DNA of 64,000 bases from Armatimonadota bacterium. Its GTDB lineage: Bacteria; Armatimonadota; Fimbriimonadia; Fimbriimonadales; ATM1. The notes under the pieces are model-generated. The model saw nothing but the letters and a program-made list of their open reading frames with translations. It ran no database searches and was not told where the DNA came from. Both the position numbers and the translations under genes were made by a program. Positions 1 through 64,000 of the stretch are shown here, in pieces. The stretch covers positions 1-64,000 of the forward strand of contig JADFGT010000002.1 of the NCBI GenBank assembly GCA_022567555.1, written 5' to 3'. The stretch's first letter is position 1, and each line of letters opens with the position of its first letter.

Positions 1-450
1 TTCAACCGCGACCTCGGCAACGTGCGGATGGTCTTGATTCTTTCACCCACGTGAGGGGTGTGCCTGCAAGGCGCCCGTGTGGTGCAAGAACAGGTCCTCA
101 ACAAGATAGGCAGCAACAAACTGAAGGTGTCTGTCGTGTGGACGCCCGTGCTCGGCGGCGACAATAGACGCGCGGCACAAGACGCTGTGAAACTGGTCCC
201 CGACAAAAGGGCAACACACTATTGGGACGCCGACAAGAGTCTCGGACTCAGTTATGGGAAGATCGTCGAGTTGCCCCGCGGAGGCAAACTCGCGTGGGAC
301 ATCTACTTCGTGCATGACGGAAAGGCCGAGTGGAAAGACGGCCCGCCCAAGCCCGACTATTGGATGCACCAGTTGGGAAGGGACGAGCGCCGCCTGGACG
401 GCGACAAACTGCGCGAGGCCGTGCAGAAGATAATGAAGGCCGGGAGTTAA
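1..450 (+). CDS. Thioredoxin-like protein, candidate selenoprotein (5' end outside window)
   Basis: The frame open from base 1 encodes a hydrophobic strand (VRMVLILSPT), meets TGA at 52-54, then continues GVCLQGARVV and stays open to TAA at 448-450. Reading the TGA as selenocysteine gives U-G-V-C, a UxxC redox motif at the end of a beta strand and start of a helix, where thioredoxin-fold proteins carry CxxC. A hairpin at 71-85 has the layout of a bacterial SECIS element. If translation instead began at GTG 58, the redox strand would be lost. The rest (about 130 residues) contains strand KVSVVW and a WDxxKSLGLSYG segment but no other family motif that I recognise. It is convergent with prcA, 12 nt away. 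Alternative: a Cys codon mutated to a nonsense codon. The thioredoxin-like fold is inferred from the motif and its setting. Confidence 0.6.
52..54 (+). other. Candidate selenocysteine (UGA) recoding codon
   Basis: In-frame TGA between SPT and GVC. A single change to TGC or TGT would give the ordinary redox motif CGVC, which marks the position as a Cys/Sec site. The coding frame is open and protein-like on both sides. Confidence 0.55.
71..85 (+). promoter_or_regulatory. bSECIS-like hairpin downstream of the UGA
   Basis: GCGCC (71-75) pairs with GGTGC (81-85), one pair being G-T, around a five-base loop CGTGT (76-80). The loop carries G at its second position and begins 22 nt after the TGA. 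Bacterial SECIS elements are described as having a G in the first two loop bases about 16-37 nt from the UGA, so spacing and loop both fit. The lower stem is poor. Confidence 0.5.
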
Positions 451-462
451 CGTACCGACGAC

Positions 463-1146
463 CTACAGCAACCTGAACTTCCGCTCCCGTGTCGTCGCGC
501 GGTCGAGGAAACCGGTCTCCGGCCGCGTGTCCTGCAACAGAGCGGGGGCCGGCTCGCCCGAGCCCTCCACGTCGGCGCCGATTCGCCACACCTTATCAGA
601 AAGCGCTTTAGCCTTAGCGACCGTCAGGTCCGGTTTGTAAGCCTTCTCCAGTTCCGCAAGCATTCGCTCCTCCGCCTCCGGCGTGCCGCCGACGACGGCG
701 TAACGGGAACCCGCGTCGAAATCCCCGTCATAACGCAGCGTAAAGAACAGGTCATCCTCCGGCGCGTCGTTCATCTCCGCGAACAGCGCGCACATGACGA
801 ACGGCGCGGCCGTGATGTCGCCGTGCGCCCGCCGCAGCGGATTGCTCAACGCAAACCCGACGACGCGCTGAATCGTCACGTCCTCTTCGCTTCGCGCGAA
901 GCCCTCCTGATGCGCGAAGTCAACTGCCGTCAGCCGCAAAGACTCAACGTCCGCCTGCTGCCCCAGCGCGGCGAACATCAGCCGGTCATAGACCTCATGA
1001 ACCTTCCGAACTTGCCGGCGATACGTATGCAGCAGCGTCCCCGCATTAATCGAAATGCCGACAACGGGCGACCCGCCGCGCAGGCGGTTCTCTATGTATT
1101 GCGCCCTCTGGCTAATGCTCTCCTGCCAGTCGTAAGGGCTTATCAC
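463..1146 (-). CDS. prcA: 20S proteasome alpha subunit, bacterial type
   Basis: Encodes 227 residues resembling actinobacterial PrcA. An N-terminal MISPYDWQES..RAQYIENRL segment is followed by GSPVVGISINAGTLL, YDRLMFAALGQQADVESLR and LTAVDFAHQEGF, matching the alpha-type order of gate helix, strand and 'GxxxDxExLR' region. It lacks a processed threonine, as expected for alpha subunits. Alpha rings cap the beta chambers and gate substrate entry. The start is GTG at 1146, overlapping the prcB stop as GTGA, so translation is probably coupled. No Pup, PafA, Dop or Mpa gene lies in the window. Confidence 0.88.
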   Translation of the reverse strand: MISPYDWQESISQRAQYIENRLRGGSPVVGISINAGTLLHTYRRQVRKVHEVYDRLMFAALGQQADVESLRLTAVDFAHQEGFARSEEDVTIQRVVGFALSNPLRRAHGDITAAPFVMCALFAEMNDAPEDDLFFTLRYDGDFDAGSRYAVVGGTPEAEERMLAELEKAYKPDLTVAKAKALSDKVWRIGADVEGSGEPAPALLQDTRPETGFLDRATTRERKFRLL

Positions 1147-1892
1147 GCCGTCGCCACCTCGCGAATCGCTTTCTTCAGTTCCGTTTCGGGAACGGCAGAG
1201 ATGCCCTTTGCGGTCAACGTCTTCGCCACGGGCGGTATGTGTTCGAGCCCGCCGGTCGCCGTGTCCAGCTGCGCGGCGATGTCCAACATAGTCAGCCCGT
1301 CGCGCAGCACGTCATTGAGCGAACGCTTGTCAAAAGGCCCCTTGGCGCGCGAAACAAAATCGAACACGCCCCTAATGCGCTCCGCGCCGGAGCCCGCCGC
1401 GCCGAAGTCGCCGCTCTCGAACCGCGCGCCCATCGCGTCATAAAAATAGATGCCGAAGTCGCCGGTGCGCGGGTCGCGCGCGCTGACGACGGGCAGAAAA
1501 ATCCCGATGCCCTCCAACGTCGCCGGCAAGTTCCCCGCCAGCGCGCGGCTGACTTCCTGCAACTTCCCTTCCAAACTCATCTCTTGGAGCTGCGTTCGGG
1601 CGTAGTATTTGAAAGCGTGTTTCAGGTAGCGAACGATCTCCACGCTTCTGGCGAATGAGCCGGAGATGGCAATGAGCGTGGTGTCGTCGAGCGACAAGAC
1701 CTTTTCGGCCTTGTCATACATGATGAAGTTCGCCGCTGTGGCGCGCCGGTCGCCCAAGTTCAGGATCCCTTTGTCGAAGCGCAGGGCGAGCACCGTCGTG
1801 CCGCGCACTTCCTTCGTTCCCGCCGGTGCAATCTTCAGGCACCCGGGAAAGCCCACGAGGTCGGCGAACGAGCGCGTCCTGTTCTCGATCAT
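1143..1892 (-). CDS. prcB: 20S proteasome beta subunit, bacterial type
   Basis: Encodes 249 residues. Cleavage between G31 and T32 would expose the N-terminal nucleophile (TTVLALRF). Counting from it, D17 lies in LNLGDRRATA and K33 in YDKAEK, so the T1/D17/K33 catalytic set is intact. The block LSLDDTTLIAISGSFARSVEI and FKYYARTQLQEMSLEGKL are typical of PrcB. The 31-residue propeptide is short. It is the first gene of a prcB-prcA pair, the order also found in Actinobacteria, with ATG at 1892. It is predicted to form the cytoplasmic peptidase chamber. The specific substrate tag (Pup or the Pup-like UBact) is not seen here. Confidence 0.93.
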   Translation of the reverse strand: MIENRTRSFADLVGFPGCLKIAPAGTKEVRGTTVLALRFDKGILNLGDRRATAANFIMYDKAEKVLSLDDTTLIAISGSFARSVEIVRYLKHAFKYYARTQLQEMSLEGKLQEVSRALAGNLPATLEGIGIFLPVVSARDPRTGDFGIYFYDAMGARFESGDFGAAGSGAERIRGVFDFVSRAKGPFDKRSLNDVLRDGLTMLDIAAQLDTATGGLEHIPPVAKTLTAKGISAVPETELKKAIREVATA

Positions 1893-1961
1893 CGCTGCTA
1901 CGATTGTAGCCCGCTCGGCGTCCGCCCGCCCCAGTCGCGGGGCGCCGACTCCTCCAACGCC

Positions 1962-2009
1962 CGAACGACCGAACCTCCGAACGACCGAACTTCCGAACGC
2001 CGAACGCCC
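1962..2009. repeat. 16-bp tandem repeat upstream of prcB
   Basis: CGAACGACCGAACCTC at 1962-1977, CGAACGACCGAACTTC at 1978-1993, then a decayed third unit to about 2009. The same GCCGAACG-type words occur in the tails of the repeats at 19517 and 24581, so it may belong to that family. Confidence 0.7.
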
Positions 2010-2039
2010 GATCTGCCGCGTATGCCCCGACAGCGCAGG

Positions 2040-2495
2040 CTACGACCCCTTGAACTTAGACGCGTACCCCGTGAACTCCACGCTTACCCGAGGCCGGTTC
2101 TCATCGCGCTCCCAGCCGACGTCCGGACGCTCGACGTTCTCGCGCACCGACTCCAGCATTACGCCTACGATCTTGTCGCTCGGGTGCTCTTTTCGCAGTC
2201 GCTCGGCCAGGGGCAGCGCGTCCTCCCACTTGCGCCGCTCAATCAAGACGCGCAGAAGCATCATGCTGACCTCGAACTGGCCCTCCCAAATCGCCAGCGA
2301 CTCCTTGAAGCGGACCTCGGCGTTCGGCAGATCGCCCATCTGCCCGTAGGCGACACCGGCCAGGGCGTGCGCTTCGGCGTCCCCTCCGTACCTCTCCAGA
2401 TACGGAAGCAGAGTATCGAGCCCGGCCGAAGACTCCTCGGCTGCGAGGAGGGCCCGCGCCTGCCCCAGGGTGCGCTCTCGCTTACGCCCGGCCAC
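2040..2495 (-). CDS. TPR-repeat protein
   Basis: Encodes 151 residues with two to three tetratricopeptide-like helices: YLERYGGDAEAHALAGVAYGQMGD, then NAEVRFKESLAIWEGQFEV and KWEDALPLAERLRKEHPSD. Such repeats form protein-binding scaffolds. There is no signal peptide, so it is predicted cytoplasmic. The start is GTG at 2495, preceded by AAAGGAG about 6 nt away. It is divergent from the 2601 operon, so the two share the roughly 100-bp intergenic region. The partner is unknown. Confidence 0.75.
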   Translation of the reverse strand: MAGRKRERTLGQARALLAAEESSAGLDTLLPYLERYGGDAEAHALAGVAYGQMGDLPNAEVRFKESLAIWEGQFEVSMMLLRVLIERRKWEDALPLAERLRKEHPSDKIVGVMLESVRENVERPDVGWERDENRPRVSVEFTGYASKFKGS

Positions 2496-2540
2496 CGTTA
2501 CTCCTTTCGACGACCCGCACGCATGCGCCGTGTCGTCACA

Positions 2541-2546
2541 TATAAT
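2541..2546 (+). promoter_or_regulatory. Possible -10 element of the 2601 operon
   Basis: TATAAT lies 54 nt upstream of the ATG at 2601 in an otherwise GC-rich gap between divergent genes. No convincing -35 lies at 16-18 bp. The AT-rich stretch also reads TTATAT on the other strand and could serve the divergent TPR gene. Confidence 0.3.
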
Positions 2547-2600
2547 GTACGATATAAGCGGTCCTCGGGGCCCCTATGAGGGGCAGCAGGGGGTTAGAAG

Positions 2601-4649
2601 ATGATTTGCTGGATTGCCGCGCTTGCGGCGCTCACCGCCCAAGGCCCGGCCGATCCGTCGGCCGACCCGCGCTTGGCGACGCCTGTCACCTACTCGACGG
2701 CGGGCGAGACGCTCTCGAAAACCATGGCCGGTCTGGGGAAACCCGCCGGTGTGAAATTGGAGGTCGCCAAGGGATACGACCAAGACTTCCTGGTCCTGCG
2801 GGCCTCCGGCGTGCCGCTTGGCGAAACCATGCGGAAGGTAGCCGACCACTTCGAACTTGAATGGCGGGTTTACGGCGAGGGCTACCTTCTGATCCAGACC
2901 TCCGAAGCGAAGAAGGCCGAGGAAGAGGCACTGAAAGAGCAGTTCCTCAGGCCGTACGTCGAGATGCAGAAGAAACTGAAGGAGAAACTGGCCGGACCGA
3001 AGCCGGACCTCGAAGCGGCCAAAGAGGATCTGGAGCGGATGCGGGAGGGCACACGTCCGGACATCGCGACAGATATGCGAGCCTACCAGTCGTGGGGCGA
3101 GCGCTTCGGCGAACTTACCAACATAGCCAATCCAGGTTATTGGGTCGCCATGGCGCTCGTGTCGGACCTCGACCCCGATCTGTTTATCGAGCTGGACGAC
3201 TGGGGCACGATCGTCTTCTCCACCGCGCCCACGCGGACACAGCGGCGTATGCCGAACGTGGACCCGGACCTGCTGCAAGGGTTCATCGAGGCGGCTCTGA
3301 AAGGGTACGCCGAACTGCAGCGCCGGCGCGCCGACTATCCCGACCCGCGACCGGCCGCAGTGCACGTCCGCCTGCGGATGGTCTCGGCAGGCGGAAACTT
3401 CCATGCACACACCCACCTGCTCGACGAGAATGGCGAGGTCATTTCGCTGACTCTGTCGCGCGACTTCTCTTTCCAGGTGACACGGCCGCGCGGCAACGCC
3501 GACCTAAATGACCGCACTCCCAAAGGAACGAACCTCGACAAGGAGGTCGCCCTGGAGGGTCCGTTCTCCTACATGATTGATGGGTCCGCGCAACGCGATC
3601 CAGACAAGATGGCGGAGGCGATGACGTTCATCTTCAGCCGCATGGCGCAACTCGACAAGCATGAACCGCTGCGGTGGTCGTTCGGAGGACTGATGCTGCA
3701 AATCGCGGACAAAGCGGATGTCAACTTCATCTCGGATTTGCACGATGAGATGTTCACAGCGCCGGGCGGAATGGTGGGGAAAACCGCCCGAGACCGGCTG
3801 GCGACCTTCGGCAACGCCGCGAACTGCAAACTGAACGAGGACGGCGGATGGGTGGCGCTCTCCCACATGGAGCGCGCGCTTGCACGCGCGAAACAGGTAC
3901 CGCGCAAGCTCATACGCCAGATCAAGGAGTGGGGCCGCGCGCACGGTACGCTGACGCTCGACGAGGCGGGGTGGGTCGCGCTGCAACTGACGAACCTGCA
4001 GTTGGGAAACCAGATTCTCTCGTTCGCTGCCGACATGCACGTCATTGGGCCGCGGTCTAACAACGTCTTCAATGACAAGCCTCATGTGCAGGTCCTGCGG
4101 CTCTGGGCGTTACTCTCGAGCCGCAACAAGGCCGCGCTGTTGAACGACGGCTCGCTTCAGGTTGGGTCCATGCCGCCGGCCGCGCGGCAGCAACTGTGGC
4201 GGTGCCTGCTGACGCCGGGGGGAATCACGTTCAGCCGGCCCTATCCCGGCAGGCGCGACATGAGCCCGACCCAGGTGTTCCCGAACGGCCTGCCGCCTAA
4301 CGCCGTGATCACAGCGGAACTGGACGAGGAGTGGGTGTTGCTCGTCAAGCAGCGGGTCGAAGGCTTGGACCTCTTCATGCCCGTCACGATGCCCCTCGAG
4401 CGGCTCGCTCGTATGGGCCGCGACCCTGAGCAAGCCTTCGACATGAGCGCCGTGCGATTCGGCAAGAGCCTGGAGATCACCGTGCGGGTCCCTGAAACAG
4501 GCTGGACGGCCGACCTCAACGACCCGGTATTCGACATGTCGAAACCTGCTGTACCCTGGAGCCAGATGCCGGACGAAGTGAAGGAACGGTTCGAGGAACT
4601 CCGGAAGGGTTCGGGCGGCCCGCCGCCGCCGCCGGAGGCCGCGCCGTGA
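2601..4649 (+). CDS. Secreted protein with STN-like modules, paralog 1 of 3
   Basis: Encodes 682 residues and is the first of three tandem paralogs. A short signal peptide (MICWIAALAALTAQ) is followed by GPADPSADPRLATPVTY, a block shared by all three. Next come a module with VKLEVAKGYDQDFLVLRASG and a helix-strand ending YLLIQTSEAKK, resembling the short STN domain of secretins and TonB receptors, then a charged coiled-coil segment. A second similar module lies around residues 365-440 (ADKADVNFISDLHDEMF). The C-terminus is proline-rich (GGPPPPPEAAP). There is no secretin channel domain, no TonB box and no transmembrane anchor, so function is unknown. It overlaps the next gene by 4 nt (GTGA). 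Confidence 0.7.
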   Translation: MICWIAALAALTAQGPADPSADPRLATPVTYSTAGETLSKTMAGLGKPAGVKLEVAKGYDQDFLVLRASGVPLGETMRKVADHFELEWRVYGEGYLLIQTSEAKKAEEEALKEQFLRPYVEMQKKLKEKLAGPKPDLEAAKEDLERMREGTRPDIATDMRAYQSWGERFGELTNIANPGYWVAMALVSDLDPDLFIELDDWGTIVFSTAPTRTQRRMPNVDPDLLQGFIEAALKGYAELQRRRADYPDPRPAAVHVRLRMVSAGGNFHAHTHLLDENGEVISLTLSRDFSFQVTRPRGNADLNDRTPKGTNLDKEVALEGPFSYMIDGSAQRDPDKMAEAMTFIFSRMAQLDKHEPLRWSFGGLMLQIADKADVNFISDLHDEMFTAPGGMVGKTARDRLATFGNAANCKLNEDGGWVALSHMERALARAKQVPRKLIRQIKEWGRAHGTLTLDEAGWVALQLTNLQLGNQILSFAADMHVIGPRSNNVFNDKPHVQVLRLWALLSSRNKAALLNDGSLQVGSMPPAARQQLWRCLLTPGGITFSRPYPGRRDMSPTQVFPNGLPPNAVITAELDEEWVLLVKQRVEGLDLFMPVTMPLERLARMGRDPEQAFDMSAVRFGKSLEITVRVPETGWTADLNDPVFDMSKPAVPWSQMPDEVKERFEELRKGSGGPPPPPEAAP

Positions 4650-6847
4650 TAGCGCTGTTGGCGGCCTGCCTGGCCCTCTCTTCCGCCCAAAGCCCAGCCG
4701 ACCTGAAGGCCGACGTGCGCTTGGCGACGCCGGTCACCGTGCGGGCGGACGCCGAGATGGTCGGCTCGCTGCTCGAACGCCTCTCCGAGCGCCTCGACGT
4801 TCCGCTGAAAGTTCAGCCGAGAATCGAGCAGGACCTGATCGTCATCTACGCCGCAAACCGCCCCGCGCACGAGATACTTACGGTGATCGCCGAACACTTC
4901 GGATGGGAATGGCAGGAAGAGGAGGAAGGCTATCGCCTGATCCAAACACCCGACGCGCGGAGAGAGGAAGAACGCCAACTGCGCGAACTGATCCTTGAGC
5001 CGTATCTAAAGATCGGAGAAGGTGCGAAGAAGGCGCTGAACGTCTCCGAATCCGAGCGCGAGAGACTCCGCAACAGGGCACAGGAAATCGGCAAGCGGCT
5101 GGGCCAACTTCCCGACTGGGAGGAGCTGGAGACCTGGATGCCCGAATATGAGGAGTGGTCCAGGCTGCGGCGCGATCTTCGCGAGATGATCTTGAAGATC
5201 AGTCCGACCTGGATGTTAGTGAACACGGTTCTGGCTGAGATGACACCCGACGACTGGCTTGCGCTCGACCGGCAAAACAGACTCGTGTTCTCCCTGAAAC
5301 CTACCGTCTGGCAGCGGCCATTCAGCGGAAATGCGCGAGCCGCCGCAATGGAACTAATTCAAGAAGCGGCCGCGGTCGCGAACGCGCCTGACCCGATTGC
5401 CGCGCCAAGCCGTGGCTTCTTCAGCGTCCAAGCAGACCGGGAGTTCGGGCCGGAGGACGTCGCAACGGTTCGCCTCATTGTCTCGAACGTCGGATCAGGG
5501 CCGCGCCACAAGGGCGACCGCATCCTCTTGAGAAACAGCGTTGCTCTAATCAGCATAGACGGCAGCATCTTGGCAACGGACCGCGTCTTCAATTGGCTCA
5601 CCGACCCGCGCCCCCCGTTCAACCCGAGCGCGGTCAAGAAGCCGCCCGACCACCCACGAATGACGGAGCCGCTATCGCCTTCGCCGGGCCTGCGGCACGC
5701 GAACGGCCTCTCGCCCGTGCGAAACGGCTTCTCCGTCGCGAGCGATGAGTCCAGAACGGGGTTCCTTCAAGTGGGCTCGAAGACTGATGTCTATTCGGAC
5801 CTTCCGCGTCTGCTGAACGAGGTGGCAGTGTCCGCGGGAATCTGCGTCATAGCGGATCGGTACGACACGGGTCCTAACCCAATATGTCCCATTGAAACGC
5901 GCACGCTCGGCATAGCCCTCGGCAGCGTCGCCTATCGGGGCAGATATGAATGGGAGTTCGACGGGACCTGGGCGCGGTTCCGGACGGACGGCTGGCCATT
6001 GGACCGTGCATGCACCTTCCCCAGAAAGACGCTCTTCGCCTTTCGGGACAGGGTCATCGGCAACGAGGGATACACGCTGGACGACCTCGCCTCCCTCGCC
6101 TCGGCCGTCACCGACCGACAGGCAACATCAAACGCCGTCGGGCGCGTGCTCACTTACGACTGGTACGTGATCGTCGGGAGAGGCGGCGGCATGCTGTATC
6201 TTCTGCGCGCGTGGGCGCAACTCGGCGAAGCGCAGAAGCAGGCGTTGCTCCGTGGGGGGCCGCTGGTGTATGGCACGCTCTCTCCGGGCGCAAAGCGCAT
6301 GCTGGAAGAAGCGATCTATCGTCTTGACCGCGCGCAGGTCGCGGATATAGGCCTCCTGTTTCAGGAAGACGACCCGGACCTGGACTGGTTGAGGGAGAAC
6401 TGGCGGTACGACCCGCTGCAGCGGGGACGCCCGGAAGACGAAATCACACAACTGCTCCCGAACGGGGTCCCGCAGGACACGGAGATACGTCTTCGGACAA
6501 CCGTCGGACCCGCAATCTGGATGATGGACAACTGGGGACGCCTTCATCTGCGTGGACTGGCCGGGGCCGCATCATGGCTTTACTACAACGAACGGAACAC
6601 GGACTCCTGGGCCCTCCGCTACACGTTCCGGCCGGCCGAACGCAGGCGGCACTTCTTCACGATCACTCCTGGGCGCTCCGCGATGCGCGGCGCCGGACTC
6701 GTGACTGCAAAGGCACTGGCGGCAAGCCCGTTCGCCGCGCTCAGCGGGCTGCCGGAGGAACTGCGCAAAGAGCTTGAACGCTTAAAAGAGGAGATCCGCC
6801 GCCGCGCAGGGGGCGAACCGCCGCCTAAAATGGAGATGACACCATGA
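4646..6847 (+). CDS. Secreted protein with STN-like modules, paralog 2 of 3
   Basis: Encodes 733 residues from GTG 4646, overlapping the upstream stop (GTGA). It has a signal peptide (MIALLAACLALSSAQ), then SPADLKADVRLATPVTVRAD and an STN-like module (VPLKVQPRIEQDLIVIYAAN ... GWEWQEEEEGYRLIQTPDAR). A charged helical stretch follows, then a second module with NEVAVSAGICVIADRYDTG and WEFDGTWARFRTDGWPL. Near the end, ITQLLPNGVPQDTEI recurs in paralog 3. The three genes differ throughout, so the duplication is old and each copy has been kept. Predicted outside the cytoplasmic membrane; role unknown. Confidence 0.7.
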   Translation: MIALLAACLALSSAQSPADLKADVRLATPVTVRADAEMVGSLLERLSERLDVPLKVQPRIEQDLIVIYAANRPAHEILTVIAEHFGWEWQEEEEGYRLIQTPDARREEERQLRELILEPYLKIGEGAKKALNVSESERERLRNRAQEIGKRLGQLPDWEELETWMPEYEEWSRLRRDLREMILKISPTWMLVNTVLAEMTPDDWLALDRQNRLVFSLKPTVWQRPFSGNARAAAMELIQEAAAVANAPDPIAAPSRGFFSVQADREFGPEDVATVRLIVSNVGSGPRHKGDRILLRNSVALISIDGSILATDRVFNWLTDPRPPFNPSAVKKPPDHPRMTEPLSPSPGLRHANGLSPVRNGFSVASDESRTGFLQVGSKTDVYSDLPRLLNEVAVSAGICVIADRYDTGPNPICPIETRTLGIALGSVAYRGRYEWEFDGTWARFRTDGWPLDRACTFPRKTLFAFRDRVIGNEGYTLDDLASLASAVTDRQATSNAVGRVLTYDWYVIVGRGGGMLYLLRAWAQLGEAQKQALLRGGPLVYGTLSPGAKRMLEEAIYRLDRAQVADIGLLFQEDDPDLDWLRENWRYDPLQRGRPEDEITQLLPNGVPQDTEIRLRTTVGPAIWMMDNWGRLHLRGLAGAASWLYYNERNTDSWALRYTFRPAERRRHFFTITPGRSAMRGAGLVTAKALAASPFAALSGLPEELRKELERLKEEIRRRAGGEPPPKMEMTP

Positions 6848-9090
6848 CAATCCCGATTCTGTTCCTAACCGCGCTGCTCGCGCAGCAGGGCCCCGCCGAC
6901 CTGTCGGCAGACGACCGGCTCGCCGACCCGATAACCGTCCGCGCGGACGTCGAGCCGGTCGAGTCCCTGGCGAAGCGGCTCGGGGAGCAACTCGAAGTTC
7001 CCTTGAAGGTCTCACCCCGCATCGGGCAAGACCTCGTCATCCTTTACGCAAAAGACCGCCCGGCGCACGAGGTCCTCTCCGTAATCGCCGAGCACTTCGG
7101 CTGGGAGTGGCGCAAAGAGGGCGACGGTTATCGCCTCGTGCAAACGTCCGCCGCCCAAAAGACAGAGAAGCGACTGCTGGAAGAGGCGATCCTAAAACCG
7201 ATGCTGGCCTCGCAGGAGGAGGCCCGCAAGAGCCTCGCGGAGGCGGCGAAACTGGACCGCCGAGAGGCGGAAAGGCGAATCGCCGAGATTGACGGAGAAC
7301 TGGAGCAACTCGACATATTAGACGAGTCGGAAACCACTTGGGAGACCTACAGGACATTAAGGAGGGAGCAGTCCGCACTCGAAGAGAAACTGAATCCGTA
7401 CAACCTGTTTGCAAGAACGGTCTTCGCGTCGCTCAGCCGTTCGCAACTGCTCGAACTGGACAACCGCACGAGGATCGTCCTCTCCACGCGTCCCACAGCG
7501 GCACAGAGGCCGTCGGGCAACCAGGGCCGCCGTGCCGCGCAGAACTTAGTCACCGAACTCATGAGGGCCCAGAGGGAGTATCTGGAGGGCGGCGGGCAGC
7601 CCGGTGTGCCGCCGGAGGACATCGTATTGCCCATGGGCATCAACCGGCCCTTTGCGCCCCAGGAGGTCGCGGCGGTGAGGGTCGTCTTCAAGGCGGAGTC
7701 CGGGATGTTCGGCGGATTCATGGGGGGCGGCGACGTGGACGCTCGCGTGGCCGTCCTCGGAGTGCAGGGCGACCTACTGGCGAATGAGTCTGTAAGTATC
7801 GGGGATTCGATGCGGTGGCTCGCCTACATCGAAGCGACCGCCGAGGGCGGCGCGCAGAAACCGCGGGAGACGCCCCAGCGGCAGCCGCGAGGCCGCCTCG
7901 ACCAGCGGCTTCAGATGACGAGCGCCCTGCGCGAGGCGATAGTGTCCATGGCGATGGATGACCCGGAGGCCGGTTTCCGGATGTTCGCCGGCTTCTACAA
8001 AGTCGGCTCTACTGTGGACCTCCTCGCGCCGATCGGGCGAATCTATGCCGAATTGGCGAACGCGGCGAACTTTGCGGTCATCGCCGACATTTACGACTCG
8101 CACTTCATGGACGTGTTTCTTGAGGGAGGCCCTGCTGGGAGTACCGCCGCCGGGATCCTCGATTCGATTACCGCGCGATCGGGCGCGCAATGGAGTTTCG
8201 ACGATACGTGGGTGAAGGTTCGCACCGAGGACTGGGCGCTCGCCCGCGCCGGCACCGTGCCGCGCAAACTGCTGTTCCCCGCTCGCGACCTGTCGCTGCG
8301 GCAGGCGGGGATGACCCTGGATCAGACGGCGGCCCTCGTGTCCAGACTGACCGACCGCCAGGCAGAGTCGCAGATTTTCTTCCTTGCCTTGGGCCCGTTC
8401 GGATCCATGTCAGGCTTCCCGGGGGACCGAGTGAGCGTTTACGCCTACCGGATGTGGCACAACCTCTTGCCTCACCAGCGTGACGCGCTGATGGCGGGCC
8501 GCTCCCTGGCCTTCGGAGGCACGAACCTTTCGGCCAGGTCGAACCTTGCCGAGTACCTGTACCGCGCCGACGAAAGCGAGTTTGGTGCCGACATGATGAT
8601 GTCCATGATGTTCGAAGATGACTCCCCGACGGAGATGTTCGGGGCCCCTTCAGAAGACGAGGACCCGGCGAGGGACACCGAGATCACCCAACTTCTCCCC
8701 CAAGGCCCGGCGGCCGACTCCCTAATCGAACTCCAATACTCCGAGAAGGCGGGCGTCGCGTCCCTGCTCAAATTCGGGGACGTCGAGATGCCCACATCCT
8801 TCTCCGTCTCCTTGTTCGTCTCCATGCGACGGATGTCCGAGGACCCCGAAATGGGCGGCGAGATGGGCTTCGTTGTGGACCGAGTGAAGCCGGCGCTCGT
8901 ACAGACCTATCGGTTCACATTCCGCCTGCGGCCGGGCCTGGACCGCGAGTTCGGCGCGATCGGTCTGTCCTCCAACCCGTCGGTCCGCTTCGGCCCGGTC
9001 AGCGCGCTTCCGCCCGAGATACTTCAGAAAATCAAAGAGATTGAAGAGAGGATCGGCTCCCGATCCCCGCCCCCGCGCACCGGCGATTAG
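6844..9090 (+). CDS. Secreted protein with STN-like modules, paralog 3 of 3
   Basis: Encodes 748 residues from ATG 6844, overlapping paralog 2 (ATGA). The signal peptide is MTIPILFLTALLAQQ, followed by GPADLSADDRLADPITVRAD and a first STN-like module closely similar to paralog 2 (VPLKVSPRIGQDLVILYAKD). A coiled-coil stretch follows. The second module reads NAANFAVIADIYDSHFMDV and WSFDDTWVKVRTEDWALARA. A methionine-rich acidic patch (GADMMMSMMFEDDSP) lies in the C-terminal third. It is the last gene of the operon, with an intrinsic terminator about 60 nt downstream. Function unknown. Confidence 0.7.
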   Translation: MTIPILFLTALLAQQGPADLSADDRLADPITVRADVEPVESLAKRLGEQLEVPLKVSPRIGQDLVILYAKDRPAHEVLSVIAEHFGWEWRKEGDGYRLVQTSAAQKTEKRLLEEAILKPMLASQEEARKSLAEAAKLDRREAERRIAEIDGELEQLDILDESETTWETYRTLRREQSALEEKLNPYNLFARTVFASLSRSQLLELDNRTRIVLSTRPTAAQRPSGNQGRRAAQNLVTELMRAQREYLEGGGQPGVPPEDIVLPMGINRPFAPQEVAAVRVVFKAESGMFGGFMGGGDVDARVAVLGVQGDLLANESVSIGDSMRWLAYIEATAEGGAQKPRETPQRQPRGRLDQRLQMTSALREAIVSMAMDDPEAGFRMFAGFYKVGSTVDLLAPIGRIYAELANAANFAVIADIYDSHFMDVFLEGGPAGSTAAGILDSITARSGAQWSFDDTWVKVRTEDWALARAGTVPRKLLFPARDLSLRQAGMTLDQTAALVSRLTDRQAESQIFFLALGPFGSMSGFPGDRVSVYAYRMWHNLLPHQRDALMAGRSLAFGGTNLSARSNLAEYLYRADESEFGADMMMSMMFEDDSPTEMFGAPSEDEDPARDTEITQLLPQGPAADSLIELQYSEKAGVASLLKFGDVEMPTSFSVSLFVSMRRMSEDPEMGGEMGFVVDRVKPALVQTYRFTFRLRPGLDREFGAIGLSSNPSVRFGPVSALPPEILQKIKEIEERIGSRSPPPRTGD

Positions 9091-9149
9091 AGGGTATAGT
9101 TCAATCCCGTGGTCGGACACGGGCACCCAGGCCAAATTGAAGCGGTGAA

Positions 9150-9182
9150 GACGCCGGACGTGCCGGCGTCTTTCGCTTTTTT
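9150..9182 (+). terminator. Intrinsic terminator after the three-paralog operon
   Basis: GACGCCGG (9150-9157) pairs with CCGGCGTC (9163-9170) around loop ACGTG, followed by TTTCGCTTTTTT. An eight-pair GC-rich stem plus T-tract is a standard rho-independent terminator. Confidence 0.88.
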
Positions 9183-9224
9183 GCGCCCTTTCACGCCGAT
9201 TTTGCGTAAAACTCGCGGTCCGCA

Positions 9225-9253
9225 ATCCCTCACCTCTCGCAGAGGTGAGGGAT
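9225..9253 (+). promoter_or_regulatory. Perfect 13-bp hairpin upstream of glnA
   Basis: ATCCCTCACCTCT (9225-9237), loop CGC, then AGAGGTGAGGGAT (9241-9253). It ends 37 nt before the glnA Shine-Dalgarno. It has no T-tract, so it is more likely a leader structure or a small repeat than a terminator. Confidence 0.6.
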
Positions 9254-9305
9254 GCGAAGCCGGCCGCCGGCCCCAATGCAACACGCCACAGGAGGAATCA
9301 GACGG

Positions 9306-10760
9306 ATGACCCCAACGCAAGTGCAGGAGAGACAAAGGAAGGGCATGGGCCCGCAGGACGCGATCTCGTTCGCGCAGGAACATGACGCGCAGATGGTGGA
9401 CTTGCGCTTCACCGACCTGCCGGGCACATGGCAGCATTTCTCGATCCCGGCGAGCGGACTGACCGAAGAGCTGTTCGAAGAAGGAATCGGCTTCGACGCC
9501 TCGAGCATTCGCGGCTTCCAAACGATCCAGGAGTCGGACATGCTGCTGGTGCCCGACTCCGGAACGATCTTCATGGACCCGTTCACCGACGTGCCCACCG
9601 CCGTCCTCATCTGCAACATCGAGGACCCGCTGACGCGCGAGCCGTACTCCCGCGACCCCCGCTACATCGCGCAAAAGGCGGAGCAGTACCTCCGGCAGGC
9701 CGGCGTGGCCGACACAGTGTTCATGGGGCCGGAAGCGGAGTTCTATCTGTTCAGCGACATCCGCTATTCCAACGAGGCGAACGCCGCCGGTTACACCCTC
9801 GACAGCGACGAAGGCTATTGGAAGACGGGCGCAAACGAGAGCCCCAACCTGGGCTACAAACTGCGGCCCAAACAGGGCTACTTCCCTTGCCCGCCCAGCG
9901 ACACCCTGCAAAACGTCCGCACCGACATGGTCCAGAAACTGATTGACGCGGGTGTGCCGGTCGAAGTCCACCATCACGAGGTCGGCGGCGCGGGCCAGTG
10001 CGAGATTGACATCCGCTACGATGAGCTCGCCCGCGTGGCCGACAAGCTGCAGATGTTCAAATACATCATCAGGAACACGGCCATCGAATATGGGCTCACG
10101 GCCACCTTTATGCCGAAGCCGCTATACGGCGACAACGGCAGCGGCATGCACGTTCACGTAAGCCTGTGGAAGAGCGACCAGAACCTGATGTACGACGAAA
10201 ACGGGTACGCGGGAATCAGCGACCTGGCGCGGTTCTTCATCGGCGGCCTCCTGGCCCACGCGCCGGCGCTGCTCGCGTTCACCAACCCGACGACGAACAG
10301 TTTTCGCCGCCTGGTGCCCGGCTTCGAAGCGCCGATAAACCTTGTCTATAGCCAGCGCAACCGCTCGGCCTGCGTTCGGGTGCCGATGTACAGCAAGAAC
10401 CCAGAAACCAAGCGGATCGAGTTCCGCGCGCCGGACCCGAGCTGCAACCCGTATCTGGCTTTCGCCGCGATCCTGATGGCGGGCCTGGACGGCATAGAGA
10501 ATCGGACCGAGCCGCCGAAGCCGCTTGACAAAGACCTGTACGATCTGCCGCCGGACGAGATGGCCAAGGTCCCGCAAACGCCCGGCTCCCTCCGCGCGGT
10601 CCTCGATGCGCTCCGGGCCGACCATAACTGGCTGCTGAAGGGCGACGTGTTCACCGAGGACACCCTGGAGCACTATATCAACTACAAGATGAAGAACGAG
10701 GTGGAGGCCGTGGCCGTCCGGCCGCATCCATACGAGTTCTATCTCTATTTCGACATCTGA
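9306..10760 (+). CDS. glnA: Glutamine synthetase, type I
   Basis: Condenses glutamate and ammonia to glutamine using ATP in the cytoplasm. The 484-residue length fits GSI. Visible motifs are the beta-grasp DLRFTDLPG..WQHFSIP, the DASSIRGF latch region, the metal-binding MGPEAEFYLF, the catalytic NGSGMHVHVSLW with NPTTNSFRRLVPG, and EFRAPDPSCNPYLAFAA. LYDLPPDE matches the tyrosine adenylylation loop of the GSI-beta type, suggesting covalent control by GlnE. The start at 9306 is chosen because GGAGG lies at 9291-9295; an upstream ATG at 9252 falls inside the hairpin and lacks a site. No nitrogen-regulatory gene is adjacent. Confidence 0.96.
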   Translation: MTPTQVQERQRKGMGPQDAISFAQEHDAQMVDLRFTDLPGTWQHFSIPASGLTEELFEEGIGFDASSIRGFQTIQESDMLLVPDSGTIFMDPFTDVPTAVLICNIEDPLTREPYSRDPRYIAQKAEQYLRQAGVADTVFMGPEAEFYLFSDIRYSNEANAAGYTLDSDEGYWKTGANESPNLGYKLRPKQGYFPCPPSDTLQNVRTDMVQKLIDAGVPVEVHHHEVGGAGQCEIDIRYDELARVADKLQMFKYIIRNTAIEYGLTATFMPKPLYGDNGSGMHVHVSLWKSDQNLMYDENGYAGISDLARFFIGGLLAHAPALLAFTNPTTNSFRRLVPGFEAPINLVYSQRNRSACVRVPMYSKNPETKRIEFRAPDPSCNPYLAFAAILMAGLDGIENRTEPPKPLDKDLYDLPPDEMAKVPQTPGSLRAVLDALRADHNWLLKGDVFTEDTLEHYINYKMKNEVEAVAVRPHPYEFYLYFDI

Positions 10761-10781
10761 GCGGACGGCAGGGTGGCCCGC

Positions 10782-10886
10782 GGAGTACGTACTGGCGCCC
10801 CTGGAGTACGTGCTGGAGCCTCTGGAGTACGTACTGGAGCCCCTGGAGTACGTGACGGAGCCCCGGAATCACGTGAACTGGCCCCT
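10782..10886. repeat. 21-bp tandem array, five units
   Basis: Units start at 10782, 10803, 10824, 10845 and 10866 with core GGAGTACGTNCTGGAGCCCCT. The first three are nearly identical and the last two degenerate. The array begins 21 nt after the glnA stop. It is open on both strands as seven-residue repeats, but no start site or codon pattern supports a gene. No variable spacers, so it is not a CRISPR. Confidence 0.9.
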
Positions 10887-11016
10887 GGTTCACGGCCGTT
10901 CGTGGACAAGTTGGCCTGCGGAGAAACGAGTCCCGGCGCGATGGTGAATCGCCAACATGTCCACGGCACACGGTCTTGACTTCACTCACGCCGGGCACCC
11001 GGCGAACTCCCGTCTC

Positions 11017-11949
11017 TCATGGGACAGGATAAACTTTCACGCCCCCCAGGAAAAACGCGATTGCGACTCTTTTCCCGTCTTGCGAGAACGTGAGGGCTCG
11101 TATCGAATAGTACGAGCCCGCTCCCGTTCCGTATATGCGCGCATTCTTGCGGGTTTTCGTTGAAATCAACCCTACCCGGTCCAAAGTCGTGCCTGCCGCT
11201 ACGTATTTCCCATCGGGCGAAAACGCCAGCAAGACGACCGAATCATCGAGCGAGAGACCCGTCGTCAACCTTGCCGCTTGCTTGCCCGTCGCAGTACTAA
11301 AGAGAAGAATGGGCGAATCGGCGTCGCTGGTGACCGCAAGCAGTTGACCGTCAGCAGACAATGCCAAGCCGCCGAAACTCCCGACCGTCAGGGTGCGCCG
11401 GAGCCGCGCGGTACCCGGATCGTACAGACTAACCTTCCCACCGGGCAGGCCGATCGCCACCATGTCGCCTGCGGCGGAAAGCGCAACCGGTCCAAACCGT
11501 CTGCCAGCGAATATGACATCGTCGGGGTACTTCACTAGTTGATACACATCATCGCTTCCGCGCGGTTGCATCACGGCGAACACACTGCCTCCCGCCTCTC
11601 CGATCCATGTCACCCTGCCCTTCTGAAACACCCGCTTCGCTACGTCGCCGGATGCGGCGTCCCGAATCGCAACTGACCCGTCTGCGTGCAACGTGAATAC
11701 TTGACCGGAGCCTGTAACGGCGTAGCCCCTAACCTCCCGCCCGGCGATCATGCGAGAAACCGGGCGCTTGCTCGCCAGATCCCATGTCACGAGTTCGCCG
11801 GAAACGGTGCCAATCGTCAACCGCTTCGCGTTGGGGCTGAACCGCAGATACTTTACGGCCTCAGTTCGGCTATAAGGCAGTTCTGCAAGGGGCTTCTCGG
11901 CCTGGTTGCCGGACACCACGACACAGATCGTCAAGGCCAACGATATCAT
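11017..11949 (-). CDS. WD40-like beta-propeller protein, exported
   Basis: Encodes 310 residues. The N-terminal segment MISLALTICVVVSGNQ looks like a signal peptide. It is followed by diverged WD40 blades, for example FSPNAKRLTIGTVSGELVTW, SADGQLLAVTSDADSPILLF and FSPDGKYVAAGTT, enough for about six blades. These propellers bind proteins or ligands and carry no catalytic residues. No operon partner is evident; the next minus-strand gene upstream starts 75 nt away. Role unknown. Confidence 0.75.
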   Translation of the reverse strand: MISLALTICVVVSGNQAEKPLAELPYSRTEAVKYLRFSPNAKRLTIGTVSGELVTWDLASKRPVSRMIAGREVRGYAVTGSGQVFTLHADGSVAIRDAASGDVAKRVFQKGRVTWIGEAGGSVFAVMQPRGSDDVYQLVKYPDDVIFAGRRFGPVALSAAGDMVAIGLPGGKVSLYDPGTARLRRTLTVGSFGGLALSADGQLLAVTSDADSPILLFSTATGKQAARLTTGLSLDDSVVLLAFSPDGKYVAAGTTLDRVGLISTKTRKNARIYGTGAGSYYSIRALTFSQDGKRVAIAFFLGGVKVYPVP

Positions 11950-12023
11950 GATTGACCCTCCTGACTGAGATTCTGCACACTACCGGCTAACATCAACGCA
12001 CCTCCCATTCGCTTTCCTCACTA

Positions 12024-13076
12024 TCAGGGACCATTCTCAGGCGTAGGTGTCGGCGACGAGACAAGGCGTAGATCCACGGGCATCGTGGCGCTTCCCGCAG
12101 TTGCGTTTCTGACCGTTCGCTCCACCGGGTCCCCAAAGGGCCTATTCGCGGGAACCGCCGAGTCAGAGTGCCGTATTCTCACCGCGTCGTGCGGAAACTG
12201 TGGGTCCGGCGGATTCGGTGGATCGGGTTGCTTCTTGATGGGCGGAACACCCCCCAGGCTTGGCAAAGCATCCTCCTCCAGCGCGAGCGCGGCTCCGAAG
12301 TATGGGGCGCCCGTGTTCCTCGCCCGAAGGTTGAAAGCCACGTATCTTACGAGGTTGTGCGTGTTGTAGAGTCGTACGCGATACCGTGCGTTCACCCCGA
12401 AAAGGCCTCTGTTTCCGGTCGGGGCTGTCGGATCGTCATCGTCTACCTTGGGATAGCCGAACGGATCGGCAGCCTCGCCCTGCCACGCGAACACCTGCTG
12501 GTCCTTCCCGCCAGACTCGCAGATCGAAGCGTGGTACTGGTTTGCGGGCTCAATCAGTTGACCGGCGTCCCAAATCGCTGCGAAGGCGAGCAACTCGCTG
12601 AACGGCCACCAGCCTCGGATGTGGTCCGGCAGCAGACATTGATTGTACGGCTGTCCGAAGTCACTGTCCTTCGTTACAATCGTGCGGAGGTCGAGCACTT
12701 GTCCGGCGGTGCCTGTGACTGTGAACTCATGTATGGCCGTAACCGTCTCGTTGTTTGCGATCTGGTGGTTGCCGAGACCGACATCCGAAGAGGCGTTGAT
12801 GCTCGTGCCTGTGTGGTATCCCGCTTCTGTGATAGTTCCGAACAACTGCGCCTTCGCCAGGCACCGCCCTCTGTCACGCAGTTTTGGAAACGCAGGCGGA
12901 GCCGGGGCAAGTGATCGGTGGTCGGTAAGGGTCGCGGTACCGGAGCCTGTGCGGAGCAAGATCCAAACCGTCCAGGGGGCTAAGCCTCCCATATTGTTGA
13001 CGTGCCAGAGGAAAACGCGCAACGGCAGCACTCCGCCCGCAGGGATCGGGATGCTGCATCTGTACAGTTGACCCAC
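12024..13076 (-). CDS. Hypothetical protein with unclear start
   Basis: Encodes 350 residues from the first canonical start, GTG 13076. It matches no family I recognise. It is rich in aromatic residues (GWWPFSELLAFAAIWDAG, NTHNLVRYVAFNLRARNTG), has an acidic stretch KVDDDDPTAPTG and a proline-rich segment KKQPDPPNPPDPQFP, and ends in a low-complexity tail. Protein-like sequence continues upstream in the same frame for 57 codons, up to the rimO TAG at 13248-13250, without ATG, GTG or TTG. The best initiation context there is an ATT at 13232 preceded by AGGAGA. The gene may use a rare start or have lost its true 5' end. Confidence 0.55.
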   Translation of the reverse strand: MGQLYRCSIPIPAGGVLPLRVFLWHVNNMGGLAPWTVWILLRTGSGTATLTDHRSLAPAPPAFPKLRDRGRCLAKAQLFGTITEAGYHTGTSINASSDVGLGNHQIANNETVTAIHEFTVTGTAGQVLDLRTIVTKDSDFGQPYNQCLLPDHIRGWWPFSELLAFAAIWDAGQLIEPANQYHASICESGGKDQQVFAWQGEAADPFGYPKVDDDDPTAPTGNRGLFGVNARYRVRLYNTHNLVRYVAFNLRARNTGAPYFGAALALEEDALPSLGGVPPIKKQPDPPNPPDPQFPHDAVRIRHSDSAVPANRPFGDPVERTVRNATAGSATMPVDLRLVSSPTPTPENGP

Positions 13077-13247
13077 GCTGTGGGGGTATCCCGCCCATGC
13101 GTTCGAGTCAATCTTCTCGGGCGCGTCGCTGACGACGAGATACCGCGAGTCAACGGACGCCGCGTCCTCCAGATCGGTGTCGGCAACTCGATCCTGATTG
13201 CCCGGTACGAAATCTCCCTGCTCGCAACCAATGTCAGATTGTCTCCT

Positions 13248-14795
13248 CTACAGGCTTAGACGCCCGTGTTGCATCGCCGTGTCTCCCTTTCTTTGCTCAC
13301 CCGCGAGGCGGAGGGGCTTCGTCCGCACACGTCGCCGATGGACCCGGCCGGTGAGGCGGGCATACAGGTCGTATTCCGCCGCGTCCTCGACGGCCGCCTC
13401 GACGATGTCGCCCGGCGCCGCCTCGCCCTCAACGAAAACGAGCCCGTCAATCTCCGGCGCGTCGCGGAAGGAGCGGCCGGCAAGCGAAATCCGATTGACG
13501 ATTGACGATTGACGGCCGCAAGCGCCCGGTTCGGTCTCGTCGTCAATCGTCAATCGGCTATCGTCAATCGAGACCGGCCCCTCGACCAGCACCTCCAGAG
13601 TCCTTCCGACCCAAGACCGGTTCTTCTCCAACGAGATTCCCTGCTGCTCGATCATCAGCCGTTCGTATCGCCCGGCCTTCACCTTCGCCGGGACCTGGCC
13701 GGCCATGTCATGACTCGGCGTTCCCGGCTCGCGCGAGTAGATGAAAGCCCCGACCCGGTCCAGACGCGCCTGCCGGATGAAGTCAAGCATGTAATCGAAA
13801 TGCGCCTCGGCCTCCCCCGGGAAACCGACGATGAACGTTGTTCGTATCGCCACATCCGGCATGGCGACACGCAGCGTTTCAATCAGGCGCAGATACTTGT
13901 CGCCGTCTCCGGGCCTCTTCATCGCCCTGAGAATCTCGCGGTGGGCGTGCTGCAGCGGGATGTCAATGTATGGGAGCACCTTCGGCAGCGCCGCCATCGT
14001 CTCGATGACTTCGCCGGTCAGCCGGCTGGGGTAGCAGTAGAGCAGGCGAATCCAATCGAGGCCCTCGACGTCGTTCAGTTCGCGCAGCAGCCGGGGCAGT
14101 ATGAACTTGCCGTACAAATCGTGGCCGTACTGCGTGACGTCCTGCGCGATCAGGTTTATCTCGCGCGCGCCCGTGCGGGACAGATGCCGCGCCTCCGCCA
14201 ATATGCGCTCTACCGGCTTGCTCACGTGAGGGCCCCGGAAACTCGGGATCGTGCAGAAGGTGCACTTGTGATTGCACCCTTCGCTTACCTTCAGGTAGGC
14301 GCTCCACGGCGCGCCGGTTCGTGCGCGCGTTGACACATTCGCCCATCGGTGGTGGGGAGGAGATACGGAGACGATAGGCGATTCGCGATCGGCGATTGAA
14401 GACTCCTTCCCATCGGCAGTCGCCAGTCGGCTGTCGACAGTCGTTGCTACGATTTCGGCAAACCGCGCCATCTGTCCAACGCCCACATAGGCATCGGCGC
14501 CGGGCGCGAGCTTCGCGAGTTCGCGGCCGTACCGCTGGGCCAGGCAGCCGGCCACTATCACGCAGCCCGTTTCACCGTCGCGCTTCTGCCGAACCGCGCG
14601 CCGGATCTCCCTCACGCTCTCGCGCTTCGCGTCTTGCAGGAAACCGCACGTGTTGATGATCGTGATATCCGGCTTCTCCACCGAAGCGTCCGCCCTGTAA
14701 CCGGCCTCGGCGAGAACGCCCGCGATCTCCTCGGAGTCAACGTCGTTCTTGGAACATCCGAGCGTAACGATCCGGACCGTCGTCTTTCGGGGCAT
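13248..14795 (-). CDS. rimO: Ribosomal protein S12 methylthiotransferase RimO
   Basis: A radical-SAM enzyme that adds a methylthio group to Asp of ribosomal protein S12. It has the UPF0004 domain with cluster cysteines C14 (VTLGCSKNDVDSE), C50 and C84. The radical-SAM motif C174-x3-C178-x2-C181 (SEGCNHKCTFCTIPS) and a C-terminal TRAM domain follow. At 515 residues it is longer than the usual 430-450. The excess comes from two low-complexity inserts (residues about 120-142 and 408-434) encoded by GATTGAC-type repeats, plus a tail of about 30 residues. The start is the ATG at 14795, just before the conserved domain. A longer frame to 15017 is open but unrelated to RimO. Confidence 0.93.
   Translation of the reverse strand: MPRKTTVRIVTLGCSKNDVDSEEIAGVLAEAGYRADASVEKPDITIINTCGFLQDAKRESVREIRRAVRQKRDGETGCVIVAGCLAQRYGRELAKLAPGADAYVGVGQMARFAEIVATTVDSRLATADGKESSIADRESPIVSVSPPHHRWANVSTRARTGAPWSAYLKVSEGCNHKCTFCTIPSFRGPHVSKPVERILAEARHLSRTGAREINLIAQDVTQYGHDLYGKFILPRLLRELNDVEGLDWIRLLYCYPSRLTGEVIETMAALPKVLPYIDIPLQHAHREILRAMKRPGDGDKYLRLIETLRVAMPDVAIRTTFIVGFPGEAEAHFDYMLDFIRQARLDRVGAFIYSREPGTPSHDMAGQVPAKVKAGRYERLMIEQQGISLEKNRSWVGRTLEVLVEGPVSIDDSRLTIDDETEPGACGRQSSIVNRISLAGRSFRDAPEIDGLVFVEGEAAPGDIVEAAVEDAAEYDLYARLTGRVHRRRVRTKPLRLAGEQRKGDTAMQHGRLSL
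13493..13570. repeat. GATTGAC tandem/inverted repeat inside rimO
   Basis: GATTGACGATTGACGATTG begins at 13493 and its inverse CGTCAATCGTCAATC lies at 13541-13555, with another copy to 13570. On the coding strand it is translated as SIDDSRLTIDDE and related residues in the TRAM region. Similar words occur after guaB (30499-30540), at 35592, at 35710-35730 and at 47345-47372. Confidence 0.75.
14350..14445. repeat. Second degenerate repeat insert inside rimO
   Basis: A low-complexity run of CGATTCGCGATCGGCGATTG-type words and CAGTCGCCAGTCGGCTGTCG translates to VDSRLATADGKESSIADRES. It lies between the UPF0004 domain and the radical-SAM core, where ordinary RimO has a short linker. It resembles the GATTGAC family but is more decayed. 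Confidence 0.5.
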
Positions 14796-14925
14796 TGCGC
14801 CGGATTGTGGCACGGCAGGGGCGCCCCTCCCCGTTTCGCTCCGGCGAAAGGGGGAGGACCGGGGAGGGACGGTTCGCCGACCTGGAGGTCGCGGCCGCCT
14901 TGCGCCCGGTAGACTCTGCAACCTG

Positions 14926-15429
14926 ATGCCCCGGCTGTTCCCCCACCAAGTGCGTGTGCAGACCGACCGGCCGCGATTTCCGGACCGGTGCGTCTGCTGC
15001 GGCGAGGACGCGGACACGACCTATCGCCCCACTCCGCCGCAGCGGCGGCGCGGGATGCCGGAGCCGGATGATCCCCTTCTACTTCCGTACTGCTTCGACT
15101 GCTTCGAGCATCTTCATGCCAGCCAGACGGTCGGCACCATGCAACTGCTCGCATTGAATGTTGCCGTGTGGGGAGTTGCGGCCATGATGATCGCCAATCT
15201 GGGCGGCACGGTACTGGCGATCGGGCCGGCGGCCGGGCTCGCCCTCTACATATATGCCCGCAAGATTGCGGCTGAGCGAATCCGGAAGAAGCCGTCTTGC
15301 GCCGGGGCGGACATCGTGATGCGCTCTGTGTGGGACCGCCGCGAAACATACATTTTTTCGTTTGCATCGGAGAGTTACGCCGAGGAGTTTCGGAAGGCGA
15401 ACGAAGGCGTGCTGTCGGGCGGGGCGTAG
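14926..15429 (+). CDS. Membrane protein with N-terminal zinc-ribbon-like cysteines
   Basis: Encodes 167 residues from ATG 14926. The open frame extends upstream into rimO antisense, so the internal ATG is preferred. CVCCGED and CFDC form two CxxC pairs likely to bind zinc. Two adjacent hydrophobic segments follow, LLALNVAVWGVAAMMIANLGG and TVLAIGPAAGLALYIYARKI, then a charged cytoplasmic tail. No catalytic motif. It is divergent from rimO, with about 130 nt between starts. Function unknown. Confidence 0.7.
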   Translation: MPRLFPHQVRVQTDRPRFPDRCVCCGEDADTTYRPTPPQRRRGMPEPDDPLLLPYCFDCFEHLHASQTVGTMQLLALNVAVWGVAAMMIANLGGTVLAIGPAAGLALYIYARKIAAERIRKKPSCAGADIVMRSVWDRRETYIFSFASESYAEEFRKANEGVLSGGA

Positions 15430-15454
15430 ATAACCTGCGTTTTTGGGAGCGGCG

Positions 15455-15497
15455 GTCTTAACTCCCTCAACACGCGCCGTGTTGAGGGAGTTAAGAC
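15455..15497. repeat. Dispersed palindrome, copy 1 (20-bp arms)
   Basis: GTCTTAACTCCCTCAACACG at 15455-15474, loop CGC, and its exact inverse at 15478-15497. The same arms with loop CCG occur at 48031-48073. It lies between two convergent genes and could act as a two-way terminator, but the family looks like a small dispersed element. Half copies are at about 28088-28107 and near 46706. Confidence 0.85.
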
Positions 15498-15528
15498 TGC
15501 GACGCGGATGGTGGCCGCACACCCGACG

Positions 15529-16242
15529 TCAGAGGGATTTGAGAAGGTCCGGCGGCGTACATACTCGGATCCCCAAGCGGGCGAGGCTATCACTCTTGCT
15601 AAGAATCCTTCGATCGTAAGTTAGGAACCAGTCGCGCTGCGCCATGAGATGAGCGCACAGGTGATCGGCATCCCAGAGGTCGTTCTTCTTGGATTCCGAT
15701 GGATCTCTGACCCCAAGCATTTCGTAGAGATGTTTGCACTGCTCGCCACCCACTGGTGCTTCGCCTAACACATCTATTCCAAGCCGAAACGGCGCATGCA
15801 AGACTGGGAAAAGGCGAGCGACTGAATAATGGCGTTTCACGCGCTCCAAGTCAGTATCGCTTACCTTATCCTGGGTGAACCGAGATGAAAGCGCTATGTC
15901 AATCAGTCGCTCATCGTGTTTCTGCATGAGCGCCCGAAACGCTGCCTTTTTCTCTTTACTGTCTTCACTGTCATCGACCCCAGAAATCAGCACGTTGGTG
16001 TCGATTGTGACCCTTAGAAGTCCGCCAGACAACGGGATCCCATTTTGGAGCAGCATATACTGCTGAACGCCAGGCGAGTCTTTACTTGTAATGTCTGCCG
16101 CACCCCAGGCAAATTGACCTCCATAGCGCTGTGCTACATCGATATGATGTTGGTCTATGCGCACCAGGCCTACACTCGGTACTGCGTATTCGCCCGGCTT
16201 CGTCGGGCGTCCGAGCTGATCGTACGTAACGCGCTTATTCAT
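15529..16242 (-). CDS. PIN-like domain protein
   Basis: Encodes 237 residues. From about residue 76 there is a PIN-type fold: strand LLRVTIDTNVLISG (D81), acidic residues downstream, and KNDLWDADHLCAHLMAQRDW followed by FLTYDRRIL, matching the spaced Asp/Glu residues of PIN ribonucleases. The first 75 residues form an additional small domain that I cannot place. It starts 14 nt after the stop of the methyltransferase-nuclease gene on the same strand, suggesting co-transcription and a possible nucleic-acid defence module. Nuclease activity is inferred. An ordinary toxin role is less likely because no small antitoxin gene is adjacent. Confidence 0.6.
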   Translation of the reverse strand: MNKRVTYDQLGRPTKPGEYAVPSVGLVRIDQHHIDVAQRYGGQFAWGAADITSKDSPGVQQYMLLQNGIPLSGGLLRVTIDTNVLISGVDDSEDSKEKKAAFRALMQKHDERLIDIALSSRFTQDKVSDTDLERVKRHYSVARLFPVLHAPFRLGIDVLGEAPVGGEQCKHLYEMLGVRDPSESKKNDLWDADHLCAHLMAQRDWFLTYDRRILSKSDSLARLGIRVCTPPDLLKSL

Positions 16243-16256
16243 CGCGTGCCCCCTCC

Positions 16257-17951
16257 CTAGATCTTAAGATCCTTTTGCTTCCGCCGTTCCTTGCTCTGGC
16301 GCTTCGCTTGTTTGAATGTGGCATCGGCGATGCGTGGGTATTCGATGAACTTGCCGTCGAAGATGTCCTGAATCGTTAGGATCTGGATCTGCGGATAGGT
16401 CGCGGGCCAGAGTTTGGATTCGTATCGTCCGGCCTCGCGGGCCTCGTCCCGCATCGGCTTCGTCGGCTTTTCGAGGGTGACAAGAACACCGATCGCGGCC
16501 TTCTCTCGCCCCACGTCGCCTTTCAGAACGGAGATCGTCTCGCGGCCGACTTTCCCGGACTTCACGCTGACGATTATCCTCTGAAACTCGCCCTTCGGGT
16601 CCTCAAAGACAATCTCGCCGTCAATCCCCTTGTCAGCCCCCTTCTTCTGTCCACCGCGCGCGCCGACTTTGCTGAGCGTCCACCATTGGAACTGGAACCG
16701 GTCCCGCTCCGCAAGGGACCGAGCGCTGGCGAGGTCGAAAGGCGCGCCCTGGATTTCGTACGGCTGCAGGTCGTCAATCCCTTCCTTCGCCTCCTGCTCT
16801 TTTCCCTTCTTGCCGGGCTTTCGGTCCGTGTAGTGGCCGTGCAGGCGGCGCTCGATCAGGTCAATAGCGAGATACGTGATGTCAATGCCGATCCAGCGGC
16901 GCTTCAGACGTTCGGCCACGGCGATGGTCGTGCCGCAACCGCAGAATGGGTCGAGCACAAGGTCGCCTTCACTGCTTGAGGCCGTCACGATACGTTCCAG
17001 TAAGAGCTCGGGCTTTTGCGTAGGATAACCCAAGCGCTCCTTGTGCCAGGATCTGAGCGCCTCGACATCGGTGAGGACGTCCTGCGAAGGCATGCCCTTT
17101 GCCTCGTCAAGGTAGCGCTTGATGCGTGGTATTCCATTGCGTGTGTAGTAGATTCGGTTCTCTGCCTCTAATCTCTCCATCGTTTTGAGTGGCACGCGCC
17201 ACACCCGCCGCACTCCCCGCCACTCGTAGTCATAGCCCCCTCCCTGCAGACCCGCAGCGCCCAGATCACCAGACATGAAGCGGCGTCCCGACTCATCCTT
17301 GTACCGGTAGTATTGCTTGACGTACGCGTCGTCATATGGTTGGTATGTCTCGTTCCATGAGTAGTCGTTCGTCTTCGAGTAAAAGAGAACGCTGTCGTGA
17401 ACCGCTCCGAATCGCCGGGCGTCGCTATGCCCAGAGGTGCGTTTCCAGATGAGTTCGTTTCGGAAATTCTGTGCACCAAGAACCGCGTCGAGCACCAACT
17501 TCATATAATGGCTGGCGGTGGGGTCGCAGTGAAGATACAGGCTTCCGTTGGGCTTGAGAACCCGATGCAATTCGACAAGCCTGGCGGCCATCATTACCAA
17601 GTACGCCATCATCGCGTTTCTGCCCGGGCGGCTCTCCTTGCCCAGAAACCCATAAAGCGCCTGCAACAGATCTCGAACCTTGGGCGGAGCCTGATGGGGC
17701 CCGGTGGCAATCAGTTCGCGATAGGTGGCGTCCGCGACATCGTCCCATTCCCACGTATCTTTGAACGCAATCGTCTGCGCCTCGGACTTCCTGCCGGTTT
17801 TCTCTTCGTACAGGACGTTGTAGGTCGCATTGGAGTTGAACGGCGGGTCGAGGTAGATGAGGTCCACGAACTCGTCGGGAAACGCGACCCGGTTGCGCAT
17901 TATCTCCAGGTTGTCCCCGAACCAGAGTTGGTTCTTCCACCCTTCGGCCAT
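16257..17951 (-). CDS. DNA methyltransferase (beta class) fused to PD-(D/E)xK nuclease-like domain
   Basis: Encodes 564 residues. Motif IV DPPF (LIYLDPPFNS, residues 35-38) precedes the SAM-binding motif I LDPFCGCGTT (about 333), the order of beta-class N4-cytosine/N6-adenine methyltransferases, with the target-recognition region between them. After residue about 420 a restriction-endonuclease-like segment follows: GADKGIDGEIVFED, then RIIVSVKSGKVG. This is the G-(I)-D...x-V-K pattern of Mrr-type PD-(D/E)xK folds. MTase and nuclease in one chain suggest a self-contained modification/restriction protein, though many relatives are annotated only as methyltransferases. A PIN-domain gene follows 14 nt downstream. 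Confidence 0.82.
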   Translation of the reverse strand: MAEGWKNQLWFGDNLEIMRNRVAFPDEFVDLIYLDPPFNSNATYNVLYEEKTGRKSEAQTIAFKDTWEWDDVADATYRELIATGPHQAPPKVRDLLQALYGFLGKESRPGRNAMMAYLVMMAARLVELHRVLKPNGSLYLHCDPTASHYMKLVLDAVLGAQNFRNELIWKRTSGHSDARRFGAVHDSVLFYSKTNDYSWNETYQPYDDAYVKQYYRYKDESGRRFMSGDLGAAGLQGGGYDYEWRGVRRVWRVPLKTMERLEAENRIYYTRNGIPRIKRYLDEAKGMPSQDVLTDVEALRSWHKERLGYPTQKPELLLERIVTASSSEGDLVLDPFCGCGTTIAVAERLKRRWIGIDITYLAIDLIERRLHGHYTDRKPGKKGKEQEAKEGIDDLQPYEIQGAPFDLASARSLAERDRFQFQWWTLSKVGARGGQKKGADKGIDGEIVFEDPKGEFQRIIVSVKSGKVGRETISVLKGDVGREKAAIGVLVTLEKPTKPMRDEAREAGRYESKLWPATYPQIQILTIQDIFDGKFIEYPRIADATFKQAKRQSKERRKQKDLKI

Positions 17952-18007
17952 GCCGCGATTCTACCGGCCCCAGGTCGTCCGTCCGCGTTCGGTAGACTGG
18001 AGACGCC

Positions 18008-19519
18008 ATGTCGTACCGCATCGAGAAAGACAGTTTGGGGGATGTAGAGGTCCCGGAGGACGCTTATTGGGGCTCTCAGGCCGAGAGAAGCCGCCGCCTG
18101 TTCCCTATTACGGGTCTCACCGAGCACCCAAAGATGATCGAGGCGTACGTGACGCTCAAAAAGGCGTGCGCGCAGGCGAACGACGAGTTCGGGCTGCTTG
18201 ATAGGGAGAAGGCGCAGGCGATCGTGGCGGCGGCGGACGAAATCCTTGAAGACCTGCGGTCTCGCGCGGGGGACGCAGACACGACAACCCCTCCCCCCCA
18301 CCCCCTCCCGCAAGGGGAGAGGGAGACCGCCCCCAACACCAGCCCCCTCCCGCAAGGGGAGGGGGGGTGGTTGAACCAGTTCCCGGTGGACGTGTTCCAC
18401 ATGGGCGCGGGGACCAGTTTTCACATGAACGTGAACGAGGTTCTCGCCAACCGCGCAGAAGAGATACTGGGCGGCAGAAAGGGCGAATACAAGTTAGTCA
18501 ACCCGAACGACCATGTGAATTACGGCCAGTCCACAAACGACACATTCCCAACCGCGATGCGAATCATGTCGCGCGTGATGCTGACAGACTTAATGAAGGC
18601 CGTCGAAGAACTGGAAGAGGCGTTCGCGGAGAAAGGCCGCGAGTTTGACCTCGTTCTGAAATCCGGCCGCACGCATCTTCAGGACGCGGTGCCGATAAGA
18701 CTGGGACAAGAGTTTGCGGCTTACGCTAACGCAACGAAGCGCTGCCGCAACTGGCTGCACAAAGCGGCGCACGAACTCCAGGAGCTCGGCATCGGCGGCA
18801 GCGCCGTGGGGACCGGACTGAACACGCACCCGAAATACCGGTTTCGCGTCGTGGAACTGTTGGCAGATTACACGGGACTGCCGTTCCGTCCGTCGGATGA
18901 CATGCGCGAGGCGATGCAGTCGCAGTTCTGCATGAGCGCGCTGGGGGGGGCGATTCGCCTTCTCTGCCTGGAACTCACGCGCATAACCAACGACCTGCGG
19001 CTTCTCTCCTCCGGCCCGCTGGTCGGCCTGGCGGAGATAGTGCTGCCGGCTGTTCAACCGGGCAGCAGCATAATGCCGGGCAAAGTGAATCCATCCATGG
19101 CCGAAAACCTGAACATTGTGCTCTACCAGGCGATGGGGCAGTGCCACGCGATTGATATGTGCGTTCAGGCGGGGCAGCTGGAACTAAACGTGATGATGCC
19201 GGGGATGGCGTTCAGCGCGCAGTTCATGCTTCAGTCGCTCACCAACGCCATAAACACGTTCCGCAAGAACTGCGTGGAGGGAATCACCGCAAACGAGGAG
19301 AGGTGCCGGCATTACGCGGAGGTCTCGCCGTCGCTCGCCACGGCGCTCAACCCGCTCATCGGCTACAAGAAGGCGGCCGAGGTTGTGAAGAAGGCGCTGG
19401 CCGAAGGAAAGACGATCCCGGAAGTCGTTCGTGAGATGGGGTTGCTCGACGAAGAGACATTGCAGAAAGCGCTCGACCCGTCGAAACTGACCGAGCCGGG
19501 GATACCGGGGGGGGGATAG
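18008..19519 (+). CDS. fumC: Class II fumarate hydratase with in-frame repeat insertion
   Basis: Interconverts fumarate and malate in the TCA cycle. Family landmarks are YWGSQAERS, the TGAGT-like HMGAGTSFHMNVNEVLANRA, NDHVNYGQSTNDTFPTAMRI, GRTHLQDAVPIRLGQEF and the signature GSSIMPGKVNPSMAEN. The length is 503 residues against about 460 for the family. The excess is residues about 88-121 (DTTTPPPHPLPQGERE and a second PLPQGEGG), encoded by a palindromic G/C-rich repeat lying in the loop before QFPVDVFHMGAGT. Three tracts of 7-9 G occur in the gene, the last just before the TAG stop. The frame is intact, so the enzyme is probably made. Confidence 0.93.
   Translation: MSYRIEKDSLGDVEVPEDAYWGSQAERSRRLFPITGLTEHPKMIEAYVTLKKACAQANDEFGLLDREKAQAIVAAADEILEDLRSRAGDADTTTPPPHPLPQGERETAPNTSPLPQGEGGWLNQFPVDVFHMGAGTSFHMNVNEVLANRAEEILGGRKGEYKLVNPNDHVNYGQSTNDTFPTAMRIMSRVMLTDLMKAVEELEEAFAEKGREFDLVLKSGRTHLQDAVPIRLGQEFAAYANATKRCRNWLHKAAHELQELGIGGSAVGTGLNTHPKYRFRVVELLADYTGLPFRPSDDMREAMQSQFCMSALGGAIRLLCLELTRITNDLRLLSSGPLVGLAEIVLPAVQPGSSIMPGKVNPSMAENLNIVLYQAMGQCHAIDMCVQAGQLELNVMMPGMAFSAQFMLQSLTNAINTFRKNCVEGITANEERCRHYAEVSPSLATALNPLIGYKKAAEVVKKALAEGKTIPEVVREMGLLDEETLQKALDPSKLTEPGIPGGG
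18289..18371. repeat. Palindromic repeat element inserted in fumC
   Basis: Two copies of CCCCTCCCGCAAGGGGAG-type palindrome, one at about 18301-18322 and one at about 18344-18366, joined by a short spacer, with flanking C and G runs. Translated as PLPQGE twice. The insertion keeps the fumC frame, as known for translated palindromic elements such as those of Rickettsia. Confidence 0.8.
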
Positions 19520-19590
19520 GGGACAGAGGCAAGAGGAAAAAGGCAAAAGGAAAAAGGCGAGAGGCCGAACGCCTCTGAACGTCTAACGCA
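19517..19590 (+). repeat. Stop-codon-linked purine-rich repeat, copy 1
   Basis: Starting at the fumC stop codon, TAGGGGACAGAGGCAAGAGG is followed by AAAAAGGC words and GAGGCCGAACGCCTCTGAACG. A copy in the opposite orientation starts at the stop codon of the ferredoxin gene at 24581. Confidence 0.75.
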
Positions 19591-19602
19591 AGACGCGAAA
19601 CG

Positions 19603-19634
19603 AAGGGCGGAGCCTACAGAAGGCCCCGCCCTTT
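19603..19634. terminator. Bidirectional terminator between fumC and the barrel gene
   Basis: AAGGGCGG (19603-19610) pairs with CCGCCCTT (19626-19633). An inner GCCT/AGGC extends the stem after one mismatch, with loop ACAGA. Its position between two convergent genes suits a shared terminator; T-tracts are short on both sides. Confidence 0.7.
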
Positions 19635-19656
19635 AGATTGGTCAAGCGATATGGCG

Positions 19657-20211
19657 TTAGAATCGGAACCCGATTGTACCGTACCAGCCCGTGTTGTTCA
19701 CGCCCGCAACCGACGGCGCCAACTGGTAACCCACTTCGGTCGAGAAGCCGCCGGCGAACTCATACCCGAATCCGCCGAAGCCGCCGAAGCCCCACTTCTC
19801 GGTGTCAATCCCGAGGGTAGCGCTTTTCAGATCGGTGAGATAGTACCCGCCGGCCACCTTCAGATAGAAGGAGCCCGCTTCCGGGTTCCCCTCGTCGAAG
19901 CCGATGCGGTAGCCATAGTGAAAACCGTAGCTCCGCACTTCGCTGCCTCCGCTGCCGAACCAGCCTCGGACCCCGAAGAAACTCATCGTGCTTTCGCCGA
20001 GGTAGCCGGTGTAGTAGTCAATCCCGGCCGTGAAGGCCGTGTTGAAGCCGGCATCGTCCAGGTCGTCGGTGAACATCATCCCACCGACCGAAACCTCCCA
20101 CGGCTTCATCAAGTCACCGCCGTATCCGTATTGCTTAGGGGTTGTGGCGGCGGCAGTCGCCGCGAGGGCGAGGGCCGTGCCAATCGTCAGAGCAGTGATA
20201 GTCTTCCTCAT
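19657..20211 (-). CDS. Outer-membrane beta-barrel-like protein
   Basis: Encodes 184 residues from ATG 20211, preceded by GGGAGGTG; an upstream frame to 20373 has no such site. The signal peptide is MRKTITALTIGTALALAATAAA. The mature part is glycine- and aromatic-rich with alternating strands (WEVSVGGMMFTD, SYGFHYGYRIGF, GFGGFGYEFAGGF) and ends GWYGTIGFRF. A terminal aromatic residue is the usual signature of barrel assembly. An eight-strand OmpA/OmpX-like barrel is the best guess, supporting a two-membrane cell. Ligand or role unknown. Confidence 0.75.
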   Translation of the reverse strand: MRKTITALTIGTALALAATAAATTPKQYGYGGDLMKPWEVSVGGMMFTDDLDDAGFNTAFTAGIDYYTGYLGESTMSFFGVRGWFGSGGSEVRSYGFHYGYRIGFDEGNPEAGSFYLKVAGGYYLTDLKSATLGIDTEKWGFGGFGGFGYEFAGGFSTEVGYQLAPSVAGVNNTGWYGTIGFRF

Positions 20212-20372
20212 GAAGACACCTCCCTTATTTCGGTCGCAGCAGGCCCGGCTGTCCAATGTTTCGCGCAGACCCGCACGCGTCCATGCGTTGGCGGCAGTAT
20301 ACCGGCTGATCCGCCCCATAGCAAGCCGGACAGGTTCGAGACGCCCGGCGTCGAACCTGAGGGGTGCCTGCA

Positions 20373-21107
20373 ATGCGCCCTTTCAGCAAGATAGCGCCCT
20401 ACTACGAGACCCTGATGGACGGGGTCCCCTACCCGATGTGGCTCGCCTACCTGAAACTGATCTGGGCGAAATTGGACCGGGCGCCCAGGACCGTCCTCGA
20501 GGTCTGCTGCGGAACCGGACGGATGTGCCGCATGCTGGCCGAAGAGGGGTTCAGTCTGACCGGCGTGGACTTGTCCCGTCCGATGATCCGCGAGGCCAGC
20601 CGCCTGGCCAAAGAGGCGTGCCTCCGGGTCAGGTACGAGGTCCAGGACGCCGCCGAACTCGACCTGGGAGAGCGGTTCGATGCGGCGTTCTCATTCTTCG
20701 ACAGCCTGAACAACATCACGGACCCCGGCCGTCTTGCAAAGGCGCTGCGGCGCGTGAGAGACCATCTGGCGCCGGGCGGCCCGTTTCTGTTCGACCTGAA
20801 CACCGACTATGCGTTCAAGCACAAGATGTTCGACCAGAAGGACCGCAACCGGCGGCGGCGGGTCCGCTACGAGTGGCGGAGCCGATGGGACCCGGAGTCA
20901 CGCCTGTGTACAATCGAGATGGACTTCTGGACAAAAGAGGGTGAGTTCCGCGAGGTGCACGTGCAGCGGGCGTACTCCGTCGAGGAGATTGAGGCGATGA
21001 TGCAAGACGCCGGATTCCGGCGTGTGGAGACCTTCGACGCGTACACTCTGGACCCGCCGCGCGGCCGGAGCGACCGCATTCACGTGCTGGGCGTCGCGCC
21101 GGAGTAA
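20373..21107 (+). CDS. Class I SAM-dependent methyltransferase
   Basis: Encodes 244 residues from ATG 20373 with GAGGGG 8 nt upstream; a GTG at 20364 overlaps that site. The Rossmann methyltransferase motif I is VLEVCCGTGRMCRMLAEEG, with LTGVDLSRPMI following and FDAAFSFFDSLNNI as motif II region. C-terminal strands include VERVQRAYSVEEIEAMMQDAGF-like sequence typical of small-molecule methyltransferases. The substrate cannot be told. Convergence or operon signals are absent: it stands alone between a barrel gene on the other strand and the slipin gene. Confidence 0.85.
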   Translation: MRPFSKIAPYYETLMDGVPYPMWLAYLKLIWAKLDRAPRTVLEVCCGTGRMCRMLAEEGFSLTGVDLSRPMIREASRLAKEACLRVRYEVQDAAELDLGERFDAAFSFFDSLNNITDPGRLAKALRRVRDHLAPGGPFLFDLNTDYAFKHKMFDQKDRNRRRRVRYEWRSRWDPESRLCTIEMDFWTKEGEFREVHVQRAYSVEEIEAMMQDAGFRRVETFDAYTLDPPRGRSDRIHVLGVAPE

Positions 21108-21241
21108 AACCTCCTGCGCCCCCAGACCGTATCATATTAGTCATGAAAGCGTTGACGGGACTCGAGTTGACCATCGAGGACGCCCTGGAAGCCGTCGGAA
21201 GGCGTAGGGTCGCGAAGCCGTCTCGTCCGAAGGAGTCGAAA

Positions 21242-22105
21242 ATGCAGAACTATCTCGCCGGAATCGTCTTTGCGGTCCTGCTGGCCATCGGCTGGCTTTT
21301 GCTCGGGGGCTCGCTCTCGCAGCCGGGTCCCAACCTGCTGTGGCCGGCCCTGTGGGTTCTGGGCAGCGGGCTGGTGGCCTCATCAATCAAGATTGCCGTC
21401 CAATGGGAAAGGGCACTCGTGTTCCGGCTCGGCAAGTTCAACCGCCTGCGCGGACCTGGACTGTATCCGATCATTCCGATGATTGACCAAGTGCGGCACA
21501 TTGACACGCGCATCGTGACGATAGACATCCCGCGCCAGGAGGCGATCACCAAAGACAACGTGCCGATCTCCATTGACGGCGTTATCTTCATGCGCGTCAT
21601 TCGCCCGGACCAAGCCGTGATAAACGTCCAGGATTACACCCACGCGATCACCCAGTACGCTCAGACCGCCCTAAGGGACGTAATCGGCGGAAAGACGCTC
21701 GACGAAGTGCTGACCGACCGCGAAGAAATCGGGCGCACGATCGAAGAACTTGTGGAGCGGGAGACGGAGCATTGGGGCCTTGAAGTCTCGGGCATCCGCA
21801 TCCAGGACATCGTCCTGCCCGATGACCTCAAAAGGGTCATGAGCAGGCAGGCCGCCGCCGAGCGCGAGAAGCGGGCGGTAATCGCAAAATCGGAAGGCGA
21901 CCGGATGGCCGCTGAAAACCTGGCCGTGGCGGCGGCGAAGATGGCGACGAGCCCGGGCGCGATGCAGTTGCGCACTCTGCAGACCATTGACGGCCTCGGC
22001 CCCACCGCTTCGAACACCGTGATCATGGCGGTGCCGCTGGAGATCATGGAGGCGTTCGAAACGCTGGCCAAGTTGCGACCGAAGCAGGAACCGGGGGAGG
22101 AATAG
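21242..22105 (+). CDS. SPFH/band 7 (slipin) membrane protein
   Basis: Encodes 287 residues from ATG 21242, preceded by GAAGGAG; the frame is open to ATG 21143, which lacks a site. Two hydrophobic stretches lie at the N-terminus (YLAGIVFAVLLAIGWLLLGG and LLWPALWVLGSGLVAS). The stomatin/prohibitin domain follows: VQWERALVFRLGKFNRLRGPG, DTRIVTIDIPRQEAITKDN, and the coiled-coil MSRQAAAEREKRAVIAKSEGD. Such proteins organise membrane microdomains and often regulate a membrane protease. Here no nfeD-type protease gene is adjacent; glcE follows after about 150 nt. Confidence 0.9.
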   Translation: MQNYLAGIVFAVLLAIGWLLLGGSLSQPGPNLLWPALWVLGSGLVASSIKIAVQWERALVFRLGKFNRLRGPGLYPIIPMIDQVRHIDTRIVTIDIPRQEAITKDNVPISIDGVIFMRVIRPDQAVINVQDYTHAITQYAQTALRDVIGGKTLDEVLTDREEIGRTIEELVERETEHWGLEVSGIRIQDIVLPDDLKRVMSRQAAAEREKRAVIAKSEGDRMAAENLAVAAAKMATSPGAMQLRTLQTIDGLGPTASNTVIMAVPLEIMEAFETLAKLRPKQEPGEE

Positions 22106-22127
22106 AGCACGTCGCCGACCCTCCAGG

Positions 22128-22169
22128 GTGGAAAGGATATCCTGACACAGAGTGGAAAGGATCTCCTGA
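22128..22169. repeat. Two 18-bp direct repeats, 24-bp spacing
   Basis: GTGGAAAGGATATCCTGA at 22128-22145 and GTGGAAAGGATCTCCTGA at 22152-22169 differ at one base, and each contains a near-palindrome AGGAT(A/C)TCCT. They sit upstream of glcE and could be paired regulator sites. Confidence 0.55.
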
Positions 22170-22261
22170 GACCGTACAGAGATTGTTAAAGGCTTGGTGA
22201 TCGCCCGCGAAGGGCGCTCGGTCCCCTCACGCGCGTTTTCCGGTCAGAATCAGCCGCAGAG

Positions 22262-23164
22262 ATGTCGGAATCGCTCAGACCGGAGACGGTGGAAGAGGCG
22301 GCGGAGATGGTTCGGGAAGGCGGTCCGTTCCGGATCGAAGGCGCCGGAACAAAACGCGAGTTCGGCTGCCCGCTCGAGGGCGCCTGCAAGACCGTCTCCA
22401 CGCTGGGCCTCAGTGGAATCGTCGAGTGGTCGCCGGACGACCTTGTGGCCGTAGTCCGGGCGGGGACCCACATCGAAGACCTCCAAAGTGAATTCGCGAC
22501 ACGAAACCAGTGGCTGCCGTTCCCACCCGGTGGGAACGGCATCGAGAGATTGACCGCCGGCCTGCCCGGCACCGCCGGCGGGATGGTTGCCGCCAACCTG
22601 CCGACGCGCTGGGACGGCTCGACGAAGGGAGTGCGATACTGGGTGTTGGGCATGAAGGTCGTACTCGCCGACGGCACGATAGTGAAGTGCGGCAGCAAGG
22701 CCGTGAAGAACGTTGCGGGCTACGACGTCCAGAAACTGATGACCGGCGCATGGGGGACATTGGGGCTGATCGTAGAGGTGATCTTGAGGGTGATGCCCAA
22801 ACCCAGACCGGAGGATGGGGAGACCTCGCCGTTCCCCGACAGCATGACGCTGGGTGACGACGCCGAGGCGTGGGACGGCTCCCTCCCCTTGATGATCGCC
22901 AGAGCGCCCATTGGCGAATCTGCGGATTTCGCGCGGTCGCTCGGACACGGCCGGTGGGTGTTGGACGCGGGGACCGGAACGGTGTGGGCCTCCGTCGCCG
23001 GCTGCGAACTGCCCGCCGCTCCAGACGACGGGTGGGCGTTTTACGCCGGGACCGGAAAGGCGAACTTCGGCGACCTCGGTCCGAACCGGGACCTGGCGCT
23101 TGGGATGAAGAAAGCGCTGGACCCAACGCGCAAGTTCAACCCGGGCATACTTGGGCTCTTCTAA
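22262..23164 (+). CDS. glcE: Glycolate oxidase FAD-binding subunit GlcE-like
   Basis: Encodes 300 residues of the VAO/PCMH-type FAD family. Visible are FRIEGAGTKREFGC, a WSPDDLVAVVRAGTHIEDL strand-helix, the flavin-contact LTAGLPGTAGGMVAANLPTRWDG, and GSKAVKNVAGYDVQKLMTGAWGTLG. The C-terminus ALDPTRKFNPGILGLF is characteristic. GlcE works with GlcD and GlcF to oxidise glycolate to glyoxylate at the membrane. It is shorter than the usual 350-400 residues because the middle substrate domain is reduced. glcF follows 6 nt downstream; no glcD is present in the window. The start ATG 22262 lies just before the conserved N-terminus. Confidence 0.82.
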   Translation: MSESLRPETVEEAAEMVREGGPFRIEGAGTKREFGCPLEGACKTVSTLGLSGIVEWSPDDLVAVVRAGTHIEDLQSEFATRNQWLPFPPGGNGIERLTAGLPGTAGGMVAANLPTRWDGSTKGVRYWVLGMKVVLADGTIVKCGSKAVKNVAGYDVQKLMTGAWGTLGLIVEVILRVMPKPRPEDGETSPFPDSMTLGDDAEAWDGSLPLMIARAPIGESADFARSLGHGRWVLDAGTGTVWASVAGCELPAAPDDGWAFYAGTGKANFGDLGPNRDLALGMKKALDPTRKFNPGILGLF

Positions 23165-23170
23165 AAGGAA

Positions 23171-24458
23171 ATGGCGACCAAGGAGACCGATCAGATCGAA
23201 CCGCAGGCAACGAGCGACGTTTCTGTGCGTGTTTCGGACCAAGACCTACATGACAAGACGGTCAGGTGCATCAGGTGCGGGTTCTGCCTGGAGGCCTGCC
23301 CCACCTACCGGCTGACAGGACGCGAGACCGAGTCGCCGAGGGGCCGAATCTACCTCGTGCGGAGCGCTATCGAGGGACAGCTGCGCTGGGACGAGAACGT
23401 GCAGCGCCACCTGGACACGTGCCTCGGTTGCCGCGCCTGCGAGCCGGCGTGCCCGAGCGGCGTGGAATACGGGTCCATTCTGGAGATGGCGCGAGAGCGC
23501 CTCGAAAAGGAGCTGATTCGGGGGGGGGCAGAACGGTTCGCGCGCGGCCGCCTGCTGCGAACGCTCACGGACTCTCGCAAGATTCGCCGATCGGTGGCGC
23601 TGTCGCGGCTCTGGCCGGGCCGCAAGATGCCGGGCTGGATTTCACGCCTGCTCAGCGGAGCGCGCGCGGAAGTTGAAACCCCTGTTCCGGAAACCGGCGG
23701 CTGGCCGCCGGCCGATTATCCGGAATCTGCACGACGCGTGTTCTTTTTGGAAGGCTGCGCAATGCGCGCCCTTTTTTCCCGCACAAACGCCGCGACCGTT
23801 GACCTTTTGCGCCGCCATCGCTGCGACGTTATAGCCCCCCCCCCAAGCCGGCTGCTGCGGTGCGCTGCATACGCACAACGGGAGCGCGGAGAGCGGCAGA
23901 GACTTGGCGCGCAGAACAATAGACGCCTTTTCAGAGGACATACCCGTAATCACTAATTCGGCCGGATGCGGCAGCGCGATGAAAGCGTACGGGCATCTTC
24001 TTGAGCGCGACAACGAATACAGAGAGCGTGCCGCCGCATTTTCGCTAAGGGTTCGAGACATTTCGGAGTTCTTGGCGGAGACCGGTTTTGAACCGCCGAA
24101 GAAGGCCATTCGCGCACGCAAGATCGCTTATCAAGACGCTTGCCACCTGGCCCACGGCCAGGGCATCAAGGACGCGCCGCGTGAACTGCTCGCGTCGCTG
24201 CCTGGAGTGCAACTGGTTGAGTTGAAGGAATCGGACATGTGCTGCGGCAGCGCGGGAGTTTACAATCTAACGCAGCCGGTCCTTGCGCGACGCCTGCTCG
24301 AACGGAAGTGGCGCTGCATAGAAGAGAGCGGGGCGGAGATCATTGCAAGCGGCAATCCCGGCTGCTTGGCGTGGATTCAGCAGGCCGCACGCGAACGGCG
24401 GTCACCGATTCGGGTGGTCCACACCGCTGTGCTGTTGGCGGAGGCGTATCTGGGGTGA
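23171..24458 (+). pseudogene. glcF: Glycolate oxidase iron-sulfur subunit GlcF, frameshifted
   Basis: Two overlapping frames together encode a full GlcF. The first (23171 to about 23833) carries two 4Fe-4S motifs, CIRCGFCLEACPTY and CLGCRACEPACPSG, and the start of the first CCG-type domain (FFLEGCAMRALFSRTNAAT). At a run of ten C (23835-23844) the frame is lost. With nine C the sequence would read on as IAPPQAGCCGALHTHNGSAE, then join the second frame with NSAGCGSAMKAYG and CCGSAGVYNLTQP, ending at 24458. All cysteine motifs survive across both frames. Poly-C slippage, phase variation or an assembly error are the possible causes. A G9 run also lies upstream in the gene. Confidence 0.85.
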
Positions 24459-24504
24459 CGTTTGGCGTTTGATATCGTTTGACATCGTTCGGCGTCGTTC
24501 GGGG

Positions 24505-24581
24505 CGTTCGGCCTTTTTCCTTTTGCTTCTTGCGCTTCTGCTTCTCGCCTCTTGCCTTTCCCCTTTTGCCTCTGTCCCCTA
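24505..24581 (-). repeat. Stop-codon-linked purine-rich repeat, copy 2
   Basis: Read on the minus strand from 24581: TAGGGGACAGAGGCAAAAGG, AAAGGCAAGAGGCGAGAAG, then AAAAAGGCCGAACGCCCCG. The first codon is the stop of the ferredoxin gene, exactly as the copy at 19517 begins with the fumC stop. Confidence 0.75.
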
Positions 24582-24836
24582 CTCCGCCTGCTTATCCGAC
24601 AACTTGCCGCCTTCGACCGCGTTTATCTCAGTGTACTTCTCCCATTCGTCGGGCAGGTCGGTGTCCACAAAGATCGCCGTCACCGGGCACTCCGGCTCGC
24701 ACAGGCCGCAGTCAATGCACTCGTCAGGGTGTATATAGAGCATCTCCTCGCCCTCATAAATGCAGTCCACGGGGCAGACCGTCAGGCACGATTTGTCCTT
24801 CACTCCGATGCAGGGCTCAGTGATGATGTAGGGCAT
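24579..24836 (-). CDS. Seven-iron ferredoxin ([3Fe-4S][4Fe-4S])
   Basis: Encodes 85 residues from ATG 24836 ([17 protein letters not shown]); the longer frame to 24884 adds a non-conserved leader. The cysteine pattern C-x7-C-x3-CP...C for the first cluster and [12 protein letters not shown] for the second match FdxA-type ferredoxins, which carry electrons in the cytoplasm. The acidic C-terminus [11 protein letters not shown] is also typical. It is divergent from gpsA, whose start lies 122 nt away. Partner reductase unknown. Confidence 0.92.
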
Positions 24837-24957
24837 GCTCGTTGCAATCCGGAAAGCGGTCCCGGCCCGGCCTCCAGGGCGCACACAAAGGATAGCCTCG
24901 CCCGCGAGCGGCGTCGGCTACCCTAATAATCATACCTCCGAGTAAGATAAAGGGTGC

Positions 24958-25932
24958 GTGGAAAAAGCGGCGGTTTTGGGATGCGGCAGTTGGGGCACGG
25001 CCCTCAGCGTTCTGCTGGCGCGGAACGGCGTGGGCGTCACGCTTTGGGGCAGGCGTCGCGAGGACACCAAGGCCGTGCAGGCACTCCGGGAGAACCGGCG
25101 GTACCTTCCCGGTGTTCGTCTCCCGGACGAGGTGGACGCGACCTCCTCCCGGCCGGAAACCGCGGATTTCTGGGTCGTCGCAGTGCCCAGCGACGCCCTG
25201 CGCGAGGTGTGCGGCCTCATTCCGGACGGCTCGGTGACGGTTGTCGTCGCATCGAAGGGCTTGGAGCCCGCCACGGCCAAGCTGATGAGCGAGGTCGTGC
25301 GCGAAGAGCGGCCCGAGGCGCATGTCTGCGCGCTGAGCGGTCCGAATCTGGCGGTCGAGATTGCGAAAGGCATCCCCACCGCTACCGTCGTAGCCGCGCG
25401 AGATCTCGACGTCGCCGAATGGGTGCGGGCACGGTTCATGTGCCGCACCTTCCGCGTTTATACCAGCGAAGACGTCGTCGGCGTTGAGTTGGGCGGCGCG
25501 CTCAAGAACGTGCTGGCCATCGGCGCGGGGATGAGCGACGGCCTGGGCTTCGGCGACAACACGAAGGGAGCGCTGCTGGCGCGCGGCCTGCGGGAGATAG
25601 CGGCGCTGGGCGAGGAGCTCGGCGCCGAGAGGGCGACCTTTATGGGCATTAGCGGCGTGGGCGACCTGTTCGCCACAGCGGCCAGCCGCCTCAGCCGGAA
25701 CTACCGCGTGGGACGCCTGCTGGCCGAAGGCATGCGCCTTGACCGGGCGCTGGACGAAATCGGCCAGGTAGCGGAAGGCGTGCCGACCAGCGAGGCGGCC
25801 GTCGAGTTGGCTCGGCGGTCGAACCTGGATATCCCGCTTATGGAGGCCATTCACCGCGTCGTCCAGGGCCGGCTGGCGCCGCTCGATGCGGTCGGCGAAC
25901 TGATGGAGCGCACGCCGCGCGTGGAGATTTAG
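24958..25932 (+). CDS. gpsA: NAD(P)-dependent glycerol-3-phosphate dehydrogenase
   Basis: Makes sn-glycerol-3-phosphate from dihydroxyacetone phosphate for phospholipid synthesis. Of 324 residues, the N-terminal Rossmann motif is VLGCGSWGTALSVLLARNG. VASKGLE and LSGPNLAVEIAKGIPTA are the family blocks. The catalytic lysine lies in GGALKNVLAIGAGMSDGL, and GNTKGALLARGL-like sequence (DNTKGALLARGLREI) binds substrate. The start is GTG at 24958, directly before the Rossmann strand. The length is normal. Confidence 0.95.
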   Translation: MEKAAVLGCGSWGTALSVLLARNGVGVTLWGRRREDTKAVQALRENRRYLPGVRLPDEVDATSSRPETADFWVVAVPSDALREVCGLIPDGSVTVVVASKGLEPATAKLMSEVVREERPEAHVCALSGPNLAVEIAKGIPTATVVAARDLDVAEWVRARFMCRTFRVYTSEDVVGVELGGALKNVLAIGAGMSDGLGFGDNTKGALLARGLREIAALGEELGAERATFMGISGVGDLFATAASRLSRNYRVGRLLAEGMRLDRALDEIGQVAEGVPTSEAAVELARRSNLDIPLMEAIHRVVQGRLAPLDAVGELMERTPRVEI

Positions 25933-25941
25933 CATCGGTTT

Positions 25942-25980
25942 CCCCCTCCTCCAAATCGCGGGACGATTTGGAGGAGGGGG
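25942..25980. repeat. Perfect 17-bp inverted repeat after gpsA
   Basis: CCCCCTCCTCCAAATCG (25942-25958), loop CGGGA, and its exact inverse (25964-25980). It is 10 nt past the gpsA stop but has no T-tract (TTAGGGGGTGG follows). It may stop transcription as a structural block or be a dispersed palindromic element. Confidence 0.7.
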
Positions 25981-26032
25981 TTAGGGGGTGGAGGCAAGGG
26001 TCTGTTGACGCTGGTCCTGCGTCTATGAGTAT

Positions 26033-26443
26033 GTGCCGACGTTCGATGCATTGCTCACCGCGCAGGTTTTCGCTCTGACTTTCTTCGCGATCGCGTTCAT
26101 CCAGTCCGGGCTGGACAAGGTTTTCGACTGGACGGGCAATCTGGGGTGGCTCTCCGGGCACTTCGGGAAGAGCCCGCTGCGGGGAATCGTTAGGCCGATG
26201 CTCGGGGTGCTCACCGTGATGGAACTTCTTACGGGCGGGGCCTGCGCGGTGGCGGTGGTCGCGGTCATTGCGGGATGGGCCCACGGGGTTGCGTATTGGG
26301 CGCTTACGCTCGTGCTGCTCACGCTGACCTCGCTCTTCTTCGGCCAGCGCGTCGCGAAAGATTACGCGGGAGCGGCGGTTATCGCCGCCTATTTCGCGGT
26401 GGCCCTCATCGGGCTGTACTTGCTTTCGATCAGACCGGCGTGA
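26033..26443 (+). CDS. DoxX-like membrane protein
   Basis: Encodes 136 residues from GTG 26033 with four hydrophobic helices: LLTAQVFALTFFAIAFIQSG, VRPMLGVLTVMELLTGGAC, GVAYWALTLVLLTLTSLFFG and GAAVIAAYFAVALIGLYLLS. The SGLDKVFDW motif after helix 1 is typical of DoxX/DoxD-like proteins, some of which are linked to respiratory or sulfur redox chains. No partner gene indicates which. Start context is weak. Confidence 0.72.
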   Translation: MPTFDALLTAQVFALTFFAIAFIQSGLDKVFDWTGNLGWLSGHFGKSPLRGIVRPMLGVLTVMELLTGGACAVAVVAVIAGWAHGVAYWALTLVLLTLTSLFFGQRVAKDYAGAAVIAAYFAVALIGLYLLSIRPA

Positions 26444-26563
26444 AGCGGAAGCGCCCCATTGCGCCGGCCGCCATGCCGCGACACGCGTTCGGTAGACTTG
26501 CACAGTGTTGCCCCGGCGCGTAACATACGCATGCGGGGGCCACAGACCCTCCGGGGTGAAGAT

Positions 26564-27889
26564 ATGACTACGCGCCGACGCCGTTCGGTCCAGGTGATCA
26601 TCATCGGCGGCATTCTCGTCGCCGTCGCCGTGCTCTGGGGCATTGGCTACGTGCTGAGCGGGTCGGCCGATGTCGTTCTGGCGTCGGCGGCACTCTCCGA
26701 GGAAATGAGGAAGGCGCAGGATGAGGGGCTTCCTCTTTATGTAGCGAATATAAAGCCGTACCCGCCTGTCGAGGCAGAAGAGAACGCCGCGCCCCTCATG
26801 CGCGAACTGGCGGAAGAATGGCTATGGATATCAGAGCAGGATAGAGAGAGGCTTCTGTCCCTGGCTAAGGCTGTCCGGAACGGGGAAGACGGCGCGAAGG
26901 CCGCCGAATTCGACGAGGCGCTCCTCGAAGCCGAAGATATACTGATTGTGGCGATGCGGGCGGCCGAGCGGCCCCGGTGCGACTTCGAAAGAGATTGGGA
27001 ACAGGGCTATGAGGTTTCATTCTTCGAGTTTGCTCCGGCGAGGGACGCTGTGGGACTGCTCGGCGCGCGAGCCGTCCTGCGCTCACGTGCCGGGAACCTC
27101 GCAGCGGCCATATCCGACCTCCGAGCAGCGCTCCGGCTGGCGCGGCACACCGGTTCTGACCCTGCCCTGATTCCGATGCTCGTCGAGGCGGCGTTGGAAT
27201 TGAATGTCCACGGGGCGCTGAAGGCGGTGGCCGCGGCCCAGGTAGACAACCCGCTGGTTTTTGAGGCCTTGAGTGGGCTCCTGGATGACCTCGGCGCGCT
27301 CCCGGACCTGCGGAATGCACTCCGAGGTGAGTGCCTGCTTGGGTGGATAACTGCGCAGAATCTCGGTCGGCTCGCCGAGGACGAGAAAGCGGCGCTCGGT
27401 ATTCCCAAAGACGAGCGATCACGCAACAGATTGCAGCAGGCCATGATGATGCGGACGCTGCAATTCTGGAGGGAGGTCTTTGAGGCTTACCCCGAAAGCG
27501 AAACCGATCTTCGGGAAGTGCGCGAACGTCTTCGGGAAGTTTCCTCGCGCTGGGAAAACATGAGAAAGCCGAGTTATTTGTTGATTGCCAATATGTCCCC
27601 CGTCATGCTCAGGCGACCGGTGGATAAGATCCTCCAGATCGAAGCGACGCGGCGACTGTCGCGCCTGTTGGTCGAAGCGGTACGGTACCGGCAGGAGAAT
27701 GGTGAGTTCCCCGCAGCATTGGGGCAGCTGGGCGCAACGTATCTCGACCCGTTCGATGAGAAGCCGTTACGGTATCGGCGCCGGAAGGACGGATTTGTCG
27801 CTTACAGCGTGGGGCCGGACCTTGCGGACAACGGCGGCCGGAAGTTCCAGCCGGGTCAATGGGACATCGTCTTGCGGTTTCCCAACTGA
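26564..27889 (+). CDS. Membrane-anchored protein of unknown function
   Basis: Encodes 441 residues from ATG 26564; an upstream frame to 26459 has no site. A basic N-terminus (MTTRRRRSVQ) precedes one transmembrane helix (VIIIGGILVAVAVLWGIGYVL), so most of the protein lies outside the membrane. The body is helical (AVLRSRAGNLAAAISDLRAAL). The end reads TRRLSRLLVEAVRYRQENGE, then FVAYSVGPDLADNGG. This closing block is common in large anchored proteins of Planctomycetes and related phyla, where it resembles the tail of type II pseudopilin-like proteins. No enzyme motif. Confidence 0.65.
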   Translation: MTTRRRRSVQVIIIGGILVAVAVLWGIGYVLSGSADVVLASAALSEEMRKAQDEGLPLYVANIKPYPPVEAEENAAPLMRELAEEWLWISEQDRERLLSLAKAVRNGEDGAKAAEFDEALLEAEDILIVAMRAAERPRCDFERDWEQGYEVSFFEFAPARDAVGLLGARAVLRSRAGNLAAAISDLRAALRLARHTGSDPALIPMLVEAALELNVHGALKAVAAAQVDNPLVFEALSGLLDDLGALPDLRNALRGECLLGWITAQNLGRLAEDEKAALGIPKDERSRNRLQQAMMMRTLQFWREVFEAYPESETDLREVRERLREVSSRWENMRKPSYLLIANMSPVMLRRPVDKILQIEATRRLSRLLVEAVRYRQENGEFPAALGQLGATYLDPFDEKPLRYRRRKDGFVAYSVGPDLADNGGRKFQPGQWDIVLRFPN

Positions 27890-27999
27890 ATCGAGGCCGG
27901 CAGACCCGCCCTCTCGTCGAGGCAAAAGGACTGTAAAAAACCGAAATGCCGATTGGGAACCCGGGGTCCGCGCTATGCCGCGTTCAAAGCCTGGTGGGT

Positions 28000-28045
28000 G
28001 CGACACTCCTGTCGCGCATCACATCGCCCGACAAGAGTGTCGGGC
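28000..28045. repeat. Pair of related palindromes in a 288-nt gap
   Basis: GCGACA-CTCC-TGTCGC (28000-28015) and GCCCGACA-AGAG-TGTCGGGC (28026-28045) are hairpins whose cores are inverted versions of one another. The gap 27890-28177 otherwise shows only a half copy of the palindrome found at 15455. Confidence 0.6.
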
Positions 28046-28177
28046 CTACCTGAGGTTCAAGTCGGAATCCTTCAAGAATCTCATTCAACTCCCTCAACAC
28101 GCCGCGTCCAGGGCACATGGTCACCTGCGAGCGCCCGGCAGCAACCTGCGTCGTCTCGGCCTTGTTCGCGCTGACCG

Positions 28178-28726
28178 TCAGTTCGCAACGCGCTTCTTCT
28201 TCATAGCGCCGGTGAGGCGAGCCCCGCGCTGAACCCGCTTCCGGAGCGTGTCATACGAGACCTGGCATCTCCGGTCCTTGGCCCACTTGTGCAGCGACTT
28301 GCTTTCGCCGTAGGCGGTGTAAAGGCGGATGCTGCGGCCCAGCCTTGCCGGCAACTCCATCTTGATGGCGATGCCGGCCCGGATGCCTCTGTCGAGCCGT
28401 TGCCTCAAAGTCGTTTCAGCAACTTGGCACCGGGGGTCCCGGCTCCATGCGTAAGCAGACTTCTTCTCGCCGAACCCTCCATAGAGTCTGACCGGCCGCT
28501 CGCCGCGCCTGCTCATGGCAGACGCCGCGCGCTTGGATAGTGCGGCCGCGGTCGTAATCGCCGCTTCGGGCGGCCAGCCCCTCCTAAGCCGTTGGAGGAG
28601 CGTGATGTAGGGCACGACGCAACGCGCGTCTTCGCTCCAGCCCTTCACCGATTTGCGCGCCCTGAAGGCCCTGACATAGATGGGCTTGAACGGGCGGCCC
28701 TTGGGTATCCCCTTTCCTCGTCTCAT
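28178..28726 (-). CDS. Protein with three tandem DNA-binding-like repeats
   Basis: Encodes 182 very basic residues. One unit of about 50 residues occurs three times: KSVKGWSEDARCVVPYITLL, KSAYAWSRDPRCQVAETTLR and KSLHKWAKDRRCQVSYDTLR, each followed by a QRLxRG-type helix. The K-S-x3-W-x2-D-x-RC pattern resembles helix-turn-helix modules found in phage-type and HNH-endonuclease-linked proteins. No catalytic motif is present, so a DNA-binding role is inferred. It stands alone between palindromic repeats, which suggests accessory DNA. Confidence 0.6.
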   Translation of the reverse strand: MRRGKGIPKGRPFKPIYVRAFRARKSVKGWSEDARCVVPYITLLQRLRRGWPPEAAITTAAALSKRAASAMSRRGERPVRLYGGFGEKKSAYAWSRDPRCQVAETTLRQRLDRGIRAGIAIKMELPARLGRSIRLYTAYGESKSLHKWAKDRRCQVSYDTLRKRVQRGARLTGAMKKKRVAN

Positions 28727-28748
28727 TCCACGTTAGAATACACTATTA

Positions 28749-28775
28749 TACACCAACCCTCGCAAGGTTGGTGTA
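28749..28775. repeat. 10-bp-arm hairpin
   Basis: TACACCAACC (28749-28758), seven-base loop, GGTTGGTGTA (28766-28775), upstream of the 28726 minus-strand gene and of guaB. The remaining 28776-29016 holds no recognisable gene; a frame open to 28801 is continuous with guaB but lacks family similarity. Confidence 0.6.
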
Positions 28776-29016
28776 GATAGACCACTCCCAGGCGGGTAGG
28801 GTGCCGAGCAGCCTCCGTTCAGTCGCGCTCGGAATCGTCTCAACTTCAATGTGCTTCGGGAGATTCGATGCGCGCCGTCGCCTTCCTGTGCGGCACATTC
28901 GGACGCCGCAGGCGCCGGGTCAGAAGCCGCCGATCAACCGCCGGACGCCGATCGGCGCTCGTCAACCGGCAATCACCCATCGCGCCCGTGCCATAATAGG
29001 CCGAAAGGGAGGCCCG

Positions 29017-30495
29017 ATGCCGACTTTTCACTTCCAAGAGCGACTTAGTTTCGACGACGTTCTACTTCTGCCGAAGCGGACCGAGGTGATGCCGGAGGCG
29101 GTGGACACCTCTACCGAACTCCTGCCCGGAATCCGCCTGCACGCTCCATTCGTCTCCGCCCCCATGGACACGGTCACCGAGGCGCGCATGGCGATCGCGA
29201 TAGCCCGCGAGGGCGGCGTCGGCGTCCTCCACCGGAACATGACCATTGACGAGCAGGCCGACATGGTGGACCGCGTGAAGCGCAGCGAGCACGGCATCAT
29301 ACTTAACCCGATCTTCTTGGGACCGGACGACACCATTCAGAACGCGCTGGACATCATGTCGCGCTACCACATCAGCGGCGTTCCGATAACCCAGAACGGC
29401 ACGCTCATCGGCATCCTCACCAATCGCGACATACGCTTCGAAACCGAGTTCGAGCGTCCCATCCGGGACCGCATGACCTCCAAGAACCTGATCACCGCGC
29501 CGGTCGGCACGACCCTGGAGCAGGCCGAGAGCACTCTGCAAGAGCACCGCATAGAGAAACTGCCGCTCGTGGACGATAAAGGGGCGCTGAAAGGGCTCAT
29601 CACCATCAAAGACATTTTGAAAGTGAAGCAATTCCCGCACGCGACAAAGGACGGGAATGGCCGCCTCGTGGTGGGCGCGGCCATCGGCGCGCTCAGGCAG
29701 CCTTTCGAACGCGCGAAGGCCCTGCTGGATGCTGGCGTTGACTTTGTGCTTATAGACGCGGCCCACGGACACAGCCGAGGCGTGATGGACTGCGTGAAAC
29801 TGCTTAAGAAGAAACTGCCCGACCTGAAGGTGATCGCCGGAAACGTGGCCGACCCCGAAGCGGTTTGCGAACTCGCCTCGCTCGGCGCCGACGCGCTGCG
29901 CGTGGGGCTGGGCGCCGGATCCATCTGCACGACCCGCATTGTGGCGGGAGTGGGCGTGCCGCAGTTCTCCGCCGTGTTGGTGTGCGCGGAAGCGGCGGCC
30001 GAGGCCGGGGTCTCGACGATTGCCGACGGCGGGATTCGTTCGAGCGGCGACATCGTGAAGGCGCTGGCGGCCGGCGCGAACGCCGTGATGATGGGCAACA
30101 TGTTCGCGGGTTGCGACGAGAGCCCGGGCGAGATAGAAATGTATCGCAACCGAGCTTACAAGGTGTATCGCGGCATGGGCTCGATCCCGGCGATGCGCCA
30201 GGGCAGCAGCGACAGGTACTTCGGGATAAAGGACACCGTGGATATTGTGCCGGAAGGCGTCGAGGGCCGGGTTCCCTATCGCGGCCCGCTTCAGGAGTCA
30301 ATGGTGCAGTTCGCGGGCGGCGTGCGCGCCGGCATGGGCTACGTCGGCGCGAGCACGTTGAAGGAACTTCGAGAACGGGCTGAGTTTGTGAAGATTACGA
30401 ACGCCGGCCTGCGCGAGTCGCATCCGCACGACGTCTGGATAACCAAAGAACCGCCCAACTATACCAGCCCGCTGTTTAGAGGCGAAGGAGATTAG
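29017..30495 (+). CDS. guaB: Inosine-5'-monophosphate dehydrogenase
   Basis: Oxidises IMP to XMP with NAD, the committed step to guanine nucleotides. Encodes 492 residues from ATG 29017 with AAAGGGAGG just upstream. Landmarks are LSFDDVLLLPKRTEVMP, two CBS domains (about 95-210, with HISGVPITQNGTLIGILTNRD and HRIEKLPLVDDKGALKGLIT) and DFVLIDAAHGHSRGV. The catalytic Cys304 loop is GAGSICTTRIVAGVG, and GGIRSSGDIVKALAAGANAVM is the phosphate site. All key residues present; length standard. Confidence 0.96.
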   Translation: MPTFHFQERLSFDDVLLLPKRTEVMPEAVDTSTELLPGIRLHAPFVSAPMDTVTEARMAIAIAREGGVGVLHRNMTIDEQADMVDRVKRSEHGIILNPIFLGPDDTIQNALDIMSRYHISGVPITQNGTLIGILTNRDIRFETEFERPIRDRMTSKNLITAPVGTTLEQAESTLQEHRIEKLPLVDDKGALKGLITIKDILKVKQFPHATKDGNGRLVVGAAIGALRQPFERAKALLDAGVDFVLIDAAHGHSRGVMDCVKLLKKKLPDLKVIAGNVADPEAVCELASLGADALRVGLGAGSICTTRIVAGVGVPQFSAVLVCAEAAAEAGVSTIADGGIRSSGDIVKALAAGANAVMMGNMFAGCDESPGEIEMYRNRAYKVYRGMGSIPAMRQGSSDRYFGIKDTVDIVPEGVEGRVPYRGPLQESMVQFAGGVRAGMGYVGASTLKELRERAEFVKITNAGLRESHPHDVWITKEPPNYTSPLFRGEGD

Positions 30496-30498
30496 GTT

Positions 30499-30545
30499 CG
30501 ATTGGCGATAGCCGACTGACGATTGACGATTCGCGACAGAGAGAG
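30499..30545. repeat. GATTGAC-family repeat after guaB
   Basis: GATTGGCGATAGCCGACTGACGATTGACGATT-type words (written here in parts: CGATTGGCGATAG, ACTGACGATTGACG) directly follow the guaB stop. Same family as the insert in rimO. Confidence 0.5.
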
Positions 30546-30577
30546 GGTCGGAGATTCGGGCAGGATCAGTATTTGCC

Positions 30578-31009
30578 ATGAGCAGGGGCCAGATTGTCGG
30601 CGTGATCATTGCGGGAGTCATCTTGCTCTCGGTCGGATTCGGATTGGTGGTTGATCGTATCCTCGTGCCGAGAATGATGGAGGATGCTATACGGTCAGGC
30701 GAGGATGCGATGGCGCAGAGTCGCAGAGTGAGAGAGATTAGGGATGAACACATCGAGCGCATAAGGGCGAGCCAGAACCTGGACGGTGAGGCCAGAGCCT
30801 ATATCGAGGAGTCCATTAAGAGCGATGACGGCTTTGTGAGGCATGCGGCGTTTCGGTTACTTGAAGTCGTGTTGGAGGTTGACCGAGGCGAGAAGGCATA
30901 CGTAGTGGCATGCATGGAAGAGATCATATCAAGAGAGCCGGAAGACACGGGCCAGTACCGAAACAAGGAAAGACTGATTGAGAAACTGGAGAATGTGAAA
31001 TCCGGGTAA
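30578..31009 (+). CDS. Small membrane-anchored protein
   Basis: Encodes 143 residues. One N-terminal helix (IVGVIIAGVILLSVGFGLVV) is followed by a charged, helical domain (MMEDAIRSGEDAMAQSRRVR ... YIEESIKSDDGFVRHAAFRL). The latter half resembles a short HEAT-like helical hairpin. No known family. It is followed 66 nt later by another short anchored protein with the same MSR start. Confidence 0.6.
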   Translation: MSRGQIVGVIIAGVILLSVGFGLVVDRILVPRMMEDAIRSGEDAMAQSRRVREIRDEHIERIRASQNLDGEARAYIEESIKSDDGFVRHAAFRLLEVVLEVDRGEKAYVVACMEEIISREPEDTGQYRNKERLIEKLENVKSG

Positions 31010-31075
31010 CGGATGCTGCGACGGGTTTCTGTCGCCACCTTCCACCGCGTGTAGAAATAGTTTCACGTTGATTAA

Positions 31076-31525
31076 ATGAGCAGGAGACTCGGCTATGCAA
31101 GGGTCGTAGTAGCCCTCGTTGCGATAGGGATGCTCACTGCATTAGTCCTGTTCTTCGTGGGTCTGCGTGACCCGCCTCCAGACCGGGCATTCAGTCGCTC
31201 CGAATGGCTCTCGGCCGCGAATACGGAGGAGGCGTGGCGATCGATTCGCCGGCCGATGGCCGACGATCTTATCCGCAACCACCTGGTCCCCGGGATGAGC
31301 AAGGCCGGCGTAACGGCACTGCTCGGTGAGCCTTCATCCGTCTACAGCCCTGCGGACGCGGGGCCGGAGCCTGCGAACGAACGGGAGAGCGTGGCCGAGC
31401 AGGAAGTCTACGAATACCATCTCGGCTACTATCGCTGGCACGCGTTCTCGTACGACGTTCTGTCAATTCGTTTCTCGAAGGATGGACCGCTGGTTGGCGC
31501 GGAAATGGTGCCCCACATCGAATAG
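31076..31525 (+). CDS. Membrane-anchored protein with BamE/SmpA-like segment
   Basis: Encodes 149 residues with an N-terminal helix (VVVALVAIGMLTALVLFFVGL). The body contains MADDLIRNHLVPGMSKAGVT then ALLGEPSSVY and a later YEYHLGYY strand. The pattern 'L..GMs...V..lLGeP' followed by a Y-x-Y-x-L strand is that of the small BamE/SmpA-type fold. A role in envelope assembly would be speculative, because the lipoprotein signal of BamE is missing. Confidence 0.55.
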   Translation: MSRRLGYARVVVALVAIGMLTALVLFFVGLRDPPPDRAFSRSEWLSAANTEEAWRSIRRPMADDLIRNHLVPGMSKAGVTALLGEPSSVYSPADAGPEPANERESVAEQEVYEYHLGYYRWHAFSYDVLSIRFSKDGPLVGAEMVPHIE

Positions 31526-31644
31526 CGGCCGCCAGGATGGCCTAACAGCCGCCTAACTGCACAAGCCCGGCATTCGGCGGTGAGGGGGACTAACGGCAAG
31601 GACCACCAGGTTGCTGCGCATCCCGTGCTGAGCAGCGACACACG

Positions 31645-32136
31645 TCACAGCCCCCGGTCCTGGAGCCATATCCTGAGCCTCTCCGAGAGGTTCGGTTCGC
31701 GGTATTGGAAGACGGTCACCGTTACCCATCCTTTCTCCTCGGCAAGATCAAGGCCCTCTTCGTTCAAGACCGCCCTCTCGGCTGTGATTTGCAAATCGAG
31801 GGCAAGCATACTCTCGGACCATGCCGCCATTGAACCTACGTCGTGTATGACCTTCGGTATGCCAAGCGATGCCAGTTCGGGAGTTGCCTCAGCGACGATA
31901 TCCTCGAACCGACCACGGAAAGTGTAGAACTTGATGACCGCCGTCCCGTACGTCCCTGGACTGTGCGTCAACCATGCTGTCTCCACCTCGATCAGGATGG
32001 TTCGATGGCCGTGGAGGAACTCATAATCGCTGTGAGGGCGAAGCAGCCCGAAAGCCCAGAAAGCGCCCCCAAGTAGTGCCGCCCCCACGGCAATTGTCGT
32101 CCACTTCAAAATGCGCTTCCGCGTCCCACCTTTCAT
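31645..32136 (-). CDS. Membrane-anchored hypothetical protein
   Basis: Encodes 163 residues from ATG 32136. A basic start (MKGGTRKRILKWT) leads into one transmembrane helix (TIAVGAALLGGAFWAFGLL). The exported part has no family match that I recognise (RTILIEVETAWLTH, WVTVTVFQYREPNLSERL). Convergent with the 31076 gene and in the same direction as the 32187 gene, so the two anchored proteins may be co-transcribed (50-nt gap). Confidence 0.6.
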   Translation of the reverse strand: MKGGTRKRILKWTTIAVGAALLGGAFWAFGLLRPHSDYEFLHGHRTILIEVETAWLTHSPGTYGTAVIKFYTFRGRFEDIVAEATPELASLGIPKVIHDVGSMAAWSESMLALDLQITAERAVLNEEGLDLAEEKGWVTVTVFQYREPNLSERLRIWLQDRGL

Positions 32137-32186
32137 AGTTTCCTCGCCATAGGTCGTACGTGGCCTAGACTCCGGTGACCCCGCGT

Positions 32187-32774
32187 CTATCCCATTTTCC
32201 TAAACACCATCCTACAGTCATGCGGCGCCCACGCATCTGTGAGAACCGAGCCGTCCTCCGACAGGTTCATTCTCCAGAGGGGTTCTCCACCGCCCGGGGC
32301 GACGCCATCGATCTCGGTTACGGACACGCTAATCGTGTCTCCGTCAACCGTGAAAGTGCCATGAAAGGCCTCGGGGGTGCCGCCCGGATTCCAGAATGAT
32401 CCTCCCACAGTGAGGTCGTCATTGATCGTGAACGAGATAGTCTGATTCCCATAAGCCGCTATTTCGCTGGCAATCACTTCGGCCGCGACTCCGGCGGCCT
32501 CCATGCGCAGCCTGTCCTCCTCGATGTACTCAGCCCTGAAGTCGGGGTCCAGTTCCCAGTCGCCTACGAATCGTTCGATGCCCGCTGTGGCGGAAGCACG
32601 GCCGGCCCCGCCTGTCGTCTCTCCCGGTGTATCTACTTGGTCAGGGTCTCCACCGTTGCACCCGTTGGTGATCAGCATGCTGGGAACCAACACGAGCAGC
32701 CCCACGCACACGACCATCAGCCACCGATTCGCCTTCTCCAACCGCTCGACCCTATTTTCAAGTGTACTGTTCAT
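32187..32774 (-). CDS. Membrane-anchored protein with lipocalin-like beta domain
   Basis: Encodes 195 residues from ATG 32774. A short coiled coil (MNSTLENRVERLEKANRW) precedes one helix (LMVVCVGLLVLVPSMLI). The outer domain has beta strands in the order VGDWELDP, QTISFTINDDLTVGGSF, FHGTFTVDGDTISVSV and WRMNLSEDGSVLTDA. The 'G.W..D...T..F..DG.....' pattern resembles small beta-barrel domains used for sequence-unrelated lipocalin-like proteins. Function unknown. Confidence 0.6.
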   Translation of the reverse strand: MNSTLENRVERLEKANRWLMVVCVGLLVLVPSMLITNGCNGGDPDQVDTPGETTGGAGRASATAGIERFVGDWELDPDFRAEYIEEDRLRMEAAGVAAEVIASEIAAYGNQTISFTINDDLTVGGSFWNPGGTPEAFHGTFTVDGDTISVSVTEIDGVAPGGGEPLWRMNLSEDGSVLTDAWAPHDCRMVFRKMG

Positions 32775-33107
32775 GGCTCCATGGTACAGGTTATCGTCGG
32801 CGGCGTCAACCGAGCAGCGACCCTCATCTCCGTCCGCTCCGGGGGTAGCCCTCAGCCCTTCCACCGGGGGCGACAAACAGCGTCCTGGCCGGGATGTTTT
32901 TGGGCTCGATCCTCGTATGTAATGGTCAGACAGGCCCTCGGGGCGACTGAGAGCCGGGTCGGAACGGAGGGAGAACGGTGGACCGCGGCCCCCGGTCAGG
33001 CGACGCGACCGGGTGGAACGGTCGCACCGTCACATGATGCCGCCACCCGCCGGAAGGTTAGCGACAAAGCAGAGGAAAGCGTCTCACACGCACACAGGAG
33101 GAAAAAG
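32775..33107. other. 333-nt gap before the metalloprotease gene
   Basis: No gene recognised; an open plus-strand frame runs through it but is not protein-like. It contains one hairpin at 33005-33025 (GCGACCG, loop GGTGGAA, CGGTCGC) that matches the second hairpin of the repeat at 47360-47437, and an AGGAGG ribosome-binding site at 33096-33101. Confidence 0.6.
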
Positions 33108-35585
33108 ATGTCCCGAACATTGACTATGCTCGTCTCGTTCATTCTCGTTATGCCCGTATTCGCCCAACCGGGCGGCTCTCAAGAGCCGGGCCAGCGCGGC
33201 CCGAGAGGCGGGTCTCGCCAGGAGCAAGCGGGCCCCAAGCCTTATGAAGAGGTGGTCACCGACAAGGCGGTAACGCAGGACGGCGTCTTCAAGGTGCACC
33301 GGATTGACGAGAAACTGCTCTTTGAGATACCTGAGGAGCAACTCGGCAAAGACTTTCTCTTCACGACCGAGATCGCGAAAGCGCCGCCGGGCGGCTATGG
33401 AGGCACTGCCGCGGGCAACCGCGTCCTCCGCTGGGAGAAGCGCGGCGACAAGATTCTGCTCCGAACGATTCAATATCGAATACGTTCCGAACGAGACGGC
33501 CCAATCAGGATTGCAATCGAAGCGGCGAACGTTCCGCCGATCGCGATGGTGTTCGACGTTCAAGCCTACGCCGAAAACGGCGCCGCCGTGATTGACGTAA
33601 CCAAGTTGTACACGTCCGACGTCGCGGAGTTCTCGGTTCGCAGCCGGCTCGGCGCGGGTTCGCTCGACTCGGCGCGCAGTTTCTTGGAGAAGGTCAAAGC
33701 GTTTCCGACGAACATCGAAGTGGAGTCGCTGCTGACGTTCCGGCAGTCGTCTTCGGGCGGCGGCGGAGCCGGTCAGCGGTCGCCGTTCGGCCGGGGGGGC
33801 AGAGGCGGAGGTCCCAGCACCACGGCCCTGGTCCACTACAGCATGGTGAAACTGCCGGACAAACCTATGATGGGACGGCTGGCCGATTCGCGCGTCGGTT
33901 TCTTCAGTGTGAGGTTTGACGATTACGGCACCGACGAGCACCGCGTCGCCAGCCGGCGGTTCGTCACGCGGTATCGTCTGGAAAAGAAGGACCCGGACGC
34001 CGATATGTCGGAACCGGTGGAACCGATCGTCTACTACGTCAGCCGCGAAGTTCCCGCTAAGTGGCGCGAGTATGTACGGCAAGGAATTGAGGACTGGCAA
34101 GTAGCGTTCGAACAGGCGGGCTTCAAGAACGCGATCATAGGCAAGTTTGCGCCGTCGGTCGAAGAGGACCCGGATTGGGACCCGGAAGACGCGCGCTACT
34201 CCGTAATTCGTTGGGCGCCGACGACGACGCAAAACGCGATGGGGCCGCACGTGCATGACCCGCGCAGCGGCGAGATAATATCCGCGCACGTAATCATTTG
34301 GCATAACATCCTCAACCTCCTGACGACGTGGTACTTCACGCAGGCTTCCGCCTGCGACGAGCGCGCGCAATCCATTCCCTTCCCCGACGACCTGATGGGC
34401 GAACTTGTGCGCTACGTCGTCGCCCACGAAGTTGGACACACTATCGGGCTCCAGCACAACATGAAGGCCTCGTCCAGTTACACGGTGGCGCAGTTGAGAG
34501 ACCCGGAGTTCACGGCCACCCACGGCACTGCGCCGAGCATCATGGACTACGCGCGCTTCAACTATGTAGCACAGCCGGGCGACGGCGCGCGGCTAATCCC
34601 AGTCGTCGGCCCGTACGACAAGTTCGCCATCGAATGGGGATACAAACCGATCAAGCACGCGATCAACCCGGCGGACGAAGAGCGCGAACTCGATATATGG
34701 GCCGCGCGGCAGGTCAATAACCCGATGCTTCGCTTCGGAAGCAACTCGTTCGAAGACCCCTCGCAGCAATCCGAGGACCTCGGCTCGGACGGAGTGGAGG
34801 CGACGCGCTTAGGGTTGAGGAACCTCGAACGCGTGGCCGGTTTCGTCTCGAAGGCGACGGTCCGGTTCGGCAAAGAGTACTCAGACTTGGAAGACCGGTA
34901 CAACGACATCTGGAGCCAATGGCGGCGCGAACTGAACCATGTGGTTGCGGTCGTCGGCGGCGTCGAAATGATCGACTGGCACGCCGGTCGAGGCGGCGAC
35001 GTGTATGTGCCGGTTTCGCGCGAGCGTCAGAAGGCCGCGATGGAGCTGCTTTGCGAGAAGGCGCTGCGCACGCCGCACGCGCTTCTCTCGCCAGACATAC
35101 TGAACAAGATTCAGCCCACCGGCGCGGTTGATAGGGTGCTCAGCAGCCAGCGGTCCGTTCTCAGCCGGCTCCTGTCCGATTCGAGGGCGCAGCGGATACT
35201 GGAGTTGGAGGCCCGCCTGAACTCGGAAAGTTATACGCTTGACGAGATGTTCACCGACCTGCGCGATGAGATCTTCTCGGAACTCTCGGTAACACAAGTG
35301 AAGATTGATGTCTATCGGCGAAACCTACAAAGGGCGTACGTGCTGATCCTGGTCGGCAAACTTGACAACAAGTCGACGGAGATGCACGCCTACGCGCTCG
35401 GCGAACTGAAAGAGATAAGCGCGCTGCTCGGCAAAGCGCTGCCCAAAGCGCCGGACCGGCCGACGCGCCTGCACTTAGACGACCTGAAGACGATCATCAA
35501 GGATGCGCTGGAGGCGAAGGTCGTGAAAGTCGAGACAGCAGCGGCGCCCGCACCCCGATTCCCAGGCAGAGGAGACGGGCGGTAG
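33108..35585 (+). CDS. Exported zinc metalloprotease, metzincin-like (DUF5117/DUF4953 type)
   Basis: Encodes 825 residues from ATG 33108 with AGGAGG at 33096-33101; the longer open frame upstream is not protein-like. The signal peptide is MSRTLTMLVSFILVMPVFAQ. The N-terminal half is a beta-rich DUF5117-type region (FLFTTEIAKAPPGGYGG). The catalytic motif HEVGHTIGLQH (H440, E441, H444, H450) has the extended HExxHxxGxxH zinc site, followed about 35 residues later by SIMDYARFNY, a Met-turn-like motif. The C-terminal DUF4953-type domain is helical. Predicted to act outside the cytoplasmic membrane on unknown proteins. Confidence 0.88.
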   Translation: MSRTLTMLVSFILVMPVFAQPGGSQEPGQRGPRGGSRQEQAGPKPYEEVVTDKAVTQDGVFKVHRIDEKLLFEIPEEQLGKDFLFTTEIAKAPPGGYGGTAAGNRVLRWEKRGDKILLRTIQYRIRSERDGPIRIAIEAANVPPIAMVFDVQAYAENGAAVIDVTKLYTSDVAEFSVRSRLGAGSLDSARSFLEKVKAFPTNIEVESLLTFRQSSSGGGGAGQRSPFGRGGRGGGPSTTALVHYSMVKLPDKPMMGRLADSRVGFFSVRFDDYGTDEHRVASRRFVTRYRLEKKDPDADMSEPVEPIVYYVSREVPAKWREYVRQGIEDWQVAFEQAGFKNAIIGKFAPSVEEDPDWDPEDARYSVIRWAPTTTQNAMGPHVHDPRSGEIISAHVIIWHNILNLLTTWYFTQASACDERAQSIPFPDDLMGELVRYVVAHEVGHTIGLQHNMKASSSYTVAQLRDPEFTATHGTAPSIMDYARFNYVAQPGDGARLIPVVGPYDKFAIEWGYKPIKHAINPADEERELDIWAARQVNNPMLRFGSNSFEDPSQQSEDLGSDGVEATRLGLRNLERVAGFVSKATVRFGKEYSDLEDRYNDIWSQWRRELNHVVAVVGGVEMIDWHAGRGGDVYVPVSRERQKAAMELLCEKALRTPHALLSPDILNKIQPTGAVDRVLSSQRSVLSRLLSDSRAQRILELEARLNSESYTLDEMFTDLRDEIFSELSVTQVKIDVYRRNLQRAYVLILVGKLDNKSTEMHAYALGELKEISALLGKALPKAPDRPTRLHLDDLKTIIKDALEAKVVKVETAAAPAPRFPGRGDGR

Positions 35586-35591
35586 GCGAGG

Positions 35592-35668
35592 GACGATAGA
35601 CGATGATTCTGCTGCGCCGGCCCTTCCACGGGCCGGCGCATAACACTGCGACCGGATGGAAGAGGCGC
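35592..35668. repeat. Two-hairpin dispersed repeat, copy 1
   Basis: GACGATAGACGATGA head, then hairpin TGCGCCGGCCC (35613-35623), loop TTCCAC, GGGCCGGCGCA (35630-35640), then GCGACCGGATGGAA with a decayed right arm. The other copy is at 47360-47437 and differs by a paired change in the first stem. Confidence 0.85.
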
Positions 35669-35741
35669 TTAGCAGCAGCCTCGACGGCCCGCGAAGTAGA
35701 ATGGGTCGTCCGTTGTCTATCGTCTATCGGTAAACCGTCTC

Positions 35742-36641
35742 ATGAAGCGCGTCGTAAGCATCAGCCTCGGGTCCAGCAAGCGCAACAAGCAGAGCCGCGC
35801 CACGATCCTCGGAGAACAGTTCAGCATCAAGCGGATCGGCGTGGACGGCGACATGGCGGAGTTTGCGCGGAAGTTCGCCGAGTTGGACGGCAAGGTTGAC
35901 GCTCTCGGCGTGGGTGGGGCAGACCTCTATCTCTGGATTGACCGGAAGCGGTATGCGTTTCGGCAGATTCTGAAACTCGTGTCCGGCGCGAAGAAAACGC
36001 CGGTTGTGGACGGCAGCGGCCTGAAGCACACTCTCGAACGAAAACTGATCCACACGCTGAACGAAAGCGGCGAAGTTGAGTTTGCGAAGGAGCGCGTTTT
36101 CCTGACGATGGCCGTTGACCGCGCGGGGATGGCGAAGGCGCTCAGCGAAGTGTGCCCGAACGTCGTTTACGGCGACATCATGTTCGGTCTCGGTTTGCCT
36201 CTTAGGTTGCGAAGTTATCGCTCCATCCGCATGGTCGGTTCCCTTCTTCTGCCGGTCATCACGCGCCTGCCGTTCGAGTGGTTCTACCCGACGGGAAAGA
36301 AACAGGAGTCGCGGAAGCCGAAGTGCGCGTGGGCCTTCAATGAGGCGACCGTGATCTGCGGCGATTGGCATTACATCCGCCGCCACTGCCCCGACCGCAT
36401 GGACGGAAAAACGATCATCACGAACACGTTGCGGAAGGCCGACCTGGAGTTTCTGAAGAAGGCCGGCGCCCGCCGCGCGATCACCAGCACCCCGAACATA
36501 GAGGGCGAATCTTTCGGCACGAACGTCATGGAGGGCGTGCTGGTCGCGCTTCTGGGAAAACGCCCTGAAGAACTCACACAAGAGGATTATGAGGAGACGC
36601 TAAAGCGGCTGGATTGGAAGCCGAACGTGTTCGAGTTGTGA
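35742..36641 (+). CDS. Conserved protein of the 'quinate 5-dehydrogenase' family
   Basis: Encodes 299 residues (MKRVVSISLGSSKRNKQSRA). Relatives in Thermus, Deinococcus and Firmicutes are often labelled quinate 5-dehydrogenase, without biochemical support that I know of. Visible blocks are DGDMAEFARKFAELDGKVDA, LGVGGADLYLWIDRKRY, KKTPVVDGSGLKHTLERK and ITSTPNIEGESFGTNVMEG. A Rossmann GxGxxG is not obvious. The stop overlaps the start of the pabB-pabC fusion (TGATG), so translation is coupled to a chorismate-using enzyme. Confidence 0.75.
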   Translation: MKRVVSISLGSSKRNKQSRATILGEQFSIKRIGVDGDMAEFARKFAELDGKVDALGVGGADLYLWIDRKRYAFRQILKLVSGAKKTPVVDGSGLKHTLERKLIHTLNESGEVEFAKERVFLTMAVDRAGMAKALSEVCPNVVYGDIMFGLGLPLRLRSYRSIRMVGSLLLPVITRLPFEWFYPTGKKQESRKPKCAWAFNEATVICGDWHYIRRHCPDRMDGKTIITNTLRKADLEFLKKAGARRAITSTPNIEGESFGTNVMEGVLVALLGKRPEELTQEDYEETLKRLDWKPNVFEL

Positions 36642-38443
36642 TGACGGGCACAGTTCTCATTCAGGACGGTTCTCGCTGGCTGTCGTTTTCCGATCCGGTG
36701 CAAGTTATCACGGCAACCTGCGTGGGCGAAGTCGAAACCGCGCTGCAGACGGTCGAAACGGCCGTTTCCCAACGCAATTTGCACGCCGCCGGATTTATAA
36801 CCTATGAAGCGTCCGCCGCATACAACCTCACCGTAAACGATCCAATAGGCGATGCGTTGCCATTGCTCTGGTTTGGGCTGTACGAAGGACATGATACAGT
36901 CGAAGACATCGGAGAACTTTGCGAGTCCTTGGGTCCTTACGCGTTGGGCGACTCGCAGCCGTCCGTTGATCTACCCGGATATGAAGCCGTCATTCCGCGA
37001 ATCAAAGATTACATGGTTCAGGGACACACGTACCAACTCAATTATACATTCCGAATGCGCGCCTCGTTTGAGGGCGAACCATTGGCGTTGTTTAGCGACC
37101 TCGTGAATGCGCAGCAGGCGATGCATACTGCCTACGTTGACACCGGCCGATATGCCGTCTGCTCCGCCTCGCCCGAACTGTTCTTCCGTTTGGACGGGAA
37201 CCTGCTGACCTCCCGCCCCATGAAAGGAACGGCCGCACGCGGTCGCTCCGCGGCCGAGGACAAAGCGAACGTCATGCGGCTGGCCCAATCGGAAAAGAAC
37301 CGCGCGGAAAACGTGATGATTGTTGACATGATTCGCAACGACATGGGGCGTGTGGCCCATGTGGGCAGCGTACACGTGCCGCGTCTGTTTGAAGTGGAGC
37401 GCTACCCCACTCTCTTGCAGATGACGTCAACGGTGCAGGCGCGCACCGGCCGTTCGTTCACAGACATCATGCGCGCCATGTTCCCTTGCGCGTCCGTCAC
37501 AGGCGCGCCAAAGGTGCGCACCATGGAGATCATCGCCGAACTGGAGCGCGAGCCGCGCGGCGTGTACACCGGCGCAATCGGATACCTCGCTCCGGGACGG
37601 CAGGCCAGATTCAACGTGGCCATCCGCACCGTGGTCATTGACCGGCTGCGGGGGGGGGCGGAATACGGCGTGGGCAGCGGCATAGTGTGGGATTCGTCGG
37701 CGGCTGACGAGTATGAGGAGTGCATGGTGAAGGCAAAGGTGCTTACCGTTAAACGGCCCTCTTTCAATCTCTTGGAATCGCTGTTGTGGACGCTGGAGCA
37801 GGATTACTTCTTGCTCGACGCTCATCTGCAACGGCTGGCAGAATCGAGCCAGTACTTCAACGTGCCGCTGGATAAAGAGGCCGCGCGCGAGCGTTTGGAG
37901 GAATTCGGCCGCACGCTGTCCGAGCCGGCCAAGGTGCGCCTCCTGGTGGGACAAGACGGCGCGATTACGGTGCAGGCTGTGCCGTTGGCGGCGGGGGCGA
38001 TTCCCGAGCCGGTCCGCGTGGGGCTGGCCGCCGAACCGGTTGACTCCGACAACCCGTATCTGTATCACAAAACCACGCGCCGCGAGGTTTACGAAGAAGC
38101 CCGCGCTTCGCGCCCCGATTGCGATGACGCCATTTTGTGGAACGAACGCGGCGAAATCACGGAGGCCACAACCTCCAATGTCGTTCTGCAACTGGAAGGC
38201 GAAATGTTCACGCCACCGGTCGAGAGCGGCCTGCTTGCGGGGACGTTTCGGAATTATCTGCTGCAACACCCGAGTGACATATCTCTGACCGAGCGGGTGC
38301 TGACGATAGACGACCTACGTTCCAGCACGGCCGTTCACCTAATAGACTCGGTGCGCAGATGGCGCACGGCGATTTTCGTGCCGGCGCGCCCTGCCGAGGA
38401 CGCTACATCACCGCCGAGGCCCTCAACGGCGAACCTCTCCTAA
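36641..38443 (+). CDS. pabB: Aminodeoxychorismate synthase-lyase fusion (PabB-PabC)
   Basis: Encodes 600 residues. Residues 1 to about 375 are the chorismate-binding PabB domain: MVQGHTYQLNYTFRMRA, SRPMKGTAARGRSAAEDKAN, ENVMIVDMIRNDMGRVAHVG and CASVTGAPKVRTMEIIAELE. From about 375 to the end is a PabC-type PLP lyase: LESLLWTLEQDYFLLDAHLQ, the Lys in YLYHKTTRREVYEE and EITEATTSNVVLQLEGE. Together they make p-aminobenzoate for folate, given a glutamine amidotransferase PabA encoded elsewhere. The start is ATG 36641, overlapping the upstream stop. A G9 run codes R-G-G inside the PabB part without frame loss. Confidence 0.92.
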   Translation: MTGTVLIQDGSRWLSFSDPVQVITATCVGEVETALQTVETAVSQRNLHAAGFITYEASAAYNLTVNDPIGDALPLLWFGLYEGHDTVEDIGELCESLGPYALGDSQPSVDLPGYEAVIPRIKDYMVQGHTYQLNYTFRMRASFEGEPLALFSDLVNAQQAMHTAYVDTGRYAVCSASPELFFRLDGNLLTSRPMKGTAARGRSAAEDKANVMRLAQSEKNRAENVMIVDMIRNDMGRVAHVGSVHVPRLFEVERYPTLLQMTSTVQARTGRSFTDIMRAMFPCASVTGAPKVRTMEIIAELEREPRGVYTGAIGYLAPGRQARFNVAIRTVVIDRLRGGAEYGVGSGIVWDSSAADEYEECMVKAKVLTVKRPSFNLLESLLWTLEQDYFLLDAHLQRLAESSQYFNVPLDKEAARERLEEFGRTLSEPAKVRLLVGQDGAITVQAVPLAAGAIPEPVRVGLAAEPVDSDNPYLYHKTTRREVYEEARASRPDCDDAILWNERGEITEATTSNVVLQLEGEMFTPPVESGLLAGTFRNYLLQHPSDISLTERVLTIDDLRSSTAVHLIDSVRRWRTAIFVPARPAEDATSPPRPSTANLS

Positions 38444-38547
38444 CCCCGCGCCCTTCCGGCCGAAATGCGACGCAGACGTCCTCGCCGGACGGAAGGTGTA
38501 CGACAGCGTAAGCGGGTACGAGCACACCGAAGGTAGACTTCGTAGAC

Positions 38548-40962
38548 ATGAACGAGGTCACTTCTTTTATTCCGTCGAGACCGCCGCAATCCGCTCCACG
38601 TCGTTTAATGAACGCCGCCTTCTGTGCGGCGGCCGCTGTCATACTCGTCGTTGTCGCTTGTGGCCGAAAGGGCACCGACGAAATAAAACCGCTGGACGCC
38701 ACCCAAAGAATGGCGGCGCGTCTTGAACGAATCGCGAGCGAAGCGGACCCTCAAAAGAATGCTTATATCAATTCTCGCCGCGCAGAAAACCTGCGGCGAG
38801 AAATCGAAGCAGGCATCAGAAACCCCGTCGAAGAGGTCATGAAGCGAAGTTTCTACGCCCTCGAACTGCTCAGGGCGGGCAAGTCGGAAGAGGCGGCTGC
38901 CGAGTTCGAGGAGGTGGATCGGCTGATAACGGGGCAAAACCTGCCCGTGGGTTCACAGTTCAAGACGGACGTAAACGAGTTCTTGGCGATGTCATATTTG
39001 CGCATAGCCGAGCAGGAGAACTGCATCCAGAGACACGCCATGGATTCGTGTCTGATGCCGATTCGCGGCTCCGGCATTCACACAGCGCCGCGAGGATCGC
39101 GCATGGCGATCGAGCACCTCACTTCCCTCCTTGAATCGAACCCGGACGACCTGTCTTCCATATGGCTGCTGAACATCGCTTACATGACGCTCGGCGAGTA
39201 TCCGGACAACGTTCCGGAACATTGGCTGATTCCCGAGCACGTATTCGACTCCGACTACGACATCGGTCGCTTCTACGATATCGCTCCCGGGCTGGGCCTG
39301 GACACGATCAGCCTGTCCGGCGGCTGTGTGGTCGAGGATTTCGACCGGGATGGCTACCTGGACGTGATGGTGTCGTCTTGGGGGCTGCGCGACCAGATTC
39401 GTTTTTTCCGAAACAATGGGGACGGCACGTTCACCGAGCGCACCGACGAAGCGGGACTCAACGGAATCGTCAGCGGCCTAAACCTTGTTCACGCCGACTA
39501 CAACAACGACGGCTATCCGGACGTCTTCGTCTTGCGTGGGGCATGGCTCTACGAAGCAGGCAAGCATCCCAATTCGCTGCTGCGCAACAATGGTGACGGG
39601 ACCTTTACGGACGTGACGGAGGAAGCAGGCCTGCTCAGCTTCCACCCCACTCAAACGGCCGCATGGGGCGATTACAACAATGACGGCTGGATTGACCTTT
39701 ACATAGGCAATGAGACCCCGAAGGGCGAAGGGGAGATTTCACAGATGTATCAGAACTTCGGGGCGAGCGGCGAACATCCCTGTGAACTGTATCACAACAA
39801 CGGAGACGGGACATTCACGGAGGTTGCACAGGATCTCGGAATCGCCAATATTGGCTTTGTGAAGGCGGTCGTCTGGGGAGACTTCAACAACGACGGCTGG
39901 CCGGACCTCTACCTGTCTCGGCAGATGGCCGGGAACGTCCTTTATAGGAATGACGGCCCGGTGAACTCCGGAGACCGGCCAGGGGGGGGCGCCACAGACG
40001 ACCTGACGAGGCCGGAGCCCGCAATCGCGGAATGGACGTTTACCGATGTGACCGATACCGCCGGCGTCGGCCGGCCGTTCGCCGGTTTCCCTACGTGGTT
40101 CTGGGACTACGACAACGACGGCCAACTGGACATCTTTGTGTCCGGATACGGGACGTCCGACAGAGATGACCACGTCGCGGACTACTTGGGCCGTCCGCAC
40201 AGCGGCACTCTCCCTAAACTATACAGAAACAACGGCGACGGCACCTTCGCCGACGTCACCAAGCAATCGAAACTCGAGAAACACCTGCTTGCGATGGGCG
40301 CGAATTTCGGCGACCTCGACAACGACGGTTTCCTGGACTTTTACGTTGGGACAGGAACGCCCGACTATCGCGCCCTTATGCCCAACCGCATGTTCCGTAA
40401 CGCCGAAGGGCGGTTCTTCCAAGACGTGACCACTTCGGGAGGATTTGGACATGTGCAGAAGGGACACGGCATCGCGTTCGCCGATATTGACAACGACGGC
40501 GATCAGGACATTTTCGAAGTGATGGGCGGCGCGTTCGAGGGCGACGTGTTCCAAAATGTGCTCTTCGAAAACCCAGGCCACGGCAACCACTGGCTAACGC
40601 TGCAATTGGAAGGCGTGCGCTCCAATCGCGCCGCAATCGGCGCGCGGATTCGCGTCAGGTTGAAAACGGCGAAAGGCGAGAGAAACGTATACATGGTCGT
40701 TTCCACCGGAGGGAGTTTCGGGTCAACCACCTTGCGGCAGGAGATCGGTCTCGGACAGGCGACCTCCATTCAATCCGTCGAGGTTCATTGGCCGGCGTCG
40801 GGCCGGACCCAGCTGTTTGAAGGACTGCGGATGGACCGCGCTTACAAGATAGTGGAGGGCAGGCCTGGCGCCGAGGCCCTCGAACTCAAACGAATTGACT
40901 TCTCCGCCGCACGGGAGAAGACTATGAGCACAGCCGCGCAATACGAGCGTCGGCGTTCCTGA
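38548..40962 (+). CDS. VCBS/FG-GAP repeat lipoprotein with ASPIC/UnbV C-terminus
   Basis: Encodes 804 residues; ATG 38608 is an alternative that directly precedes the lipoprotein signal (MNAAFCAAAAVILVVVACGR, lipobox VVAC). The N-terminal 150 residues are TPR-like helices. Then come at least seven FG-GAP/VCBS repeats with calcium-binding-type loops (DFDRDGYLDVMVSS, DYNNDGYPDVFV, DFNNDGWPDLYLS, DYDNDGQLDIFVSG), forming an integrin-alpha-like propeller. The last 100 residues are the ASPIC/UnbV domain (NHWLTLQLEGVRSNRAAIGA). Likely surface-attached and adhesive or structural; no enzymatic site. Confidence 0.87.
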   Translation: MNEVTSFIPSRPPQSAPRRLMNAAFCAAAAVILVVVACGRKGTDEIKPLDATQRMAARLERIASEADPQKNAYINSRRAENLRREIEAGIRNPVEEVMKRSFYALELLRAGKSEEAAAEFEEVDRLITGQNLPVGSQFKTDVNEFLAMSYLRIAEQENCIQRHAMDSCLMPIRGSGIHTAPRGSRMAIEHLTSLLESNPDDLSSIWLLNIAYMTLGEYPDNVPEHWLIPEHVFDSDYDIGRFYDIAPGLGLDTISLSGGCVVEDFDRDGYLDVMVSSWGLRDQIRFFRNNGDGTFTERTDEAGLNGIVSGLNLVHADYNNDGYPDVFVLRGAWLYEAGKHPNSLLRNNGDGTFTDVTEEAGLLSFHPTQTAAWGDYNNDGWIDLYIGNETPKGEGEISQMYQNFGASGEHPCELYHNNGDGTFTEVAQDLGIANIGFVKAVVWGDFNNDGWPDLYLSRQMAGNVLYRNDGPVNSGDRPGGGATDDLTRPEPAIAEWTFTDVTDTAGVGRPFAGFPTWFWDYDNDGQLDIFVSGYGTSDRDDHVADYLGRPHSGTLPKLYRNNGDGTFADVTKQSKLEKHLLAMGANFGDLDNDGFLDFYVGTGTPDYRALMPNRMFRNAEGRFFQDVTTSGGFGHVQKGHGIAFADIDNDGDQDIFEVMGGAFEGDVFQNVLFENPGHGNHWLTLQLEGVRSNRAAIGARIRVRLKTAKGERNVYMVVSTGGSFGSTTLRQEIGLGQATSIQSVEVHWPASGRTQLFEGLRMDRAYKIVEGRPGAEALELKRIDFSAAREKTMSTAAQYERRRS

Positions 40963-41024
40963 CGCCTTGCCTCTCTCGCGGTGCACGGCGGCGGCAGACC
41001 GCGTAGGGTCACAATAACCCACTG

Positions 41025-41945
41025 ATGGGGCGCGTCTTCGTAGCCGGAAGCATCAACATGGACGTGGTGGCGTTCGCCGGCCGCCACCCCAAGCCCGGCG
41101 AGACGGTTCTCGGCACACGCTTGGGCTTCTTCCCCGGAGGAAAGGGCGCCAACCAGGCGGTCGCGGCCGCGAAGTTGGGCGCGGACGTGCGGATGGTGGG
41201 CCGAATCGGCGAGGACTCTTTCGGCGACACGCTAACGGAGTTCCTGAAACAGCAGGGCGTGGACCTGCGCCACGTGCGTCGCACGGCTGAGCAGCCTTCG
41301 GGCACGGCGCTGATCATGGTTACCGAAACCGGCGAAAACGCGATAGTCGTTGTGGCGGGAGCGAACGGCCTGCTGACGCCGGAGGACCTTGATGATATGG
41401 ATGTGCAGGCGGGCGACCTCTTGCTGTGCGAACTTGAGATCCCGCTTCGCACGGCGGAGGCTTTCATTCAGCGGGGGCGCGATTGCGGCGCCGTCACTGT
41501 TTTGAACGCCGCGCCGGCGCAGAAATGCGGCTTTCTATCTCTGCCCGACGTGCTGGTGGTCAACGAAACCGAACTCGCGTTTTTCTTAGGTGAAGACCTT
41601 GCGGCGGACGACCGGGAGTCTCTGTTGCGCGCGGCCGAGCGCCTTAGGGGGGGGCCGGAGCAGTCGGTGATTGTGACGCTTGGTGCGGAAGGCGCGCTGG
41701 CGGTGCTTCCCGGCGGAGCGGTGACTGTGCCGGGCAGAGAGGTGGAGGTCAAAGACACGACCGGCGCGGGCGATTGCTTCGTGGGCGCGCTGGCGGCGCG
41801 GCTTGTCGCCCAAGACCCTATGGAGAGGGCGATGGAGTATGCGAACGCGTCGGCGTCGGTGTGCGTTCAGCGCCCGGGCGCAGGCCCGTCCTTGCCCACG
41901 GCCGAGGAGGTCGCGCGGGTGCTGGCAGCCGGCGAGGAAGCGTAA
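41025..41945 (+). CDS. rbsK: Ribokinase (PfkB family)
   Basis: Encodes 306 residues. The N-terminal signature is VFVAGSINMDVVAFAGRHPK with GGKGANQAVAAAKLGA binding sugar. The second PfkB signature DTTGAGDCFVGALAARL carries the catalytic Asp, and NETELAFFLGEDL matches the family. It phosphorylates ribose or a similar sugar with ATP in the cytoplasm. No rbs transport genes are adjacent, so the exact sugar is uncertain. A G8 run encodes R-G-G-P without frameshift. Confidence 0.9.
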   Translation: MGRVFVAGSINMDVVAFAGRHPKPGETVLGTRLGFFPGGKGANQAVAAAKLGADVRMVGRIGEDSFGDTLTEFLKQQGVDLRHVRRTAEQPSGTALIMVTETGENAIVVVAGANGLLTPEDLDDMDVQAGDLLLCELEIPLRTAEAFIQRGRDCGAVTVLNAAPAQKCGFLSLPDVLVVNETELAFFLGEDLAADDRESLLRAAERLRGGPEQSVIVTLGAEGALAVLPGGAVTVPGREVEVKDTTGAGDCFVGALAARLVAQDPMERAMEYANASASVCVQRPGAGPSLPTAEEVARVLAAGEEA

Positions 41946-42020
41946 ACCCCGCCGCGGCGAAGGGCACTGATCGTCGAACGCCTGCGTCCACGAAACTCGC
42001 CCGGGCCACCCGTCGCACGT

Positions 42021-43997
42021 TTACGCGAGCAGGGGCGCAACACGCGGGTCCGACCGAAACTCAGCATACGTGTCCGGGTTTGCGATTAAATACTCTTTGA
42101 AGACCGGTTGTGCTACGAGCAGGCGCTTCACATACGTCAAGAACTTCTCCACATCCCGCTGCTCATAAGCGAGGTCCATCATGCTATGGAGCGCCTCTCG
42201 ACAGGTGGGATCGATTCGCAGCGCATGGCGGAGCTCAGGCTCGACCTCCTCGTTTCGCCCCATTTCGTGGAGGGCGAAAGCAGCATTGTTGTAAAGCAAT
42301 GCTACCGGGGCGTCTTTCTCCTTGCCGGCGTTGTAGATTGCCAATGCCTCCCTTGGCTTGGCGTCAGCCACGAAAGCGTTGCCAAAGTCTACGTAGTCCT
42401 GCGCCTGCCAGTCGCCACTTTCGAGGGCCTTTCGCGCAATCTCCTGCGCGTCGGCATACTTCTTGGCATCAGTCAGGGTTTGACAGAGGAAAGCCATTAT
42501 GCGCGGTTCGGCATTGGGAAGCGTCATGGCGAATCGCAGTTCCTTCTCGGCTGCGAGAAAATCGCCCTCCGCTCTTCTGACGGCCGCCAACCCAACGTGG
42601 AATCGTGCCGAATCCGAACCCCGCGGAGCAATCTCCGCAAATACCGCGCGGGCTTCTGTGAGCCGACCTACTCTCGCCAATGCCTCGCCTAATGCGATTC
42701 GTATGTTATCATCAGCAGGGTCTATCTTCGCCGCCTGGCGAATTGAATTCAGGGCGTCCTCGTCTCTGCGCGACACGGCCAGCCATTCAGCTTTGAACAT
42801 GTAGTACGCTGCCTGCCCTGGGGATCGTGTGATCGCTTTACCAATCATTCGGAGCGCCTGTTCTATGTCCCAGTCTCTTTTATACACGAGCACCGCACGT
42901 AGGAAGTAAGGATTGCCCTCGCTGTCATCCAAAGCAATGGCTTCATCTATGTGCATGAGCGCAAGTCCATAGTCTCCTAGAGCCAAGTAGATCTCACCGA
43001 GGACTTCATGCGACGACAGGTTGCGGGAATCGAGCCGGAGAGACTCTTTTAGCGCCTGCTTTGCATATTGCAGGTCCCCGGTAAGCAGCATGACGAATCC
43101 GAGCTGGAACCGGAAGTCTGCTCTCCAGGGGGCAAGACTTACCGCGTTTTCCAAATGACCAATCGCTGCGACTTGATCATCAAGCGCATTCAGTATGCCG
43201 ACGAAGCTGTGAACTAGGGCGTCATTTGGATCCTTGCCCAGCAGATAGTAGAACTGGGCAAGAGCATCCTTCACTCGTCCAAGCTTGCGATAGATTTGGC
43301 CGAGATTGAAGCGAGCAGGCAGGTTGTCTGGATCCAGCGTAACCGCTTTCTCCGCATGAACGAGGGCCTCGGCATCCAGATTCAGGCCCATTAATGTCCC
43401 GGCAAGGTTATTATGTGACTCCGAGACGTTAGGGGCTCGTTCAATCGCTTGTCGCAGCCATTGGGCAGCAGTCGTATACTCCTTCATCCGCAAATTCACC
43501 AATCCAACCATATACCTCGGTGCAGGATGATCTGGCAACTGCGCAGCCCACTCCATAAACTTCTCGGCCGCTGACCCCAATCTCCCTGCGCGAAGAAGCG
43601 ACTCGCCTTGTACGGCGAGTGGATTCCCGAAAAGCGACTGCCATCCCTTTACACCTGTTTCGTTCTCCTTGGTGTCGACCGGAGCCGCTGCAGACATCAA
43701 GTACTTGATCTTGGCTTCTATGCGCTTATCGATTTCCTGCTCTGACATCCCGAGCTGTACAGTCATGGTTTGAGCCGTCATTTGCGCTTGACGCACGCCT
43801 CCCTCAACTTGCTCAAAGTGGGTGCTAGCAGTCGGCGCGGACAGACGCGGCTCCTTCCGGGCGACACGCTGGAGGATTAGATCGAAAACGCCTTTTACGA
43901 TGGCTGCCAAGAGCACAGCCCCGCCGGTGATTAGGGCAACGGATATGGCTGTCTGCCAGGTCAATTCAACAGTCAGCATCCCTGCTTCATCCTGCAT
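42021..43997 (-). CDS. Membrane-anchored TPR protein
   Basis: Encodes 658 residues from ATG 43997 (ATG 43979 is also possible). One helix near the N-terminus (ISVALITGGAVLLAAIVKGV) anchors it. After a coiled segment, about 12-14 tetratricopeptide units follow in series, for example APRYMVGLVNLRMKEYTTAA, ARFNLGQIYRKLGRVKDALA and SHEVLGEIYLALGDYGLALM. The array should form a long superhelix for binding partners, with the anchor at the inner membrane. It is convergent with rbsK. Confidence 0.85.
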   Translation of the reverse strand: MQDEAGMLTVELTWQTAISVALITGGAVLLAAIVKGVFDLILQRVARKEPRLSAPTASTHFEQVEGGVRQAQMTAQTMTVQLGMSEQEIDKRIEAKIKYLMSAAAPVDTKENETGVKGWQSLFGNPLAVQGESLLRAGRLGSAAEKFMEWAAQLPDHPAPRYMVGLVNLRMKEYTTAAQWLRQAIERAPNVSESHNNLAGTLMGLNLDAEALVHAEKAVTLDPDNLPARFNLGQIYRKLGRVKDALAQFYYLLGKDPNDALVHSFVGILNALDDQVAAIGHLENAVSLAPWRADFRFQLGFVMLLTGDLQYAKQALKESLRLDSRNLSSHEVLGEIYLALGDYGLALMHIDEAIALDDSEGNPYFLRAVLVYKRDWDIEQALRMIGKAITRSPGQAAYYMFKAEWLAVSRRDEDALNSIRQAAKIDPADDNIRIALGEALARVGRLTEARAVFAEIAPRGSDSARFHVGLAAVRRAEGDFLAAEKELRFAMTLPNAEPRIMAFLCQTLTDAKKYADAQEIARKALESGDWQAQDYVDFGNAFVADAKPREALAIYNAGKEKDAPVALLYNNAAFALHEMGRNEEVEPELRHALRIDPTCREALHSMMDLAYEQRDVEKFLTYVKRLLVAQPVFKEYLIANPDTYAEFRSDPRVAPLLA

Positions 43998-44083
43998 TCA
44001 CGAACAATCTCATTGGCCGCGTCTCCCCGCTTTATGCCGCAACTGCTGCCGGTGTTCAGGCCAACTTCGTCCTTAGGCACAGG

Positions 44084-44278
44084 CTACCCCTGCGCAGTCA
44101 CCACCAGCGTATCCGACCAGCCGGTTGTGATCAGGTCATCATCCAGATACGCGGCGCGGAAGCGGCGCTCCTCGGGAGTGTCGGCGACCAGCGGCGCGCG
44201 GGTGTCCACGTATGGCGACACGGTGTCCACGGCCAGGCCGGCCCATTCCGCCGCCGGCGAGCCCAGATCGTCTGACAT
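44084..44278 (-). CDS. Small hypothetical protein
   Basis: Encodes 64 residues from ATG 44278, chosen because AAGGGA lies 4-9 nt upstream; the longer frame to 44443 is not protein-like. It is acidic (MSDDLGSPAAEWAGLAVDTV, then AYLDDDLITTGWSDTLVV) with no motif that I can place. It follows the same direction as the TPR gene. Confidence 0.5.
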   Translation of the reverse strand: MSDDLGSPAAEWAGLAVDTVSPYVDTRAPLVADTPEERRFRAAYLDDDLITTGWSDTLVVTAQG

Positions 44279-44535
44279 AGTCCCTTGATTCTGACTCCGA
44301 TCCGCGTGCTCCTGCCTCAAATTACCATGATCCCGCCCCGGAGCACGCCCGCGAGTCGCTGGATCACGGAGGAAGCCCCGCTCACCGGGGCGGGAGACCA
44401 GCCTCAACAGAGGGACCAGTTGAGGCATCGAAACCTCTGGCATACGCCCGCGGGCCTGCGCCGAAATCCAGCCATTGGGCGGACGGGGAGACAGCCGGAC
44501 CGCCGCAGGGTACAGTTCGAGAAGGGGTGTTGGCG

Positions 44536-44853
44536 ATGAAGACTCGTAGACACGTCATTGTTGGCCTTGCCATGGTGGCGCTCTGGACCGCAGTGGTTCT
44601 CTGTGCCTGCCAATCAGAGGATAGCGGCTCGGTTCAGGCCGAATTGCCGTTGTCGACACTGTTCGATGATTTAGAGATGGGCCTTGTCAGGAAGGTCTCC
44701 TGGAAGAAGAGCCTGATTACGGCTACTTATATCGATGATCAAACGAAGACGTTCACAGCACCTGAACGCGACTCCGATGAGGGTGCGTCTGTTTACGAAC
44801 GCCTAATACAAGCGAAGGTGGAAATCGAGTTCAGGAACACGATCTTCGACTGA
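44536..44853 (+). CDS. Small lipoprotein resembling the FtsH extracytoplasmic domain
   Basis: Encodes 105 residues from ATG 44536 (a TTG at 44527 is in frame). The lipobox lies in LWTAVVLCACQSED. The mature part reads LPLSTLFDDLEMGLVRKVSW, KKSLITATYIDDQTKTF and YERLIQAKVEIEF. This matches the strand-helix-strand order of the FtsH_ext domain ('ysef...v..g.V..v.i.......'). No ATPase or protease part follows, so it is a free-standing version. It could bind or modulate a membrane protease; that is inference. Confidence 0.6.
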   Translation: MKTRRHVIVGLAMVALWTAVVLCACQSEDSGSVQAELPLSTLFDDLEMGLVRKVSWKKSLITATYIDDQTKTFTAPERDSDEGASVYERLIQAKVEIEFRNTIFD

Positions 44854-44857
44854 ACTG

Positions 44858-44905
44858 CGGGTGGGCGTGATGTGTGACGCCGGATCGTGTGGCGTGGACA
44901 GGTTC
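44858..44905. repeat. 48-nt dispersed repeat, copy 1
   Basis: Starts CGGGTGGGCGTGATG and ends GTGTGGCGTGGACAGGTTC. Copy 2 at 46721-46768 matches at 45 of 48 positions in the same orientation. It begins 5 nt past the lipoprotein stop. Confidence 0.85.
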
Positions 44906-44936
44906 GCGTGCGAGACAGCACGCCGATCGGCGAGAC

Positions 44937-46136
44937 CTACGGTATTGAGCCTCCGATCAGTTCGGGGTCCGCCGCCGGTTCTTGCTTGTCCGGGGAGAAC
45001 GCGTTGTAGAGCGCCATCCGGGCCGTGCCGCTCCACAGGCCCTTCAGGCGATCCGAAAGTTTCCCCGCTGCATCCGCCAGGTTCCTGAACTGATTCAGTT
45101 CATTTGCGACGTCCACGAAATGCTCCAAGCCGGCGATTATGCGCTGCCGGAACGTCGAGAGCCCCCACCGCTTGTCCTCCTCCATTACATCGGGCACATA
45201 GCCGGCCAGAGCGCACATCCAGGCCCCGCAGCAAGCGCAGAAATCCCTGTCGAAACCGATACGCTCAGTCTGCAATCGGGCGCCTTTCGCAAAGGAGTCC
45301 AGATACTGTAGGCGCATGGCCGCCTGGATGCTCGAAGGGATCTGTCTTGCCCACACGCTGTGAATGTATCGAAGGCGCGAATAAGAGCCGTCCACGAACG
45401 CGTGCCGGTAACCCGCCGTTTCGAAATCTATGAGGACCACGCCGTCATCGCGCACCATCGCGTTTGCGGGCGTCGAGTCGCCGTGAGTGAATGTATTGAA
45501 CGCACCGGGACTTTCGATTATCGTCGCAATCTCGCGCAGTTCCTCCTCCGCACTGCTGCCGACCGCGACCGAAAGCGCCCGCGCGTTCTCAATGAACTTC
45601 GGAATGTACTCCGGCAGCCGGTTGACTCTGTGCCGCGAAAGCGGCGACACTCCGTATCGCCTTTCAATCTCGCTATGTTTTTGCTGCCTGCCGAGGCACG
45701 CCGCATGCAGTCGGCCGAGGGCAACCTGAAACTGCATCAGCGACCGCTCCGCAAACGCAGAATCGGTTCCCTGCAGCACGTCGCCGAGCAGGCGCGCGCT
45801 TCGCCCGCAATCGGACATGACCAGCAGTTCGCTGTCTCCGTCGAACGCAAGGAGCCTCGGATGCAGCCCTTCCAACTCGTGCAAAGAACCGAGGAATTCG
45901 AGCGCAGCCGCCTCCCTTCTGAGCACACCGGCCTGCTGCCGGGAGTGCTTGACAACCACACTGTCCGGAAGCGATTCGGACCCCGTGCTGCACCTCAAGA
46001 CAGTGTTCGGGACCCCCTCGTAGTCGGCCAACACGTCGAGCAGTTCCAGGCTGCACCGGTGCCCATTCGATCGCAACGCGGTTTCGCCCAACCGCAAGGT
46101 CGGACCGTAATCGGAGTCGGACGTCGGCACGGTCAT
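44937..46136 (-). CDS. APH-type phosphotransferase family protein
   Basis: Encodes 399 residues from ATG 46136. The kinase fold is shown by the nucleotide/anchor lysine region (VVVKHSRQQAGVLRREAAAL), the catalytic loop FTHGDSTPANAMV (HGD...N) and the metal-binding VVLIDFETAGYRHAFVDGSY. These match aminoglycoside/choline phosphotransferases, most of which act on small hydroxyl compounds. No resistance context is evident. The C-terminal quarter is helical. Substrate unknown. Confidence 0.78.
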   Translation of the reverse strand: MTVPTSDSDYGPTLRLGETALRSNGHRCSLELLDVLADYEGVPNTVLRCSTGSESLPDSVVVKHSRQQAGVLRREAAALEFLGSLHELEGLHPRLLAFDGDSELLVMSDCGRSARLLGDVLQGTDSAFAERSLMQFQVALGRLHAACLGRQQKHSEIERRYGVSPLSRHRVNRLPEYIPKFIENARALSVAVGSSAEEELREIATIIESPGAFNTFTHGDSTPANAMVRDDGVVLIDFETAGYRHAFVDGSYSRLRYIHSVWARQIPSSIQAAMRLQYLDSFAKGARLQTERIGFDRDFCACCGAWMCALAGYVPDVMEEDKRWGLSTFRQRIIAGLEHFVDVANELNQFRNLADAAGKLSDRLKGLWSGTARMALYNAFSPDKQEPAADPELIGGSIP

Positions 46137-46298
46137 TCATACCCCGGCATTCGTTCCTCCCGCAAGCCGGGTCGCATAACGATTAGCCTGCCCCCATGGC
46201 GCCGCGCCCGTTCTTCTCCCAGAGCGCCTCCTGCTCTGTGAGTTGCTGTTCGTCGGCTCGCCGGGTCGAGCCACCGCCCGACTCGGTATATTCGCTCC

Positions 46299-46703
46299 AT
46301 GCTCGAAGTTACAGGTGATTCGTCGGTAGTCCAGGCAGTCGAGTTCATTTTCGGCGTCACATTCGTCGTCTACGGTCTGTCGCACATGCTGCAAGGTGAG
46401 GCATGGAGACGGTTCTTCCGGTCCCTCAAGGAGGGCGGAAACGCGGGAATCATCATCGGGATGTACACGTTTGCGACGGGAATCGTATTTGCCCTGCTAC
46501 ACAATCGTTGGACGGTTGATCTTGGCTTAGTCGTCACGCTCGTAGGCTGGGCGATGCTTTTTAAGGCCGTGCTCTACTTGCTGCTCCCTTCCCTGGCCGA
46601 GCGGGCGCTCCGTCACGAAGTTAAACGCAACGCCTTCAAAATCGTCGGGGTTTTGATGATTGCAGTTGGGGTCGCCGCTCTGGTTAACGCAGGCGGCATT
46701 TAA
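46299..46703 (+). CDS. Multi-helix membrane protein
   Basis: Encodes 134 residues with four hydrophobic helices: VEFIFGVTFVVYGLSHML, GIIIGMYTFATGIVFALL, LGLVVTLVGWAMLFKAVLYL and IVGVLMIAVGVAALVNAGG. No known signature. Divergent from the APH-type gene. Function unknown. Confidence 0.68.
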   Translation: MLEVTGDSSVVQAVEFIFGVTFVVYGLSHMLQGEAWRRFFRSLKEGGNAGIIIGMYTFATGIVFALLHNRWTVDLGLVVTLVGWAMLFKAVLYLLLPSLAERALRHEVKRNAFKIVGVLMIAVGVAALVNAGGI

Positions 46704-46720
46704 CAGCCTCAACACGCGGG

Positions 46721-46768
46721 CGGGTGGGCGTGATGAGTGACGCCAGATCGTGTGGCGTGGACAGATTC
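46721..46768. repeat. 48-nt dispersed repeat, copy 2
   Basis: Matches 44858-44905 at 45 of 48 positions. It is 18 nt past the stop of the membrane-protein gene, so both copies sit just after a plus-strand gene. Confidence 0.85.
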
Positions 46769-46772
46769 AAAT

Positions 46773-46797
46773 CCTTCAACAATGAGATTGTTGAAGG
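46773..46797. terminator. 11-bp-arm hairpin after the 46299 gene
   Basis: CCTTCAACAAT, loop GAG, ATTGTTGAAGG, followed by GTTCTAAAAG. The stem is perfect but there is no clear T-tract. Possible terminator for the plus-strand gene. Confidence 0.45.
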
Positions 46798-46819
46798 GTT
46801 CTAAAAGAGACAGATCAGA

Positions 46820-46853
46820 ACGGCCTCCCTCCGCCGGTGCGGGGAGAGGCCGT
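46820..46853 (-). terminator. Terminator of the RRM protein gene
   Basis: ACGGCCTC pairs with GAGGCCGT and an inner CTCCGC/GCGGGG-type stem extends it after one mismatch. On the minus strand the hairpin is followed by TCTGATCTGTCTCTTTTAG. It lies 34 nt after the stop of the RNA-binding-protein gene. Confidence 0.65.
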
Positions 46854-46886
46854 ATCGTGTGTTAGCTACGCTTCAAGCGCGGCTCG

Positions 46887-47162
46887 TTAGTAGCGTGGTC
46901 TGCCGCCGCCGCCACCGCCGCCGCCGCCTCGGTCTTCGCGCGGCCGCGCGACGTTCACGACGAGCGCCCGGCCTTCGACTTCGAAGTCATTTCGCGCCTC
47001 GATTGCCGCCTCCGCCTGGTCCTCTTCCACATCCACAAAGCCGAACCCTCGGCCTTCGATGATGCGCGCCGACGCCGCACCGTAGTCAGAGAACAGGTCC
47101 ATGAGGTGTGATTCGTTGATTGAGTAGGGAAGATTCCCCACATATAGTGATTTGCTGGCCAT
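46887..47162 (-). CDS. RRM-domain RNA-binding protein with glycine tail
   Basis: Encodes 91 residues. One RNA-recognition motif: RNP2 SLYVGNLPYS, RNP1 RGFGFVDVEE (two aromatic residues for base stacking), then EGRALVVNVARPRED. A run of nine Gly closes it (RGGGGGGGGGRPRY). This is the Rbp type known from cyanobacteria and other bacteria, often linked to cold response. AGGAGG lies 7 nt upstream of ATG 47162. The 297-nt region upstream holds a CCGGG-CATCG-CCCGG hairpin near 47175 and a dispersed repeat. Confidence 0.94.
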   Translation of the reverse strand: MASKSLYVGNLPYSINESHLMDLFSDYGAASARIIEGRGFGFVDVEEDQAEAAIEARNDFEVEGRALVVNVARPREDRGGGGGGGGGRPRY

Positions 47163-47359
47163 TCTGGCCTCCTATTTCCGGGCATCGCCCGGTTGTATTG
47201 TCCCGGTTTCTTCCCCAGATCTCGCTCAACTCACAACCTGGACACGCCAGAATGCTCGGCTCGCTCACAAGGCAGGATCCCGTAACTACCCCTATCATGG
47301 CACATTTGACCCGGCTCATCATCGTGGGTACGGGAGAGGGCGGGGAGCGATAGACGACA

Positions 47360-47437
47360 GACGATTGACGATGAGCGTGCTGCGCCGACCCTTCCACCGG
47401 GTCGGCGCATAGCACCGCGACCGGATGGAACGGTCGC
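47360..47437. repeat. Two-hairpin dispersed repeat, copy 2
   Basis: Head GACGATTGACGATGA; hairpin 1 TGCGCCGACCC (47381-47391), loop TTCCACC, GGGTCGGCGCA (47399-47409); hairpin 2 GCGACCG (47417-47423), loop GATGGAA, CGGTCGC (47431-47437). Compare 35592-35668 and the lone hairpin at 33005-33025. Confidence 0.85.
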
Positions 47438-47459
47438 GGCAGCGCGAAGCGACCGGCGT

Positions 47460-47990
47460 CTACTCCAGCATCCGCCCGTAACCGTCGAACTTCACGCCAC
47501 CGGACAGAACCACGATGGCGTCAACGAACGGCCATACGTAGAGCATGCCGCACGTGCAGACCGTCAGCAGCATCTGCAGGATGCCGATGGCCCAGTAGCC
47601 GAGGTACATCCTGCCGATGCCCCCCGGCGGGATGAGTTGCAGGACTCCCGCGATGGCCCGGCTATGCGGGCTTACGGCGCCTGCGTGGACCTCGGGGCGT
47701 CCGTAATACGCTTGCATCGAGTACTTGGCCACGGGGTCGAGCACGGGCGGCGCCGAGCGCTCCTCGGCCGGCGGCGCGCGGCGCTCTTCGGGCGGAGGGG
47801 GCGGAGGCTGCTTCGGCGCAAGCGCCTCCCGGAGTTCCGAGATGCCGTCCGCGCGCACCCAATCGGGCATGCCGCGTTTCCACACGTATGTGTCGCCCTC
47901 GACCACCCCGGCCTCCACGAGTTCGAGCATCTGCTCTTCGCTCAGAGGGCCGAGTTGCCCATACTGCCCAACGTAGTACCAGTTAAACAC
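47460..47990 (-). CDS. GYF_2 and TM2 domain membrane protein
   Basis: Encodes 176 residues. The first 55 are a GYF_2-type domain (MFNWYYVGQYGQLGPLSEEQ ... YVWKRGMPDWVRAD). A proline-rich linker (PKQPPPPPPEERRAPP) leads to a TM2 domain: a helix with IAGVLQLIPPGGIGRMYLGY, then IGILQMLLTVCTCGMLYVWP and the DAIVVLSGG end. GYF_2 domains bind proline-rich peptides; TM2 proteins are two-helix membrane proteins of unclear role. It lies downstream of ftsZ on the same strand, separated by the palindrome at 48031. Confidence 0.85.
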   Translation of the reverse strand: MFNWYYVGQYGQLGPLSEEQMLELVEAGVVEGDTYVWKRGMPDWVRADGISELREALAPKQPPPPPPEERRAPPAEERSAPPVLDPVAKYSMQAYYGRPEVHAGAVSPHSRAIAGVLQLIPPGGIGRMYLGYWAIGILQMLLTVCTCGMLYVWPFVDAIVVLSGGVKFDGYGRMLE

Positions 47991-48030
47991 GGAATTGTCC
48001 TCGGTGTCCCGTTCAGGGCTCGCTCTTCAC

Positions 48031-48073
48031 GTCTTAACTCCCTCAACACGCCGCGTGTTGAGGGAGTTAAGAC
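48031..48073. repeat. Dispersed palindrome, copy 2 (20-bp arms)
   Basis: Arms at 48031-48050 and 48054-48073 identical to those at 15455-15497; loop CCG. It lies between the end of ftsZ (48279) and the start of the GYF/TM2 gene (47990). Confidence 0.85.
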
Positions 48074-48278
48074 CCCCTTCCATCCTACGGCCGACTTCCC
48101 CCGTCCTCCGGGGGAAAGAATGTGGCCTCGGAAACCAAGGAAAGGGGTGCGTCCGCAAACGCGATGGCGGAACCCTCTCGATCCACGTGGTTATTACCCG
48201 ACCTTGCGGCAACCGGTTGGGCAAAAAGCCCGGCACAGGCGCCGGGACGCCTCATCTGGGCCAAAAGCCCTACGGATT

Positions 48279-49397
48279 TCAGCGCTGGCCGCGCAGGAAG
48301 GTCGGAATATCCAGGGATGGAGGCGCGTCCCCGACCGATCCGGCTACCTCATGAGTGTCCGCGAACTCCGGTATTCCGACAGGAGGCTCCGGCGGCAGCT
48401 CCCTTTCGCGGTCGCCGGACATTCCGGCGGCGAGAATCGTGATCCACACTTCGTCGGACAGGTCGTCGCGCAGAACGTGGCCCACGATCACCTCCGCGTC
48501 TTCCGGGTCGCAGAACTGGACCAGCCGCTCCATCGCCTCGTGGACCTCGCCGATAGTGAAGTCGCGGCCCGAGGAGATGTTCACGAGCAGGCGGTTCGCG
48601 CCCTCGATGGAGGCTTCCAGCAGCGGGCTGTTCGCGGCCGCCTCGGCCGCGATTCGCGCGCGGGCGTCGCCTCGGGCCGAACCCATACCCATGAGCGCGT
48701 CGCCGGCGTCCTTCATTATCGTCCGGACGTCGGCGAAGTCCACGTTTATCAGGCCGGGTCTCAGGATGATTTCGCTGATGCCCTGAACGCCGTGCCGCAA
48801 CACCTCGTCGGCCACCTCAAACGCCTCGCTCAGCGTCGCCTTGTGCTCGACAACGTCGAGCAGGCGGTCATTCGGGACCGTAATAAGCGTATCAACGTGC
48901 TCCCTCAGTTGGGCGAGGCCTTCCTCGGCGACGCGTGCACGGCGAGGGCCTTCGAATCCGAACGGCCGGGTCACAACGCCGACCGTTAGGATATCCTTCT
49001 CCTTCGCGGTCTTGGCGACAAGGGGCGCCGCTCCCGTCCCGGTTCCGCCGCCCATCCCGGCGGTCACAAACACCATGTCGGCGCCCTCGACGGCCGCTTC
49101 AATCTCCTTCAGGCTTTCCTCAGCGGCTTTCTGCCCGATCTCCGGGTCGCCGCCCGCGCCCAGGCCGTGGGTCAGGTCTTCGCCGAGTTGGATCCGACGC
49201 GCGGCCTTGCAGGCGGAGAGCGCCTGGACGTCGGTGTTCATGGCGATGAACGTCACGCCCATCACGCGCTCGGCGATCATCCGGCTGACGGCATTTGAGC
49301 CGCCCCCGCCTACGCCGATGACCTTTATGTTCGCGCGAACGTCATACGCGTTCTCGGCCGGCATCTGTGTGTGTCCTGATTGCTGATAAGGTTGCAC
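48279..49397 (-). CDS. ftsZ: Cell division GTPase FtsZ
   Basis: Tubulin-like GTPase that assembles the division ring. Encodes 372 residues from GTG 49397 (TTAGGTGG upstream). Landmarks are [31 protein letters not shown], the GTP-binding loop [29 protein letters not shown] and the synergy loop [14 protein letters not shown]. The C-terminal peptide [10 protein letters not shown] is the site that binds FtsA and other tethers. The usual dcw neighbours (murC, ddl, ftsQ, ftsA) are absent; the flanking genes are a TM2 protein and a TetR regulator. Confidence 0.97.
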
Positions 49398-49495
49398 GCA
49401 ACACCACCTAACGAAACAGACGCGGGTCCGGGCCTTTTTGCCGCACGAGAGTCGGGAGGAGGGCGGACGGTATAAGGGTCGTTCGACCTACTCGG

Positions 49496-49525
49496 TTGAC
49501 AGGGGGGTCCGCGACGCAGTATCTT
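49496..49525 (+). promoter_or_regulatory. Promoter of the tetR-efflux operon
   Basis: TTGACA (49496-49501), 18-nt spacer, TATCTT (49520-49525). The -35 is consensus and the -10 matches four of six. Transcription would begin near 49532, only about 17 nt before the tetR start. Confidence 0.55.
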
Positions 49526-49533
49526 GCGGTTCG

Positions 49534-49549
49534 TTGAGCAAGCACTCAG
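49534..49549. promoter_or_regulatory. Possible TetR autoregulatory operator
   Basis: TTGAGCAAGCACTCAG has TGAG/CTCA half-sites around a short core and overlaps the predicted transcription start. Self-repression by the encoded TetR protein is the simplest reading. Confidence 0.35.
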
Positions 49550-50163
49550 TGAAAGCACGGGTTCAGAGCCGACGGCCTACCCGCCGCGAACTTCAGGCGG
49601 AGGCCAGACGGCGTCAGCTGATTGACACGGGGCTTGCGCTCTTTTCCGAAAAGGGCTGGGAGAACACAACCATTAGGGACCTGGCCAAATCGGCGGGCGT
49701 AGCCCAGGGGCTTATCTACCATTACTTCGAGAGCAAGGAAGCTCTTCTGATGGCGGTCGTGGAGCGGCACGGCTTCCTGCCCGAGGTGTGCCGCGTGCTC
49801 GGCCCCGCCTACGACCGGCCGGCGTCCGAGGTGCTCCTTGAGGTCGCTCAGGCGCTGCACCGGCTGCTTCGAGAGAAGGCGCCGCTCGTGCGGATTTTCG
49901 TGCGGGAAGCGCACACGGGTCGCGAACTCGTTAAGGGTTGGAACGAACTGCTGCGGCACGGGGCGAAGCACCTTTCGCAATACCTCGCTGCGCGAGTGTC
50001 AGCCGGCGAACTGCGCCCTCACAACACAGAGGTCTCCGCGCGGATGCTGCTCCACACCGTCGCGATGTTCCAACTTTCCGGGGCCCCCGCGAAGTATCTG
50101 CCTGAACTTGTAGACACGCTTCTGAATGGGATCAAGGGGCCCAGGGAGGCAAAGGACGCGTGA
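49549..50163 (+). CDS. TetR-family transcriptional regulator
   Basis: Encodes 204 residues from GTG 49549; an upstream frame to 49438 crosses the promoter. The helix-turn-helix is ALFSEKGWENTTIRDLAKSA then GVAQGLIYHYFESKEALLMA, the TetR pattern. The C-terminal ligand domain is helical. It is the first gene of an operon with outer-membrane, adaptor and RND efflux genes, so it probably represses them until a pump substrate binds. Confidence 0.9.
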   Translation: MKARVQSRRPTRRELQAEARRRQLIDTGLALFSEKGWENTTIRDLAKSAGVAQGLIYHYFESKEALLMAVVERHGFLPEVCRVLGPAYDRPASEVLLEVAQALHRLLREKAPLVRIFVREAHTGRELVKGWNELLRHGAKHLSQYLAARVSAGELRPHNTEVSARMLLHTVAMFQLSGAPAKYLPELVDTLLNGIKGPREAKDA

Positions 50164-50272
50164 AACGGACCTCGTTCGTGCGCCGTACGCCAGGGGTCCG
50201 CGTGAGCGATCCGCGGAGAGCACACGACCCGATGCGGCCGGAGGCAGCGAACGGCCGGGAGGAGAGACAGTT

Positions 50273-51565
50273 ATGATGGTGCCGGTTTGCCCGATTGTCG
50301 TGTTCGCGTCGCTGGCGGCGTCCGTTCAGGAACCGCCGGAGATGACGCTGGAACAGGCGGTACAGATTGCGCGGACCGACGCCTTCGGCGTGCTGTCCGC
50401 CCGGGCCGAGGCTGAGAGGTCGGCCGGCGCGATCAGCGAGGTGACGGCCTCTGCGCTGCCGCGCCTAACGTTCGACGCAAGCTACACACGCTTCACGAAC
50501 GAGAACAAGGTCACGTTCGGCCCGATGCAGCCGCCCACTATCTTCCGGCCGTTCGACAGGGCGTCGCTCCAACTGCGCGTCGTGCAAGGTGTCGACATGT
50601 GGGGTGTTTCCCGGCTTGTACTCTCCGGCGCACGGGCGCTGGGGGAAGTAGGCGAGGCACTCATCGAGGCCGCGATGAACGACGCGGAGCTGGATGCCAC
50701 GGTCGCTTTTTTCCAGGCGATCCGGGCGGAAGACCTGGTGGCGGTGGCGGAGGAAAGCCTGGCGAACGCCAACCTGCGGCTGGACATCGCCGAGAAGCGT
50801 GTGGCGGCCGAGGTCGCGCCTAAATTTGAGATCATCCGCGCCGAGGCCGAGGTGACGGCGGCGGAGCAGGAACTCCTTCGCGCGCAGAACGCGGTGGGAT
50901 TGGCCACGTCTACATTCAACAACGTGCTGGCGCGCGATGCCGGCACACCAGTTCGCCTGTCCCGCCCGAGTCCCACTCGGGGGCCGCCCACCGACCCGGC
51001 GGCTCTGGGCGAAAAGGCGAAGGAGCACCGGCCCGAGGTTCGCATGGCCCGGATGCAGTTGCTGTTTCAGAAACGGTTTAGGGAGGGGCAGCAGAAGGGG
51101 AACCTGCCTTCGCTGAACATCTCAGCCCAAATTGTGCGAGACCCGTACGCGTCGGGTTTCGGCGCGGAGCGGGACACGGTGTCTGGGTCGGCCGTGCTCA
51201 GTTTCCCTATCTTCGAGGGCGGTCAGACGCGCGCCCGCGTGAAGCAGGCGCGGCAAGAAGAGCGGAAGGCGCAAATCCTTCTGGACCAGACGCTCTTGGG
51301 CGTTGAACTGGAGGTCCGCCAGGCGTTCCTGAACGTTCAGACGGCCGCGAAGCTGATCGAGTCCGCGCGGAAGAACGTAGAGCAGGCGGCAGAGGCGCTT
51401 CGGCTGGCGCAGGTTCGATATGAGGCCGGCGTCGGCACGCAGATCGAGATTTCCGACGCAAACGTGCAGTACGTGCGTGCGCGCGTAGCGCTCATAACCG
51501 CGCAGTATGACTATCGAGAGGCTTATGCCCGCTTGCAGCGCGCGGTAGGAACAAAGGAGTTGTAA
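50273..51565 (+). CDS. TolC-family outer-membrane efflux protein
   Basis: Encodes 430 residues from ATG 50273, preceded by GGGAGGAGAG. After a signal peptide (MMVPVCPIVVFASLAASVQ) come two repeated OEP halves of long helices and short strands: MTLEQAVQIARTDAFGVLSA, NANLRLDIAEKRVAAEVAPK, and KNVEQAAEALRLAQVRYEAG then GTQIEISDANVQYVRARVAL. It forms the trimeric exit duct. The adaptor starts 1 nt after the stop. Confidence 0.9.
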   Translation: MMVPVCPIVVFASLAASVQEPPEMTLEQAVQIARTDAFGVLSARAEAERSAGAISEVTASALPRLTFDASYTRFTNENKVTFGPMQPPTIFRPFDRASLQLRVVQGVDMWGVSRLVLSGARALGEVGEALIEAAMNDAELDATVAFFQAIRAEDLVAVAEESLANANLRLDIAEKRVAAEVAPKFEIIRAEAEVTAAEQELLRAQNAVGLATSTFNNVLARDAGTPVRLSRPSPTRGPPTDPAALGEKAKEHRPEVRMARMQLLFQKRFREGQQKGNLPSLNISAQIVRDPYASGFGAERDTVSGSAVLSFPIFEGGQTRARVKQARQEERKAQILLDQTLLGVELEVRQAFLNVQTAAKLIESARKNVEQAAEALRLAQVRYEAGVGTQIEISDANVQYVRARVALITAQYDYREAYARLQRAVGTKEL

Positions 51566-51566
51566 A

Positions 51567-53024
51567 GTGCGAAGAGGTCACCGGTACTATCCACTTCTGA
51601 TAATCGGCCTGGCGGCGCTCGCCGGCTGCCCAGACAAGGAAGCCCAAGAGCAGGCTCGCGTTCAACTGGCACTGCTTAAAGACCAGACGATTCCCGTCAC
51701 GTTCGTCGAACCGAGGGTGCAGAGTTTCAACGTAGAAGTCGAGGTCTCAGGTCCTTTGAACACACCGCACGAGATCGAGTTGGGCGCAAATGTGCCGGGG
51801 CGGCTGGTTCTTGTAACCGTGAAGGACGGTTCGCCGGTGAAGAGCGGACAGTTAATCGCCAGGGTCCAGACCGTCGAACTGCAAGCGCAGGTCCGGCAGG
51901 CGAGCGCCGCTGTGGAGCGTGCGGAGAGAGCGAGAGTCCAGGCCGAGAAGCAGGCGCGGATGACGAGCGATCAAACGGAGGCCAGGATTCGCCAGGCGGA
52001 GGCCGCGCTCTCGGTCGCGGAGGCAAGCCGCGAACTGGTCCGCAAAGGGCCCCGCGAACAAGAAATACGCCAGGCGGAAGAACAAGTGAATGCGGAGAAG
52101 GCGCGTGCGAAGAAGGCCGAAGCGGACCTGAAACGGATGCGGAGACTCTTTGACCAGGATGCCGTCGCTAAGAGCGACGTAGACGCGGCGCAACTCGAAT
52201 TCGACACGGCGCGGGCAGACCTCCGGGGAGCGGAAGAGGCGCTGGACGCCCTGGAGGAGGGTGCGCGGCCTGAAGAGATCCGGCAGGCCGATGAGGCCGT
52301 CCGCCAGGCGGAGGAGCAGGTGAACGTGGCGAAAACGGACAGGGCGCTTTATGAAATACGGGACGAGCAGGTTGCGGGCGCGGCTGCCGCGTTGCGCGAG
52401 GCCGAGGCGCTTCTCGAACGGGCGCAGATGCAGTTGGCGGACGCCTCGATTTACTCGCCGGTGGACGGCTACGTTTCCGGGCCTCCGGCGCAGGTGGGCG
52501 CGGTGGTCATGCCCGGCACACCCGTAGCCACAATCATCGCGCTGGAGGGCGTATATCTCGAGGGCCAGATCCCGGAGCGTGAGATTGCGCGCATAAATGT
52601 CGGTCAGAGCGCCACGGTTACGGTTGATGCGTTTCCGGGCGTTCTATTCGACGGTAAGATTGCGGCGATTAGACCGAGTGCGGACCCGCTCGGGCGTCTA
52701 TTCGGCGCCCGAATTCAGGTGGACGACACAACCGGAAGGCTTCGCCCCGGCATGTTCGGCAGAGCGAAGATCGTTGTCGAGCGAATTGAAAACGCAGTCA
52801 TGGTCCCCTCCGATGCTTTGCATCGTGAAGGCGACACGAACCACCTGTTTGTGGCCGACGGGAACCGGGCACGACGCATTGAAGTGGAACTCGGCGCCAC
52901 ACACGACGACTGGACACAGGTTTACGACCTTTCGCCCGATTCGAAAGTGATCCTGGGGGGCACAGACGTGGTTTCCGACGGCGCGAGCATACGCGAGGAA
53001 CTCCCAGCGGAGGAGAGCGGCTAA
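51567..53024 (+). CDS. Efflux adaptor (HlyD/RND membrane fusion lipoprotein)
   Basis: Encodes 485 residues from GTG 51567. The lipobox is LAALAGCPDKE. A biotinyl-lipoyl half (VPGRLVLVTVKDGSPVKSGQ) flanks an unusually long alpha-hairpin of EQ/EA-rich coiled coil (residues about 110-290). The second lipoyl half is ASIYSPVDGYVSGPPAQVGA, and the beta-barrel follows (INVGQSATVTVDAFPGVLFD). It bridges the RND pump to TolC across the periplasm. The stop abuts the RND start. Confidence 0.92.
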   Translation: MRRGHRYYPLLIIGLAALAGCPDKEAQEQARVQLALLKDQTIPVTFVEPRVQSFNVEVEVSGPLNTPHEIELGANVPGRLVLVTVKDGSPVKSGQLIARVQTVELQAQVRQASAAVERAERARVQAEKQARMTSDQTEARIRQAEAALSVAEASRELVRKGPREQEIRQAEEQVNAEKARAKKAEADLKRMRRLFDQDAVAKSDVDAAQLEFDTARADLRGAEEALDALEEGARPEEIRQADEAVRQAEEQVNVAKTDRALYEIRDEQVAGAAAALREAEALLERAQMQLADASIYSPVDGYVSGPPAQVGAVVMPGTPVATIIALEGVYLEGQIPEREIARINVGQSATVTVDAFPGVLFDGKIAAIRPSADPLGRLFGARIQVDDTTGRLRPGMFGRAKIVVERIENAVMVPSDALHREGDTNHLFVADGNRARRIEVELGATHDDWTQVYDLSPDSKVILGGTDVVSDGASIREELPAEESG

Positions 53025-56000
53025 ATGAACCTGACGCTCGCGGCGATCCGCCGGCCCGTCTGGGTCCTGATGCTGATGCTGGCCGCAGTTGTCTTGGGCT
53101 GGCTCGGGCTCTCCAAGATGCAGGTCGAACTGAACCCCGAAGTGGACTTTCCGGTGATCACAATTCAAACGTCCTATTTCGGCGCGGGACCGGAAGAGAT
53201 TGAAACGCTGATTACGAGGAAAATCGAGGAGACCGTAAGCACGACAAATGGCCTAAAAGCCATCAGTTCGACATCGCTGGAGGGTCAGTCTATTGTGGCG
53301 GCCGAGTTCATACTGGGGACCGACTTGGACGCCGCGCTCACGGACGTGTCGTCGAAAGTCGAAGCGATCACCGGCCAACTCCCGCAAGACGCCCGGAAGC
53401 CGGTCGTCTCGAAAATGGACATCGCGGGCGAACCGGTTCTTACGCTTGCCGTCGAGAGTGAATCGCTCAATGCGCTGCAACTCAGGGACTTAGTCGAGGA
53501 CCGTGCGAAGGACCGGTTCTCCCGCATTCCCGGCGTGGCGCAGGTCGTTGTATCGGGCGGGCAGGTGCGCGAAATCCGCGTCGCCGTTGACCGTCAACGC
53601 CTGCTCAGTTACGGCCTCGGCATCTCGGACGCACTCCTTACATTGCAGGGCGCGTCGCAAGACATTCCGGGCGGCCGAATCACCGAAGGTCGGCGCGAGA
53701 CATCGGTGCGCGTGAAGGGCGAGTTCACGTCCGTGGAGGACATTAGGAACCTTGCGATGCCGTTGGCCGACGTCATGGAGCCGGGGCGGCCTCCCGCCAT
53801 CGTGCGCATGTCGGACATCGCGACCGTAACCGACGGACCCGCAGAGCGATCTGAAATCAGCCGAGTGAACGGCCGCGACGCGGTCATTGTCTCCATCCAG
53901 AAGGCACGCGACGGCAACACGGTCGAGATAACCGAGCGGGCGAAAGAGGCGATGTTTGAACTGGAGGAGACTTATCCATTCAGTTTCACAATCACTCAAG
54001 AGGCCGCACGCCAAGTGAAAGAATCGTTGGACGACCTGAAAACCGCGCTGATCATCGGTATCGTCTTGGTCGTTGGAATCATTTATCTGTTCCTACACAA
54101 CCTCCGGGGCACGCTGATTGTCGCGCTGGCGATTCCGACCTGCTTGTTCGCTGCGTTCGCGGCAATCCACGCAATGGGTTTCACGCTCAACGTCATGACG
54201 ATGTTGGGCCTCTCGCTCGCCATCGGCATTCTCGTTGACGACGCCATCGTCGTGTTGGAAAACATCTACAGGCACCTCGCCATGGGCGAATCGCCGAAAG
54301 AAGCGGCGCTGAACGGCCGGATGGAGATAGGACTTGCCGCCGTTTCGATAACGATGGTGGACCTGGCTGTGTTCGTGCCCGTGGCTATGATGGGCGGCAT
54401 AGTCGGCATGTTCTTCCGCCCGTTCGCGCTAACGGTCGCTGCGGCGACGCTGTTCTCCCTGCTCGTTTCATTCACGCTCACGCCGATGCTGGCCAGCCGA
54501 TGGTACAGGGAAGGCGAGAACCTCGAAGAGAAGCGTGGGTTTGCGAAGTGGTTTGAGAACAAGTTCAACGCATTCGCCGCACGGTATCGCCGGGCACTGA
54601 ATTGGTCTCTCCACCACCGGTGGTTCGTCGTGATCGCCAGCTTCGGCATGCTGATCGGGGTGTTTCTGATGATCGGGGGGGGGTTCGCTCCAAACCTCAC
54701 TGCCGCGGTCGGAATGAGCACGGGGATAGCGGCCTCTGCGTTTATCGTCGGTCTCATCGCCTTCCTCGTGAGCTGGCTCGCTCTGCGACGGTTCAACCTG
54801 CGAATTCCCGCCGGCGCCGGTCTCTTCGCACTGGCTATGGTGGGCTTCGCCGTCGGCGGCCACATGCTGGCGCAGAACAAGGGCGGACCGATATTCAACT
54901 TCCGCTTCGCTCCCGCAGGCGACAGCGGACTGATCACGGCGCTGGTCACAATGCCGCCCGGGTCCTCGCTCGAGCGGACGCTGTCGGTGGTCGAGCGAAT
55001 CGAGCGGGCCGCCATGGAGGTCCCGGAAACTGACTACGTGGTCAGCAGAATCGGCTCGCAGTCAACCGGCTTTGGCGCGGCGAACCAGGGGTCGCAGTTT
55101 GCGCAGGTTACTGTGACCCTAAAGGAAAAGCGCGCGCTCATTGACTCCCTTATGTTTTGGAAGTCGGACGGCGACCTGCGCACACGGCGCGATCAGACGA
55201 TCGCTATCGAATTGCAGCAGAAGATCGGCAAGGTCCCCGACGCCCAGATCTTTGTTTCCGCGCTCACCGGGTTCAGCTTCGGTCCGGACGTGCAGGTCGC
55301 CGTCTCGAGCCTGGATCCAGGGAGAGTTCTGCCGGCCGCTATCAAGGCGAAAGAAGCGCTTGCGGGCATTGAAGGCATTGTAAACCTCGACCTCTCCTCG
55401 AAACCTGGCAAGCCGGAACTCGTGATTCGGCCCGACCGCGTGAAACTTGCGGACAACGACCTGCCCGTGAACGTGCTGGGCGCGGTCGTGCGCACGCTCT
55501 ATGAAGGCAACATAGATCTGAAGTACCGCGAGGGCGGCCGCGAATACGACGTCCGAATAAACCTGTCGGACGATGTGCGACACGACTCTTCGGCCATTTC
55601 CTCAATTCCCATTATCTTCCGTCAAGGCAACCCCGTGTTCCTGGGGGACGTCGCGAAGATAGAATCGGGCGTTGGACCGGACAAGATCGAAAGGCAGGAC
55701 CGGCAGCGCGAGGTCATCGTCAGCGGTTATCTGTTGCCGGGCTACGTGATAGGCACGATGGGCGCGGCCATTGACGCCGCCCTCGCCGAAGCCGACCTCG
55801 GCGAAGGGGTCACGTTTACACAGCGCGGCGAGAACGAAATGCAGGCTGATGAAGCACCTTTCATGGGACAGGCGTTCATGCTGGCGCTGATACTCGTGTT
55901 TATGGTTATGGCGGCGCTGTTCGACAACATCCTGTACCCGCTAATCATTCAGTTGGCGCAGCCGCAGGCGCTCGTCGGCGCATTGATCGCGCTAATGATT

Positions 56001-56444
56001 ACAAACACTCCGATGGACATCGTCGGCATGATCGGCGTGATCATGCTCGTGGGCCTGGTCGGCAAAAACGCGATCCTGTTAGTAGACTATACGAACACGC
56101 TGCGCAGACGCGGATACGGCCGGGACGAAGCGTTGCTTGAGGCTGGGCCCATCAGGCTCCGGCCGATCATGATGACCACGATGGCCCTGGTGCTGGCCAT
56201 GGTCCCGATAGCGCTCGCGCTCGGCCGGGGCTCCGAGTTTCGCGCCCCGATGGGCATCGTGATCATCGGCGGCCTCACGCTCTCGACGGTGCTTACTTTG
56301 CTGGTCATTCCGGCCAGTTACACGATTTTCGACGACCTGTCGAACTGGGTCGGGCGCGTGCTATTTCGCAGGAAGCCGCCCGAAGAGCCGCCGAATCCCG
56401 AACCCGAGGCCCGCGAACCGACAGAAACGCGCTCCGATGATTAG
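53025..56444 (+). CDS. RND-family efflux transporter
   Basis: Encodes 1139 residues, longer than the usual 1020-1060. The first half has TM1 (VWVLMLMLAAVVLGWLGL), porter domains (PVITIQTSYFGAGPEEIETL) and TM2-6, with the proton-relay aspartates in AIGILVDDAIVVLENIYRHL. The second half has TM8-12 (MVGLVGKNAILLVDYTNTLR). Between TM7 (VVIASFGMLIGVFLMIGGG) and the second porter region lies an insert of about 80 residues with two further hydrophobic segments (AFIVGLIAFLVSWLALRRF and GLFALAMVGFAVGGHML). A G9 run encodes the GGG at the end of TM7 and does not break the frame. Substrate unknown. Confidence 0.93.
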   Translation: MNLTLAAIRRPVWVLMLMLAAVVLGWLGLSKMQVELNPEVDFPVITIQTSYFGAGPEEIETLITRKIEETVSTTNGLKAISSTSLEGQSIVAAEFILGTDLDAALTDVSSKVEAITGQLPQDARKPVVSKMDIAGEPVLTLAVESESLNALQLRDLVEDRAKDRFSRIPGVAQVVVSGGQVREIRVAVDRQRLLSYGLGISDALLTLQGASQDIPGGRITEGRRETSVRVKGEFTSVEDIRNLAMPLADVMEPGRPPAIVRMSDIATVTDGPAERSEISRVNGRDAVIVSIQKARDGNTVEITERAKEAMFELEETYPFSFTITQEAARQVKESLDDLKTALIIGIVLVVGIIYLFLHNLRGTLIVALAIPTCLFAAFAAIHAMGFTLNVMTMLGLSLAIGILVDDAIVVLENIYRHLAMGESPKEAALNGRMEIGLAAVSITMVDLAVFVPVAMMGGIVGMFFRPFALTVAAATLFSLLVSFTLTPMLASRWYREGENLEEKRGFAKWFENKFNAFAARYRRALNWSLHHRWFVVIASFGMLIGVFLMIGGGFAPNLTAAVGMSTGIAASAFIVGLIAFLVSWLALRRFNLRIPAGAGLFALAMVGFAVGGHMLAQNKGGPIFNFRFAPAGDSGLITALVTMPPGSSLERTLSVVERIERAAMEVPETDYVVSRIGSQSTGFGAANQGSQFAQVTVTLKEKRALIDSLMFWKSDGDLRTRRDQTIAIELQQKIGKVPDAQIFVSALTGFSFGPDVQVAVSSLDPGRVLPAAIKAKEALAGIEGIVNLDLSSKPGKPELVIRPDRVKLADNDLPVNVLGAVVRTLYEGNIDLKYREGGREYDVRINLSDDVRHDSSAISSIPIIFRQGNPVFLGDVAKIESGVGPDKIERQDRQREVIVSGYLLPGYVIGTMGAAIDAALAEADLGEGVTFTQRGENEMQADEAPFMGQAFMLALILVFMVMAALFDNILYPLIIQLAQPQALVGALIALMITNTPMDIVGMIGVIMLVGLVGKNAILLVDYTNTLRRRGYGRDEALLEAGPIRLRPIMMTTMALVLAMVPIALALGRGSEFRAPMGIVIIGGLTLSTVLTLLVIPASYTIFDDLSNWVGRVLFRRKPPEEPPNPEPEAREPTETRSDD

Positions 56445-56482
56445 CGGGAACGGATCGGCGGCGAACCGCCGATAATCGGTGT

Positions 56483-57241
56483 GTGACGCCGCTGCTGTTA
56501 CTCCTTGCGATGGCCGACACCGGCCGCGCGCCGGTCGCGTTCGGTCCTGAACCACCCCCTTATGCCCTTAAAATTGGGACGGAATGGGGTGCGCGCGGGA
56601 AAGGGGCGTGGCGCACTGCGATTCCGGTGCAGCACAGCGTCGGATGGTGGTGGAGCGGCCATTGGCGCGAGGCTATCGAGTTCGTCTGGTGGTATTCGCC
56701 CGATTACGTCGCAGGGCGATTGGGATATCTTGCGGGCGACGAGCGCATGCCGCCGAGCGAGATCGAGAGACGGTGGGCGCACGTCGCGGCGGCAATGAAG
56801 GGCCGGCTCGTTTTCCTTGTGCAGTTGGCCGGCGCACCGAAGATTGATCTGCTCTCCGGAACGATTGATGAGCCGGCGAAACTGGACGGGATAAAAGAGG
56901 TGAAGTTCTCGCTGCTGGTGGACGGGCACACTTACTCTCCCGAGCAGGCCGGACCCGTGCGCGTGGAACAGTTCCGCGACCGGGTCCTCTTGAGGCGATT
57001 TCCGTGGTATCAATTCGGCCCCGGCGGCCATCTGCTCTTGCAGGAAACGGAAGAGCCGCGCAGTGCGGTGCCGGTGATGCTCGGCGACTATCATATATGG
57101 CTTTACCGCGTGGAGTTCGGCCTTGATGAACTTCTGCCGGCGATCGAATCCTCCGACTCCTTCTCACTGCGAATCCTCAGCCGCCATAAGCAGCGCCGCG
57201 CCGATTTCAACCTTATCGTCCCCGGCCGCGACGACGGCTGA
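56483..57241 (+). CDS. Hypothetical exported protein at the end of the efflux operon
   Basis: Encodes 252 residues from GTG 56483, with a short hydrophobic start (MTPLLLLLAMADTGRA) that may be a signal peptide. The body is beta-rich and tryptophan-rich (HSVGWWWSGHWREAIEFVWW; FRDRVLLRRFPWYQFGPGGH) and lacks known motifs. It lies 38 nt after the RND gene in the same direction and is probably co-transcribed. Confidence 0.6.
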   Translation: MTPLLLLLAMADTGRAPVAFGPEPPPYALKIGTEWGARGKGAWRTAIPVQHSVGWWWSGHWREAIEFVWWYSPDYVAGRLGYLAGDERMPPSEIERRWAHVAAAMKGRLVFLVQLAGAPKIDLLSGTIDEPAKLDGIKEVKFSLLVDGHTYSPEQAGPVRVEQFRDRVLLRRFPWYQFGPGGHLLLQETEEPRSAVPVMLGDYHIWLYRVEFGLDELLPAIESSDSFSLRILSRHKQRRADFNLIVPGRDDG

Positions 57242-57296
57242 CCCTCTCACCGTTCCGCTCTAGCGCCTGCGTCGATGAGCAGGTCCGACCTATGTA

Positions 57297-57350
57297 GGGG
57301 CGACTCGACCGGATGACGCTGGCTTCAATGCGTGCGGTCGAGAGTCGCCC
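57297..57350. repeat. Imperfect inverted repeat between convergent genes
   Basis: GGGGCGACTCGACC (57297-57310) and GGTCGAGAGTCGCCC (57336-57350) pair over 13 bases with one bulge, spanning a 25-nt loop. The gap 57242-57488 shows nothing else recognisable. Possible two-way terminator or repeat. Confidence 0.5.
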
Positions 57351-57488
57351 AAACCGCGACCATTGAACACAATGACGCGGCGCCCCCTAAGGCTCGCGCC
57401 GGCGAAGGGGGGCGCAAGCAGGAGGGGAGATGGAAACAGACTGCGGTGATGACGCCGGCATCCGGTTCCGCCCGCGTCCGCGCGCGGG

Positions 57489-59870
57489 CTACGGCGCGAC
57501 CGCCCAGAGTACCGAGTCTATCCTCGCGACCCACGGGTAAAGCAGGATGGGACCCGCCTCTTTGTAACTCAGCCTTGCCTTCATTACCAGAGTTGTGGGG
57601 TCAATGAAGCGCTCGGGCTTCGCTGAGATGTGGACCTCAGTAATCGAATCGGACACCGTCGCTGTACGGAGATCCACCTGCCCGTAGGTGCCCGTAACGT
57701 AGTTGAACAGTTCGATCTTCTGTGAGATGTTCGGGATAGATGTGTGGGCCTCGAGTTTGAAGCGAAGCTCCTGGGGCGAATCGGTTCGCGCAGTGCCCTC
57801 GACCACAACCTGCACCGGGGCCTCCTGTGTCGTCAGCACAAACCAGGGCCGCACAGCCAGGTGATTGTCGTCACTGAACAACAGGTCTTCAAGGTCTCCG
57901 CTCACACGCAGGCCTCGCGCCACAGAAAAGTTGTCCGGGAGTGAAACAAACGGATTCCGCGCAACGACGAGTGTGGCGTCCTGACGTCCGTATGCGAACA
58001 GTTCACCGCCGGGCGAATTGGCGATAGAGAAGACACCGGTACCGGTCCCTTCGTCAAACGTCTCGAGCAGCGAGCCGTCGCTGACGCGCCAGAATCTGAC
58101 ACTCGGTTCGCCGATTTCGGCTTCCCACACGGCACTTCCAGACGCCAGGGTCTGGCCGTCGGCAGTGAAAGCGACGGACCAAACTGACTCCTCGTGGCCG
58201 GTCAAGGTGTGCAGCAATTCGCCAGTCGTGACCCGCCAGAGCTTAATAGTGCGATCACCGCTCCCCGATGCGAGCGTGGTGTGCTCGCTCGGGGAGAAAG
58301 CGACGGACCACACAATATAACTGTGGCCTGTCAAGGTAAGAAGCAATGAACCGCTCGAGACCCGCCATATCTTGATGGTATAGTCCGCGCTCCCCGATGC
58401 CAGTCTCTGCCCGTCCGGCGAGTATGCAAGCGAGAAAATCGAATTTGTATGGCCCGTGAGAGTGCGAAGCAGTGTGCCGTCCGAAACACGCCAGATCTTG
58501 ATCGTTCGATCCCCGCCCGCCGCGATTCTCTCCCCATCAGGCGAAAAGGCAATGGCGAAAATGCGGTTAGTGATGTCGATTACAGTGAGAAGCAATTCAC
58601 CGGTTGAAACCCGCCAGATCTTGATGGTGTTGTCCCAGCTGCCCGACGCAAGCATCTGCCCATCCGGCGAAAACACGAGCGAAGGAATCGGCCTGGTATG
58701 GCCTGTTAGAGTACGAAGTAGTGAGCCATCCGAGACGCGCCAGAGCCTGATGGTGGAATCGTCGTCCCCTGACGGCCACGTTCCGCCCGTGGATACGAAC
58801 GTCTGCCCGTCCGGTGAGAAAGCAACTGACCGAATCAACCCCCAGTGGTGCAGCAGGCTCCGAATCAATGTGCCGTCAGATACGCGCCACAGATTGACTG
58901 CCGTGCCCCTCCCCCCTTGCACCTGTCCGCCTCCCGATGCAAGCATCTGTCCGCCAGGTGAGAAAGCTATGGAACTGACCCAGGATGTGTGTCCGGTGAG
59001 GGTCCGAAGGAGCGTGCCGTCTGAAACGCGCCAGAGTCTGATATTCTCGTACCCCGACGATGCGAGCATGTCCCCATTGGGCGAAAAGACAACGCAGGTG
59101 ACGCCGCTTGGGTGTTGCAGCGTGCGTAGTGGCTTACCGTCGGACACATCCCACAATCTGACAGTTCCATCGAAGCTCCCGGATGCCAGCATCCGCCCAT
59201 CCGGCGAGAAGGCAACGGACGACACTGAAGCTGTGTGACGGCTTAGAGTGCGAAGCAACGTACCGTCCGATACTTGCCACAGTTTGACAGTGGTATCGCG
59301 ACTCCCGGAGGCAACCATTTTCCCGTCAGGTGAGAACACAACAGAATAAACATCGCTCGTGTGCCCAGTCAGAGTCCGCAGCAACGATCCGTCGGAAACA
59401 CGCCAGAGTCTGACGGTGTCATCGCGGCTCCCGGATGCGAGCGTCTGCCCGTCCGGCGAGAAGGCAACGGAGAAAACCCAATTTGTATGGCCCACCAGGG
59501 TACGAATCAAGGCACCGTCTGAGACCCGCCAAAGATTGATGGTCGTATCCGCACCACCGGAGGCGAGCGTCTGCCCATCCGGCGAGAAGGCAACGGAGAG
59601 AACCCAATATGTATGGCCCACCAGGGTGCGAATCAATGCGCCGTCAGAGACGCGCCAAATCTTGACGGTCCTATCACCGCTCGCAGAGGCCAAAGTCTGG
59701 CCGTCGGGCGACAGGGCTACTGAGGTGACCGGATCGGCGTGACCGCCGGCCATCCACAGGATGTCCGGACGGCCCTGGGGCCACGACGACGTCGCAGCGG
59801 CGACCGCGACAAGGACGCTGATGCCGCTAACCGATATTCTGAGTCCACTCCATGCCCGTTTCATGTCCAC
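57489..59870 (-). CDS. Exported WD40 protein, 14 blades plus C-terminal domain
   Basis: Encodes 793 residues from ATG 59870 (ATG 59864 is also in frame). The hydrophobic start (ISVSGISVLVAVAAATS) looks like a signal or anchor. Fourteen WD40 units follow, each like GHTNWVFSVAFSPDGQTLAS plus a KIWRVSDGxLLRTL strand, enough for two seven-bladed propellers. The units are very similar to one another, which suggests recent internal duplication. The last 150 residues are a separate beta domain (FSVARGLRVSGDLEDLLFSD; VQVVVEGTARTD; LFNYVTGTYG) that recurs in the dehydrogenase at 62454. Likely a binding scaffold on the cell surface. Confidence 0.88.
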   Translation of the reverse strand: MDMKRAWSGLRISVSGISVLVAVAAATSSWPQGRPDILWMAGGHADPVTSVALSPDGQTLASASGDRTVKIWRVSDGALIRTLVGHTYWVLSVAFSPDGQTLASGGADTTINLWRVSDGALIRTLVGHTNWVFSVAFSPDGQTLASGSRDDTVRLWRVSDGSLLRTLTGHTSDVYSVVFSPDGKMVASGSRDTTVKLWQVSDGTLLRTLSRHTASVSSVAFSPDGRMLASGSFDGTVRLWDVSDGKPLRTLQHPSGVTCVVFSPNGDMLASSGYENIRLWRVSDGTLLRTLTGHTSWVSSIAFSPGGQMLASGGGQVQGGRGTAVNLWRVSDGTLIRSLLHHWGLIRSVAFSPDGQTFVSTGGTWPSGDDDSTIRLWRVSDGSLLRTLTGHTRPIPSLVFSPDGQMLASGSWDNTIKIWRVSTGELLLTVIDITNRIFAIAFSPDGERIAAGGDRTIKIWRVSDGTLLRTLTGHTNSIFSLAYSPDGQRLASGSADYTIKIWRVSSGSLLLTLTGHSYIVWSVAFSPSEHTTLASGSGDRTIKLWRVTTGELLHTLTGHEESVWSVAFTADGQTLASGSAVWEAEIGEPSVRFWRVSDGSLLETFDEGTGTGVFSIANSPGGELFAYGRQDATLVVARNPFVSLPDNFSVARGLRVSGDLEDLLFSDDNHLAVRPWFVLTTQEAPVQVVVEGTARTDSPQELRFKLEAHTSIPNISQKIELFNYVTGTYGQVDLRTATVSDSITEVHISAKPERFIDPTTLVMKARLSYKEAGPILLYPWVARIDSVLWAVAP

Positions 59871-60041
59871 TTACCCCCGGAATGGCCGCGGCCCGTGATC
59901 GCACCGCCCGACCATGGCGCACAGCCGAGGCTCCTGGCTGCCGGCCGCAACCTCCTGACGCCTCTTCTCGTTTGACATCCGGACCGGCCTAAATGTTCCC
60001 GCCCGGCCCTGGCCTCAACCTGCGCCGGTCCTCAAAGTGGG

Positions 60042-61007
60042 TCAGGAACCGTCCCCTTCCGCTTCCAAAAACCGCTCTGCCTCGATCGCCGCCATGCAGC
60101 CGGTCCCGGCCGCCGTCACCGCCTGGCGGTAGACCCGGTCGGCGGCGTCACCGCTTACGAACACGCCCGGCAGTTTCGTGCGCGTGCTGTACGGTTCCAC
60201 CTTCAGATAGCCAAGTTCGTCCATGTCCAAGCAATCTTTGAAGAGCTCGGTATTCGGCTTGTGCCCGATGGCGATGAACACGCCGTCTATCGGCATCTCG
60301 CGAGTCTCGCCGTTACGCGCATCCTTCAGACGAACGCCGGTGACATGCTTGGTGGGTTCCGACTCGCCCAGAACTTCATCCAGTCCGCTGTACCAAACGA
60401 ACTCAATCTTCGCGTTATCGAACGCGCGCTGCTGCATGATCTTGCTGGCCCTCAACTGGTCGCGCCGGTGAACCACATACACCTTGCTCGCATGCCGCGT
60501 CAGGAAGTTCGCCTCCTCCATAGCCGTGTCGCCCCCCCCGACAACGATAACTTCCTTGCCGCGGAAGAAGAAACCGTCGCAAGTTGCGCACGCGCTCACC
60601 CCATAGCCGCCATACTCCTCTTCGCCCGGAACGCCGATCCACTTGGCTACCGCTCCGGTAGCGATGATGACCGTTCTCGAACGGTATTCGTCATCCCCGA
60701 CGAACACGCCGTACGGCCGCTCGGAAAAATCAACCCGGGTGACATGCGTTTCCACAACGCGTGTGCCGAACCGCTCGGCCTGCTTTCGGAAAAGGACCAT
60801 CATGTCTGGGCCCATGAGCCCATCCGGGAACCCAGGGTAGTTCTCGACGTCCGTAGTTATCATGAGTTGGCCGCCCGGCTCCTGCCCCGTGAAGAGCAGG
60901 GGATCGAGGCTCGCACGGGCAGCATAGAGGGCCGCAGTGTAGCCAGCCGGCCCGGAACCGATGATGATCACGTTTTCGATGGCTCGTTGTTCGCTCACGT
61001 TAGCCAT
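60042..61007 (-). CDS. trxB: Thioredoxin reductase
   Basis: Encodes 321 residues. FAD-binding VIIIGSGPAGYTAALYAARA, the redox-active CATC (C140, C143) in GYGVSACATCDGFFF, the NADPH-binding VVGGGDTAMEEANFL, and the closing FVSGDAADRVYRQAVTAAGT are all present. It transfers electrons from NADPH to thioredoxin in the cytoplasm. A G8 run encodes GGG of the NADPH loop. No thioredoxin gene is adjacent. Confidence 0.96.
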   Translation of the reverse strand: MANVSEQRAIENVIIIGSGPAGYTAALYAARASLDPLLFTGQEPGGQLMITTDVENYPGFPDGLMGPDMMVLFRKQAERFGTRVVETHVTRVDFSERPYGVFVGDDEYRSRTVIIATGAVAKWIGVPGEEEYGGYGVSACATCDGFFFRGKEVIVVGGGDTAMEEANFLTRHASKVYVVHRRDQLRASKIMQQRAFDNAKIEFVWYSGLDEVLGESEPTKHVTGVRLKDARNGETREMPIDGVFIAIGHKPNTELFKDCLDMDELGYLKVEPYSTRTKLPGVFVSGDAADRVYRQAVTAAGTGCMAAIEAERFLEAEGDGS

Positions 61008-61576
61008 TTAACACCATGCGGGGCCGCGGAGTTCCTCTCCGTATTTATTCCGGGTCTGAGAGCGGCCGCCCGAAGGCGCCGAGGCTGGCACGAACCTTGT
61101 GCTATCTCCCACAAGGCAGCCCGCCTCGCCGGTTCAATCGCGCAGAAGGGAACCGGCCGAGGACGGCAAACGGAACTGATGAAAACCTTACAGCGAGCAT
61201 GGAGATTCTCCGCCTTCGAGGCGCGCGCGGCGGCAATCGCCCCAACGGGCCGCGCACGGCACCCGGTGGCGCTGCCCAACGGTCTCATGCCGGTCGCGGT
61301 GCAGGTAGTACCTGCGCAACGCAGACGCCTTTGAGTACCTCTCCCCTCCCTGACCCCAGCCGGCCCCTTCGGGGGCCGGCCTCCCTTTCGGGCAAAGCCG
61401 TCGCGTTGACTCTTGCAAGACGCGCATCCCACGAACGGCGCGCCGGAGGCCGGAGAAACCATCGCCGTCCGGCCTGATTCAACCGCGTTTCAGGTAGAAT
61501 TTACGGTCGCAGGCGGCGCATTTGGCCGCTACAATGCAGTGTCCGTTGACGGATTGGTCCGAATGGAGGTACTGAC
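61008..61576. other. 569-nt region without a recognised gene
   Basis: Frames open on both strands are arginine-rich, lack start sites and look like GC artefacts. The one clear structure is a hairpin at 61359-61380 (GCCGGCCCC, TTCG loop, GGGGCCGGC), with only a short T-run after it. An undescribed RNA gene is possible; SRP RNA, RNase P, tmRNA and 6S motifs were not found. Confidence 0.5.
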
Positions 61577-62215
61577 ATGAAAGGAACAGTTACACTCTTG
61601 TCACTTTTAGCCGCCGGAGCAGCGAACGCCGCGGTGGTCGGATTTGTTGAGGACTTTCCCGCGGCGGGCGGGACGGCCGGTTTCTTCTCAGGGGCGACCC
61701 TCAGCAACCCCGGGACCGGTGGAGTCGGCGGAGCCGGCGACGGATACCTTCTTGTGACCCGGGAGTTCGAGGGTCACTTCGGGGCTGCAACTATGCGGAC
61801 GGAGTTCACCGGCGACCTCATCGCGGACGGCGTCACGGGATTTTCCCTATGGTTGAACGACGTTGGCGACAACGAGGTCTTTGAAGTCCACGTGGGCGTA
61901 GGCACTGCTAACCAGAACTTCTGGCTATACACGGTTCCCTTCACGCCCCCGGACAACGAATGGGGGTACTTCTACGCGGACGTCACCAACGCCGGCGCCT
62001 GGACGCAGATCATGGGAAGCGGCACTTTCGAGGACGCTCTGCGAAACTCGAACCGGCTGCTCATTCGCCACGATCTGGAGCCGTTCGTCCAGCATCCGGA
62101 CGAAATCGCAGGGGACTTGGGGATAGACCAGATCACGGTGGTCCCGGAGCCCGCGACATTGCTCGCCCTGACCGGGCTCGTTGCTCTCGCTCTGCGCCGC
62201 CGCGCGAAGCGTTAG
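61577..62215 (+). CDS. PEP-CTERM sorting-signal protein
   Basis: Encodes 212 residues from ATG 61577, with TGGAGGT upstream. Signal peptide MKGTVTLLSLLAAGAANA; a beta-rich mature domain (GFVEDFPAAGGTAGFFSGAT, FEVHVGVGTANQNFWLY). The end is the PEP-CTERM tripartite tail: VPEP, a hydrophobic helix (ATLLALTGLVALAL) and RRRAKR. Such proteins are handled by an exosortase and placed on the outer surface or in extracellular polymer. The domain itself is not recognised. Confidence 0.9.
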   Translation: MKGTVTLLSLLAAGAANAAVVGFVEDFPAAGGTAGFFSGATLSNPGTGGVGGAGDGYLLVTREFEGHFGAATMRTEFTGDLIADGVTGFSLWLNDVGDNEVFEVHVGVGTANQNFWLYTVPFTPPDNEWGYFYADVTNAGAWTQIMGSGTFEDALRNSNRLLIRHDLEPFVQHPDEIAGDLGIDQITVVPEPATLLALTGLVALALRRRAKR

Positions 62216-62453
62216 GCGGCCATTGATAGGCGACTCCCCGAATGTTCGCGTTCGCAACCGCGCTCGTGGGGGCTCCGGTGCAACACTCGATCAGCAGCAC
62301 GTCGTCAGGCGACGACTCCTGGTATTTATGCTGGATTGACGCAAGACTCCTGAACCTTGAGGTCCGAATGGAGCTGTCTGGTACTATATGTGGCGAAAGC
62401 ACCGGCGCCTGCCGGAGCGTCGCTACCCAGTTCACGGTTGAAGGAGAGACAGG

Positions 62454-64000
62454 ATGAAAATGGCACACATCGCCGCCAGTGCGTGCATCGCGGCATTCGC
62501 GTGCAGCAGCGGTCCCGCGCAGACGATCACGATCCCCGGTTACTTCGTCGAGACGGTTATTACAGGTTTGGACCTCCCGACTACGATGGCTTTCATCGGA
62601 GACGACGAACTGCTGGTCCTTGAAAAGAACACGGGCAAAGTGAAACACTATTTGAACTCCACCTTCCAGGGAACCGCTCTCGACCTCATTGTTGCCAACA
62701 ACGGTGAGAGGGGTCTGCTGGGTATTTGCCTCCATCCGGACTTCGCACAGAACGGACTCGTGTTTCTTTACTACTCCAATGGCGATGAGAAGGGAGGGAC
62801 TTGGCTCGACAACCGAGTGGAAAGGTTTGTCTGGGATGGCGAAGTCCTCACGTATGAGTCTACAATCATTGTATTCCCAATCGACCCACTGTTTGATCAG
62901 TTCAACGGGCCTTGGCACAATGCAGGCATTCTACGAATCGGCCCTGATGAAAAACTTTATATAATCACGGGTGACCTCGGGCGAGGCGCACTCGGCTTCG
63001 CGGGGGCCTACCGAACGATTGAGCAAAACGGCAACAATTGGCGGGTAGCGGGTGTCGGCGGCATCCATCGTCTGAATCTCGATGGTTCAATACCGACTGA
63101 TAACCCATTCTTTTATCATAAAGACGACCGAATCAAGACATACATCTCATACGGCAACCGAAACTCGTTTGGGTTCGCTTTTGATCCGCTCACAGGGCGG
63201 CTATGGGAAACCGAGAATGGGCCGGAGGTTTATGACGAACTCAATGTTATTGACTTTGGATTCAACGGCGGCTGGACGAAAATCATGGGGCCTGATTATC
63301 GCGACGCAGAGTATGTCCAGAACCTGCAGACGGCCTACGACGCGGAGGACCTCATCTATCTGAAGGGCGCATACTATGGAGACCCTGTTTTCAGTTGGCT
63401 GGACCCGATCGGCGTGACGGCAATCCAGTTCCTCAGCAGCATCAAGTTCGGCCAAAACGAGCGAGGCAACGTCTTGATCGGTGACGTCAACACCCGGCAG
63501 CTATACCTGTTTGAAGTCAATGAGGCTCGCGATGGAGTTGTACTGTTGCCTGGAACGGAAGACGGGGTTGCCGACACCGACGCCGAACGCGATCAATACG
63601 CTGTCGGGTCCGGCTGGGGGATCACGACGGACCTACAGCTCGGTCCGGATGGCTACATTTACACCGTCAGTCTTACTCTCGGCTCGATCTTCCGCATCCG
63701 CCCCGAAATGGACCCGTTCGTTCCAGAGAGTTTCACAGTTTTCCGCGGCCTGCTGCTCTCCGGCGGGCTGCCGGACCTATTCGAAAGCGACGACTCGCGT
63801 CTGGTTGTGCAGACGGGGCAATTCGCCCCGAGCACTCAACCGCCCGTTCAGATAGAGGTCACGGGCACGTCGCCGACAGAGACCACGAGCGAGTTGAGGT
63901 TCCGGTTCGAAGGGATGGCGAGCAGGGCGTTCATCGAGCGGCGAATCTCGCTGTACAACTACGTCACGCAAAGTTACGAGGAGTTGCACGTCGGCATGGC
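62454..64000 (+). CDS. PQQ-dependent sugar dehydrogenase-like protein (3' end outside window)
   Basis: Open from ATG 62454 (AAGGAGAG upstream) to the window edge, at least 515 residues. Signal-like start with a possible lipobox (MKMAHIAASACIAAFACSSG). The glucose/sorbosone dehydrogenase propeller follows: ITGLDLPTTMAFIGDDELLV, NNGERGLLGICLHPDFAQNG, PDEKLYIITGDLGRG, the typical YGNRNSFGFAFDPLTGRLWE then TENGPEVYDELN, and YTVSLTLGSIFRI. From residue about 425 (FTVFRGLLLSGGLPDLFESD) a domain starts that matches the C-terminus of the WD40 protein at 57489. Predicted to oxidise a sugar outside the membrane; cofactor and substrate inferred from the family. Confidence 0.85.
   Translation, partial: MKMAHIAASACIAAFACSSGPAQTITIPGYFVETVITGLDLPTTMAFIGDDELLVLEKNTGKVKHYLNSTFQGTALDLIVANNGERGLLGICLHPDFAQNGLVFLYYSNGDEKGGTWLDNRVERFVWDGEVLTYESTIIVFPIDPLFDQFNGPWHNAGILRIGPDEKLYIITGDLGRGALGFAGAYRTIEQNGNNWRVAGVGGIHRLNLDGSIPTDNPFFYHKDDRIKTYISYGNRNSFGFAFDPLTGRLWETENGPEVYDELNVIDFGFNGGWTKIMGPDYRDAEYVQNLQTAYDAEDLIYLKGAYYGDPVFSWLDPIGVTAIQFLSSIKFGQNERGNVLIGDVNTRQLYLFEVNEARDGVVLLPGTEDGVADTDAERDQYAVGSGWGITTDLQLGPDGYIYTVSLTLGSIFRIRPEMDPFVPESFTVFRGLLLSGGLPDLFESDDSRLVVQTGQFAPSTQPPVQIEVTGTSPTETTSELRFRFEGMASRAFIERRISLYNYVTQSYEELHVGM

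Follow-up and report, generated by a model that had tools for sequence, protein, structure and literature searches.

Selenoproteins that combine a thioredoxin (Trx) fold with a UxxC motif are among the closest described counterparts of the gene reported here. Such proteins include Trx, the Prx-like thiol:disulfide oxidoreductase, the thiol-disulfide isomerase-like protein, the 'Redoxin family protein', GOS_C and SaoT, and they have in common with the present family the fold, the replacement of the first Cys of CxxC by Sec, and a bacterial SECIS element just downstream. A 2026 review listed 119 prokaryotic selenoprotein families, among which the 'Redoxin family protein' was assigned to PF08534, while a 2022 review gave it no domain (PMC13188914 for the 2026 review). 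According to the former, a bacterial SECIS element has a loop of 3–9 nt with G in one of its first two positions, lies 16–37 nt from the TGA, and has a stem of at least 4 bp and an MFE of −7.5 or lower (PMC13188914). In the present study, the window, a stretch of 64,000 nucleotides from a 2.95-Mb draft genome (an Armatimonadota MAG), was analyzed, and a gene of this kind was found at its very beginning.

Reading frame and active-site column

The features of the gene were as follows, all on the forward strand.

1 to 450: 3' part of the putative selenoprotein CDS (149 residues, Sec as residue 18), with full-length homology to 58 relatives
52 to 54: TGA predicted to encode selenocysteine at position 18 (U18) of the partial protein, where it opens the motif U-G-V-C; TGA or a Cys codon in 58 of 59 members
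61 to 63: TGC codon for Cys21, the second residue of UxxC; Cys in 58 of 59 members and TGA in one
71 to 85: candidate SECIS apical hairpin, GCGCC / loop CGTGT / GGTGC, based on the MFE structure, covariation in relatives and a synonymous-codon null
448 to 450: TAA, the true stop by the reading frame
58 to 450: ordinary-code ORF with a GTG start, an artefact of taking the TGA as a stop

The earlier note had placed an in-frame TGA at the position of a thioredoxin-like CxxC, in a frame open on both sides and ending at a normal stop. This was found to be correct: frame 1 was open from base 1 to the TAA, with the TGA as its sole interruption, and the TGA was flanked in frame by FNRDLGNVRMVLILSPT and GVCLQGARVVQ..., giving the motif SPT-U-GVC. 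The ordinary-code ORF from GTG 58 was also present, as had been said. The proposal that positions 1–450 were the gene held for the selenoprotein frame but not for its extent, as the 5' end is missing; window base 1 is also base 1 of the contig (G000:C23), and the gene was cut by the contig start, not by biology. In the relatives, the corresponding upstream N-terminus was signal-peptide-like.

The gene was adjoined by two adjacent genes on the reverse strand (463–1146 and 1143–1892), convergent with it and both with weak matches to the proteasome-subunit model PF00227 (34 and 60 bits, respectively, both above the cut-off). Two large overlapping ORFs of 682 and 733 aa, paralogous-looking and with similar N-termini, were observed at 2601–4649 and 4646–6847.

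Relatives were found by scanning genome contigs with profiles made from an alignment; a single-protein query gave nothing. The searches returned members from Armatimonadota, Planctomycetota, Eremiobacterota and Acidobacteriota, with matches in 48 of 396 evenly drawn Acidobacteriota genomes (about 12%) and in 10 of 392 Planctomycetota genomes, and no relative was found on plasmids. A marginal Armatimonadota match, in which SPTC was followed by TlpA-like sequence (L044), was left out of the count. The active column of the 59 distinct members contained TGA in 43, the window copy included, TGC or TGT in 15, and ACT (Thr) in one; TAA or TAG occurred in none. A second copy in the same genome (G000:C98), 50% identical to the first, and a relative from the same taxonomic family both carried TGA at this column. 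One member (L085, G938) had TGA at both motif positions (SPTUPKU), a UxxU form. The genome of the Thr member (L039, G101) nevertheless contained tRNA-Sec and SelA.

When the Sec column was left out of the tree building, parsimony required at least eight changes between Sec and Cys, four of them forced by well-supported branches. Repeated exchange of these two residues is a classic hallmark of genuine Sec. A real stop, whether in a decayed gene or followed by a translation restart at GTG 58, would agree with the ordinary-code ORF, but such a reading is highly improbable given 43 members with TGA and never TAA or TAG at a single column, with frames intact on both sides, and a SECIS element conserved with covariation in the TGA members only. 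Even less credible is decoding of the UGA as a different amino acid such as Trp, or an error in the base itself. No point was found in favour of either; Cys occupied the column in 15 of the 16 non-TGA members, the genome contains the Sec machinery described below, and a TGA shared by tens of independent genomes is not a sequencing error. The column counts in the 59 members led to the rejection of a base error, a pseudogene and UGA as Trp alike.

Selenocysteine machinery and SECIS hairpin

All four Sec genes that the earlier note had proposed to look for were present in the genome. The tRNA-Sec (selC) scored 77.7 bits and had the anticodon TCA, SelB and SelA scored 370 and 489 bits, respectively, and SelD scored 354 bits and was itself a Sec form with a canonical Sec-TGA in 'VESAGUASKLG'. 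The tetranucleotide signature of the window contig resembled that of the contigs carrying this machinery. The possibility that the contig had been misbinned was rejected, as the tetranucleotide correlation of the window with the other contigs of the genome (0.56–0.82) was like that among those contigs themselves.

Of the Sec-form genomes tested, all except two yielded a tRNA-Sec of 67–79 bits, and so did the genome of the Thr member, while two Cys-form Planctomycetota had none and gave scores only at the level of ordinary tRNAs. Three Sec-form MAGs yielded no selA. One of these has tRNA-Sec; the other two, from Pyrinomonadaceae and Eremiobacterota (L030 in G293 and L031 in G294), yielded neither gene, probably because these bins are incomplete.

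The hairpin described beforehand was present at 71–85, with a gap of 21 nt between the TGA and the loop. It had a 5-nt loop with G second and a 5-bp stem, and it formed part of the MFE fold of positions 55–100 (−18.4 kcal/mol including the lower stems, ensemble frequency 0.90), in which the lower stems reached to about 55–99. All of these values lie within the published ranges for bacterial SECIS elements. An Rfam search at the site returned neither a SECIS nor any other RNA family. Taken alone, the window hairpin was not special against shuffles (z −0.93), and against synonymous recodings the window copy gave p = 0.05. For the 43 Sec members, canonical hairpins were far stronger than in synonymous recodings (Fisher p ~1e-28, although the members are related), whereas those of the Cys members were no stronger.

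Two types of hairpin were distinguished. The window type (GCGCC-CGTGT-GGTGC) had 85% of its cells paired and showed covariation in relatives. The Acidobacteriota type (UUCGGGG-GGC-CUCCGAA), with its loop 17 nt after the TGA, had 96% of its cells paired and double changes in five of seven pairs, exceeding all 500 shuffles and all slides. Neither type was kept by the Cys members, for which the pairing was 43% and 53%. The hairpin is more than a chance feature, given the TGA column shared by 43 members and its own conservation and covariation.

Taken together, the sequence comparisons indicate that window 1–450 almost certainly codes for a selenoprotein. The UGA at 52–54 would be decoded as Sec by SelB and tRNA-Sec under the direction of the SECIS element at 71–85. 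On every point by which the earlier note had proposed to judge its selenoprotein interpretation, namely the Sec genes, the residue in homologs and the correctness of the base, the outcome was in its favour.

Fold and mercury-resistance neighbourhoods

The AlphaFold2 model of the protein (pLDDT 97.4) had a Trx fold with U18 just ahead of helix 19–33. A Trx fold in which UxxC opens the first core helix was also supported by Foldseek, whose best PDB matches were ResA, DsbF and CcmG/DsbE (E ~1e-5, TM ~0.57–0.63); a PDB search by sequence gave only marginal thioredoxin matches. In thioredoxins, a cis-Pro lies ahead of the next core strand and faces the active site. The equivalent site, placed by secondary structure without superposition, was A98-W99-D100, and nearly all members had Ala-Trp-Asp there and none of the 59 had a proline. 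The cis-Pro of the thioredoxin fold was the subject of 2007 work, as cited in PMC2757866. Its absence may favour metal binding in the present protein.

No Pfam or NCBIfam model described the family. The window protein did not match Redoxin (PF08534) or Thioredoxin (PF00085), falling below the curated cut-off, and the Redoxin model was matched weakly by five of the 59 members (best E 9e-6). None of the 119 listed families matched by model, the 'Redoxin family protein' being compared by description only (PMC13188914), and none of the papers in the literature collection searched described these genes. It is unlikely that the family is already known as the 'Redoxin family protein' selenoprotein (MBA3499694.1, HEU0032618.1) or as Prx-like 3 or Trx-like 3 of the GOS survey. 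The UxxC motif and the weak Redoxin similarity speak for such an identity, and so does the weakness of the domain matches in the listed groups themselves. However, no member matched a Pfam or NCBIfam model convincingly, and both GOS groups are mainly marine, with thousands of Cys homologs in the case of Prx-like 3, while the members retrieved in this analysis were for the most part Sec forms and for the most part from Acidobacteriota. The selenoprotein family is likely to be new.

The only neighbours recurring across many loci were mer-type genes, which lay within 3 kb of 21 of the 50 loci examined, the second copy of this genome among them; this count is descriptive, since part of the training set of the mer-type HMMs came from these loci, and independent naming came from NCBIfam. 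About 20 unrelated loci, taken together with the 64-kb window, yielded a single weak match, which was reductase-like. NCBIfam named MerT (G1017) and MerA (G774) above the cut-off and MerR, MerC and MerP below it, and it also named CopZ-type and DF family neighbours. The second copy was adjoined by a MerT-HMA fusion, an ArsR gene and a UxxC Sec glutaredoxin. The last of these, at L004 1259–1489 on the reverse strand (G000:C98), was glutaredoxin-like with the motif SQPGUHFC and lay directly downstream of the second copy. For the window copy, which stands at a contig end, the downstream neighbours were convergent and unrelated to mercury.

Some members were fused to further domains. An N-terminal MerP-like domain was fused in L101, and a C-terminal HMA domain in L033 and L034 and, by proximity, in L055/L099. 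In L037, L038 and L042, a C-terminal DF-like domain contained a second TGA (PGURxYxGGVPS), followed about 17 nt downstream by a conserved GGAGTTCCGTC hairpin. These two-domain fusions were noted at L037 2251 on the forward strand, and on the reverse strand in L038 and L042. In addition, a Planctomycetota contig (L027 1–930) carried the family domain fused to an N-terminal DsbD-gamma/thioredoxin-like domain.

As a whole, the results are very probably best explained by an exported Trx-fold selenoprotein with SECIS-directed UGA decoding, export being suggested by the signal-peptide-like N-termini of relatives. Selenols bind Hg very tightly. On the basis of the neighbourhoods and fusions, the UxxC site may bind or hand over a soft metal such as Hg(II); alternatively, it may maintain in reduced form the Cys pairs by which MerP/MerT-like partners carry metal. 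For some members of the family, the link to mercury detoxification is well supported; for the window copy, it is suggested by analogy.

The chance that the family originally or chiefly served to handle metal, most likely mercury, is slightly short of even. A competing explanation of similar weight is that the true selenoprotein acts outside the cytoplasm as a general reductase of the thiol/disulfide or peroxide kind, resembling TlpA/ResA or peroxiredoxins and having no role dedicated to metals, and that the mer neighbourhoods arose by later recruitment. The nearest folds (ResA, DsbF and CcmG/DsbE), the 29 of 50 loci without a mer-type gene nearby and the weak Redoxin matches in five members agree with a general reductase. 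Its difficulties are that mer-type genes alone recur beside many loci, that fusions to MerP and HMA domains are repeated, and that the substrate-binding site has no cis-proline. Tentatively, and with somewhat less confidence than in a metal-related role as such, the undescribed family may supply mercury-resistance systems with an exported selenol-thiol module that binds or transfers Hg(II) at a UxxC site opened to metal by loss of the cis-proline, the MerP fusions and the two-domain, two-Sec proteins included.

Ordinary gene calling cuts these genes at the UGA, and recognition of the family would correct many annotations. The family also shows the use of Sec in little-studied soil phyla, and it makes testable the direct use of selenol chemistry by bacteria for mercury handling.

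Comparison with described selenoproteins and thioredoxins

Compared with the other Trx-fold UxxC selenoproteins, the present family matched none of their Pfam or NCBIfam models and was distinguished by the signature SPTUxxC...GA, AWD in place of the cis-Pro, a conserved Trp, the PxP/WMHQ motifs, and the fusions to MerP and HMA domains. The extracytoplasmic thioredoxins of the TlpA/ResA/DsbE type were the best structural matches and are exported, as the present family appears to be. The family differed from them in an identity of only about 12–20%, the lack of the cis-proline, and Sec in place of Cys. Related domains in the same neighbourhoods are those of the mercury-system selenoproteins, namely the MerT/CopZ fusion-like NF045683, the UxxU metal-binding protein NF041115 and the DF family NF049942. 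These comprise transporter, HMA or DF domains, and no Trx-fold SPTUxxC domain is described among them; some members of the present family carry a fused DF-like domain.
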